In this document: in pieces, positions 1 to 44,014 of the stretch
How positions within the stretch are numbered: the first letter of the stretch is position 1
Layout of the letters: every line of letters begins with the position of its first letter
Source: Deltaproteobacteria bacterium
GTDB lineage: Bacteria; Myxococcota_A; Polyangia; Polyangiales; JADJMO01
DNA length: 44,014 nucleotides
Direction of reading: 5' to 3'
NCBI GenBank assembly: GCA_022843175.1
Contig: JALHOE010000051.1
Span: 1-44,014 of the forward strand
Position numbers and translations under genes: made by a program
Notes under the pieces: generated by a model
Database searches by the model: none
What the model was told of the DNA's origin: nothing
The model's input: the letters and a program-made list of their open reading frames with translations, nothing else

Positions 1-2119
1 GGCGTCGAGCGCTGAGCTCCTGTCGGCGCGCCTCGCTGCCGACCGCCGGCACAGCGAGGGCGTTCCCCTCGCGCTCGCCGCGGGCGACGTCGCCGGGAGG
101 CGCGAGGCCGCCCGCGCCCTCGCGCAAATCGGAGACGCGGTCGCGATCGAGCGGCTCGGCAAGTCCCTCAGCGACGACGATCCCGAGGTGATCGCGTGGT
201 CGGCCTACGGCCTCGGCCTGTCCTGCGATCTCGATCCCGAGCTGTCGCGTGAGGACCGGGCGAAGCTCGTCCGCGCGGTGGTCGCGCGCGCGGTCTCCCT
301 CGAGGGCGTCGCGATGAGCGGTCCGTTCGATCCGTGGACGAGCATCGGTTGGACGCTCGGTCGATGCGGCGGGATCGACGCCTCGCGCGAGCTCGCGCGC
401 TGGCTTCCGAAGAACGACGCCCGGGCCCGCGCGGCGGCTTGGGCGCTCGGGTCGATCGCGGCGCGCGACAAGGGGCTCGAGGACGACGTGGTCCGGGCGC
501 TGCTCGACGCGGCTCGCGCGGGGCTCGACGACGCGCTCTTCCCGTTCGGTCGCGGCGACTGGACCAACCGGCCGCCGATCCCGGGGCTCGCCGAGGTCGC
601 GCGCTCGCGGCTCGGCTCCGGGCGCTTGTTCGCGATCCGCGCGCTCGGCCGCGCCGCCGGGGCCAAGCCCGACGATCTGCGCGCGCTCCTCACCGACGCG
701 ACGACACCCGAGAGCGAGCGCGTCGAGGCGCTCCGCTCGCTCCATCGGATGGGCGCGGCCGGCGACGCGGAGATCGCGGCGTTCGCCACGCGCCACGCGC
801 CGACGGACGACGCGCGCGCCAACGCCCTCCTCGGCCCGTCGTTCGGGGCGGTGCGCGTCGCGATCGATCTCCTCGGCGAGCGCGATCCAACCAAGACCAC
901 CACGACCAGCTTGCGCGCCTTCGTCGGGCATGCGCCGATCCCGGGGACGGCGACGCCGGCCCTCGCGCGGCGCCTCGCGACGCTCCGCTGCGCGGCGGCG
1001 GCGGCGCTCCATCCCGGCAAGCCGGCCGAGGCCGACGTGGTGAAGTGCGCCGCGCACGACGCCTCGCTGCCGGCACCCCTCCGCGCGGAGCTCGAAGCGA
1101 TCCGCGATCTCGCTCGCCTGCAGACGCTGGATCGCGCGGAGATCACCGGCGAGAAGCGGGACCTCCTCGTGAAGCTCGCGCGCGACGCCGTCCACCGCGT
1201 GCGCCAACGCGCGATCGCAATCCTCGGCGCCCACGCCGAGACCGAGGAGGCGCCCGATGTGATCGTCAAAGCGCTCTCGTCGAAGTCGCTCGGGGTGGTC
1301 GCGGCCGCGGCCCGAGCGCTGACGGATCGACCGTCGGTCGCCTTCGTCCTCTCCAAAAAGGCGATCGACAAGGCGCTCGATCCGACCTCGCCGCCGCCCG
1401 AAAAGGTGCTCGTCGACGGTGACCGCACGATCGATCCCAAGGTGCTCGAGGCGCTCGACGGCGCGATCGCGCGGCCGATGGAGGAGGCCGACGCCGAGAT
1501 CAAGGCCGCGCTCGCGGCGGCGGTCTCCGCGCTCAAGCACGGCAAGGCGCGGGGCTTCGTCATGCGTCTGTGCGGCGATCGATCGTCGGCGCTGCGCCGC
1601 GCGGGTCGCGAAGCGCTCACGCGGCTCGATCCGCCCGGCAAGGCGCCGGCCTGCGCGGCGATCGACGATCACGGCGCGGCCTCTCCGCACGCGTCGGCGA
1701 AGCCCGCGGCGCGCACGCTGAAGATCGAGACCGACGCCGGCACCATGACGATGAAGCTCGACCCGACGTTCGCGCCGATCGCGGTCGCGCGGATCGCCGA
1801 GCTCGCGGCCTCCGGGTTCTACGACAACACGCCGATCCATCGGGTGGTCCCCGGCTTCGTCGTCCAGCTCGGCGATCCCGGCGGCGACGGCTACGGCGGC
1901 GCGCACACCGCGCTCCGCTGCGAGACCGCGCCCGTGCCCTTCGCCGAGGGCGACGTGGGGATCGCGCTCGCCGGCCGCGACACCGGGTCGTCGCAGTTCT
2001 TCGTGATGCTCGGTCGCGCGCCCCACCTCGACGGCAGCTACGCGCGCATCGGTCACGCCACGGGCGACTGGGTGAAGATCGCAGAGGGCGATCACGTCTT
2101 CAAGGTGACGGTCGACTGA
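1..2119 (+). CDS. HEAT-repeat protein with C-terminal cyclophilin-type peptidyl-prolyl isomerase domain (5' partial)
   Basis: The reading frame is open from base 2, so the true start lies upstream of the window; the GTG at 188 is only the first start-like codon inside it. The N-terminal three quarters is an Ala/Leu/Arg-rich array of helical pairs that reads like HEAT/Armadillo repeats. The cyclophilin domain spans about 1720-2116. It keeps the catalytic Arg in HRVVPGF and the Gln two residues on, a GSSQFFVML core strand, and a HLDGSYARIG strand. Cyclophilins catalyse cis-trans isomerisation of X-Pro bonds, and the repeats probably form a client- or partner-binding scaffold (inference). Signal peptide and localisation cannot be judged because the N-terminus is missing. 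It is convergent with the next gene, only 4 bases away. Confidence 0.85.
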   Translation, partial: ASSAELLSARLAADRRHSEGVPLALAAGDVAGRREAARALAQIGDAVAIERLGKSLSDDDPEVIAWSAYGLGLSCDLDPELSREDRAKLVRAVVARAVSLEGVAMSGPFDPWTSIGWTLGRCGGIDASRELARWLPKNDARARAAAWALGSIAARDKGLEDDVVRALLDAARAGLDDALFPFGRGDWTNRPPIPGLAEVARSRLGSGRLFAIRALGRAAGAKPDDLRALLTDATTPESERVEALRSLHRMGAAGDAEIAAFATRHAPTDDARANALLGPSFGAVRVAIDLLGERDPTKTTTTSLRAFVGHAPIPGTATPALARRLATLRCAAAAALHPGKPAEADVVKCAAHDASLPAPLRAELEAIRDLARLQTLDRAEITGEKRDLLVKLARDAVHRVRQRAIAILGAHAETEEAPDVIVKALSSKSLGVVAAAARALTDRPSVAFVLSKKAIDKALDPTSPPPEKVLVDGDRTIDPKVLEALDGAIARPMEEADAEIKAALAAAVSALKHGKARGFVMRLCGDRSSALRRAGREALTRLDPPGKAPACAAIDDHGAASPHASAKPAARTLKIETDAGTMTMKLDPTFAPIAVARIAELAASGFYDNTPIHRVVPGFVVQLGDPGGDGYGGAHTALRCETAPVPFAEGDVGIALAGRDTGSSQFFVMLGRAPHLDGSYARIGHATGDWVKIAEGDHVFKVTVD

Positions 2120-2123
2120 GCGT

Positions 2124-2699
2124 TCACCTTCGGTAGACCTGCTTCGCCCTCATCCGGCTGAGCGACGCGAGGCGGTGGCGCATCAGCAGGAGGCTGTCGA
2201 GGAGCGCCTCGAACGGCTGGTCCTCCGTGACGAGCGCGCGCATCGGCTCCGTGGCCTCCGCGGCGTGGACGAGGAAGCCCGGCAGGAGGGCGACGCCCTC
2301 GGTGCTGGGGACGACGTGACCGTCGATCCATCCGCCCTCGCCGCCGCGCCACATCGCGCGCGCGACGTCGTCGGACTCCGCGAGTCGGAACGCACCTCCA
2401 CGCACCATGCAAATCATGTCGACAGTCCGCTCGTGGGGATGGACCTCGAACAGCCCACGCTGCGCGCGGCCGAGTTGTTGCACAGCGCTCGCGTGCGCGC
2501 CGCCTGCAAGTGCAGCGCCGATCCGAGGATCGACGAGGACCCGGTCCCACAGCGCCGCGGAGCGCTCCTCGAACCACGCGTCCGTGGGCGAGAACGCGCC
2601 CAGTCGCTCGAATGCGGCACGAATCTCCGCCACGATCGACTCATGTCGTGACGCCTCGGCGACGAGGTCGTCGTAGACAGCGGCGAGCGAGGGCGTCAT
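2124..2699 (-). CDS. Conserved-looking hypothetical protein, 191 aa
   Basis: This open frame has normal high-GC codon use, an ATG start, and no overlap with either neighbour. I do not recognise the family. The protein has no signal peptide and no membrane segment, so it is probably cytosolic. The N-terminal half is helical and acidic. The middle has a short beta-like stretch (DMICMVRGGAFRL) followed by GGWIDGHVVP and LLPGFLVHAAEA, which could be a small beta-barrel, and the C-terminus is basic (SRMRAKQVYRR). It is transcribed divergently from dnaG across a 128-base gap. The function is unknown. Confidence 0.7.
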   Translation of the reverse strand: MTPSLAAVYDDLVAEASRHESIVAEIRAAFERLGAFSPTDAWFEERSAALWDRVLVDPRIGAALAGGAHASAVQQLGRAQRGLFEVHPHERTVDMICMVRGGAFRLAESDDVARAMWRGGEGGWIDGHVVPSTEGVALLPGFLVHAAEATEPMRALVTEDQPFEALLDSLLLMRHRLASLSRMRAKQVYRR

Positions 2700-2710
2700 G
2701 TGCGATGACG

Positions 2711-2740
2711 AGGGTAGGGCCCTCTTCGGATCACTATCAA
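2711..2740 (-). promoter_or_regulatory. Candidate sigma-70 promoter for the 2124-2699 gene
   Basis: On the minus strand, TTGATA (2740-2735) is followed after 18 bases by TACCCT (2716-2711). Transcription would start only a few bases before the ATG at 2699, giving an almost leaderless mRNA. This is a motif match by eye only. Confidence 0.3.
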
Positions 2741-2771
2741 CGATCGTGCCGAAGGACGCTCGGTCATCACC

Positions 2772-2800
2772 TTGACACCACCCGTATGCGCTTCTAGTCC
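2772..2800 (+). promoter_or_regulatory. Candidate promoter for dnaG-rpoD
   Basis: A perfect TTGACA (2772-2777) is followed after 17 bases by TAGTCC (2795-2800), a weak -10. It lies 28 bases before the dnaG ATG, in the only sizeable gap upstream of this pair. Confidence 0.35.
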
Positions 2801-2827
2801 GAGTTGCTCCGGGGGGAAGTCGTATCG

Positions 2828-4723
2828 ATGATCGGGCGAGACACGATCGACCGCATTCGTAGCCGCGTCGACATCGTCGCCGTCATCGGCGAGTCGGTGA
2901 AGCTCACCCAGCGCGGCCGCTCCCACACCGGCCTCTGCCCCTTTCATCAGGAGAAGTCGCCGTCCTTCAGCGTCAGCGCCGACAAGCAGCTGTTCTACTG
3001 CTTCGGCTGCAAGGTCTCGGGAGACGTCTTCAAGTTCGTCGAGCTGAGCGAGGGCCTCTCGTTCATCGAGGTGGTCAAGCGCCTCGCCGAGCGCGCGGGG
3101 GTCGAGATCGTCGACGAGCGCTCGAACCACGACCGGCAAGCCGAGGACCGCGCCCGCAAGGACAAAGACGACCTCTACGCCGTCAACGCCCTCGCCTGCT
3201 CGTTCTTCGAGCGCATGTTGCTCGAGCACCCGCAGAGCCACATGGCGCGGGCGGAGCTCGACAAGCGCGGGCTCTCCTACGAGAGCGACATGCGGCCGAT
3301 CCTCGCGTCGTTCGGCATCGGCTACGCGCCGCACGGCGGCGACGCGCTCGTTCGCTTCCTGCGCCAACAGGGCGTGTCGCCCGCGCGAGCCCAGCAGGTC
3401 GGCCTCATCGCCTCCCGCGACGACGGCACCTTCTACGACGCCTTCCGCCATCGCCTGCTCGTCGCCATCAAGGACGTGCAGGGGCGGGTGGTGGCGTTCA
3501 GCGGTCGCATTCTCCCCACGCCCGAGGGCGCTCGCGAGCCCTCGAGTCCGCCGCCCAAGTACGTCAACTCCCGCGAGTCCACGATCTACGCCAAGGGCCA
3601 GACGCTGTTCGGCCTGTTCCAGGGTCGCAACGCGATCCGCGCGCGCGGCGAGGCGGTCATCGTCGAGGGCAACTTCGACCTCGTCGCGCTGCACGCGCGT
3701 GGCATCGAGAACGCCGTCGCTCCCCTCGGCACCGCGTTCACCGAGGACCAAGCGCGGCTCCTGCGCAGGTTCGCGCCCGCGATCGTGCTGCTCTTCGACG
3801 CCGACTCCGCCGGTCGCAAGGCCACCCGGGCCGCGCGCGACACCTGCAAGACCGTGGGCCTCTCGGCGCGCGCGGCGCGGCTCCCCTCCGGCAAGGACCC
3901 CGACGAGTTCCTCCGTAACCAGGGCGTCGAGGCCATGAAGAGCGTCCTCAAGAACGCCCGCGCGCTCGACGAGATCTTGGTCGACGACGTGTGCGAGCCG
4001 ATCGGCGAGGGCGCCAACCTCGCCGCGAAGCAAGCCGCGCTCCAGGCGATCCGGCCGATCCTCGAGGACCAGGACCTCGCGTTCCGAGAGGTCCTCGCCA
4101 AGCGCGCCGCGAACCGCCTCGGCATCGAGCCGGGGGCGTTGTGGAGGCTCCTGCGCGGCGCGGAGATCGCGCCCGGAAGGGCTGAACAAAAGACGACCGG
4201 TCAGGCCCCGCTCACCGAGGAAGACGGGCTGTCGCGCGCGATCTTCGAGGCCCTGCTCACCTGCCCCGAGCTGCTCGAGGAGCCCGAGGTACAAGAATCG
4301 CTTGCGCTGGTGACCGGCGATTGGACGTTCGCGGTCGTCGCCCTCCGGGAGGAAATGCGAAATTCGCGCCGCGAAAATCGGCCTCTGGACGGCCCCGCAC
4401 TCCTTGCGCACCTCCCGGCTTCGATCCAAGAGTTCGCCGCCGCAAAGCTGGTGGACCCCTCCCTGGGCCCACAAACCGGTGTAAGCGAAGCGTCAGCCGA
4501 CGGGAGACCGGACCCTTTGATCGTTCGACGTGTGGTGCGTGAGATCGGCTTGAAGCTCGAGAAGTCGCAAGCCACCGCGCGATACCGAGAGATCGAACGC
4601 GAGGTCCAGCAGGCGGAGTCCGCCGGCGACTTCGACCGCGCGATCGCCCTCTCGACCGAGAAGGCCCGCCTGAAGTCGGTGTTGATGGAGAGCGCCCGCG
4701 AGCTCTCGCTGGGAAACAACTGA
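2828..4723 (+). CDS. dnaG: DNA primase DnaG
   Basis: DnaG makes the RNA primers for leading- and lagging-strand synthesis at the replication fork. The N-terminal CHC2 zinc-binding domain has Cys37, His40, Cys58 and Cys61 (CPFH...CFGC). The TOPRIM catalytic core follows, with an EGNFDLV motif near residue 280 (usually EGYMDV in the family) and FDADSAG near residue 325, which supply the metal-binding acidic residues. A C-terminal helicase-binding region of about 170 residues ends the protein. The ATG at 2828 was chosen because it gives the typical MIGRDTIDRIRSRVDIV start and is preceded by a purine-rich GGGGGGAAG (2811-2819). An in-frame TTG at 2804 is less likely. It is followed by rpoD, but rpsU, often upstream of dnaG, is absent. 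Confidence 0.97.
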   Translation: MIGRDTIDRIRSRVDIVAVIGESVKLTQRGRSHTGLCPFHQEKSPSFSVSADKQLFYCFGCKVSGDVFKFVELSEGLSFIEVVKRLAERAGVEIVDERSNHDRQAEDRARKDKDDLYAVNALACSFFERMLLEHPQSHMARAELDKRGLSYESDMRPILASFGIGYAPHGGDALVRFLRQQGVSPARAQQVGLIASRDDGTFYDAFRHRLLVAIKDVQGRVVAFSGRILPTPEGAREPSSPPPKYVNSRESTIYAKGQTLFGLFQGRNAIRARGEAVIVEGNFDLVALHARGIENAVAPLGTAFTEDQARLLRRFAPAIVLLFDADSAGRKATRAARDTCKTVGLSARAARLPSGKDPDEFLRNQGVEAMKSVLKNARALDEILVDDVCEPIGEGANLAAKQAALQAIRPILEDQDLAFREVLAKRAANRLGIEPGALWRLLRGAEIAPGRAEQKTTGQAPLTEEDGLSRAIFEALLTCPELLEEPEVQESLALVTGDWTFAVVALREEMRNSRRENRPLDGPALLAHLPASIQEFAAAKLVDPSLGPQTGVSEASADGRPDPLIVRRVVREIGLKLEKSQATARYREIEREVQQAESAGDFDRAIALSTEKARLKSVLMESARELSLGNN

Positions 4724-4737
4724 TTGATTCCTTTTTT

Positions 4738-4753
4738 GGCCTCGCGCGGGGCC
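4738..4753 (+). other. Small GC-rich hairpin between dnaG and rpoD
   Basis: GGCCTC and GGGGCC can pair (one G-U) around a GCGC loop. A run of T bases lies 5' of it rather than 3', so it is not a standard terminator for rightward transcription. In other bacteria the dnaG-rpoD gap carries RNA-processing or attenuation signals; a similar role here is only a guess. Confidence 0.3.
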
Positions 4754-4810
4754 TTGTGCTCTCGCTTGCCGTGTCAAGAAATCGCCTGAATGAACAGGGG
4801 AACGTCAACG

Positions 4811-6580
<1,770 letters not shown>

Positions 6581-6620
6581 ACGGTCTCGCGCCCTCGAGG
6601 AGCGCGATTATCATGCGCGC

Positions 6621-7276
6621 GTGACGCGGCGGATCGAGACCAAGGACCTGATCTTCTGGTCGATCCCGTTGGCGATCACCTGCGCCGCAGGCTTCTTCGC
6701 CTATCGCGCCCTTCATCCCCCGGACTGGGTGCCGCCCAAGGGGGGACTCGACCCGCGACTCGCCGAGCCGTGCGCGGTCGGGCGCTATCGCTGCCACGGC
6801 GGGAAGGTGCAGACCACCACCGGCGAGCACACCGACGGGGGGCCGACGTGCGTGTACCGCGACGTCGCGCCGTGCGCGCGCGGCTGCGTCTCCGAGCCCG
6901 TCACCCTCATCGTCGACGAGAGCACGGCCAAGACGCAGCTCTGCGATCCGCCCAAGCGCCCGCTCGCGCTCCTCGCTTCGTTCGAGAGCCTCCTCGATGC
7001 GCCGCTCCTCGACGCGGGAATGTGCGAGGGGGACGGGTACGTTCCGTCGAGCGAGGGGTTCATCCAGTGCATCAGCCGGAGCGCCAAGGATCCCCTGTCG
7101 GCGGGCGTGGTCATCGCGCGCGCGACCTGCCGCTTCGGCGTCGTCTCCACGATCGACCACACCCCCCGTCTGATCAAGCGCGAGGAGGCCGCGGCGGTGT
7201 GGTGTAAGCGCGATGCGAGCGCCGAGGTCGACCTGATCGAGACCACCGCAGACGCGGGCGATGCGGGGGACGCGCG

Positions 7277-7280
<4 letters not shown>
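6621..7280 (+). CDS. Single-pass membrane-anchored hypothetical protein, 219 aa
   Basis: The frame starts at a GTG 40 bases after rpoD and ends in an ATGA overlap with the following lipoprotein gene, so the two are likely co-translated. Residues about 9-30 form one hydrophobic segment ([17 protein letters not shown]), consistent with an N-terminal anchor and an exported C-terminal part. That part contains about ten cysteines (for example [11 protein letters not shown] and CARGCVSEP), which suggests disulfides in the periplasm. No family was recognised. It may sit in a transcription unit with dnaG and rpoD, but a separate promoter cannot be excluded. Confidence 0.75.
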
Positions 7281-9238
<1,958 letters not shown>

Positions 9239-10234
9239 TCAGAACGACCCCGACCACGAGAGGAACGCGGTGCCGCGGGGATCGATGATCGCGCCGAGGC
9301 GCGGGCGCTCGGTGGGGGGCGCGCCGGCGAGGATGAGGATGGCGCCGCCGAGGATGGCCGCGCCGCCCGCGACGAAGGCGATGGTGGCGATGTTGGCTTC
9401 TTTGCGCGCGTCGGTCGAGAGCTGCACGGCCTGGTCGGAGCAGCTCGCGCGCGCGGGGCACTTCTCCTTGGCGTCCGACCAGGTGGAGCGCGCGGCGAGC
9501 CCGAAGTAGCCACCGACGCCGAGGCCCACGATGCCTGCCGCGCCGAGGATGTAGCCGGCGGTGCGTCGCGCGCGGCCGTGATCGACGAGCACCGGCGGGG
9601 GCAGCGGCGGTAGCTCGAGGGTCACGTCCTTGGTGGTGCCGGCGGGGAAGTACTCGTGCGCGACCTTGTTGCGGCCGTCGGGCGCGACGATCACGATCTC
9701 GTGTGCGCCGGCGTCGACCTCGACGACGAAATGGCCCGAGGGGACCTTCTCGCCCGGGCCCGGCGGGCGCGTGCCGGCGAGCATCAGCCCGGCGTCGGCG
9801 GCCTCGAGCGGGCGGCCGTCGACGGTGACCGTCACCGAGGGAGGCACGATGAAGGTGGGCGTCGCGATCTTGCTCCGGACCTCTTCGAGGTACTTCTTCG
9901 ACGCCGCCCGCAGCTCGGGCGTGAGCTCGGCGCCGTTGGCGGCCTGGTCCTGCGCGAGGGCGAGCGCGAAGTTCTTGCGCGCGCGGACCGCGCGACCGAG
10001 CGCGCGCTCGCAGTAGCCGATGTTGTACGTGGTGGTCGCGTGCGGGCGCAGCGCGGCGGACTCGGAGAACGCGGCCAGCGCGTCGCCCCAGCGCTCTTCG
10101 GAGGCGAAGGCGGCACCCTTCTCGAAGGCCGCGCGGGCGACCGCGACCTTATCGGCGCCGCCGCCGCCATCGGCCGTGGCGAGCGCCGGCGTGGCGGCGA
10201 GGGCGAGCGCGACGAGCAGGACTCCGGGACGCAT
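9239..10234 (-). CDS. TPR protein with PEGA-like domain and C-terminal membrane segments
   Basis: The protein has a signal peptide (residues about 1-21, ending ALATA), then TPR-like helices (residues about 30-130: KVAVARAAFEKGAAFASEERW, ATTTYNIGYCERALG). A short beta-rich domain with PEGA-like character follows (VTVDGRPLEAADAG...GHFVVEVDAGAHEIVIVAPDG). Two hydrophobic segments near 228-250 and 285-308 (TAGYILGAAGIVGLGVGGYFGL and IATIAFVAGGAAILGGAILIL) suggest an inner-membrane location with an exported N-terminal part. The layout is common in Polyangia but has no known activity. It is the last gene of the leftward run that begins with dnaX, 17 bases after the preceding lipoprotein gene. Confidence 0.8.
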   Translation of the reverse strand: MRPGVLLVALALAATPALATADGGGGADKVAVARAAFEKGAAFASEERWGDALAAFSESAALRPHATTTYNIGYCERALGRAVRARKNFALALAQDQAANGAELTPELRAASKKYLEEVRSKIATPTFIVPPSVTVTVDGRPLEAADAGLMLAGTRPPGPGEKVPSGHFVVEVDAGAHEIVIVAPDGRNKVAHEYFPAGTTKDVTLELPPLPPPVLVDHGRARRTAGYILGAAGIVGLGVGGYFGLAARSTWSDAKEKCPARASCSDQAVQLSTDARKEANIATIAFVAGGAAILGGAILILAGAPPTERPRLGAIIDPRGTAFLSWSGSF

Positions 10235-10251
10235 CGCGCGATGGTACGGCG

Positions 10252-11556
10252 CTACTTGGGAAGCGGATAGATGTTCGCGTCGGTGAGCTCGCCGGCGTGC
10301 ACCGTGATGGTCTGCCGAGCGATGACCTCCCCCCCGCGCGTCACGGTGAGCTCATGAGACCCCGGCTGGACGTTGACGTAGGCCGCGGCGCCCGTCGTGC
10401 TGGTCATCGTGCCGCCGGGGATCACGTTCACGCCGTCGAGATAGGCGAGCTTCGCGCCCGGCAGCTCGTTGAGCGAGGCGCCCGCGACGCGGCCCCACAG
10501 ACAGTCGTGCACGGTGAGGATCACGTGGCCGCGGCCGGGGATGAGGTCGACGCCGGCCTGCACCGCATAGAGCGAGAAGAGGTCTTCCTGCAGCGCGAGG
10601 GTCTCGAGGTGCGCCTCGTTCACGTGGATGCGCCGCCCGGTCATCACGTTGATCGGCATGTACACGCTCGGGGGAATGACCTGGACGCAGCCGTCGAAGC
10701 CGCCGTTGGTCATCGGCAGCGCGAGGGTGACGCGGCCCGTCGCGTCGGTCTCGCCTTTGACGCCCATGCAGCCCTTGTTGCACAGCGGCGGGGTGCACGC
10801 CGTGACCTTGGCGTTGGCCACGCCCTTGCCCTCGAAGTCCTCTACCCCGAGCGTGAACGCGACCTCGGGCGCGCGAGAGCGGCCATAGACGAAGCTGCGC
10901 GTGCAGGTCAGCTCGCCGTCGCCGAGCGGGCACTGCTTCTTGGTGGCGACGTCGGTGCAGCTCGCCTTGCGCATGCAGTCGAAGAGCGCGTTGAACTCGG
11001 CGGCGGCGCCGTGCTGGCCCTCGCAGTCGATGAACCCGTCGGGGTTCGGCTGCTGCGCGAGACACGCCAGCCTGCGCTCGCACGCACCCGGCGCCTTCTT
11101 GTCCGCCACGCCAGAGGTGACGCAGGCGAGCATCTCGCGCGCGCAGTGCGCGTCCATGCACTTGCACGAAGCGTTGAGCGCGGCGCCGAACCCCTCGCCG
11201 CCGTAGCAGTCGGCGGCGCACGACTTCCGCCGACAGAGATCGAACTGACTGTAGGCGGGGCTCCTGGCGGCGACGTCGTTGCTCTGCTCGCACTGCGCGC
11301 GGCACACCAAATCGCCGGGCGCGCACTTGCTGCGCAGGCACTTGTAGAGCGAGTTGCACGCGGGGTCGCGGGTGCAAGCGGCGCGCTCGTCGGTGCACGC
11401 CTGCGACTCGCAGGCCACGCACGAGGGGCTGATCGGCGGCCCGACGTCCTCGCCCGCGTCGGCGGCCTCGAGGGCGCGAGGAAGGTCCTTCACGCCGAGG
11501 ACCACGTCGCAGCCGGCCAGGGGCCAGGCGACGGTGAGCAGCCACAGCGCGCGCAT
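10252..11556 (-). CDS. Cys-rich lipoprotein B, paralogue of the 13048-14337 gene
   Basis: The start ATG (11556-11554) overlaps the kinase stop as TGATG, so it is probably translationally coupled to it. A short signal ends in a lipobox (WPLAGC). The mature N-terminus CDVVLGVKDLPR matches the same place in the 13048-14337 protein (CDAALGIEVLPR). About 24 cysteines, many as CxxC/CxxxC pairs, fill residues about 45-240, followed by a beta-rich half resembling Ig-like or carboxypeptidase-regulatory-like modules (GKGVANAKVTACTPPLCNKG, TDATGRVTLALP, GSHELTVTRGGEVI). The long frame continues upstream of 11556 into the kinase gene but has no better start. A surface or periplasmic role with disulfide stabilisation is inferred; the function is unknown. 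Confidence 0.85.
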   Translation of the reverse strand: MRALWLLTVAWPLAGCDVVLGVKDLPRALEAADAGEDVGPPISPSCVACESQACTDERAACTRDPACNSLYKCLRSKCAPGDLVCRAQCEQSNDVAARSPAYSQFDLCRRKSCAADCYGGEGFGAALNASCKCMDAHCAREMLACVTSGVADKKAPGACERRLACLAQQPNPDGFIDCEGQHGAAAEFNALFDCMRKASCTDVATKKQCPLGDGELTCTRSFVYGRSRAPEVAFTLGVEDFEGKGVANAKVTACTPPLCNKGCMGVKGETDATGRVTLALPMTNGGFDGCVQVIPPSVYMPINVMTGRRIHVNEAHLETLALQEDLFSLYAVQAGVDLIPGRGHVILTVHDCLWGRVAGASLNELPGAKLAYLDGVNVIPGGTMTSTTGAAAYVNVQPGSHELTVTRGGEVIARQTITVHAGELTDANIYPLPK

Positions 11557-12992
11557 CAGAACGGAGGCTTGGTCACGAGGCCCGAGCCGGTTGTCGCGGT
11601 GGTGCTCGGGGGAGGCGGGGGGAGCGCGGTCACGGATGCAACGATCGGCGTTGTCGCGCTCGGAATCAACTTTGGCGGTTTGGTCCCCGGCTTCACCGTC
11701 GCGGGCGCGCTCGGGGGCGCCGAGGCCACCACCGTGGGCGGGGGCGCCGGCGGCAGCGACGAGGGCGACGGGGAGGCGGCGGGCAGGACGACGATCGGGG
11801 AGGCGACCGCGTGGGGGACCGCCGGGATCGGCGGGGGCGCGGTCGGCGCTGCGCCGGGGAGGAAGCGGATGGCCGCGACGCCGACGCCGAGCAGCACGAC
11901 GACGGCAGCGCCGACGCCGACCCACGAGCGCGGGGCCGAGCGCATCGAGGTGACGTGCGCGGTGGCGGTCTCGTGGCGCGGCGTGGATTTCGCGAGGAGC
12001 GTCTCGGCCGTGGGATCGGTCGAGCGCGGACCGGCCATGGTGCGCGCGTTCGGATCGGTCCCGGTGCCGACGATCACGCGCCCCTCGCCCGACTCCTCGA
12101 CCGGGCGCAGGCGCGGCGCGCCGAAGCTCGGGCGCGCGACCGAGCCATGGCGGGCGAGGACCGTCGCGGCCTCTCGCAGGTCGCGGAGGCGGTCTTCGCG
12201 CTCGCGCGCGAGCATGCGAGTGATCAACGCCACGACGTCCTCGGGCAGGTCCTGGCGCTCGTCGGTGATCAGCGGCACCTGCTTGGTGAGCATCCGCTTG
12301 GCGAGCTGCCCGAAGTTGTCGCCCTCGATCGGACGCTTGCCGGCGAGCATCTCGAAGAGGATCACGCCGAGCGACCAGATGTCGACGCGGTAGTCGAGGT
12401 CCTTCTCGCCGAAGAGCTGCTCGGGAGCCATGTACGCGGGCGTCCCGATCACGCTGCCGCTCTGGGTGACGGCGGTGGACGCGAACTCGTCGATGTCGTG
12501 GCGAACGAGCTTGGCGACGCCGAAGTCGAGCACGCGCACGACCTCGCCCTGCGTGCCGCGCGAGAGGAAGACGTTCTCGGGCTTGAGGTCGCGGTGGATG
12601 AGACCGGCCTCGTGCGCCGCGCCGACCGCGGCGATCACCGGGAGGATCAGCCGCGCGGCGTCGCCGAGGGGGAGCTTGCCCTCGCGCATGAGCAGCGACG
12701 CGAGCGTCTCGCCGTGGAGGAGATCCATGACGATGACGGGCGTCTCCTCGTGGTCGAAGAGGTCCCGAATGGTGACGACGTTGGGGTGCTCGACCAGCGT
12801 CGTCGCGCGCGCCTCGCGGAGGAAGCGCTTGCGGTTCTCATCGCTCTCGGCGGCGCCCTTGATGAACTTGAGCGCGACGCGCCCTCCGGTGATCGTGTGG
12901 GTCGCCGCCCAGACCGCGCCCATTCCCCCCTCACCGAGGAGGTGATCGAGGCGGTAGCGCCCACCAATGACCGTTCCGACCGAGAGCTGCAC
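11556..12992 (-). CDS. Transmembrane Hanks-type Ser/Thr protein kinase
   Basis: The kinase domain covers residues about 12-275. It has the Gly-rich loop LGEGGMGAV, the ATP-binding Lys42 in VALKF, the catalytic loop HRDLKPEN (Asp135), the DFG motif (Asp156) and an APE-type MAPEQ (189-192). All catalytic residues are present, so it should be active. A linker rich in Thr follows, then one transmembrane helix (VGVGAAVVVLLGVGVAAIRFL, near residue 370) and a Pro/Ala/Ser-rich exported tail of about 90 residues without a recognised sensor fold. The kinase would be cytosolic. It lies between two paralogous Cys-rich lipoprotein genes, overlapping the downstream one. Those lipoproteins may act as its extracellular partners, which is inference from gene order. 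Confidence 0.93.
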   Translation of the reverse strand: MQLSVGTVIGGRYRLDHLLGEGGMGAVWAATHTITGGRVALKFIKGAAESDENRKRFLREARATTLVEHPNVVTIRDLFDHEETPVIVMDLLHGETLASLLMREGKLPLGDAARLILPVIAAVGAAHEAGLIHRDLKPENVFLSRGTQGEVVRVLDFGVAKLVRHDIDEFASTAVTQSGSVIGTPAYMAPEQLFGEKDLDYRVDIWSLGVILFEMLAGKRPIEGDNFGQLAKRMLTKQVPLITDERQDLPEDVVALITRMLAREREDRLRDLREAATVLARHGSVARPSFGAPRLRPVEESGEGRVIVGTGTDPNARTMAGPRSTDPTAETLLAKSTPRHETATAHVTSMRSAPRSWVGVGAAVVVLLGVGVAAIRFLPGAAPTAPPPIPAVPHAVASPIVVLPAASPSPSSLPPAPPPTVVASAPPSAPATVKPGTKPPKLIPSATTPIVASVTALPPPPPSTTATTGSGLVTKPPF

Positions 12993-13047
12993 GGCAGACG
13001 GCGCAGCGTATCACGCGAGCGAGGGGCGGCTCGGCTCCGCCGGCTAG

Positions 13048-14337
13048 TTAATCGGTGGTGCGTGGCACGCTGAAGAGCACGGTGATCGTGCCCGGCACGA
13101 TCACCGCGTAGTTGCGGCTGATCAGGCGGTCGCCATGGTAGGCGGACACCAGCGAAGGTGGGGTCGCGCGCGGGGGTAGGTTCACGAAGAGGGTCGTCCC
13201 CAGCGAGCCCGTCTCTTTGACCATTGTGTCGAGCGTGTTGTTGATGAAGCGGCCGGAGCGCACCGCCGCGTCGGTCGGCTCGACCGCGACGCGCATGCCC
13301 GCGATTGGGGTGTTCACGCAGTCGGCGGCGATCGAGATGAGGTGACCGCGGTCGGCCATGGTGTCGGTGCCGAGCAGCTTGCCGAGCACCGGAAGGTTCA
13401 CCGCCTCGACCACGAACATGCCGAAGGTGATGTCGCGCACCAGCGGAAAGCCGGGGTGGACGATCATCGGGACGAGCCCCGGTTTGTTGAGGGTGAGGCA
13501 GCCGCCGAACCCGGTCACCCCCGTCGGGAGCTCGAGCGTGATGTTGCCCTTCTCGTCGGTGACGTCGCTGACGATTGGCGCGGTGCAGTTGGCGCAGCTC
13601 CCTGCGTTGCATGCGCGGACCGTGACGCCCGGCACCGGATTGCGCGCGTTGTCGAAGCTCGTGACGTTCATGTCGAACCGGATCCTCGGCTTCGACGGCA
13701 GCTGCCAGCGGTAGCGACCGACGCACTCGAGTGCGCCGCCCTTGGCGAACGGGCAGGACGGGCAGGTCGTCGTCGACCAGCAGCGGCGCAGATCGTTGAC
13801 CTCGCTGTTGATCTGGGTGCCGAGCAGGCACTCCTGGGCGTGGTCCGGGTCGAGCCCGCTCTGCGCGATGCAGGAGAGTCCGCGCTCGCAGGCGCCGGTC
13901 TTCTCGGGGGTCCCGGCGCGAAGACACGCGAGGGTCTCGGTGCCGCACGGGGCGTCGAGGCACGCGCACCCGGGCCCGAAGATCGCGCCGAGGCCCGCGA
14001 CGCCGAGGCACGGCTCGGTGCACCGGCCGCGGAGGCAGAAATCGAGGGCGCGAAAGGCCTTGCCGGCGGCGGCGATGGGCGCCGCGCGTTCGCACAGCAT
14101 GCGGCAGTGCGCGTCGTTCGGTGGGCAGCGCGCGACGCACCGCTGAAGCGGATCGCAGGCGTCGTCGTCCGCGCAGAGCGCCCGCTCTGCCATGCAGGAC
14201 TGCGCAGCGCAGGTCGCGCATGCGGGGGCCGCGTAGGGGATCGGCCCCGGGCCCGTGGAGCGCGGGAGCACCTCGATCCCGAGCGCCGCGTCGCAGGCGA
14301 CGAGCGAGGCGATCAACGCGACGAGCCCCCCTCGCAT
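13048..14337 (-). CDS. Cys-rich lipoprotein A, paralogue of the 10252-11556 gene
   Basis: The ATG at 14337 lies 5 bases after the recR stop. A short signal ends in a lipobox (ASLVAC). The mature start is CDAALGIEVLPR, and an array of CxxC/CxxxC pairs follows (CATCAAQSC, CVARCPPNDAHCRMLC, CACLDAPCGTETLAC). The second half is beta-rich with repeating modules (GVTVRACNAGSCANC, TDEKGNITLELPTGVTGFGGC). Cysteine spacing and the TD.KG.ITL.LP...GGC block line up with the second lipoprotein, so the two are clearly paralogues that have diverged strongly. It is probably anchored in the outer membrane or periplasm. It is transcribed with recR upstream and the kinase downstream (55-base gap). The function is unknown. 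Confidence 0.85.
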   Translation of the reverse strand: MRGGLVALIASLVACDAALGIEVLPRSTGPGPIPYAAPACATCAAQSCMAERALCADDDACDPLQRCVARCPPNDAHCRMLCERAAPIAAAGKAFRALDFCLRGRCTEPCLGVAGLGAIFGPGCACLDAPCGTETLACLRAGTPEKTGACERGLSCIAQSGLDPDHAQECLLGTQINSEVNDLRRCWSTTTCPSCPFAKGGALECVGRYRWQLPSKPRIRFDMNVTSFDNARNPVPGVTVRACNAGSCANCTAPIVSDVTDEKGNITLELPTGVTGFGGCLTLNKPGLVPMIVHPGFPLVRDITFGMFVVEAVNLPVLGKLLGTDTMADRGHLISIAADCVNTPIAGMRVAVEPTDAAVRSGRFINNTLDTMVKETGSLGTTLFVNLPPRATPPSLVSAYHGDRLISRNYAVIVPGTITVLFSVPRTTD

Positions 14338-14342
14338 CGCGA

Positions 14343-14954
14343 CTACCGCCGCCCGGCGATCGCGCGACCGAGGGTGACCTGGTCGGCGAACTCGAGGTCG
14401 CTGCCGTGGGGCACGCCGCTCGCGATCCGCGAGACCGCCGCGCCGGTCGTCGCGAGCTCGCGCGACAGGAGCAGCGCTGTCGCCTCGCCGTCGACCGACG
14501 GGGGCGTGGCGACGATCACCTCGCGGATGCCCTCGTCGACGATGCGCTGCTTGAGGAGGTCGAGGGGTAGATCGTCCGGACCGACGCCCTCGAGCGGCGA
14601 GACCAGCTTGCCGAGCACGAAGTAGCGGCCACGCATCGCGCCGCTCCGCTCGATGGCCGAGAGATCCTGCACGCGCGCGACGACGCAGAGCAGGGTGGGG
14701 TCGCGGCGCGAGTCGGCGCACACTTCGCACAGCAACGGCGACGCCGGGGCGCCGGGCTCGACCTCGGCGAGGTTGCCGCAGCGTTCGCAGGGGCGGACGC
14801 GCTCGTGCAGCTCCTCGAGCGCCTTGGCGAGCGCGAGCGACAGCGCGGGCTCCGCCGCCAAGAGGTGGAGCACGTAGCGCGCAGCCGTCCGCTCGCCGAC
14901 GCCGGGGAGTCGCTCGAGGAGACGCGCGACGATCCGCGCGTGACGCGGCAACAT
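14343..14954 (-). CDS. recR: Recombination mediator RecR
   Basis: RecR works with RecO and RecF to load RecA on gapped DNA. At 203 residues it has the normal family length. An N-terminal helix-hairpin-helix region (LLERLPGVGERTAARY) is followed by a zinc finger with Cys56, Cys59, Cys76 and Cys79, and then a TOPRIM domain (LLCVVARVQDLSAIERSG, GRYFVLGKLVSPLEGVGPDD). The ATG at 14954 overlaps the ybaB stop as TGATG; the frame remains open upstream inside ybaB but that extension has no homology. The order dnaX-ybaB-recR is the classic recombination/replication operon. Confidence 0.96.
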   Translation of the reverse strand: MLPRHARIVARLLERLPGVGERTAARYVLHLLAAEPALSLALAKALEELHERVRPCERCGNLAEVEPGAPASPLLCEVCADSRRDPTLLCVVARVQDLSAIERSGAMRGRYFVLGKLVSPLEGVGPDDLPLDLLKQRIVDEGIREVIVATPPSVDGEATALLLSRELATTGAAVSRIASGVPHGSDLEFADQVTLGRAIAGRR

Positions 14955-15268
14955 CAGCCGGTGAGGCCGGGGATCTTGAGACCGCCGGTGGCCTTGGCGA
15001 CCTCGGCCTCGACCTCTTTCTCGCAGATCTCGTGGGCCGCGTTGATCGCCGCGGCGATCGAGTCGAGCACGACCTCGCGGTCCTCGCCCTTGTAGAACTC
15101 CTCGTCGACCTCGATGCGCGCGACCTTGCGCTCGCCGGTGACGGTGGCGGCGACGCGGTCGCCGGCGACCTTGGCCGTCCACTCCTTGGCTTTCATCTCT
15201 TCGTGGATGGCGGCGATCTTGCGCTGTACGCGCGCAGCCTGGCGCATCAGCTCGTTCATGTTCGACAT
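14954..15268 (-). CDS. ybaB: YbaB/EbfC family nucleoid-associated protein
   Basis: This 104-residue protein has the usual YbaB length and pattern: an N-terminal helix (MNELMRQAARVQRKIAAIHEEM), a beta hairpin (VAGDRVAATVTGERKVARIEVDEEF) and a long C-terminal helix ending with a Gly-rich tail (GGLKIPGLTG). The family forms dimers that bind DNA and sits between dnaX and recR in many bacteria. It lies 11 bases downstream of dnaX and overlaps recR. Confidence 0.95.
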   Translation of the reverse strand: MSNMNELMRQAARVQRKIAAIHEEMKAKEWTAKVAGDRVAATVTGERKVARIEVDEEFYKGEDREVVLDSIAAAINAAHEICEKEVEAEVAKATGGLKIPGLTG

Positions 15269-15279
15269 GGCAACCTCAC

Positions 15280-17100
15280 TCAGTCGTCGTTGGGGAGCTT
15301 CACGTTCCGCACTTCGGCTTTGAAAATCGAGATCGCGTCTTGTACGGCGGGGTGCGCGATCGCCTCACGGCGCGCCGCGTCCATCGCCTGCGACCTCTGC
15401 TCGCTCGAGAGCTGCGCCAGGGTGCGACCGGAGAGCCCGCCCTCGCAGAGGACAAACCGCGCCGCGGCGCCGAGCTCGTTCTTGGTGGCGCGGGTGAACG
15501 CGTCGCCGATCTGGGGGTCTCCGAGCTGCGCCGCGAGAAAGGACCGCTTCTCATAGGCGATCTCGAGCGCCTCGCCGTCGCAGCGGACGATGACGCCGTG
15601 CTCGAGGAGCGAGCCCCAGGTGGCCCGCTCCTGCCGAAGGCGAGCCGCCACCGCGCGCACGCGCTCGACGACCGAGGGCGTGAGGATGCCGTCCGGCTGC
15701 ACGACCGGGCCGACGACCGTGGCCACGATCGACGACGCGTCGGGGGCGATGGCGCGTGCCGCACTGGCCGCGCCCCGCGGGGCCATCTGCTGCGGGGGCA
15801 TCTGCTGCGGGGCCATCTGCTGCGGGGGCATCTGCTGCGGCGCCGAGGCCACCGGGGGCGGGGCTGCGCTCGCCGGCGGCGGGCGCTGGGGGGTGGTGGG
15901 CGTCGTCGGCGGGCGCTGGCCGCCGGTCGGCGGACGGGGTGCGCCACCGCCCCCACCGAGCTTGCGTTCGAGCTCCGAAAGCCGCTCGAGGAGCGAATCG
16001 ACGGGGATGAGCGGCGGACGTCGCGCGAGCCGCACCGCGGCCATCTCGAGCGCGTGCCGAGGGTTCTGCGCCTTGGCGAGCTCGTCCATCGCGCGCGACA
16101 TGCCCTGGAAGATGCGCGCGAGGTCGTCCGGCTCGGCGGCGGCAGCGAGCGCCTTGACGTCGGCGAGCTCGGCGTCCGCGAGATCGAGCAGCGGCTCGGG
16201 GTCGGGGACGACCCGGGCGACCACGAGATCGCGACAGCGACGGAGCAGATCGCGCGCGACGTGCACGAGGTCGAAGCCGCCGGCCGCGAGGCGCTCGATC
16301 TGCCGCAGCGCATCGGCGGCGCGGCCCTCGACGATGGAGCTCGCGAGCCCGTGCAGCGCGGCGCGGTCGGCCACGCCGAGCACCTTGGCGACCTCGTCGC
16401 CGACGAGCTTGTCGCCGCCGAAGGCGATGACCTGATCGAGGATCGACAGCGCGTCGCGCATGGAGCCCGCGGCCTCGCGCGAGACGAGCTGGATCGCGGC
16501 CTCGTCGGCGTGGATCTTCTCGACCGACAGGATGTGGCGCACCCGCTCGGCGATGCGGGCTGCGGCGATCATCTTGAAATCGAACCGCTGACAGCGCGAA
16601 AGGATCGTGATCGGGACCTTGTGAACCTCGGTCGTCGCGAAGATGAACTTCACGTGCGGCGGCGGCTCCTCGAGCGTCTTGAGGAACGCGTTCCACGCGT
16701 TGCCCGAGAGCATGTGCACCTCGTCGACGATGAGGATCTTGAAGCGATCGCGCGCGGGCCGGTACGGCAGCGACTCCTGGATCCGGCGGACGTCGTCGAC
16801 GCCGGTGTGGGACGCGGCGTCGATCTCCTGCACGTCGACGTCGACGCCGGCGGCGATTTCCTTGCAGGGCGAGCACTCGAGGCAGGGCGTCGCCGTGGGG
16901 CCGTTCACGCAGTTGAGCGCCTTCGCCAGGATGCGCGCGCTCGTGGTCTTGCCGACGCCGCGGACGCCCGTGAACAGGAACGCGTGCGCGACGCGGCCCT
17001 GCTGGATGGCGTTGCCGAGCGTGCGCGAGACGTGCTCCTGACCGACGAGGTCCTCGAAGGTCTGCGGACGCCACTTACGTGCAAGGACGAGGTAACTCAC
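15280..17100 (-). CDS. dnaX: DNA polymerase III subunit tau/gamma DnaX
   Basis: This is the clamp-loader ATPase and scaffold of the replicase. Domain I has Walker A GVRGVGKT (residues 45-52), the zinc-binding Cys64, Cys73, Cys76 and Cys79, Walker B ILIVDEVH (residues 122-129) and the sensor/SRC motif (ILSRCQRFDF). Domain III (about 230-360) is followed by a Pro/Gln/Met-rich linker (encoded near 15779-15842) and a C-terminal polymerase-binding domain. At 606 residues it is tau-like. I see no A-rich slippery heptamer of the kind used in Escherichia coli to make the shorter gamma form. It begins a leftward run of seven genes that ends at 9239. Confidence 0.97.
   Translation of the reverse strand: MSYLVLARKWRPQTFEDLVGQEHVSRTLGNAIQQGRVAHAFLFTGVRGVGKTTSARILAKALNCVNGPTATPCLECSPCKEIAAGVDVDVQEIDAASHTGVDDVRRIQESLPYRPARDRFKILIVDEVHMLSGNAWNAFLKTLEEPPPHVKFIFATTEVHKVPITILSRCQRFDFKMIAAARIAERVRHILSVEKIHADEAAIQLVSREAAGSMRDALSILDQVIAFGGDKLVGDEVAKVLGVADRAALHGLASSIVEGRAADALRQIERLAAGGFDLVHVARDLLRRCRDLVVARVVPDPEPLLDLADAELADVKALAAAAEPDDLARIFQGMSRAMDELAKAQNPRHALEMAAVRLARRPPLIPVDSLLERLSELERKLGGGGGAPRPPTGGQRPPTTPTTPQRPPPASAAPPPVASAPQQMPPQQMAPQQMPPQQMAPRGAASAARAIAPDASSIVATVVGPVVQPDGILTPSVVERVRAVAARLRQERATWGSLLEHGVIVRCDGEALEIAYEKRSFLAAQLGDPQIGDAFTRATKNELGAAARFVLCEGGLSGRTLAQLSSEQRSQAMDAARREAIAHPAVQDAISIFKAEVRNVKLPNDD
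15779..15842 (-). repeat. Four-copy 15-bp tandem repeat inside dnaX
   Basis: A 15-base unit containing ATCTGCTGC (plus strand) occurs about four times, alternating GGGGCC and GGGGGC flanks. It encodes Pro-Gln-Gln-Met-Ala/Pro repeats in the interdomain linker. The period is a multiple of three, so the frame is kept. Confidence 0.85.
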
Positions 17101-17204
17101 GAGCGGTCTGCGGTGGTACCGCGAGCGTCGCTGGGCGTCACCTCGCGTCGCACGAGCGCCTGATCTCGGCCGTCCGGGCGCTGCCGGTGGGGGAATTCGC
17201 CCGC
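17101..17204. other. Gap between dnaX and the zinc-ribbon gene
   Basis: Both flanking genes point left, so these 104 bases are upstream of dnaX. I found no strong -35/-10 pair or stable hairpin. Any dnaX promoter must lie here or within the zinc-ribbon gene. Confidence 0.4.
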
Positions 17205-17498
17205 TCAGCGATCGTCTTGCGCGTAGTCGCTCACGTCCGTCGTGGTGTCGAACACCTGACCGCAGCGACGGCAGAGGTAATCGATGCGGTGGGGCTTCTG
17301 CGAGATGCCCATCGACACCACGAACAGCTGCCAGAAACCGTATTTCGGGTCGGCCGTGACCATGTAGTGGGAACGGGTGTGGCCGCAGCGGCAGCGGGGC
17401 GAATCGTCGGACACGAGGCCGGGACTCTGGTGCTTCCGCCGCGCGTTGTCTAGCCGCCGTGCAATATCGCTCGGCAGCTCATGCGGCCGGACTTTCAC
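17205..17498 (-). CDS. Small zinc-ribbon hypothetical protein, 97 aa
   Basis: Two Cys pairs, CRCGH at about residues 36-40 and CRRCG at about residues 76-80, look like the knuckles of a zinc ribbon; the first is tighter than the usual CxxC. The segment between them is hydrophobic and aromatic (YGFWQLFVVSMGI), typical of a small beta-sheet core. The start is a GTG; no ATG is suitably placed. It is divergent from the next gene with only about 29 bases between starts, so they may share a control region. The function is unknown. Confidence 0.65.
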   Translation of the reverse strand: MKVRPHELPSDIARRLDNARRKHQSPGLVSDDSPRCRCGHTRSHYMVTADPKYGFWQLFVVSMGISQKPHRIDYLCRRCGQVFDTTTDVSDYAQDDR

Positions 17499-17527
17499 GC
17501 CGCCAGCCGTGGCATATTGCCGGTGCC

Positions 17528-20329
17528 GTGCGCGACTCCGAAGACGTTCCTCATCTGCTCTCGCTCTCGGAGCTCGCCTCCGCGTCGGAGCTGCGCGCGT
17601 CCGGCGATCGGCCGTCGCGCGTGCGGAGGTCGCGTCCGCGGATCGACCCGTCCGCGACGGCGCTCGGCGGCAAGGGCTCGCGCCTGGTGTGGCTCGTCCG
17701 CAACGGGTTCGCGGTCCCCGACGCGCGCATCCTCCCCTCCGAGATCTTCGACGCGATCGCGCGCGACGTGCTGCCGCCGGGACACGACGTGCGCACGCTG
17801 CTCCGCCTCGCCGGCACCCGCGAGGGCATGGAGCGCGCGGGCAAGGCGCACGGCCGCCTCCGCGAGGCGCGGCTGCCGTCGTGGCTCGAGGCCGAGATCG
17901 CGCGGATCTGGTCCGAGCTCGCGCCGCACGCGCCGTGGGGCCTCGCGGTCCGCTCCAGCGCCACCTGCGAGGACTCCGCCGCGGGCTCGCTCGCCGGTCT
18001 CGCCACCACCCGGCTCGGCGTCCGCGGCGCGGGCGAGATCGCCGACGCGCTCCGTGAGGTGTGGGCGTCGCTGCTGCTGCCGCGCGCCCTCGCCTACCTC
18101 GAGCGTCGCGGGATTCACCACGCCTCGATGGCGGTGATCCTTCAGGTGATCGTGCCGGCGGTCGCGAGCGGCGTCGCCATCGCCACCGAGGCGCCGCTCG
18201 GCCAGTCGTCCACGCGCAGCGTGGAGATCCTCGTCAACGCCACCTACGGCCTCGGTGCGCCGGTCGTCAGCGGCGTCGCCTCGCCCGACGTGCTCCGCAT
18301 CCACGCGCCGATCCCGCGCGACGACGCGCCCCCGGCCGAGGAGACGCGCGTCGTCGAGCAGACGATCGCGCACAAGGCGCGCTCGCTCGTGGTCGGCCCC
18401 TCGGGCCCGACCGCCAACGACATCCCCGAGGCGCGCCGCGATCGTCCGGCGCTCTCGCCCAAGAGCGTCCACGACCTGTCGGCCGCGTGCGCGCGCCTCG
18501 CAACGCTCGGTCCCGGGCCGTGGGAGGTCGAGCTGGCGATCGACGGCGCAGAGACGCTGTGGATGCTGCAGGCTCGCCCGGTCGTCGACACCGGCCTCCC
18601 CGAGGGCGGCGACGAGACGACGGTGTGGTCGTGCGCGAACCTGGCCGAAGCTCTGCCCGGCGTGGCCACGCCGCTCACGTGGTCGGTCGCCGCGAACTTC
18701 TCCGAGCTCGGCTTCCGGCGCGCGTTCGCGGCGCTCGGCGCCGTGGTCCCGCGCGGCACCAAGCTCGTGGCCAGCGTGCAGGGGCGCTTCTACCTCAACC
18801 TCACGGCGTTCATGCGCGTCGCCGCGAGCGTGCCCGGCCTCGATCCAGCCACGCTCCTCGAGCTCGGGGGCGGCGCCGCCGTCGACCTCTTGCAGAGCCA
18901 GGTCGAGGGCGTCTCCAAGAAGGGCTTCTACGCGCGGCTGCCGTTCACCGCGACGCGCGCCCTGCGCGAACAGGCCCGCCTCGACAGCGAGCTGACGATC
19001 TACGAGCGCGAGGCCACCCGATCTCGCGCGGCGTTCGAGGCGCTCGACCTCGGGATCCTCACCGACGACGGAGTCGCCACCACGCTCCGCGATCTGCAGC
19101 GGTTCCTCGATCGCACCGGCGCGTTGATGCTCAGCTGCGCGTCCAACGCGCTCGGCTCGTTCGTCGCGCTCCGCGCGCTGCTCGCGCGGTGGGTCGATCC
19201 GGCGAGCGCGACGCAGCTCGCCGGCGATCTCACGGCCGGCGGCGCGGGCAAGGGGCTCGGCGATCTCGAGAGCGCGCGGCCGACGATCGCCCTCGCGCGC
19301 ATCGCCGAGATCGCCCTCGCCGACGCCGTCGCGCGCGACGTCATCCTCGCCGGCGTCACGCGGATCGTCGACGTCCCGCGCGGCCCCACGCGCGACGCGC
19401 TCGAGCGTTGGATCGCCGCCTACGGCGACCGCGCCATCCGCGAGGCCGAGCTCGCGACGCCGCGCTGGCGCGAGGACGCGTCGTTCCCGCTCGCGACCCT
19501 CGCGCTCTACATCCGGCGCGGGCTCGAGGGCCGCTCGTTCTCGCCGCAGACGGTCGAGGTCGGCGCGCGCGCCGACGACGCGACGCGCACGGTCGAGGGC
19601 AAGCTCGGCATCGTGCAGCGCACCGCGCTCCGCCACCTCATCGCGCGCTGCCACAAGTTCGCGCGCCTCCGCGAGCGCATGCGGGCGTGGGTCACCTGGG
19701 TGCTCGGCGCGATCCGCGTCGCGGCGCTCGAGGCCGAGCGGCGCCTGTCGCGTCGCGAGCCGGCGCTCTCGCCGCACGGGGAGATCCCGGCGGTGTTCTT
19801 CTGCACCGTCGACGAGATCCTGGCGGTGCTGCGCGGCGAGAACCGCGCGATCGCGCGCGTCGTCGAGCTGCGACGCGCGGAGTACGCGCGCGATCTCGCG
19901 CGCCCCGATCCCGAGACCACGTTCGTCGGTCGCCCGTCCCCGGTCCGACTCGAGGCCCTCGGCGGGACGGTGCTGCAGGGTCATGGCGCGGCGCCCGGCG
20001 TCGTCGTCGGACCGGTGCGCGTCCTCGGCTCGCCGGCCGAGGCCGCGAAGCTCCGGCCCGGCGAAATCCTCGTCACCCGCACGACCGACGTCGGCTGGAC
20101 GCCGCTGTTCCTCGCCGCGGCCGGGGTCGTCACCGAGCTCGGCGGACCGCTGTCGCACGCCGCGATCGTCGCGCGCGAGCTCGGCGTGCCCTGCGTCGTC
20201 AACGCCGGCGGCGCCACAAAAAGGCTCCGCGACGGCGCGATCGTTCGACTCGACGGGCACCGCGGTGTCGTCGAGGTCGTGCCGGATGCGAGCCCCGTGG
20301 TCGAGTCGCCCGCCGCGGAAGCGCGATGA
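17528..20329 (+). CDS. PEP-synthase/rifampin-phosphotransferase-like enzyme (ATP-binding plus swivelling His domains)
   Basis: The N-terminal ATP-binding domain shows GGKGSRLVWL (GGKG at 47-50), AVRSSATCEDSA, and the closing WEVELAIDG...LWMLQARPVV. A middle region of about 450 residues has no obvious match. The C-terminal swivelling domain has GGPLSHAAIVARELGVP with phospho-accepting His877. The protein stops 56 residues later, so the C-terminal PEP-binding barrel of PEP synthase is absent. The domain order therefore matches rifampin phosphotransferases and related antibiotic-modifying enzymes (ATP domain, substrate domain, His domain), which transfer the beta phosphate of ATP to a substrate. 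The substrate here cannot be told. The GTG at 17528 avoids overlap with the divergent gene; an in-frame ATG at 17459 is an alternative. It ends in an ATGA overlap with the pseudouridine synthase gene. Confidence 0.85.
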   Translation: MRDSEDVPHLLSLSELASASELRASGDRPSRVRRSRPRIDPSATALGGKGSRLVWLVRNGFAVPDARILPSEIFDAIARDVLPPGHDVRTLLRLAGTREGMERAGKAHGRLREARLPSWLEAEIARIWSELAPHAPWGLAVRSSATCEDSAAGSLAGLATTRLGVRGAGEIADALREVWASLLLPRALAYLERRGIHHASMAVILQVIVPAVASGVAIATEAPLGQSSTRSVEILVNATYGLGAPVVSGVASPDVLRIHAPIPRDDAPPAEETRVVEQTIAHKARSLVVGPSGPTANDIPEARRDRPALSPKSVHDLSAACARLATLGPGPWEVELAIDGAETLWMLQARPVVDTGLPEGGDETTVWSCANLAEALPGVATPLTWSVAANFSELGFRRAFAALGAVVPRGTKLVASVQGRFYLNLTAFMRVAASVPGLDPATLLELGGGAAVDLLQSQVEGVSKKGFYARLPFTATRALREQARLDSELTIYEREATRSRAAFEALDLGILTDDGVATTLRDLQRFLDRTGALMLSCASNALGSFVALRALLARWVDPASATQLAGDLTAGGAGKGLGDLESARPTIALARIAEIALADAVARDVILAGVTRIVDVPRGPTRDALERWIAAYGDRAIREAELATPRWREDASFPLATLALYIRRGLEGRSFSPQTVEVGARADDATRTVEGKLGIVQRTALRHLIARCHKFARLRERMRAWVTWVLGAIRVAALEAERRLSRREPALSPHGEIPAVFFCTVDEILAVLRGENRAIARVVELRRAEYARDLARPDPETTFVGRPSPVRLEALGGTVLQGHGAAPGVVVGPVRVLGSPAEAAKLRPGEILVTRTTDVGWTPLFLAAAGVVTELGGPLSHAAIVARELGVPCVVNAGGATKRLRDGAIVRLDGHRGVVEVVPDASPVVESPAAEAR

Positions 20330-21216
20330 GCAAGCGCTTCGTGGCGCCGGCCGACACCACGGTCGGGGCGATCCTGTCTCAGCTCGGCGAGGCCCTCGAC
20401 GCGATCACCGAGGGTCGCGTGTTCTGCGGACGTCGCCGCGTGCTCGGCGAGGGCGAGCGAGTCCATGCCGGCGAGGAGCTCCTCGTGCACCCGCCGCGCG
20501 ACGCGATCGCGCTGCCCGAGCCGTTCGTGCTCCACCACGGGGACGGCGTGCTGATCGTCGACAAGCCCGCGGGCATTCCGACGATCCCGGACACGATCGG
20601 CGCGCGCGGGACGCTCGTCGACCTCGCGGCGCGCGCGCTCTCCCTCTCGCGCGACGCGCTCCATCCCACGAGCCGTCTCGATCGCGAGGTGTCGGGCGTG
20701 GTGACGTTCGCCCTCGACGAGCGCGCCCGCGAAGCGCTCGCCACCGCGCGGGACGAGGGCCGGTACGAGCGGCGCTACGTGGCCATCGCCGCGGGGGTGC
20801 CGGGGGCCGGGCCGTGGACCTGGCCGATCGGTCGCGCGCGCGACCCCAAGCTCCGCCGTGCCGCGGCCGATGGAAAGCCCGCCGAGACGCGGGTTCGGGT
20901 CGTGGCCCAGCAGGGGCGGTTCGCCCTCCTCGTGCTCGCGCCGGTCACCGGGCGCACGCATCAGCTGCGCGTCCACGCATCGACGGCAGGGGCGCCCCTG
21001 GTCGGGGACCGCGCCTACGGCGGCCCCCCGCGCCTCACGCTTCCGAGCGGAAAGTCGCTCACCCTCGGTCGGGTCGCGCTGCACTGCGCCCGGGTGCGCA
21101 TCGAGACAAAGAATTGCATCATCCAGGCGTCGTCGCCCGTCTCACCCGAGCTCATTGGGTTGGCCGGCGATCTCGGCCTCGGTGGGTTCGAAGAGGCGCT
21201 CGCATGCGAAGTCTAA
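20326..21216 (+). CDS. RluA-family RNA pseudouridine synthase
   Basis: Members isomerise specific uridines in rRNA or tRNA. The N-terminal 60 residues look like a degenerate S4-like RNA-binding domain. The core starts with VLIVDKPAGIPTIP. The catalytic motif is SRLDREVSG with Asp119, where most members have HRLDRxTSG. The RNA-contacting motif GRTHQLRVHASTAGAPLVGDRAYG is intact. At 296 residues it has normal length. The ATG at 20326 overlaps the preceding stop, suggesting coupled translation. The exact target uridine cannot be assigned from sequence. Confidence 0.92.
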   Translation: MSKRFVAPADTTVGAILSQLGEALDAITEGRVFCGRRRVLGEGERVHAGEELLVHPPRDAIALPEPFVLHHGDGVLIVDKPAGIPTIPDTIGARGTLVDLAARALSLSRDALHPTSRLDREVSGVVTFALDERAREALATARDEGRYERRYVAIAAGVPGAGPWTWPIGRARDPKLRRAAADGKPAETRVRVVAQQGRFALLVLAPVTGRTHQLRVHASTAGAPLVGDRAYGGPPRLTLPSGKSLTLGRVALHCARVRIETKNCIIQASSPVSPELIGLAGDLGLGGFEEALACEV

Positions 21217-21812
21217 TCCGGGCTGTGGTTGTGCTGTCGGCGCCGGCGCTCTTCGCGCTCGGCACGATTCCGCTCGCCGCGACCGACGCGGCCTCCGCCA
21301 CGCCCGACGCAGCGTTCGACGCGCACTTCGACACCTTCAAGCCCAACCCGATCCCGCCGTCGTTCGACGCGGGCAAGCCCAAGCTCGACGCTGCACCCCC
21401 CAAGAAGGACGCGCTCCCCCCGCTCCTCGACGCCGCGCCGCCCCCCAAGCCGATCCCGCCCGACCCCACGCCGCTCTCGGCCGAGGCGGTGTTCGTGCTC
21501 TCGGTGAAGTTCGACAAGGGGGTCGTCTCGATCAGCAAGGTGCGCCGCGAGAAGCTGCCGGTGAAGGGAGCGGTCGAGCGGCACATGGGGCGGTTCGCCG
21601 CCGAGCTGTTCTCCGGCCCCACGCTCATCGAGCGCATCCGCTTCGATTTCCCGCTGATCAACGACGACAGCAAGGCCTCCGAGGTCTACGAGAAGGGCCT
21701 CAACGTCACGGTCGACGTGAAGATCCCCGACAGCGATCGGCCCAACAAGCTCGAGATCTGGGACCGCGCCACCGACAAGCGATGGAAGTTCGACTACCCG
21801 CCCAAGCTGTAA
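21204..21812 (+). CDS. Exported hypothetical protein with Pro/Lys/Asp-rich linker, 202 aa
   Basis: The ATG at 21204 lies inside the end of the pseudouridine synthase gene (13-base overlap). A signal peptide (residues about 1-26) is followed by a low-complexity Pro-, Lys- and Asp-rich stretch with repeated LDAAPP units (about 45-95), then a compact C-terminal domain of about 105 residues (AVFVLSVKFDKGVVSISKVRREKLP...LEIWDRATDKRWKFDYPPKL), probably beta-rich. It is likely periplasmic or cell-surface. No family was recognised. The next gene starts 31 bases before its stop. Confidence 0.75.
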   Translation: MRSLIRAVVVLSAPALFALGTIPLAATDAASATPDAAFDAHFDTFKPNPIPPSFDAGKPKLDAAPPKKDALPPLLDAAPPPKPIPPDPTPLSAEAVFVLSVKFDKGVVSISKVRREKLPVKGAVERHMGRFAAELFSGPTLIERIRFDFPLINDDSKASEVYEKGLNVTVDVKIPDSDRPNKLEIWDRATDKRWKFDYPPKL

Positions 21813-22675
21813 GGGTTCAGCGCGCGCTCGAGGACGTCCTTCTGCGCTGCGACGTGAGCGCGCGGGTCGCGACCGATCCGGTGGAGTACGTGCGGCGCTA
21901 CTCCGACCCGCACGACGTCGAGCTCGTCGCGCTGATCGCGAGCTCGGTCGCCTTCGGCAACGTCAAGGCGTTGCGGGCCAAGCTCGCCGACGCGCTCGAG
22001 CGGGTGGGTCCCGCGCCGGCGCGGGCGGCCGACGACGCGCGCAAGCTCGCGCGCTCCCTGGTCGGGTGGAAGCATCGGGTCTGGGTCGCCGACGATCTCG
22101 TGCAGCTGATCCTCGGGGCGCGGGCGGTCCAGCGCGCGCGTGGCTCGCTCGGCGCGGCGTTCGGCCGAGAGCTCGCCGAGCACGACTTTCGAGAGGCGTT
22201 GGCGCGCTTCGTCGACGCGATCCGAGCGGGCGGCCTCGCGCGGGTGGACCGCCGGAGCGCGCGCCACCTCCTGCCCGATCCGCGCGCGAATTCGAGCTGC
22301 AAGCGCCTGCTCCTGTTCCTGCGCTGGATGGTCCGCGGACCGAACGGCGCCGATCTCGGGCTGTGGCGCGAGCACGTCGATCCGGCGCGCCTGCTCATCC
22401 CGGTGGACGTTCACATCCACAAGCTCGCGAAGAACCTCGGCCTCACCGATCGCAACGCCGCGACCTGGCAGACCGCCGAGGAGATCACCGCCGCGCTCCG
22501 CCGCTTCGACCCGGCCGATCCGGTGCGCTTCGACTTCGCGCTCTGTCACATGGGCATGGCCCAGCGCTGCCCGTCCAAGCGCGACGCCGTCCGCTGCGAG
22601 GGCTGCGGCGTACAGAGCGTGTGTCGCCACTGGCAGGCGAGTCGACGGCCTACCGAGCGACGCCGTACTCCTTGA
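21782..22675 (+). CDS. TIGR02757 (DUF2400) family protein with C-terminal four-Cys cluster
   Basis: The frame is open far upstream, but similarity begins at about ALEDVLLRCDVSARV. The ATG at 21782 is the closest good start and overlaps the previous gene by 31 bases. Motifs typical of the family are DPVEYVRRYSDPHDVELVALIASSVAFGNV and IPVDVHIHKLAKNLGL. The C-terminus has Cys263, Cys272, Cys275 and Cys281 (C-x8-C-x2-C-x5-C), resembling the iron-sulfur loop of endonuclease III-type glycosylases (C-x6-C-x2-C-x5-C). The helical, HhH-GPD-like character suggests a nucleic-acid enzyme, but the activity is not known. It converges with and overlaps the YbjN-like gene by 26 bases. Confidence 0.85.
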   Translation: MEVRLPAQAVRVQRALEDVLLRCDVSARVATDPVEYVRRYSDPHDVELVALIASSVAFGNVKALRAKLADALERVGPAPARAADDARKLARSLVGWKHRVWVADDLVQLILGARAVQRARGSLGAAFGRELAEHDFREALARFVDAIRAGGLARVDRRSARHLLPDPRANSSCKRLLLFLRWMVRGPNGADLGLWREHVDPARLLIPVDVHIHKLAKNLGLTDRNAATWQTAEEITAALRRFDPADPVRFDFALCHMGMAQRCPSKRDAVRCEGCGVQSVCRHWQASRRPTERRRTP

Positions 22676-23084
22676 TGAACTCGTCGTCGTAGTGGTCGGC
22701 GAGCGCGCCGACGTGCTTGAGGATCTGCTCGACCTCGTTGGCGTCGAGGCCCTCGGACGGGCGCTCGCTCACGATCACCACGCCGTCGTTGAGCACGCCG
22801 AAGGAGGCGTTGCGCATCGCGCGGGCGTTGAGCTCGAGGAGCTTGAGGAAGAACGCGGCGCGATCCTTCTCGGCGGGGAGCTTGGTGACCGGCGCGATGA
22901 CGCGGACCCAAGCGCCCTCATCCGCTCCGTTGACCATCAACAGCACCTGGGCGCTCCCGCGCAGCAGGCCCCAGGCGCGGGTGCCCTCCTCGTCGCGGAC
23001 CTTCGCCGTCTTCGGGTCGAGGCCGAGCTTGCGGAGGACGGACTCGATGGTCGTGGAGGCGGTGCTGAAGCTCGCGGTGTCCAT
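22650..23084 (-). CDS. YbjN-like / type III secretion chaperone-fold protein, 144 aa
   Basis: The protein is a small alpha/beta protein with alternating strands and helices (WGLLRGSAQVLLMVNG, WVRVIAPVTKLP, AFFLKLLELNARAMRNASFGVLNDGVVIVSERP), the pattern of YbjN/CesT-like proteins. In myxobacteria such proteins are widespread and mostly uncharacterised. The ATG at 23084 is preferred; an in-frame upstream start at 23123 is possible. It has no signal peptide, so it is cytosolic. Its 3' end overlaps the TIGR02757 gene on the other strand. Confidence 0.8.
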   Translation of the reverse strand: MDTASFSTASTTIESVLRKLGLDPKTAKVRDEEGTRAWGLLRGSAQVLLMVNGADEGAWVRVIAPVTKLPAEKDRAAFFLKLLELNARAMRNASFGVLNDGVVIVSERPSEGLDANEVEQILKHVGALADHYDDEFIKEYGVAR

Positions 23085-23152
23085 GGGAGGAGGGTACGCC
23101 GTCTCCACCCCGGCGGTCGACACGGCCCGCAGTCGCGACTATGACGCCCCCC

Positions 23153-23314
23153 ATGGGTAAGTTCGACCGCCGAAACTCGATGAAGATGCGTCGCCGCAAG
23201 GCGCAGGCGAAGAAGAAGGGCCGCGCAGCGAAGAAGGTCGAGGCCCGCAAGAGCCGCGTGGGCGCCGCGCCCGCGAAGCGCACGACGAAGAAGAGCGCCG
23301 CCGCATCGACCTGA
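23153..23314 (+). CDS. 53-residue highly basic protein
   Basis: The product starts MGKFDRRNSMKMRRRKAQAKK and is about 45% Lys plus Arg, with an Ala-rich C-terminal half. A second in-frame ATG at 23141 would add four residues. The stop TGA shares bases with the ATG of the TPR gene (TGATG), which supports real, coupled translation. Small proteins with a very similar MGK(F/Y)DR(R/K)NS start occur in other bacterial groups as I recall, without known function. The composition suggests RNA or ribosome binding (inference). Confidence 0.7.
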   Translation: MGKFDRRNSMKMRRRKAQAKKKGRAAKKVEARKSRVGAAPAKRTTKKSAAAST

Positions 23315-23832
23315 TGTCGGGCCCCGACGCGCTGGACCCGGTCGACGCCAAGCACTGGGGCGAGGTCGAGGACGCGGTCGAGCTCATTCACGACGAGCAG
23401 GTGGTCGAGGCGATCCTCGCGCTGCGCAAGGTCGTGCAGGTCTCGCCGAAGAACCCCTACGCGTTCCACTGGCTCGGCGTCGCGCTCTTCGAGAGCGGTG
23501 AGCTCGAGGCCGCCCGCGATGCCTATCGCGCGGCGCTTTCGCTCTCACCGCGCTACCTCGGCGCGCGCGTGCACCTCAGCCACGTCATGCGCATGCTGAG
23601 CGACGTGAAGGGCGCCCTCGAGCAGGGCGAGATCGCGCGCCGCCAAGCGCCCGACGATCCCGACGTGTGGCACGCGCTCGGCATGGCCCACGCCCAACGC
23701 GGCGAGGCCGACGCGGCGCGCAAGTGGCTCGAGCTCTACCTCCTCAAGGGCAACCCGGAGTTCGAGGTCTCGACCGAGGTCCGCGCCATCCTCGAGCGCC
23801 TGGGCCCGCCACGAGTCCGCGAAGACGACTAA
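23314..23832 (+). CDS. TPR protein, 172 aa
   Basis: About three tetratricopeptide repeats fill the protein: EAILALRKVVQVSPKNPYAFHWLG, LEAARDAYRAALSLSPRYLGAR and GALEQGEIARRQAPDDPDVWHALG, with a fourth partial unit. Such repeats form a superhelical scaffold for protein partners. There is no signal peptide or membrane segment. Its ATG overlaps the stop of the 53-residue basic protein, so the two are probably made together. Its last bases overlap the convergent membrane-protein gene by 4. Confidence 0.88.
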   Translation: MSGPDALDPVDAKHWGEVEDAVELIHDEQVVEAILALRKVVQVSPKNPYAFHWLGVALFESGELEAARDAYRAALSLSPRYLGARVHLSHVMRMLSDVKGALEQGEIARRQAPDDPDVWHALGMAHAQRGEADAARKWLELYLLKGNPEFEVSTEVRAILERLGPPRVREDD

Positions 23833-24197
23833 CGCCCCGCCCAGAACCGCCACAGCGCCGGGCCGATGCCGCGCATCACCAGCTCGCCGAGCGCGTAGCT
23901 GTAGGCGTTCGCCGCGAGCGCGATGAGGAAGCCGCGTCGCCGCTGGCCGCCGAGCGTCGCGAGCGCGAGGCCCTCGGCGCCGACGGCGAAGAGCTCGCCG
24001 CAGACGACCGCCGCCGTATACGGCATGAGCCGCGGCCAGAAGAACCACAGCGCCGGGTGGGTGATCGCGTTTGCCGCGAGCGACGCGAGCACCGCGCGGC
24101 CGCGCCGCTGCTTGGCGAGGAAGAACACCAACGGCAGCTCGAGGGCGAGCGCGAGGACGAAGATCCACCGCCAGAGCGAGACGTACGCCGCGTGCAC
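23829..24197 (-). CDS. Small multi-pass membrane protein, 122 aa
   Basis: Three to four hydrophobic segments are visible: WIFVLALALELPLVFFLA, ITHPALWFFWPRLMPY (with a conserved-looking HPALWF), AAVVCGELFAVGAEGLALATL and FLIALAANAYSYALGELVM. It is therefore an integral inner-membrane protein. I do not recognise a named family. It is divergent from the aminotransferase gene, with 23 bases between the starts. Confidence 0.75.
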   Translation of the reverse strand: MHAAYVSLWRWIFVLALALELPLVFFLAKQRRGRAVLASLAANAITHPALWFFWPRLMPYTAAVVCGELFAVGAEGLALATLGGQRRRGFLIALAANAYSYALGELVMRGIGPALWRFWAGR

Positions 24198-24220
24198 GAC
24201 GCGCTAGTCTACCCGCCGCC

Positions 24221-25357
24221 ATGGCCGACCGACGCTTGCTGATGATCCCCGGTCCCATCGAGTTCGAGCCCGACGTGCTCGCCGCGATGGGCGAGCGCAC
24301 GCGGAGTCACCTCGACCCCGCCTTTATCGAGCAATTCGGCAGCGCGCTCGAGCGCAGCCGCAAGGTGTTCCTCGCGAGCAGCGACAGCCAGCCGTTCGTC
24401 ATCGCGGGCAGCGGCACGCTGGCGATGGACATGGCGATCGCCAACCTGGTGAGCGAGGGCGACGCGGCGCTGTGCGTCGACACCGGCTACTTCTCCGCGC
24501 GCATGGCCGACATCCTCGGCCGCTGGGGCGCGCGCGTGCAGAGCGTCGGCGGCAAGCTCGGCGAGGCGCCGTCCACCGACGAGATCGTCGCCGCGATCAA
24601 GGCGCACCGTCCGAAGGTCGTCACCGTCACCCACGTCGACACGTCCACCGGCGTGCGCACCGACGTCGAGTCGATCGCGCGGGTCGCCCGCGAGCACGAG
24701 GCGCTCGTCGTCGTCGACGGGGTGTGCTCGGTCGGCGGCGAGGTCCTGCGGCAGGAGGCCTGGGGGGTCGACGTCGCGCTCACCGCCTCGCAGAAGGCGC
24801 TCGGCACCCCGCCGGGGCTCGCGGTGCTCGTCGTGTCTCCGCGGGCGATGGCGCGCGCCAAGAGCAAGAAGGTCGCCTCGGTGTACCTCGACTTCGCGCA
24901 GTGGCTCCCGGTGATGGAGGCCTACGAGGCGCGCAAGCCGTTCTACTTCGCGACGCCGGCGGTCAACCTGGTGGCCGCGCTCGACGTCAGCCTCGGCAAG
25001 CTCCTCGCCGAGGGCATGGAGGCGCGGTTCGCCCGCCACCAACAAATGGCCAACGCGTTCCGCGCCGCTTGGCGCGCCATGGAGCTCGAGCTCCTGCCGC
25101 GCGAGGGCCTCGCCGCCAATACGCTGAGCGCGGTGTACTACCCCGAGGGCGTCGACGCGACGTTCCCCGGGCGGGTCTCGGGCATCGTCATCGCCGGCGG
25201 GCTCCACCCCGAGGCGCGCACCAAATACTTCCGCGTCGGCCACATGGGCGCGGTGTCAGCCAACGACGTCGTGGCCACCGTCTCGGCGATCGAGCGCGCG
25301 CTCGGCCGCCGCGGCGAGGGCGTGGCGGCAGCTCACGCGAGCTTGCTCACCAAATAG
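24221..25357 (+). CDS. Class V aminotransferase (alanine/serine-glyoxylate aminotransferase-like)
   Basis: This PLP enzyme starts with the family hallmark LMIPGPIEFEPDVLAAMGERTRSH. It has IAGSGTLAMDMAIANL, the PLP-contacting Asp166 in ALVVVDGVCSVGGE, and the Schiff-base Lys192 in TASQKALGTPPGL. The C-terminus has GGLHPEARTKYFRVGHMG. At 378 residues it has normal length. Close relatives transfer the amino group between alanine or serine and glyoxylate; some act on other amino donors, so the exact substrate pair is not certain. The ATG at 24221 is used although the frame is open upstream. It overlaps the next gene at their 3' ends. Confidence 0.93.
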   Translation: MADRRLLMIPGPIEFEPDVLAAMGERTRSHLDPAFIEQFGSALERSRKVFLASSDSQPFVIAGSGTLAMDMAIANLVSEGDAALCVDTGYFSARMADILGRWGARVQSVGGKLGEAPSTDEIVAAIKAHRPKVVTVTHVDTSTGVRTDVESIARVAREHEALVVVDGVCSVGGEVLRQEAWGVDVALTASQKALGTPPGLAVLVVSPRAMARAKSKKVASVYLDFAQWLPVMEAYEARKPFYFATPAVNLVAALDVSLGKLLAEGMEARFARHQQMANAFRAAWRAMELELLPREGLAANTLSAVYYPEGVDATFPGRVSGIVIAGGLHPEARTKYFRVGHMGAVSANDVVATVSAIERALGRRGEGVAAAHASLLTK

Positions 25358-25728
25358 GCGAGCGCCTCGGCCTCGTCGGTGAACACGTGCATGTCGCTGC
25401 CGTCCTCGCGCGCCAGGCGCCGCACCTGCAGCGAGCCGACGGCCGTGCGCACGACCGCCGCGATGCCGGCCCACCCGCCGAACAGCTCGACGCGGAAGCG
25501 CGCGACCGTCGTCTCGAACGGGTCGTCGTTGCGAAACGGGCTCTGCCGCAGGTCGAGGAGCAGCCCGAGGCGCGCGCGGTCGGGCGTGAGCTGGCTGCGT
25601 AGAGCGCGCATCGAGCCGGCGAGCTCGGCCTCGTCCGTGTAGGGGGTGGAGGTCCGCGTCGCGCGGGCGATGCGCGACGCGTCGTCGACGGTGACGATCC
25701 AGTGCGGGGTTCGGGCGAGCTCGCGCAC
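25333..25728 (-). CDS. SpoIIAA-like (STAS-fold) hypothetical protein, 131 aa
   Basis: The sequence is a small alpha/beta protein starting with a GTG (MRELARTPHWIVTVDDASRIARATRT). RLGLLLDLRQSPFRND resembles the strand-loop of STAS/SpoIIAA-like domains. The end DMHVFTDEAEALAYLVSK is typical of this group in myxobacteria. Ligand and partner are unknown. It lies 10 bases downstream of glmU on the same strand and overlaps the convergent aminotransferase gene by 25 bases. Confidence 0.7.
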   Translation of the reverse strand: MRELARTPHWIVTVDDASRIARATRTSTPYTDEAELAGSMRALRSQLTPDRARLGLLLDLRQSPFRNDDPFETTVARFRVELFGGWAGIAAVVRTAVGSLQVRRLAREDGSDMHVFTDEAEALAYLVSKLA

Positions 25729-25738
25729 GGGGTGAACC

Positions 25739-27133
25739 CTACTTGCTCTGACCCTTGAGGCGGGCGCGCAGGCGGTCGGCGTAGCCCTCTTTGTTCTCCT
25801 GCTTCGCGCGGCCGATGGCGAGCGCGCCGGCGGGGACGCTCCTCGTGACCGTGGTGCCGGTGCCGACGTAGGCGCCCTTGCCGATGGTGACCGGCGCGAC
25901 GAGCTGCGAGTCGCTGCCGATGAACGCGCCGTCCTCGAGCGTGGTGACGTGCTTCTTGAACCCGTCGTAGTTGCAGAAGATGGTGCCCGCGCCGATGTTC
26001 ACGTTCTCGCCGACCATTCCGTCGCCCAGGTAGGCGAGGTGATTGGCCTTGGATTTCCGACCCAGGCGTGTCTTCTTGAGCTCCACGAAGTTGCCGACGT
26101 GGGCCTCCTCGCCGATGTCGCTCGCCGGACGGAGGTGGGTGAACGGGCCGATCTGCGCGCGCGGACCGATGCGCGACTCGGTCGCCACGCTGTACGGCCG
26201 GAGGAGCACGCCGTCCTCGACGGTGACGTCGGTGAGCACGCAGCCCACGTCGACCGTGCAGCCGCTGCCGATGCGGGTCTTGCCGCGGAGCACGACGCCG
26301 CGCTCAATCACCGTCTCGCCGCCGATCTCGACGCCGTCGTGGATCTCGACCGCGCGCGGATCGCGGATGGTGACGCCGTTGAGCTGGTGCTTGCGCGCGA
26401 TGTCCTCGAGGATGCGGGCCTCGAGCGTCGAGAGCTGCGCGCGGTCGTTGATCCCCTCGCAGCTGGCTGGGTCGACGTTGCGGTCGGCGACGCCGCCGTT
26501 GGCCGCGCCGCGCGCGATGAGGTCGGTGAGGTAGAGCTCGCCCTGCGCGTTGTTGGGCTTGAGCTCGGGGAGGTTCTTCTGGAGGAACCCGAGGCGGAAC
26601 GCGTAGACCGCGGGGTTGAACTCCTTGATCTCGCGCTCGCGCTCGCTGCAGTCCTTGTGCTCCTTGATCCCGACGACGACGCCCTTGTCGCGGAGGATGC
26701 GGCCGTAGCCGGTGGCGTCGGGGAGCGTGGCGGTGAGCATCGCGATCTCGGCCTCGCGGGACGCGGCGATCAGCGACCTCAGGTCGTCGCTGCGGAGGCA
26801 CGGCGTGTCGCCCGCCGTGACGAGCACGAGCGCGTTGCCCTCGAGGCCCTTGGAGAGGGCGGGGAGCGCCACGAGCACGGCGTGGCCGGTGCCCTTCTGC
26901 TCCTCTTGCACGACCGTCTCGATCTGCGCGCCGAACGTGTCGCGGAGGTAGCTCTCGACCTTGTCGCGGCCGTGGCCGACGACGACCACCACCCGCTGCG
27001 CGCCCGCGTCGAGCGCGGCGCGGACGACCCAATGGACCATCGGGCGACCGGCGAGGGGGTGGAGGACCTTGGGAAGCTCGCTCTTCATGCGAGTGCCCTT
27101 CCCGGCGGCGAGGACGACGGCGGTGACGTTCAT
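25739..27133 (-). CDS. glmU: Bifunctional N-acetylglucosamine-1-phosphate uridyltransferase / glucosamine-1-phosphate acetyltransferase GlmU
   Basis: GlmU makes UDP-GlcNAc, the precursor for peptidoglycan and lipopolysaccharide, in the cytosol. The N-terminal pyrophosphorylase domain has the signature LAAGKGTRMKSELPKVLHPLAG at residues 7-28, then GTGHAV and VTAGDTPCL. The C-terminal left-handed beta-helix has regular hexapeptides (for example IGSGCTVDVGCVLTDVTV) and an acetyl-CoA region with GAGTIFCNYDGFKKH. At 464 residues from the ATG at 27133 it has normal length; an upstream in-frame GTG at 27157 is possible. No clear Shine-Dalgarno is seen at either start. Confidence 0.97.
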   Translation of the reverse strand: MNVTAVVLAAGKGTRMKSELPKVLHPLAGRPMVHWVVRAALDAGAQRVVVVVGHGRDKVESYLRDTFGAQIETVVQEEQKGTGHAVLVALPALSKGLEGNALVLVTAGDTPCLRSDDLRSLIAASREAEIAMLTATLPDATGYGRILRDKGVVVGIKEHKDCSEREREIKEFNPAVYAFRLGFLQKNLPELKPNNAQGELYLTDLIARGAANGGVADRNVDPASCEGINDRAQLSTLEARILEDIARKHQLNGVTIRDPRAVEIHDGVEIGGETVIERGVVLRGKTRIGSGCTVDVGCVLTDVTVEDGVLLRPYSVATESRIGPRAQIGPFTHLRPASDIGEEAHVGNFVELKKTRLGRKSKANHLAYLGDGMVGENVNIGAGTIFCNYDGFKKHVTTLEDGAFIGSDSQLVAPVTIGKGAYVGTGTTVTRSVPAGALAIGRAKQENKEGYADRLRARLKGQSK

Positions 27134-27188
27134 CGGTTGGTCAATAGATGCGTCCACGCAAGCAGCGTAGCTCGACGCAGCAACGTGG

Positions 27189-28136
27189 TCAGAGCCCCTT
27201 CGCCAAATACAAGATGGCGGAGGGCTCGCTCGGATCGAGCGTGACGAGGAACGGCAGCACCGTGGTCGGGACGCTGAGCTCCTTGAGCTTCTCGAGGGCC
27301 GCGGCCTGGATCTGCTCGCGGTTGGCGCGGGCGCGCGCGGGCACGAGCCGCTCGTCGTGCGCCTTGGCGATCACCTCTTCGCGGTGGGCCGGATCGAACA
27401 GCGGCGGCAAGAGCGCGTTGACCACCAGCCGCTGGATCGGCAGGTTGAGCGCGCGAATCGCGCTCGAGAGCTCGATCGTCTCGTTGGTCGGCATCTCTTC
27501 GGGCAGCGTGACGATGACCACGCCGGAGTGGGTTTGGTCCTGGAATAGGCGCCACGCGCGCTCGGCGTCGCGGCGGAGCGGCCCGCCGGGCGCGACGTCG
27601 AGGATGACCTTCGGGACCTTGAGCATGTCGACGCCGTGGCCGGTGGCGGGCGCGTCGACGATGACGACCTCGTACTTCCAGCCGTCGCCGGGGGGCGGTT
27701 CGCGCTCGTCGCTCGTGCGGCCGGAGAGCAGCTCGGTGGTGTGCCACCACGCCTTGCCCAGCATCGACCACTCGGCCATGCCCGGCACGGCGTGGAAGAA
27801 CGTGCGCACGTACTTGTTGTCGAAGAGCGCCTCGTAGAGCGTCTTCGACTTGAGCATCAGCACCCCGTACTCCTCGAGGCACTTCTCGGGGATCATGTTC
27901 ACCGCGTCGATGTTCGGCGCGACGTGGACGATGTCGGGGCCGATCGGGGCGCTCCCGAGCATCCCGCTCAGGCGCTCCTTCGCGTTGGTCATGCACAGGA
28001 GGACGCGCTTGCCGCGCGCCGCCATCGCGCGCGCGAGCGCCGCCGACACCGTCGTCTTGCCGACGCCGCCCTTGCCGGTGACGTAGATGAACCGCAGATC
28101 GTCGAGGGACTGGGCACGCGGGGGGATGGTGGGCAT
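27189..28136 (-). CDS. ArsA/Get3-type ATPase
   Basis: The deviant Walker A motif GKGGVGKTT (residues 21-29) marks the SIMIBI ArsA/Get3 class. A switch II-like VVIVDAPATGHGVDML follows at about 170, and the adenine-binding region has RLVVNALLPP. It has a single ATPase domain of about 315 residues, without the metalloid-binding cysteine set of ArsA, so arsenite export is unlikely. In myxobacteria these proteins are often of unknown role; partner-protein or membrane-protein targeting is possible. The ATG at 28136 is preferred over the GTG at 28157. It is transcribed divergently from the zinc-ribbon kinase. Confidence 0.85.
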   Translation of the reverse strand: MPTIPPRAQSLDDLRFIYVTGKGGVGKTTVSAALARAMAARGKRVLLCMTNAKERLSGMLGSAPIGPDIVHVAPNIDAVNMIPEKCLEEYGVLMLKSKTLYEALFDNKYVRTFFHAVPGMAEWSMLGKAWWHTTELLSGRTSDEREPPPGDGWKYEVVIVDAPATGHGVDMLKVPKVILDVAPGGPLRRDAERAWRLFQDQTHSGVVIVTLPEEMPTNETIELSSAIRALNLPIQRLVVNALLPPLFDPAHREEVIAKAHDERLVPARARANREQIQAAALEKLKELSVPTTVLPFLVTLDPSEPSAILYLAKGL

Positions 28137-28212
28137 CCGGCGTTGGGTTGGTAGCACCCCGCGTTAAGGCCGTCAGCCCTCGCCCGGACCGGGGCTGTGA
28201 GGTTTCGCGTCG

Positions 28213-28242
28213 TTGACCCTGTGTGGTCGTACCTTCTACCCT
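28213..28242 (+). promoter_or_regulatory. Candidate sigma-70 promoter for the zinc-ribbon kinase
   Basis: TTGACC (28213-28218) is followed after 18 bases by TACCCT (28237-28242). The predicted start is about 14 bases before the ATG at 28263. The short leader is C-rich and has no Shine-Dalgarno. The same -10 hexamer and spacing occur at 2711-2740 on the minus strand. Confidence 0.4.
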
Positions 28243-28262
28243 CGAACGCCCGCCCCCTTCCC

Positions 28263-29999
28263 ATGAAGAGCTGCCCCAAGTGCAACCTGCGATATCCCGA
28301 CGAGAGCACGTATTGCTTCGTCGACGGGGCGGTCCTCGAGCCGCTCAAGGATCCGCGGGTCGGCACCACCATGGCGGGCCGCTACCTCATCGAGAACGTC
28401 CTCGGCGAGGGCGGCATGGCGACGGTCTATCGCGCGCGCCACACGCTGATTGACCGCCCCTGCGCGGTGAAGATCCTCAACCCGGCGCTCGCCCGCGACA
28501 AAATGGTGCGCGAGCGGTTCCGGCGCGAGGCCAAGAGCGCGAAGAAGCTCGCCCACCCCAACGTCATCGACATCTTCGACGAGGGCGACACGGGCGACGG
28601 CACCTCGTTCATGGTCATGGAGCTGCTCGACGGCGAGCCGCTCGACTCGATCGTTTCGCGCGGTCCCATCCCCCTTAAACGGGCCCTCCCGATCATGATC
28701 CAGGTCGCGCGCGGCATCGCCCGCGCGCACGACCTCGAGGTCATCCACCGCGACCTCAAGCCGGAGAACATCTACATCGCCCGCCGCGACGACGGCAGCG
28801 ATCTGGTCAAGCTCCTCGACTTCGGCATCGCGCGCTCCATGCAGGACTCGCGGCTCACCGGCGTCGGCGAGGTCTTCGGCACGCCGCAATACATGGCGCC
28901 CGAGCGCATCACGTCGATCGACGCCGGCGGCTCGCAGGACCTCTACGCGCTCGGCGTGATCTTCTTCGAGATGATCTCCGGCACGCTGCCGTTCGACGCC
29001 AACGACGTCCCCACCTTCCTCCTCAAGCACCTCAAGGAGCCGCCGCCGAAGCTGTCCTCGCGCGGCGTCTCGGTCCCGCCCGATCTCGAGACGCTCATCG
29101 ACTCGTTGATGGCGAAGGACCCGAAGCAGCGCCCGGTCGACGCGCACAAGATCCACAGCGATCTGGTGGCGATCGCGCAGAAGGCGGGCATCGCGCCGCC
29201 TCCCGAGATCCAGGACGAGCAGAAGGCCCAGGCCCGCCCGCCGGCGGCCACGCTGCCGCCGGTCACGCTCGACCGCTGGGCGCGCCGCCTCATGGTGTTC
29301 GAGCAGATGCTCCAGCGGGCCTACCCCGCGGGGCCGCCGCCCGACCAACGCAAAACGCTGGACCAGGTCAAGGTGGTCGTCACCGAGATCACCAAGCTGC
29401 GCGGTTCGAGCGTGCAGGACCAGCGGATGCTCGAGGGCATGGAGACCCGTCAGCGCGACGGACGCGAGCGATTCGGCCGCGCGGTCGACGCGCTCGGCGT
29501 CGACGCGTCGAAGGCGCGCGACGTGGCCCGTCAGGCCCGCGAGGGCGTCGAGCCCTACACCAAAGCGGTCACCACGGCGCGTGAGCTCGTGCAGAAGACC
29601 CACGGCGAGCTGCTCCATTGGGAGGGGCGCTCCGGCTTCGCCACCCCCTACGCCGAGCTCGCGGCGGTCTATCGCAAGATGGCCGACGTCGTCGATCACT
29701 GGCTCAAGACGCACGAGCTCCAGAAGCAGGCCGTCGCGTGGGCCGAGTCCAAGGAGCAAGAGGTCACCGACCTCGACTTCCAGATCCAGGAGCTCCGCGC
29801 GCAGCTCGGCAAGTTCGAGCAGTCGCTCGAGCAGGAGCACCAGCAGCTCGAGCAGCGCGTCATCGCGGCCGGCAAGCGCGCCTCGGAGATGGAAGAGCAG
29901 CTGGTCGAGCTCGCCACGCGCTTCTGCGCGCCGCTCCGCACGCGGCCCGAGCTCGCGCCGCTGTTCACCGAGCTCGAGACCGAGAGCGCGGCTGCCTGA
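28263..29999 (+). CDS. Cytosolic Hanks-type Ser/Thr protein kinase with N-terminal zinc ribbon and C-terminal coiled coil
   Basis: Residues 1-22 form a zinc-ribbon-like knuckle (Cys4, Cys7, Cys18, then DG). The kinase domain spans about 40-310. It has the Gly loop LGEGGMATV, Lys70 in CAVKIL, the catalytic loop HRDLKPEN (Asp164), DFG (Asp187) and MAPER. All catalytic residues are present. Beyond residue 340 the protein is helical, with a strong predicted coiled coil at about 490-560 (LDFQIQELRAQLGKFEQSLEQ). There is no transmembrane helix, unlike the kinase at 11556. The ATG at 28263 fits the promoter and gives the typical N-terminus. The next gene begins 4 bases after its stop. The coiled coil may bring about dimerisation (inference). 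Confidence 0.92.
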   Translation: MKSCPKCNLRYPDESTYCFVDGAVLEPLKDPRVGTTMAGRYLIENVLGEGGMATVYRARHTLIDRPCAVKILNPALARDKMVRERFRREAKSAKKLAHPNVIDIFDEGDTGDGTSFMVMELLDGEPLDSIVSRGPIPLKRALPIMIQVARGIARAHDLEVIHRDLKPENIYIARRDDGSDLVKLLDFGIARSMQDSRLTGVGEVFGTPQYMAPERITSIDAGGSQDLYALGVIFFEMISGTLPFDANDVPTFLLKHLKEPPPKLSSRGVSVPPDLETLIDSLMAKDPKQRPVDAHKIHSDLVAIAQKAGIAPPPEIQDEQKAQARPPAATLPPVTLDRWARRLMVFEQMLQRAYPAGPPPDQRKTLDQVKVVVTEITKLRGSSVQDQRMLEGMETRQRDGRERFGRAVDALGVDASKARDVARQAREGVEPYTKAVTTARELVQKTHGELLHWEGRSGFATPYAELAAVYRKMADVVDHWLKTHELQKQAVAWAESKEQEVTDLDFQIQELRAQLGKFEQSLEQEHQQLEQRVIAAGKRASEMEEQLVELATRFCAPLRTRPELAPLFTELETESAAA

Positions 30000-30003
30000 G
30001 TCG

Positions 30004-30807
30004 ATGCGCGTCGCGATCGTCGGCGTCGGCAAGGTGGGGCGTGGCCTCCTCGCGGCGCTTCGGCGCGCGCGTGTGCCGGCGAGCATCGTGTCCGCGCGGG
30101 ACTACGTCGAGCGGCCCCGCCGGTTGCGCGGCGACGTGATCGTGATCGCCGCGCGCGACGGTGCGATCGGCAAGGTCGTCGCTGCCATGACCACGCTCGA
30201 TCGCAACGCGGTGGTCGTGCACTGTGCGGGCGCGCTCGACGCCGAGGTGCTCGCGCCGCTGCGGTCGCGCTCTGCGGGCGTCGCGCAGATGCACCCGATG
30301 ATCTCCTTCGCCGACCCGGCGCGTCCGCCGTCGCTCCTCGGCGGTCACGCGCACGTCGCCGGCGATCCCGAGGCCGAGCGTCGCGCGCGCCGGCTCTGTC
30401 GCGCGATCGGGCTGGTCCCGCGCACGTTCCGCGAGCTCGACCGCGTCGCCTATCACGCGTCCGCCGGCCTCGTGGCCAACGGGGCGGCGGCGCTCGCGGC
30501 TGCTGGCGCGGAGCTCCTGCGTCGCGCCGGCGCGAGCGACGCGGCCATTCCCGCCATGCTCGGTCCGCTCCTGCGTTCGGTCGCGGAGAACGTCGAGCGC
30601 ATGGGGTTACCCGCCGCGCTCACCGGACCGGTGCGGCGCGGCGACGGTGCCGCCGTGCGCAAACACCTGGCGACGCTCCGCGACAAAGCCCCCGAGCTCG
30701 TGCCGCTCTACGTGGCCTGCGGCGTGGCGCAGCTACCGCTCGCCCGCGCCCTAGGGGACGCGGATTCCGCCGCGCTCGACGACGTAGCCGATGCGCTCCG
30801 GACATAA
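30004..30807 (+). CDS. Rossmann-like protein with DUF2520 domain
   Basis: The N-terminus has the nucleotide-binding signature VAIVGVGKVGRGLLAAL and two further strands (DVIVIAARDGAI, NAVVVHCAGAL). The second half is helical (YHASAGLVANGAAALAAAGAELL), the DUF2520 signature. The layout is like NAD(P)H-dependent reductases of the ketopantoate or pyrroline-carboxylate type, but the substrate is unknown. It starts at the ATG 4 bases after the kinase and is probably co-transcribed with it. Confidence 0.85.
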   Translation: MRVAIVGVGKVGRGLLAALRRARVPASIVSARDYVERPRRLRGDVIVIAARDGAIGKVVAAMTTLDRNAVVVHCAGALDAEVLAPLRSRSAGVAQMHPMISFADPARPPSLLGGHAHVAGDPEAERRARRLCRAIGLVPRTFRELDRVAYHASAGLVANGAAALAAAGAELLRRAGASDAAIPAMLGPLLRSVAENVERMGLPAALTGPVRRGDGAAVRKHLATLRDKAPELVPLYVACGVAQLPLARALGDADSAALDDVADALRT

Positions 30808-30823
30808 GGCGCAGGACCTGCTT

Positions 30824-30842
30824 GCGTCCGGGCCGCGGACGC
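30824..30842 (+). terminator. Small hairpin after the DUF2520 gene
   Basis: A 7-bp perfect stem (GCGTCCG/CGGACGC) with a 5-base loop lies 16 bases after the stop and 17 bases before the next start. No T-run follows closely, so it is a weak terminator candidate. Confidence 0.35.
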
Positions 30843-30859
30843 CCTGATTTAGCTCAGGC

Positions 30860-32080
30860 ATGCGCCATCATTACCTCCTTCTAGTTTCTTCTCTTCTCCT
30901 GGCCTCGTCCTCAGTCGGCTGCGCCGAGGACGAAGAGCTGAAGGACACCACGGGTAGCGCGGACACCGGCGGCGGCGTGAGCCTCGACGCCGAAGCACCG
31001 GACACCACCGTCCCCGATACGGGTGCGCCCGATACGGCCGAGCCCGACACGACGGTCCCCGACACGACGGTCCCCGACACCACGCCGCCGCCGGACACGC
31101 TCGTGGCCGACACGGGTGTCTTCATCGACACCGGCTTCCCCTTCGACACTGCGATCGACACCACGGTCCCCGACGGCTTCGTCCCGCCGGAGTGCACCAC
31201 CGCGTCGGACTGTCCGTTCGCGGATCTCGAGTGCGCGAAGAAGGCGTGTGTCGCCGGCAAGTGCGCGGTCAACTTCATCCCCAAGGGCACCCTCACCGGC
31301 CCGCAGGACATGGGCGACTGCAAGCGTCGCGAGTGCAACGGCACCGGCCTCGCGGTCTTCGTCGCCGACGGGACCGACACGCCGGTGAGCACCAACGAGT
31401 GCGTCAGCCCGACGTGCGACGGAACCACGCCCTCGACGACCCCGAAGCCCGCCCGCACGGCGTGCACGACCGGCGGCGTCCTGTGCGACGGCGCGGGCAA
31501 GTGCGTCACCTGCCTCGCCCCCACCGACTGCCCGAAGCCCACCAACCCGTGCGTCATGGCGACGTGCACCGCCGGCACCTGCGGCACGGCGTTCGTCCCC
31601 GACCTCACCAAGCTGGTCGGCGTCGGCGCCGACGGCGACTGCCGCGCGACCGCCTGCAACGGCGCGGGCGGCACCAAGATCGTCTACGAGCCGCTCGATC
31701 CGAAGAACGACGGCCGCGACTGCACGACCGACACGTGCCACCCCACGGCGCCGCCGGACTCGGACTTCACCGGCCCGTACACCTCGCACACCTCGAAGCC
31801 GGCCGGCACGCTCTGCGACCGCGGCGCCAACACGTGCAAGAACTACTCCACGGAGGGTGGCTCGCTCTCGGTCTGCGGCGAGTGCGATGTGGCCGACGAC
31901 TGCTATTGGACGGCAGACATCGGTTACGACTACTGCGAGGTCCCGACCTGCATCAACCACAAGTGCGGCAAGACGGCCGGCAACGAGGGCGGCAGCTGCT
32001 GGACGTTCGGCTCTGGCTACTGCAACGGCACCTGCAAGGCGGGCGTCTGCAGCGACCTGATGTGCGAGAGCTGGAAGTGA
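30860..32080 (+). CDS. Cys-rich lipoprotein with Pro-Asp-Thr repeats, 406 aa
   Basis: A signal peptide ends in a lipobox (SSVGC at residues 17-21). Residues about 45-85 carry Thr-, Pro- and Asp-rich repeats of the type PDTT(V/P), followed by a Cys-rich region with many CxxC-type and CxxxxC pairs (about 30 Cys) up to the C-terminus. The first codons (TTACCTCCTTCTAGTTTCTTC) are clearly lower in GC than the rest. It is probably anchored on the surface with the repeat as a spacer. The function is unknown. It shares the style of the 10252 and 13048 lipoproteins but not their layout. Confidence 0.85.
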   Translation: MRHHYLLLVSSLLLASSSVGCAEDEELKDTTGSADTGGGVSLDAEAPDTTVPDTGAPDTAEPDTTVPDTTVPDTTPPPDTLVADTGVFIDTGFPFDTAIDTTVPDGFVPPECTTASDCPFADLECAKKACVAGKCAVNFIPKGTLTGPQDMGDCKRRECNGTGLAVFVADGTDTPVSTNECVSPTCDGTTPSTTPKPARTACTTGGVLCDGAGKCVTCLAPTDCPKPTNPCVMATCTAGTCGTAFVPDLTKLVGVGADGDCRATACNGAGGTKIVYEPLDPKNDGRDCTTDTCHPTAPPDSDFTGPYTSHTSKPAGTLCDRGANTCKNYSTEGGSLSVCGECDVADDCYWTADIGYDYCEVPTCINHKCGKTAGNEGGSCWTFGSGYCNGTCKAGVCSDLMCESWK

Positions 32081-32093
32081 GCTACGCCCCCGG

Positions 32094-32171
32094 GGCGCGC
32101 GCGTGAGCGAGCGCCTTGGTGGAATGGCGTCGCACCCCTCGCAGGAATAGGCGCTCGCTGACGCGCGCGCC
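32094..32171. terminator. Long inverted repeat between convergent genes (bidirectional terminator candidate)
   Basis: Arms at 32094-32116 and 32149-32171 are complementary at 22 of 23 positions, with one mismatch, around a loop of 32 bases. It fills the gap between the convergent lipoprotein and glgA genes; the second arm reaches the first base of the glgA stop. No T-run is present on either side. Confidence 0.6.
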
Positions 32172-33628
32172 TATAGCCCGAGCTCGCGATACATCTCGAC
32201 GTACGTGCGCGCGGACTTCTGCCACGAGAAGTCCTCGCGCATGCCGTTGCTCCGCATCGCCGCGAGCGCCGCGGGGTCGTGCGCGACGGCGAGCCCCCAG
32301 TGCAGGGCCTGCCGGAGCGCGTCGGACTCGTCGGAGCGGTAGAGGATGCCGGTGGCGCCGCCGACCTCGTGGAGGTTGTGGAGCGGCGCGATCGTGTCGA
32401 CGAGCCCGCCGGTGGCGCGCGCGACGGGGATCGTGCCGTAGCGCATCGAGTACATCTGCGCGAGCCCGCACGGCTCGAAGCGGGAGGGCATCGCGAACAG
32501 ATCGCTCGCCGCGTAGATGCGGTGGGCGAGCCCCTCGTCGAAGGCGCGCCGAAACGCGATCGCGCCCGGATGCGACATCGAGAGCCAGTGGAGTCGATGC
32601 TCGAGCGGCTCCTCGCCCTCGCCGAGGACGACCAGCTGGCCGCCGCGGCGGACGAAGTCGTCGGCCACGTCGCAGAGGTGATCGATCCCCTTTTGCATGG
32701 TGAGGCGCGACACGCACCCGAGCAGCGGCGCTTTGGACGGGTGCAGACCGAGCTCGAAGCGAAGCGCCGTGCGGCAAGCCTCTTTGCCGGCGAGATCGTC
32801 GGCGTCGAAGGTGGCCGGCAGGTGCTTGTCGGTCGCCGGGTTCCACACCGAGGTGTCGATGCCGTTGGTGATCCCGCGGAGCTTGTGGGACATCCAGCGG
32901 AGCAAGCCGTCCATCCGGTGGCCGTAGCGCGCGGTGCGGATCTCGTGCGAGTAGGTGGGCGAGACGGTGGTGATGCGATCGGCGATCAGCAGCGCGCCCT
33001 TGAGCAGGTTGAGCGTGCCGTGGTCCTCGAAGACCTCGTGGAACGCCTCCCACGCGATGTCGAGATAGGGCGTGGTGGAGGCGCGCTCCTGGCCCTGGAA
33101 CGCGAGGTTGTGGATGGTGAAGACGCAGGGGATTCCCTGCACCGACGAGGCGAGCGCCTTCGCGTAGTAGAGCGCGAGCGCCGCGTGCCAGTCGTGCGCG
33201 TGGAGCACCGACACGCGCCCGACGTTGCGCGAGCGAGAAAGCACCGACGCGATCGCGACCGCGGCCTTGCCGAAGACGGCGAAGCGGTAGGCGTCGTCGC
33301 CGTAGCCGTAGAGGTTGCCCCGGGAGAGGTGCTCCGCCTCGACGAAGTAGGTGGTGGCCTGGCCCCGGTGGGTCCTCGCCTCGTAGACACGGACGTCGAT
33401 CGGCTGACCGGCGAGGGTGATGCGGAGCGGCACCGGCCAGGGCGCGAGGCCCTCTTCGCCGCCGATGGAGGTGAACTTGCTCGTCCCGCCGTAGCGCGGG
33501 GTGATGATCCGGACGTCGACGCCCTCGTCGTCGAGCGCGGGCGGCAGCCCGGCGAGGACGTCACCGAGACCACCCGACTTGTGAAAGGGGGAGACCTCGG
33601 CGGCGACGTGCAGCACGATCGGCTTCAC
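32171..33628 (-). CDS. glgA: Glycogen synthase GlgA (ADP-glucose type)
   Basis: GlgA extends alpha-1,4-glucan using ADP-glucose. The GT5 N-terminal motif KSGGLGDV is present (Lys17), together with VLHAHDWHAALALYY, VFTIHNLAFQG and the C-terminal donor-binding SRFEPCGLAQMYSMRYGTIPVARATGGLVDT. At 485 residues it has normal length. It stands alone: no glgB, glgC or glgP is in the window. It is divergent from prmC over 52 bases. Confidence 0.96.
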   Translation of the reverse strand: MKPIVLHVAAEVSPFHKSGGLGDVLAGLPPALDDEGVDVRIITPRYGGTSKFTSIGGEEGLAPWPVPLRITLAGQPIDVRVYEARTHRGQATTYFVEAEHLSRGNLYGYGDDAYRFAVFGKAAVAIASVLSRSRNVGRVSVLHAHDWHAALALYYAKALASSVQGIPCVFTIHNLAFQGQERASTTPYLDIAWEAFHEVFEDHGTLNLLKGALLIADRITTVSPTYSHEIRTARYGHRMDGLLRWMSHKLRGITNGIDTSVWNPATDKHLPATFDADDLAGKEACRTALRFELGLHPSKAPLLGCVSRLTMQKGIDHLCDVADDFVRRGGQLVVLGEGEEPLEHRLHWLSMSHPGAIAFRRAFDEGLAHRIYAASDLFAMPSRFEPCGLAQMYSMRYGTIPVARATGGLVDTIAPLHNLHEVGGATGILYRSDESDALRQALHWGLAVAHDPAALAAMRSNGMREDFSWQKSARTYVEMYRELGL

Positions 33629-33637
33629 TCGGGTTTC

Positions 33638-33668
33638 CGGCTAGTACCACGACTGCCGCGCGGCTAGT
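33638..33668. repeat. Direct repeat CGGCTAGT in the glgA-prmC divergent gap
   Basis: CGGCTAGT occurs at 33638-33645 and 33661-33668, about two helical turns apart. CTAG is rare in this window, so two copies within 23 bases of a divergent control region stand out. It could be an operator or -10 region. Confidence 0.4.
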
Positions 33669-33680
33669 TCAACTCCCTTC

Positions 33681-34550
33681 GTGACCGAGCCGGCGCGCGA
33701 TTGGACCGTACGCGACGTGGTCGCGTGGATGACCGACGACCTGCGCAAGCGCGGGGTCGAGGGCGCGCGGCTCGACGCCGAGCTGATCGTCGCCCAGGCC
33801 CTGGGGATCGATCGCATCAAGGTGATCATCAGCGGCGAGCGCTCGCTGTCCCCGGTGGAGCTCGAGACGATCCGCGCCCTGTTTCGCCGGCGGCGGACCG
33901 CCGAGCCCGTCGCCTACCTCCGTGGCGAGCGTGAGTTCTACGGGCGCCCGTTCCGGGTCGACCGTCGCGTCCTGGTTCCGCGCCCCGACACCGAGATCCT
34001 CGTCGAAGTCGCGCTCCGGCGCCTGCGCGGTCGCGATCTCTCGGCCCGGGTCCTCGACCTGTGTACCGGGTCGGGATGCGTCGCCATCACCCTCAAGCTG
34101 GAGCGGCCGACCCTGAGCGTCGACGCCACCGACCTCTCGCCCGACGCGATCGCCGTCGCGCGCGACAACGCGCACCGACTCGGCGCGATCTGGAACGTGC
34201 GCTTCGCGGTCGGCGATCTCCTCGCCCCGGGCGGCCCCTACGACCTCATCACCGCCAACCCGCCGTACATCGCCACCTCCGAGATCGCCACGCTGCAGGC
34301 CGACATCCGCGACCACGAGCCTCGCCTCGCGCTCGACGGCGGCGCCGACGGTCTCGACCTCGTGCGCCGGATCGTCGCCGCGGCGCCCGGCTGGCTCGCG
34401 CCGGGCGGCGCGCTCGCGATGGAGCTGGGCGCCGGCCAGGCCGAAGAGGTCGTGCGCTTGTTCGAGGCCCACGGCTTCACCGACGTGCAGAAGACGCGGG
34501 ACTACGGCGGCCACGATCGCGTGGTGAGCGGATGCGTCGCTTCGCGGTGA
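33681..34550 (+). CDS. prmC: Release-factor glutamine methyltransferase PrmC
   Basis: PrmC methylates the GGQ glutamine of release factors. The N-terminal helical domain (residues about 1-80) is followed by YLRGEREFYGRPFRVDRRVLVPRPDTE. The SAM-binding motif is VLDLCTGSGCVAI and the substrate glutamine-binding motif is NPPYIA (near residue 193). At 289 residues it has normal length. The start is a GTG. Its 3' end overlaps the next gene by 19 bases. Confidence 0.95.
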   Translation: MTEPARDWTVRDVVAWMTDDLRKRGVEGARLDAELIVAQALGIDRIKVIISGERSLSPVELETIRALFRRRRTAEPVAYLRGEREFYGRPFRVDRRVLVPRPDTEILVEVALRRLRGRDLSARVLDLCTGSGCVAITLKLERPTLSVDATDLSPDAIAVARDNAHRLGAIWNVRFAVGDLLAPGGPYDLITANPPYIATSEIATLQADIRDHEPRLALDGGADGLDLVRRIVAAAPGWLAPGGALAMELGAGQAEEVVRLFEAHGFTDVQKTRDYGGHDRVVSGCVASR

Positions 34551-35095
34551 TCGGCCAGCGCGCGACGTCCTCGCCGACGTTCCTCATGCGCGACATCCCG
34601 GGGACGAGCGGGCGCCTCGACGTGCTCATCCGCTGCCTCCGCGCCGCGCTGCTCGTGTCGCATGGGCTCCGGCGCGACACCGTCATCTACCTGGTGCTGC
34701 TCGGCGACATGCCGACGACGCTGCGGTTCTCGGGCAACGCCGCGAAGTACATCCGGCCCGACGAGCACCAGCTCGCGATCCTCGTCCGCAAGCTGCTCGC
34801 GTGGCCGGCCGACTCGGCGCGGTTCGTCGAGATGCGCGAGGGGATCGCCATCGCCCGCGGCGGCCTCGAGGTCGTCCTCGCCGACGCGGGCGCGTGCGCC
34901 CGTTACGTCCTCGACGAGCGCGGCGCGGATATGCGGACGCTCCCCCTCGAGCCGGACGCGCTGTTCCTCCTCGGTGACGACCGCGGATTTCCCGAGGGAT
35001 TTGCGGTGGAGGGCACCCACGTCTCGGTCGGACCCACCAGCGTGCAGGCCGAGGACGCCCTCACCCTGATCCACAACGAGCTCGATCGCCGCTAG
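34532..35095 (+). CDS. TrmY-like SPOUT methyltransferase (COG1901/DUF358; archaeal tRNA pseudouridine-54 methylase family)
   Basis: The sequence matches the archaeal TrmY pattern closely: an N-terminal strand followed by DIPGTSGRLDVLIRCLRAALLVSHGLRRDTVIYLVLLG, then RPDEHQLAILVRKLL, and the C-terminal knot region with FLLGDDRGFPEGF and DALTLIHNELDRR. At 187 residues it is normal for the family. In archaea TrmY makes N1-methylpseudouridine at tRNA position 54. Most bacteria have ribothymidine there, so the substrate of this bacterial member is uncertain. The ATG at 34532 lies inside the end of prmC, suggesting coupled expression of two translation-related methyltransferases. Confidence 0.85.
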   Translation: MRRFAVIGQRATSSPTFLMRDIPGTSGRLDVLIRCLRAALLVSHGLRRDTVIYLVLLGDMPTTLRFSGNAAKYIRPDEHQLAILVRKLLAWPADSARFVEMREGIAIARGGLEVVLADAGACARYVLDERGADMRTLPLEPDALFLLGDDRGFPEGFAVEGTHVSVGPTSVQAEDALTLIHNELDRR

Positions 35096-35105
35096 CATCG
35101 CGCGC

Positions 35106-36302
35106 TTGTCCGTCGACCCCAACATCGGCCGGCTCTACCGCGCGACCTTCCTCTTCGGGATCGCGTGCGGCATCTCCATCGCGCTCAGCTCGCTGCACCT
35201 CGACGCGCTCGGCTTCACCAAGCCGCAGATCGGCACGCTCGCCGCGTGGTTCGCGTCGGGCGTCGTGCTCATGTCGCTGCCCGCCGGCTCGCTCATCCGA
35301 CGCTTCTCCGCGCGCAACACGCTGCTCGCCTTCATGGTCGGCTACGCGATCTGCGTCACCGGCTTCCCGTTCCTCAAGAGCTACGCCGGCATCGCGGCGA
35401 TCCGCGCGCTCGATGGCGCCTGCTCGGTGGGCATCTGGGTCAGCTCGGAGACCATCCTGCTCAGCCGCGCCGAGAGCGGGCGCAAGGCGCACCTCACGAG
35501 CCTCTACGCCGTGTGGCTGTCGTGCGGGTACATCGCGGGCCCGATCGTGGCGAAGCTCGTCACCGCGTTCGCCTCGATGCCGGCCGCCTTCGTGCTCTCG
35601 GGCGTCATCTCGCTCGTGGCGTTCTTCTACATCTTCACGCGCTTCGCCGACGACGGGCTCGGCCGCGAGCTGCCCCCCATCCCGGGCTCCACCGAGGCGC
35701 CCGCGCAGCCGCTGCAGATCCTCTCGCGCATCAAGAACAGCTGCTTCGCGATCTTCTGCTACGGGTACTTCCAGGCGTCGGTCGTCATCTTCCTGCCGCT
35801 CTACCTCATCGCGTCGAAGGGCATCCCGCGCGACCGCACCATCGTGCTGCCCGCGCTGTTCTGCCTCGGCATGCTCGCGGCCTCCAACGCCGCAGGGCGT
35901 CTCGGCGATCGCATCGGTCATCTGCTGGTGATGCGGCTCCTCGCGATCGTCGGCACCACGATGATCCTCGGGTTCGTGTTCCTCGACTCGTACCTCTTGA
36001 TGTGCCTCGCCGTGCTCACCGCGGGCGCCACGCTCGCCGCGATGTCGCCGGTGAGCCTCGCGCTGCAGGGCATCGTCACCGAGCGCAAGGACTACAGCCG
36101 CTCGAACGCGATCTACAACGTGTTCTACGCGGCCGGCATGCTGCTCGGCCCGCCGATCTCGAGCCTCTTGTTCGGCCACTACGGCGGCAAGGCGATGCTC
36201 TATCACCTCGCCGCGCTGTGGAGCGGGTTCATCGTGTTCTCGATGGTCTTCTACGCGGACGACCCGGCGGCCGCGCGTGCGGCTCAGGTCAGCCGGACGT
36301 GA
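35106..36302 (+). CDS. Major facilitator superfamily transporter, 398 aa
   Basis: About twelve hydrophobic segments are visible. The first half has the loop after TM2 (GSLIRRFSARNTLLAF), a degenerate form of the MFS motif, and the middle loop is about 40 residues (residues 185-220). The second half repeats the pattern (SNAAGRLGDRIGHLLVMRLLAIVG). It is an inner-membrane proton- or solute-coupled carrier; the substrate is unknown. The start is a TTG, the only suitable codon, 10 bases after the TrmY-like gene. Its 3' end overlaps the convergent VOC gene by 19 bases. Confidence 0.88.
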   Translation: MSVDPNIGRLYRATFLFGIACGISIALSSLHLDALGFTKPQIGTLAAWFASGVVLMSLPAGSLIRRFSARNTLLAFMVGYAICVTGFPFLKSYAGIAAIRALDGACSVGIWVSSETILLSRAESGRKAHLTSLYAVWLSCGYIAGPIVAKLVTAFASMPAAFVLSGVISLVAFFYIFTRFADDGLGRELPPIPGSTEAPAQPLQILSRIKNSCFAIFCYGYFQASVVIFLPLYLIASKGIPRDRTIVLPALFCLGMLAASNAAGRLGDRIGHLLVMRLLAIVGTTMILGFVFLDSYLLMCLAVLTAGATLAAMSPVSLALQGIVTERKDYSRSNAIYNVFYAAGMLLGPPISSLLFGHYGGKAMLYHLAALWSGFIVFSMVFYADDPAAARAAQVSRT

Positions 36303-36706
36303 CCCTCGTCGTCGAGCTTCCAGAACGGGTTGTGCGCCACCTCCCACACGAACCCGTCCGGATCGGCGAAGTAGCCCGAGTAGCCGCCCCAAAAAGTCTC
36401 GTGCGCGGGCTTCAGGATCTTGGCGCCGGCCCGCTCCACCTCGGCGAGCGTGCGGTCGACGCTCTCGCGATCGCGGCAGTTGTGGGCGAGCGCAATCCCC
36501 CCGAAGCCCTGGCCATCGGCGACCTTCGCGTCCTCGACCAGAGACGCGCGCTTCCATAGCGCGAGCACCAGACCGTCGCAGTCGATGAAGGTGACGTCGT
36601 CGTTGCTGCCTTGCGCGGGCGCAAAGCCGAGGCCGTCGAGGTAGAACCTCCGCGCGCGGGCCAGGTCGCTTACGCCGAGGGTGATGAGCGAGATTCGCGG
36701 CTTCAT
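36284..36706 (-). CDS. VOC (glyoxalase/bleomycin-resistance fold) protein, 140 aa
   Basis: The protein shows the paired beta-alpha-beta-beta-beta fold: ISLITLGVSDLARARRFYLDGLGF, FIDCDGLVLALWKR, and the second module ending GYSGYFADPDGFVWEVAHNP. The Glu in FVWEVA is a typical metal ligand. The position of the first metal-binding His (before xxLxVxD) is occupied by Thr in SLITLGV, so it may not be a standard metal enzyme. Relatives include dioxygenases, isomerases and drug-binding proteins. The substrate is unknown. Confidence 0.88.
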   Translation of the reverse strand: MKPRISLITLGVSDLARARRFYLDGLGFAPAQGSNDDVTFIDCDGLVLALWKRASLVEDAKVADGQGFGGIALAHNCRDRESVDRTLAEVERAGAKILKPAHETFWGGYSGYFADPDGFVWEVAHNPFWKLDDEGHVRLT

Positions 36707-36822
36707 ATTCAGCGTCTTAACACTTCTTCACGAAGCGCGACGGATGTCCTTCACAGTCGGTGGCGAAGCTCTCCCTCGACGACGGGCGCGGCAGGGACGC
36801 GCGCTCGAGGAGGATTCACGCC
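36707..36822. other. Divergent gap between VOC and Spy-like genes
   Basis: These 116 bases hold the control region for both genes. An AGGAGG (36809-36814 region) precedes the Spy-like ATG by about 8 bases, an unusually good ribosome-binding site for this window. No clear -35/-10 pair was found. Confidence 0.45.
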
Positions 36823-37359
36823 ATGTTCGGATTTCTGATTGGTACGGCTTGCCTCATCGGCTTGATCGCGACGCTGCGGCGCGGGCACGGCTGCGGCTAC
36901 GCCTACGGCGGCGGCTGCGGCGGCGGTGGGTACCAGCGCTGGGGCGGTCATCATCATCACCACCATGGCCACGGTGGATGGGGCGGCTATCGCGAGGAGC
37001 GGGAGGAGCGCCGCGGATGGCGCTCCGGATGGGGGCCGCGCGCGTGGGTCGCGATGCTCTCGCAGCGGCTCGACCTGACGCCGGCCCAGGAGAAGGTCGT
37101 GCGCCAGTCGTTCGAGGAGGTCCGCGACTCGATGCGCAAGGGGCGCGGCGAGCTGCGCGACACCCGCAAGGACGTCGCCCGTGCGTTCCGCGCCGGCTCG
37201 TTCGACGCGGTGCTGATGGGGGAGACGTTCTCCCGCCACGACAACGCGATCGACGAGGTCCGCAAGGCGGTGACCGGTGCGCTGGCGCGCATCCACGAGG
37301 CCCTCGACGAGCGCCAGCGGGAGAAGCTCGCCGAGATCCTCGAAGAAGGGTGGTGGTGA
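36823..37359 (+). CDS. Spy/CpxP/ZraP-like membrane-anchored protein with His-rich segment
   Basis: A hydrophobic N-terminal segment (MFGFLIGTACLIGLIATL) is followed by a Gly-rich and His-rich stretch (six consecutive His near residue 45) and then an all-helical domain with the LTxxQ-type motif LDLTPAQEKVVRQSFEEVRD and a helix (REKLAEILEEGWW). This is the layout of periplasmic stress chaperones and metal sensors that feed two-component systems. The His/Gly segment could bind metal. The ATG at 36823 is chosen because of the strong Shine-Dalgarno; an upstream ATG at 36760 is less likely. It is the first gene of a four-gene module. Confidence 0.82.
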   Translation: MFGFLIGTACLIGLIATLRRGHGCGYAYGGGCGGGGYQRWGGHHHHHHGHGGWGGYREEREERRGWRSGWGPRAWVAMLSQRLDLTPAQEKVVRQSFEEVRDSMRKGRGELRDTRKDVARAFRAGSFDAVLMGETFSRHDNAIDEVRKAVTGALARIHEALDERQREKLAEILEEGWW

Positions 37360-37361
37360 TC

Positions 37362-37559
37362 ATGTTCCGACGACGACTGCTCATCCTCGGGCTCGCGCTC
37401 GGCACGATCGGCGGGTACGCGGCGGGGTTCCGCAGCATGCGCCACTGCAACTACCAGCGCGGCCACCACGGCTTTGACCGCGGCCCCGAGCGCGGCTCCT
37501 ACGCCGAGGGCTTCGCCGCCGGCGCGCGGGCCTGCGCCGACGCGGCCCGCGACAAGTAG
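37362..37559 (+). CDS. 65-residue single-pass membrane protein
   Basis: The product has a basic start (MFRRR), one hydrophobic segment rich in Gly (LLILGLALGTIGGYAAGF), and a polar tail with His, Arg and two Cys. It begins 2 bases after the Spy-like stop and ends 9 bases before the response regulator, so it is clearly part of the same unit. No family was recognised. It may be an accessory to the sensor (inference). Confidence 0.7.
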   Translation: MFRRRLLILGLALGTIGGYAAGFRSMRHCNYQRGHHGFDRGPERGSYAEGFAAGARACADAARDK

Positions 37560-37568
37560 AATGCGCGG

Positions 37569-38252
37569 ATGATCCGGGTCCTGCTCGTCGACGACGACGT
37601 GCGCTTGCACGAGCTGCTCGCGAGCTATCTCGAGCAGAACGGCGTGCAGGTGACGCGCGCCTACGACGGGACCGCGGGTCTGCGCGAGCTCGAGACGGGC
37701 ACCTTCGACGCGGTGCTGCTCGACGTGATGATGCCCGGCATCGACGGGCTCGAGGTGTGCCGGCGCATCCGGCAGAAGAGCCGGATCCCCGTGATCATGC
37801 TCACGGCCAAGGGCGACGAGACCGATCGGGTGGTCGGTCTCGAGCTCGGCGCCGACGACTACGTCGGCAAGCCGTTCAGCCCGCGCGAGCTCCTCGCCCG
37901 CCTGCGCGCGGTGCTCCGGCGCGCGACGCCCGAGGTCGTCGTCGAGAAGCTGGTCGTCGGCGATCTGTCGCTCGAGCCGGCCAGTCGTCAGGTGCGGCTC
38001 GCGGGCGCTGCGATCGAGCTCACCGGCATCGAGTTCGACATTCTGCTCGCCCTGGCCCGCCGCGCCGGCCGGGTGGTCCCGCGCGAGGCGCTCCTCGACG
38101 AGGCGGGCCGCGGCGACGTGAGCGTCGGCGAGCGCACGGTCGACGTGCACATCAGCCACCTCCGGCAGAAGCTCCGCGACGATCCGCGCTCCCCGAAGCG
38201 CATCAAGACGGTGCGGGGAATCGGCTACGTGCTCGCCAAGGACGTCTCGTGA
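37569..38252 (+). CDS. OmpR/CpxR-type response regulator
   Basis: The receiver domain has the acidic triad (VDDD at residues 8-10 and phosphorylated Asp52 in VLLDVMMP) and the conserved Lys in GKPFS (about 102). The C-terminal winged-helix DNA-binding domain (about 130-225) contains LTGIEFDILLALARRAGRVVPREALLD and VDVHISHLRQKLRDDP. It should control transcription when phosphorylated by the adjacent kinase. The stop overlaps the kinase ATG as TGATG. The genes of this module are plausible targets. Confidence 0.95.
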   Translation: MIRVLLVDDDVRLHELLASYLEQNGVQVTRAYDGTAGLRELETGTFDAVLLDVMMPGIDGLEVCRRIRQKSRIPVIMLTAKGDETDRVVGLELGADDYVGKPFSPRELLARLRAVLRRATPEVVVEKLVVGDLSLEPASRQVRLAGAAIELTGIEFDILLALARRAGRVVPREALLDEAGRGDVSVGERTVDVHISHLRQKLRDDPRSPKRIKTVRGIGYVLAKDVS

Positions 38253-39517
38253 TGCGCCACCGCCGGCCGCGCACCCGGATCGGTTGGTACATGCGCGCGC
38301 GGCTGCGGCGTCGCATTTTCGTGTGGTTCGGGCTCACCATCGCCCTCACGTTCGCTGCGATCTTCGGCACCATGCACCTGTTCGGCGGCGGCAACGAGTG
38401 GCGCCGCGAGCTCGAACGCGCGCGGGCGCTGATGACCCACTCGTTCGAGCGGGTGTGGGAGCGGCCCGACGAGCGCGACGCGCTGGCGCGGATGATCGCT
38501 CGCGACCTCGACGCCGACCTCACGATCCGCGACGGCGCGAGCGTGCTGGTCGTCGGCCGGCCGTGCGACAAGCCGGTGCTCACCGCGCAGGTGAAGACCG
38601 GCGCGGTCGCGATCTGCCCGGCGCGCACCCGTCAGCGCGCCGGCCTGCGCCTGTTCCTCGCGCTCGGCGCGGCGGGCGTCGTGTTGTGGGCGATCTCCGG
38701 ACGGTTCGCGCGGCGGCTCGCGCAGCCGTTCGACCAGCTCGCGTCGCTCGCCGGCGAGCTCGGCAGCGGCAACCTCGCCGCGCGCATGCAGGTGCCCAAG
38801 TGGCGGCACGACGACGTCGCGATCCTCGGGCGCGCGCTCAACGACATGGCCGCGCGGATCGAGAAGATGGTCGCCGATCAGCGCGAGCTGCTCGCGGCGG
38901 TGTCGCACGAGATTCGCACGCCGCTCGCGCGGATGCGCATCCTCACCGAGCTCGGCCGCGACGGGGGCGACGCGAGGAAGACCTTCGACGAGCTCGATCG
39001 CGAGGTGATCGAGATCGACTCCCTGGTCAGCGAGCTGCTCGCCAGCGCACGGCTCGACTTCGCCGCCGCCAAGCCGATCGAGCTCGACGCGGTCGACAGC
39101 GCACGGCGGGCGCTCGAGCGCTCCTCGGTCGACGTGGCCAAGCTCGACGCGTCGGAGGCGCGGGTGAAGGCCGACCCCACGCTGCTCCTGCGAGCCCTCG
39201 CGAACCTCATCGACAACGCCCAGCGCCACGGCGGCGGGCTCGAACGGCTGCGGGTCGTCGACGACGGCTGGGTGCGCTTCGAGGCGCTCGATCGCGGTCC
39301 CGGCTTCAAGCCCGGCGACGAGACCAAGGTCTTCGAGTCGTTCTATGGCATGGACCCTCCCGAGCGGAGCGGCCGCTCGAGTGGCGACGACAAGCCCTCC
39401 CTCGGCCTCGGCCTCGCGCTCGTGAAGCGCATCGCCGAGGTGCACGGCGGGAAGGCCTACGCGCGCAATCGTGAGGGCGGCGGCGCCGTGGTCGGCCTCG
39501 AGCTGCCGCGCGCGTAG
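38252..39517 (+). CDS. Sensor histidine kinase (CpxA-like)
   Basis: Two transmembrane helices (about residues 22-44 and 132-150) enclose a periplasmic domain of roughly 85 residues. A HAMP domain follows (RRLAQPFDQLASLAGELGSGN), then the dimerisation/phosphoacceptor motif AAVSHEIRTPLARM with His219, and the ATPase domain with NLIDNAQRHGG (N box), DRGPGF (G1) and LGLGLALVKRIAEVHGG (G2). All catalytic elements are present. The periplasmic domain may interact with the Spy-like protein. Its last 61 bases overlap the convergent protease gene. Confidence 0.95.
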   Translation: MRHRRPRTRIGWYMRARLRRRIFVWFGLTIALTFAAIFGTMHLFGGGNEWRRELERARALMTHSFERVWERPDERDALARMIARDLDADLTIRDGASVLVVGRPCDKPVLTAQVKTGAVAICPARTRQRAGLRLFLALGAAGVVLWAISGRFARRLAQPFDQLASLAGELGSGNLAARMQVPKWRHDDVAILGRALNDMAARIEKMVADQRELLAAVSHEIRTPLARMRILTELGRDGGDARKTFDELDREVIEIDSLVSELLASARLDFAAAKPIELDAVDSARRALERSSVDVAKLDASEARVKADPTLLLRALANLIDNAQRHGGGLERLRVVDDGWVRFEALDRGPGFKPGDETKVFESFYGMDPPERSGRSSGDDKPSLGLGLALVKRIAEVHGGKAYARNREGGGAVVGLELPRA

Positions 39518-40371
39518 AGCGCGATGAGCGCCGCGAACACGAGAAATCCACCGGGGCGGCGCGCGTGCGCGTAGCTGCACGCCGCGGTGTCGGCGCTCTC
39601 CGGCGTGTCGTTGGCCATGGCGAGCGCAGACGAAATGAACGCCGAAGAGGTCGCGATGTCGGCGTAGATCGTCGCCGTGCAACCGTCGCGCTTGCGCGAC
39701 GCGATCCCGACGACTCGTCCGTTGCTATCGAGCGCGGGACCGCCGGAGTCGCCCTCGCATACGGCCCCGTCACCCCACCACTCGGTGCGCGCGAGGAGCG
39801 TGCTGCGGCAGCCCTCGCCGACGCAGGATACGCGCAATCCGTCGCGTCGCTTGCGCGAGCCCGAGGGCGAGGCCCCGTCGCGGCCGAAGCCGATCGCGCT
39901 GAACGTCTCGCCCGGCACCGGCGAGTCGGCGCGGAGGTCGATCGGCGCCGCCTCGTGCTCCTCGAGCGGCTTCGCAAGGATGAGCGCCGCGAGGTCGCCG
40001 CCGCAGAACTTGCCCCCGTCGGGGACGACCACGCGCACGACGGCGTGCTTCTGATCGGGGATCGAGCCGTCGGTCGTGGTCGCGACGAGCATGTGCCCCG
40101 CGTCGGTGACGTTTCCGAAGGTGGTCCGGCTGCAGTCGATCGTCGGCCCGTGCTCGATGCGCGCGACGCAGTGGCGCGCGGTCAGCACGACCCGCGGATG
40201 GATCACGACGCCGCTGCAGATCGACCCGCTGTCGGTGTTGACGACCGCGACGACGCCCCGCGCGTCGTCGGACGGCGCGCCGGCGATGATCCGTGCACGA
40301 GACGTCGCCGTCTCCTCGCCCGCCGCGCAGCCGAGCGCAAGAACGCCGCACAACAACGCCAGTCGGGACAT
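39457..40371 (-). CDS. Trypsin-like serine protease, lipoprotein, with C-terminal membrane tail
   Basis: The signal ends in a lipobox (GVLALGC). The chymotrypsin-fold catalytic triad is visible: His in VVLTARHCVA, Asp in GGDLAALIL and Ser in CEGDSGGPALD. Several cysteines could form disulfides. The C-terminus has a Cys followed by a hydrophobic segment (GGFLVFAALIALYARG) and Arg, resembling the MYXO-CTERM sorting tail, though with an extra polar extension of about 18 residues. It is likely exported to the surface. The ATG at 40371 is the natural start although the frame is open upstream. Its 3' end overlaps the sensor kinase gene by 61 bases. Confidence 0.9.
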   Translation of the reverse strand: MSRLALLCGVLALGCAAGEETATSRARIIAGAPSDDARGVVAVVNTDSGSICSGVVIHPRVVLTARHCVARIEHGPTIDCSRTTFGNVTDAGHMLVATTTDGSIPDQKHAVVRVVVPDGGKFCGGDLAALILAKPLEEHEAAPIDLRADSPVPGETFSAIGFGRDGASPSGSRKRRDGLRVSCVGEGCRSTLLARTEWWGDGAVCEGDSGGPALDSNGRVVGIASRKRDGCTATIYADIATSSAFISSALAMANDTPESADTAACSYAHARRPGGFLVFAALIALYARGSSRPTTAPPPSRLRA

Positions 40372-40579
40372 CTCGCCCGGGACATCGCATGGGTCGTGCC
40401 GCAACGACCCGCGGTCGCGTCGAGCACCAAAGGCGCGCCCGAGGGAGTACTGGGCGGCGGAGGTTCTGCCAGAGGTCCCGCCCGCGGTCGTGAGCGTGAT
40501 CCGTGGTCGTGAGCGGGCACGGGCACGGGCACGGGCACGGGCACGGGCTCGCGCTTCAGCCGGGCAAGCAACCAGTGAC
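40372..40579. other. 208-base gap between protease and matrixin genes
   Basis: No convincing gene is present. It holds an 11-base direct repeat GGTCGTGAGCG at 40486-40496 and 40505-40515 (period 19) and the GGGCAC microsatellite described separately. It must contain any separate promoter of the protease gene. Confidence 0.5.
40515..40550 (+). repeat. Hexamer microsatellite (GGGCAC)5 in an intergenic gap
   Basis: Five perfect GGGCAC units run from 40515 to 40544, followed by GGGCTC. It lies between the matrixin stop and the protease start (both leftward). Copy-number change could alter promoter or leader spacing. The same unit occurs at 8572. Confidence 0.9.
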
Positions 40580-41536
40580 TCAACGCCGCCGGCGCCGCGC
40601 CGCGATGCCGGCGACCAGCGCCAGCGCCCCCGCGCCGAAGACCGCGTCGAGCCCCGACGCCGGTCCGCCGAGCACGGCGCAGCGACAGCCGCCCTTCTGC
40701 GTCGTCTCGGGATCGCCGCCGCCGCACTCGAGCGCGAGGCCGCGTCGAGGGGAGGTGTCGCAGAGGGCCGGGCGGTTGGGCGGGTACGCGGCGCAGATCG
40801 CGCAGACATCGTCCTGCGCGGGATCGCGCATGTAGATCTCTTTCTGCTCGTAGCGCGCGTACATCGTCGGCGTTTGCGTCTTGTCGGTGGGCTGCCGCAG
40901 GTTGGTGTGCGCGAGGCCGAGGAAGTGGCCGGCCTCGTGGGTCATGATGGAGTGGAAGTCGTAGAAGATGCGGCCGGGCGGGTCGTCGGTGGTGATCGGG
41001 TTGTTGGAGGTGTTGACCTCCATGTCCGCGTCGTAGATCTCGCCGGTCTCGGTGTTGAAGGTGACGGTGGTGAGGGCCAGCGTGGTGTCGGCGTCCTCTT
41101 TGGGCGCGCCGTCGCACTCGACCCAGCCCGCGTCGCGGAACATCACCGTGTTCGCGTTGCCGACCTTGCCGTTGTACTCGACGCAGTCGCAGCTCACCGG
41201 CCCGAGGTCGCGCACCTCGATGCTCGGCGCTCCCTTGTCGAATGGCCCGGTGCAGCTCACCGGATCGGCGGGGCACTGCACGTTCTTCCACATGTCGAAC
41301 GCCTTCTGGGTGATCGACCGGGCCCTCGCGAGATCGATGTAGCGGCTCGCGTCGCGCTGCACGCTGAAGCCGACGCACTTGGTGGACCAATAGAGCGGGC
41401 GGCCCTCGTCGTCGCACGGCTTGGCCGCGGTCGGCAGGAAGCTCTGGCTCGTGGTCGTGCGGCACCAGGCGGACGCGGTGCGCGCCGAGCCGAGGACTGC
41501 GATCGCAGAGAGGAGGACGACGCTACTTCTTCGCAC
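40580..41536 (-). CDS. Secreted matrixin-type zinc metalloprotease with MYXO-CTERM-like tail
   Basis: A signal peptide (VVLLSAIAVLGSARTASA) is followed by a domain with the zinc-binding HEAGHFLGLAH (HExxHxxGxxH) and a Met-turn candidate in TPTMYARY, the signature of M10/metzincin enzymes. Many Cys pairs are present (CVEYNGK region, CAIC). The C-terminus has GGCRCAVLGG, a hydrophobic segment (AVFGAGALALVAGIA) and an Arg cluster (RRRRR), a good match to MYXO-CTERM sorting signals. The GTG at 41536 is preferred over an ATG at 41593, which lies well inside the upstream gene. The start overlaps that gene by 14 bases. Confidence 0.9.
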   Translation of the reverse strand: MRRSSVVLLSAIAVLGSARTASAWCRTTTSQSFLPTAAKPCDDEGRPLYWSTKCVGFSVQRDASRYIDLARARSITQKAFDMWKNVQCPADPVSCTGPFDKGAPSIEVRDLGPVSCDCVEYNGKVGNANTVMFRDAGWVECDGAPKEDADTTLALTTVTFNTETGEIYDADMEVNTSNNPITTDDPPGRIFYDFHSIMTHEAGHFLGLAHTNLRQPTDKTQTPTMYARYEQKEIYMRDPAQDDVCAICAAYPPNRPALCDTSPRRGLALECGGGDPETTQKGGCRCAVLGGPASGLDAVFGAGALALVAGIAARRRRR

Positions 41537-42149
41537 GGGCCGCCCACGCGGTGCGGACTTCGGTGACCGCGCTCGCGAGCGCCTGGCCGCCAAGGACGAG
41601 CGACGCCGGCTTGGGGGCGACCGCCACCTTGGCGTTGGGGACCAGCACCAGATCGGTGGGCTGCGCGACCACGCGCGCGACCTTGTCGGCGCCGATCTCG
41701 ATCGCCATCGCGCCCTGCGACATACCGGTGACCACCAGCGAGCCCGCGAGCGCCTTGCCCCCGGCGGCCATGGGGCGGAGGAAGAGCATCATCGGCTTGC
41801 CGACGTTGAGCACGGCCTCGCCGTGGGTGATTTGGCCGATGTCGTCGACCACGCCGCCGAGCGTGCGCACCGTGATCGAGTCCCCCGCCTTGGCGCTGCC
41901 GGCGACGGCGGTGTCGATCGCGACCGTGGTGTAGGTGACGATTCGGCCGCTCTCCCAGCGCGAGATCTTGGACTTGGGGATGCCCACCACCACCGAGTCG
42001 CTCTTCTCGACCAGTTCGGGGAGCGAGAGCGCGATCGCGGTGGAGGCGTGCGCCGACTGCGGGATGAGCAATGCCGCGCCGAGCGACAAAGAGGCGGCTG
42101 CGAACGCGAGGGTCGCCGCGAGCAGGGTGGGACGTCGCGAGGGAAGCAT
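41523..42149 (-). CDS. Exported hypothetical protein, 208 aa
   Basis: A signal peptide (LLAATLAFAAASLSLGAALLIPQSAHA) precedes a beta-rich domain (SLPELVEKSDSVVVGIPKSKISRWESGRIVTYTTVAIDTAVAG, VGKPMMLFLRP). I recognise no named family, but similar proteins accompany matrixins in myxobacteria as far as I recall. It starts 11 bases after aroE and overlaps the matrixin gene, so the two are probably made together. Confidence 0.75.
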   Translation of the reverse strand: MLPSRRPTLLAATLAFAAASLSLGAALLIPQSAHASTAIALSLPELVEKSDSVVVGIPKSKISRWESGRIVTYTTVAIDTAVAGSAKAGDSITVRTLGGVVDDIGQITHGEAVLNVGKPMMLFLRPMAAGGKALAGSLVVTGMSQGAMAIEIGADKVARVVAQPTDLVLVPNAKVAVAPKPASLVLGGQALASAVTEVRTAWAARAKK

Positions 42150-42160
42150 GAAAACGAAGC

Positions 42161-42994
42161 CTAGCGAGCGGCGGGCCGGACGCTAGTCAGAGCTGACTCG
42201 ACCGCGTGCCTCATCGCTACCCGAACGCGCTCCGGTACGGGCATCCCGAGGAAGATAGAGAGCGCCCGCGCGCCCTGCTCGACGAGCATCCCGAGCCCGC
42301 CGATGGCGCGCGCTCCGTCGGCCCGAGCGCGCGCGAGGAAGGGTGTCTCGGCTGGTCGATACACGAGGTCGTAGGCCGCGCTCGCCGAGGTGCGCGACCA
42401 CGCGTCGGCGATCGGCGCGCCGTCGCTCCCTCCCTCCATCCCCGCGCTCGTGGCGTTGATCACCACGTCGTAGGGGCCGCCGAGCGACTCCCAGGCTACG
42501 GCGTCGCCGCCGAGCTCGCGCGCGAGCAGCCGCGCCGACGCGGGTTGCCGCCCGGCGATCGCGATCCGCGCGCCCATCGTGCGGAGCGCGACGATCGCCG
42601 CCCGCGCGGCGCCGCCGGTGCCGAGCACCAGGCCGCTCTTCGGGGAGATCCCGGCCGCGATGAGATCCGCGCGCAGCCCGTCGCAGTCGGTGTTGCTCCC
42701 GACCAGGCGGCCGGTGTGGTCGAGGTAGACGGTGTTCACGGCGCCCATCGAGGGCACCTCGTCGGTGAGCTGATCGCACAGGCGCATCGCCTCGACCTTG
42801 TGCGGAACGGTCACGTTGAGACCGTGGATCTGGCCGCGGCGCACGCGGTCGAGCACGGCCGGGAGCTGCGCCGCCGTGACGTGCATGGCCTCGTAGGTGT
42901 GCGGCAGACCGAGCGCGCGCAGCGCCGCGCCGTGCATGACCGGCGAGAGCGAGTGCGCGATCGGATCGCCGATCACGTAGAAGCGCTTGCTCAT
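42161..42994 (-). CDS. aroE: Shikimate dehydrogenase AroE
   Basis: AroE reduces 3-dehydroshikimate with NADPH in the shikimate pathway. The substrate-binding domain has SLSPVMHGAALRALGL, Lys66 in NVTVPHKVEAM and Asp103 in SNTDCDG, matching the catalytic pair. The NADP-binding domain has LVLGTGGAARAAIVAL. At 277 residues it has normal length. The ATG at 42994 overlaps the xseA stop as ATGA; the frame is open upstream inside xseA but without homology. Confidence 0.96.
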   Translation of the reverse strand: MSKRFYVIGDPIAHSLSPVMHGAALRALGLPHTYEAMHVTAAQLPAVLDRVRRGQIHGLNVTVPHKVEAMRLCDQLTDEVPSMGAVNTVYLDHTGRLVGSNTDCDGLRADLIAAGISPKSGLVLGTGGAARAAIVALRTMGARIAIAGRQPASARLLARELGGDAVAWESLGGPYDVVINATSAGMEGGSDGAPIADAWSRTSASAAYDLVYRPAETPFLARARADGARAIGGLGMLVEQGARALSIFLGMPVPERVRVAMRHAVESALTSVRPAAR

Positions 42995-44014
42995 TTCTTC
43001 TCGACCACGTCGGCGTCGATGCGGCCGCGGCCCACCCGCACCTCGATCCGATCGCCGACCGCGACGTCGTCCACCGAGCGGATCGCCTTGCCGTCGTGGA
43101 GCGCGATCGCATACCCGCGCGCCAGCACCGCCAGCGGCGAGATCGCGTCGAGCTTCTGCGCGGCCACGGCGAGCGAGCCGCGATGCCCCTGCAGCACGCG
43201 CAGCATCGCGGCGCGGAGGCGGATCGGCAGCGGCATGAGGGCGTGGCGCGCGGCCGACACCACCGTGCGCGGGTGGCGCGCCGTCATGCGTCGCTCGAGC
43301 GCCTGTCGTTCGCGGTCGAGCGCCTCGAGCTTGTGCCGCATCGTCGCCGTGAGCTGCGCCGACAGCTCGTCGACGTGCTGCTGCCGCTGCTTGAGGGCGC
43401 GCTCGGGGGCGCGGACCCGCTGCGCGAGCCGCGCGAGCCGCGCCTCTTGACCGCGCAGTCGGTTCTGCATCCCGAGGCCGAGGCGGCGCATCGCCTCGTG
43501 CAGCCGCGCGCGCAGGGCCTCGGCGTCGGGGACGACGAGCTCTGCGGCCTGCGAGGGCGTCGCCGCGCGAACGTCGGCGACGAGGCAGGCGATGGACCAA
43601 TCGACCTCGTGCCCCACCGCGGCGACCACCGGCTTGGGGCACGCGGCGATGGCGCGGGCGAGCGGCTCGTCGTCGAACGCAGCGAGGTCCTCGGCCGAGC
43701 CGCCGCCGCGGCCGAGGATGATCACGTCGACCTCCGGCACGCGCTGCAGCCGCTCGAGCGCGCGGCGGAGCTGATACGCGGCGCTCTCGCCCTGCACCTG
43801 CGCGGGCGCGAGCAGGATACGCACGTTGCCGCGACGACGCGCGACCTTGACGATGTCCTGAAAGGCCGCGCCGGTGGCGCTGGTGACGACGCCGATCACC
43901 CGCGGCTCGGGCGGCAGCGCGCGCTTGCGCGACTCCTCGAACAGTCCCTCGGCTGCGAGCTTTCGCTTGAGCGCCTCGCGCCGAGCCGCGACGTCGCCGT
44001 CGCCGGTGGCCATC
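42991..44014 (-). CDS. xseA: Exodeoxyribonuclease VII large subunit XseA (5' partial)
   Basis: The catalytic and helical parts are present: IGVVTSATGAAFQDIVKVARRR, VDVIILGRGGGSAEDLAAFDDE, VVAAVGHEVDWSIACLVADVRAATPSQAAEL, then a long coiled-coil region and the C-terminal SPLAVLARGYAIA. The N-terminal OB-fold lies beyond the end of the window, so the ATG at 44013 is not the true start. The enzyme degrades single-stranded DNA to oligonucleotides. The small subunit xseB is not in this window. It is followed by aroE with an ATGA overlap. Confidence 0.95.
   Translation of the reverse strand, partial: MATGDGDVAARREALKRKLAAEGLFEESRKRALPPEPRVIGVVTSATGAAFQDIVKVARRRGNVRILLAPAQVQGESAAYQLRRALERLQRVPEVDVIILGRGGGSAEDLAAFDDEPLARAIAACPKPVVAAVGHEVDWSIACLVADVRAATPSQAAELVVPDAEALRARLHEAMRRLGLGMQNRLRGQEARLARLAQRVRAPERALKQRQQHVDELSAQLTATMRHKLEALDRERQALERRMTARHPRTVVSAARHALMPLPIRLRAAMLRVLQGHRGSLAVAAQKLDAISPLAVLARGYAIALHDGKAIRSVDDVAVGDRIEVRVGRGRIDADVVEKK

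Follow-up and report, generated by a model that had tools for sequence, protein, structure and literature searches.

The window, by which we mean the whole stretch of 44,014 nucleotides that was analysed, carries on its forward strand a gene for a 187-aa protein (34532..35095), starting with ATG and recognised from its open reading frame, profile searches and structure-model matches as a trmY-like gene for a SPOUT methyltransferase of the PF04013/COG1901 family. Its 5′ end overlaps by 19 nt (34532..34550, +) the 3′ end of prmC, the release factor glutamine methyltransferase gene (33681..34550, +; TIGR03534, 280 bits vs a cut-off of 199), which is treated here as context and not as part of a conserved unit. 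An MFS gene (35106-36302, +) and a 140-aa ORF on the opposite strand (36284-36706, −) follow, and the segment formed by these three genes (34532..36706) is situated between prmC and a 199-aa ORF, a response regulator (RR) gene and a kinase (HK) gene. A gene for an RluA-family pseudouridine synthase is found on the same strand 13.3 kb upstream of trmY (20338..21216).

The window gene product is a member of PF04013/COG1901, of the archaeal type. The Pfam model PF04013 (Methyltrn_RNA_2) matches the protein from end to end (model positions 1-195/198, E 1.4e-39), with 136 bits at a cut-off of 25.5 bits, and this is the sole PF04013 match in the whole 9.75-Mb genome. The three blocks DIPGTSGRLDVLIRC, GDDRGFPE and TLIHNELD are all present, and the solved relatives rank by sequence as AF1056 (2.6e-27), MJ1640 (1.5e-22) and then VC_A1059 (9.8e-11). 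With the NCBIfam TrmY equivalog NF002560, the protein scored 155.4 bits, under the cut-off of 183. The DIPGTSGRLDVLIRC motif is encoded at 34592..34636 (+; residues 21-35), and its residues G27, R28, D30 and R34 are invariant across 10 archaeal and 27 order-clade sequences and replaced in the gamma/Vibrio group. R47, P168, N182 and D185 are likewise retained in 27 out of the 27 order sequences. The window protein deviates at two near-invariant positions, R79H and H150D.

In an AlphaFold model calculated with the window protein and 18 homologues as input (pLDDT 86), the predicted SPOUT fold is nearest to the solved PF04013/COG1901 members, with TM scores of 0.90 for MJ1640 (3aia), 0.88 for AF1056 (2qmm) and 0.85 for VCA1059; the next match after the COG1901 structures was Nep1, at 0.58-0.68. 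The atom methylated by TrmY, as by Nep1, is N1 of pseudouridine (PMC9508554), and the same chemistry is therefore a reasonable expectation for the window protein, which, by analogy with its family, is very likely an N1-pseudouridine methyltransferase.

Homologues of trmY were found in 29 of the 144 sampled genomes of the window's order, probably Polyangiales; some of these carriers are closed genomes, 10 to 13.6 Mb in size. A phylum sample of 377 genomes yielded 11 matches, every one of them in this order. The other bacterial members found outside the order came from Vibrio, Photobacterium and two other proteobacterial MAGs, and the nearest archaeal matches in the collection, from Methanomicrobiales, showed 40-44% identity. 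In a tree of 42 proteins, the 27 from the order form one group (support 99/96), and a 100/100 branch splits the gamma group from the order and archaeal sequences together. The archaeal sequences are too poorly resolved as a group (58/23) for a donor to be identified, and which way the gene was transferred can only be inferred. The assignment to the TrmY/COG1901 family made in the earlier note is borne out by the Pfam score, the motif blocks and the archaeal-side placement in this tree. A chance ORF was ruled out by the homologues in the order genomes, closed ones included, and by the dN/dS values given below, and a contaminated assembly by the closed genomes among the carriers and by the glgA-prmC synteny of the window contig, which is common to four relatives (G001 to G004). 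A phage origin was dismissed, as phages gave no match and viral contigs no relative in a search covering close relatives only; a plasmid origin was dismissed too, the plasmid matches being of the distant Vibrio type only.

The trmY tree is in conflict with taxonomy: monophyly was rejected for genus g24 (p 0.006) and family f12 (p 0.008), and was not rejected for trmY of the window genome (G000) and its same-genus sister G001 (p 0.175). Because of this conflict, trmY appears to move between lineages of the order; it would be explained by horizontal transfer among them or, alternatively, by an old duplication followed by loss. Seven close trmY pairs had dN/dS values of 0.10-0.30, and the gene is therefore functional in the lineages of those pairs; between G000 and G001, the divergence is too great for the ratio to be trusted.

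Archaeal TrmY requires a Psi54 made by Pus10 (PMC9508554, PMC7912444). No Pus10 was found in the window genome, and none of the 144 order genomes had a match over the cut-off; two partial sub-cut-off matches, of 17.9 and 19.2 bits, were in G015 and G029. TrmFO, for which the earlier note had proposed a check, scored 549 bits in the window genome and was found in 28 out of the 29 carriers, above its cut-off in most of them, and also in nearly all the non-carriers. With TrmFO expected to convert U54 to m5U and no Pus10 found, the archaeal role, methylating a Pus10-made Psi54, seems unlikely in this bacterium judging from its gene content, and the window protein should not be called TrmY if that name is to imply action on Psi54. 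The earlier note had suggested either a different target or an unusual tRNA. TrmFO and the missing Pus10 match favour the former; the latter was not borne out, as each of the 70 distinct tRNAs obtained from the window genome, tRNA array included, possesses an ordinary TTCRA T-loop. In this array (G000:C135 (L120) 10158-19992), 25 predicted tRNA genes are packed into 10 kb, and between them lie genes for an HNH endonuclease, an ARPP-1 protein and a Ro60-like TROVE/vWA protein; a second long ORF in it (13478-15166) looks similar by eye, although the Pfam scan of this stretch gave no match for it. TruB was found in 27 of the 28 carriers searched, and two carriers from a single genus encode a second TruB-family protein that scores below the cut-off (G033:C58:119358-120104 and G042:C49:393-1145).

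Some or even all tRNAs might still receive m1Psi54, if Psi54 were produced by a TruC-like enzyme or a TruB paralogue and TrmFO acted elsewhere or on other tRNAs. The retention of the archaeal motif would fit this, as would the presence of TruB, given that TrmY is favoured in vitro when position 55 is a pyrimidine or Psi (PMC5372735, PMC7912444), and the weaker second TruB-family match in the two genomes just named. TrmFO-family enzymes may moreover be specific for rRNA: the family protein RlmFO targets 23S rRNA (PMC4081110), and m5U54 in the carriers is therefore expected rather than proven. However, with Pus10 not found in the 144 order genomes, TrmFO present with or without trmY, and ordinary T-loops in all the tRNAs checked, we regard m1Psi54 as unlikely.

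In G141 and G118, two genomes of one genus and the only ones with this arrangement, the trmY stop overlaps as GTGA with the start of a gene for a TruC-like RluA-family pseudouridine synthase. The best NCBIfam match of this coupled synthase is TruC (NF008321; 186-189 bits, below the 328 cut-off), the tRNA Psi65 synthase. Its homologues at ≥65% identity, a threshold chosen after the list was seen, occurred in 11 of the 29 carriers vs 5 of the 115 non-carriers (Fisher p 8e-6, genomes treated as independent), in 11/17 carriers vs 5/52 non-carriers within family f12 (p 1.8e-5, shared ancestry ignored), and, within genus g24, in all five carriers and neither of the two non-carriers. The closest homologue in the window genome lies on another contig (C17) and is 54% identical, and a match at E 1e-35 was absent in five of the 29 carriers. 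For the synthase at 20338..21216, G015/G030 encode a homologue of about 44% identity at a distance of ~6 kb from trmY; the link of this synthase to trmY is weak, and we claim no partner status for it. A synthase thus lies within 20 kb of trmY in three lineages (13 kb in the window, 6 kb in G015/G030, overlapping in G118/G141), a proximity that by a rough estimate is not clearly above chance, the overlapping pair excepted. Neither TruD nor the PF00849 synthase count was informative, both being near-universal. In most carriers, no recognisable RNA-modification gene was present in the trmY neighbourhood. In G029 (C240, L064:6006-7511), trmY is located 22 nt downstream of ttcA on the same strand; this tRNA thiolation gene encodes the tRNA 2-thiocytidine 32 synthetase.

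The substrate could alternatively be a pseudouridine in ribosomal RNA, with a function like that of Nep1, whose fold is the nearest outside PF04013. Carriers contained 5-11 matches to PF00849, a family of which many enzymes modify rRNA in other bacteria. However, the one synthase directly next to trmY has a tRNA synthase, TruC, as its best-scoring match, the carrier with trmY behind ttcA points to tRNA as well, and the characterised members of the family have tRNA as their substrate (PMC9508554). An rRNA target is in our view improbable.

It is also conceivable that the protein now catalyses a different methylation through drift or, in the window genome, has retained little activity. Its score under the NCBIfam equivalog cut-off and the R79H and H150D replacements would be consistent with such drift, as would its identity to the same-genus G001 protein, which is 53-59% vs 78-79% for prmC. 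Nevertheless, the other carriers show purifying selection and the core motif is intact, and we hold this drift to be quite doubtful.

The overlap with prmC, 19 nt long (34532-34550), had been taken in the earlier note as a sign of a translation-linked role, which the comparison of loci does not support. In the sister genome G001, prmC is located between glgA and the p36760-RR-HK genes, and right after it come the 199-aa ORF and the genes for the response regulator and the kinase, without trmY; the glgA-prmC adjacency of the window is common to G001 to G004. The whole segment of trmY, the MFS gene and the 140-aa ORF is absent at this place in G001, whose own trmY lies on a different contig among different neighbours. 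Relative to G001 the segment is an insertion, or else G001 has a deletion, and the C-terminus of PrmC, encoded just before the segment, differs between the two genomes. Across the 26 other carriers searched for prmC, G001 included, trmY was beside prmC in none: the two genes were on separate contigs or, if the genome was closed, >800 kb apart. The overlap is specific to the window genome and is most simply a local accident, giving no support for a link with PrmC, and a prmC-trmY functional unit was rejected, the adjacency being seen in the window genome only. A joint role with PrmC in the biology of release factors or of translation termination, for which the overlap in the window speaks, is already largely refuted by this missing conservation in the sister genome and the other carriers, and is extremely improbable.

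We give about an even chance to the following explanation: the protein is an archaeal-type m1Psi methyltransferase that the order has acquired, and its target is a pseudouridine other than Psi54, perhaps one made by a TruC-like synthase. It would transfer the methyl group of S-adenosylmethionine to N1 of an RNA pseudouridine, a chemistry suggested by the family. The order probably acquired the gene in a single event, the donor being archaeal or archaeal-like, and both the tree and the loci suggest that it was afterwards shuffled between lineages and loci. From the gene content, the substrate is most likely not Psi54, and would more likely be a pseudouridine from a resident bacterial synthase. 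The leading candidate for this synthase is the TruC-like RluA-family enzyme, presumably acting on tRNA, to which one coupled gene pair and the co-occurrence point. A more specific form of this explanation, in which the TruC-like synthase takes the place of Pus10 and the archaeal-derived SPOUT enzyme methylates its product, giving m1Psi at a tRNA position for which it has not been described, is put forward tentatively, as a possibility on the less likely side.

Bacterial COG1901 members from Vibrio were already recorded in 2007 (PMC1829167), and one bacterial member has a solved structure (2qwv). A 2017 review described the TrmY family as archaea-only (PMC5372735), and a 2021 review tied m1Psi54 to Pus10 and reported the latter enzyme absent from bacteria (PMC7912444). 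What is new here is the archaeal-type clade in the order, the gene content speaking against Psi54, the mobility of the gene and a concrete candidate partner. An archaeal-type member under purifying selection in bacteria with TrmFO and without detectable Pus10 means either that bacterial RNA contains an unmapped m1Psi or that position 54 is handled in an unexpected way.

Compared with known systems, the window protein most resembles the archaeal TrmY proteins MJ1640 and AF1056, with which it shares the full-length PF04013 domain, a closely matching model (TM 0.88-0.90), the D-x-PG-x-x-GR-x-D-x-L-x-R-C motif, the PDE(R/H) and GD(H/D) blocks and the NELD end. In contrast to them, it falls below the NCBIfam TrmY equivalog cut-off, belongs to a separate clade, and occurs in a host with TrmFO and without detectable Pus10, so that a Psi54 substrate is not expected. 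The Vibrio/gammaproteobacterial COG1901 proteins (VC_A1059, 2qwv) are alike in PF04013, the bacterial host and the TLIHNE(L/I)D end, but show about 26-33% identity, lack G27/R28/D30/R34 and sit on a far branch (100/100). Nep1/Emg1, the m1Psi rRNA methyltransferase, shares the SPOUT fold and the N1-pseudouridine chemistry and is the next best structural match, yet at 10-16% identity and TM 0.58-0.68 it belongs to another family. RsmE (COG1385), although of the SPOUT superfamily and tied to COG1901 in an earlier study (PMC1829167), differs with a TM of 0.41, E 1e-3 and no family model in common with the window protein.
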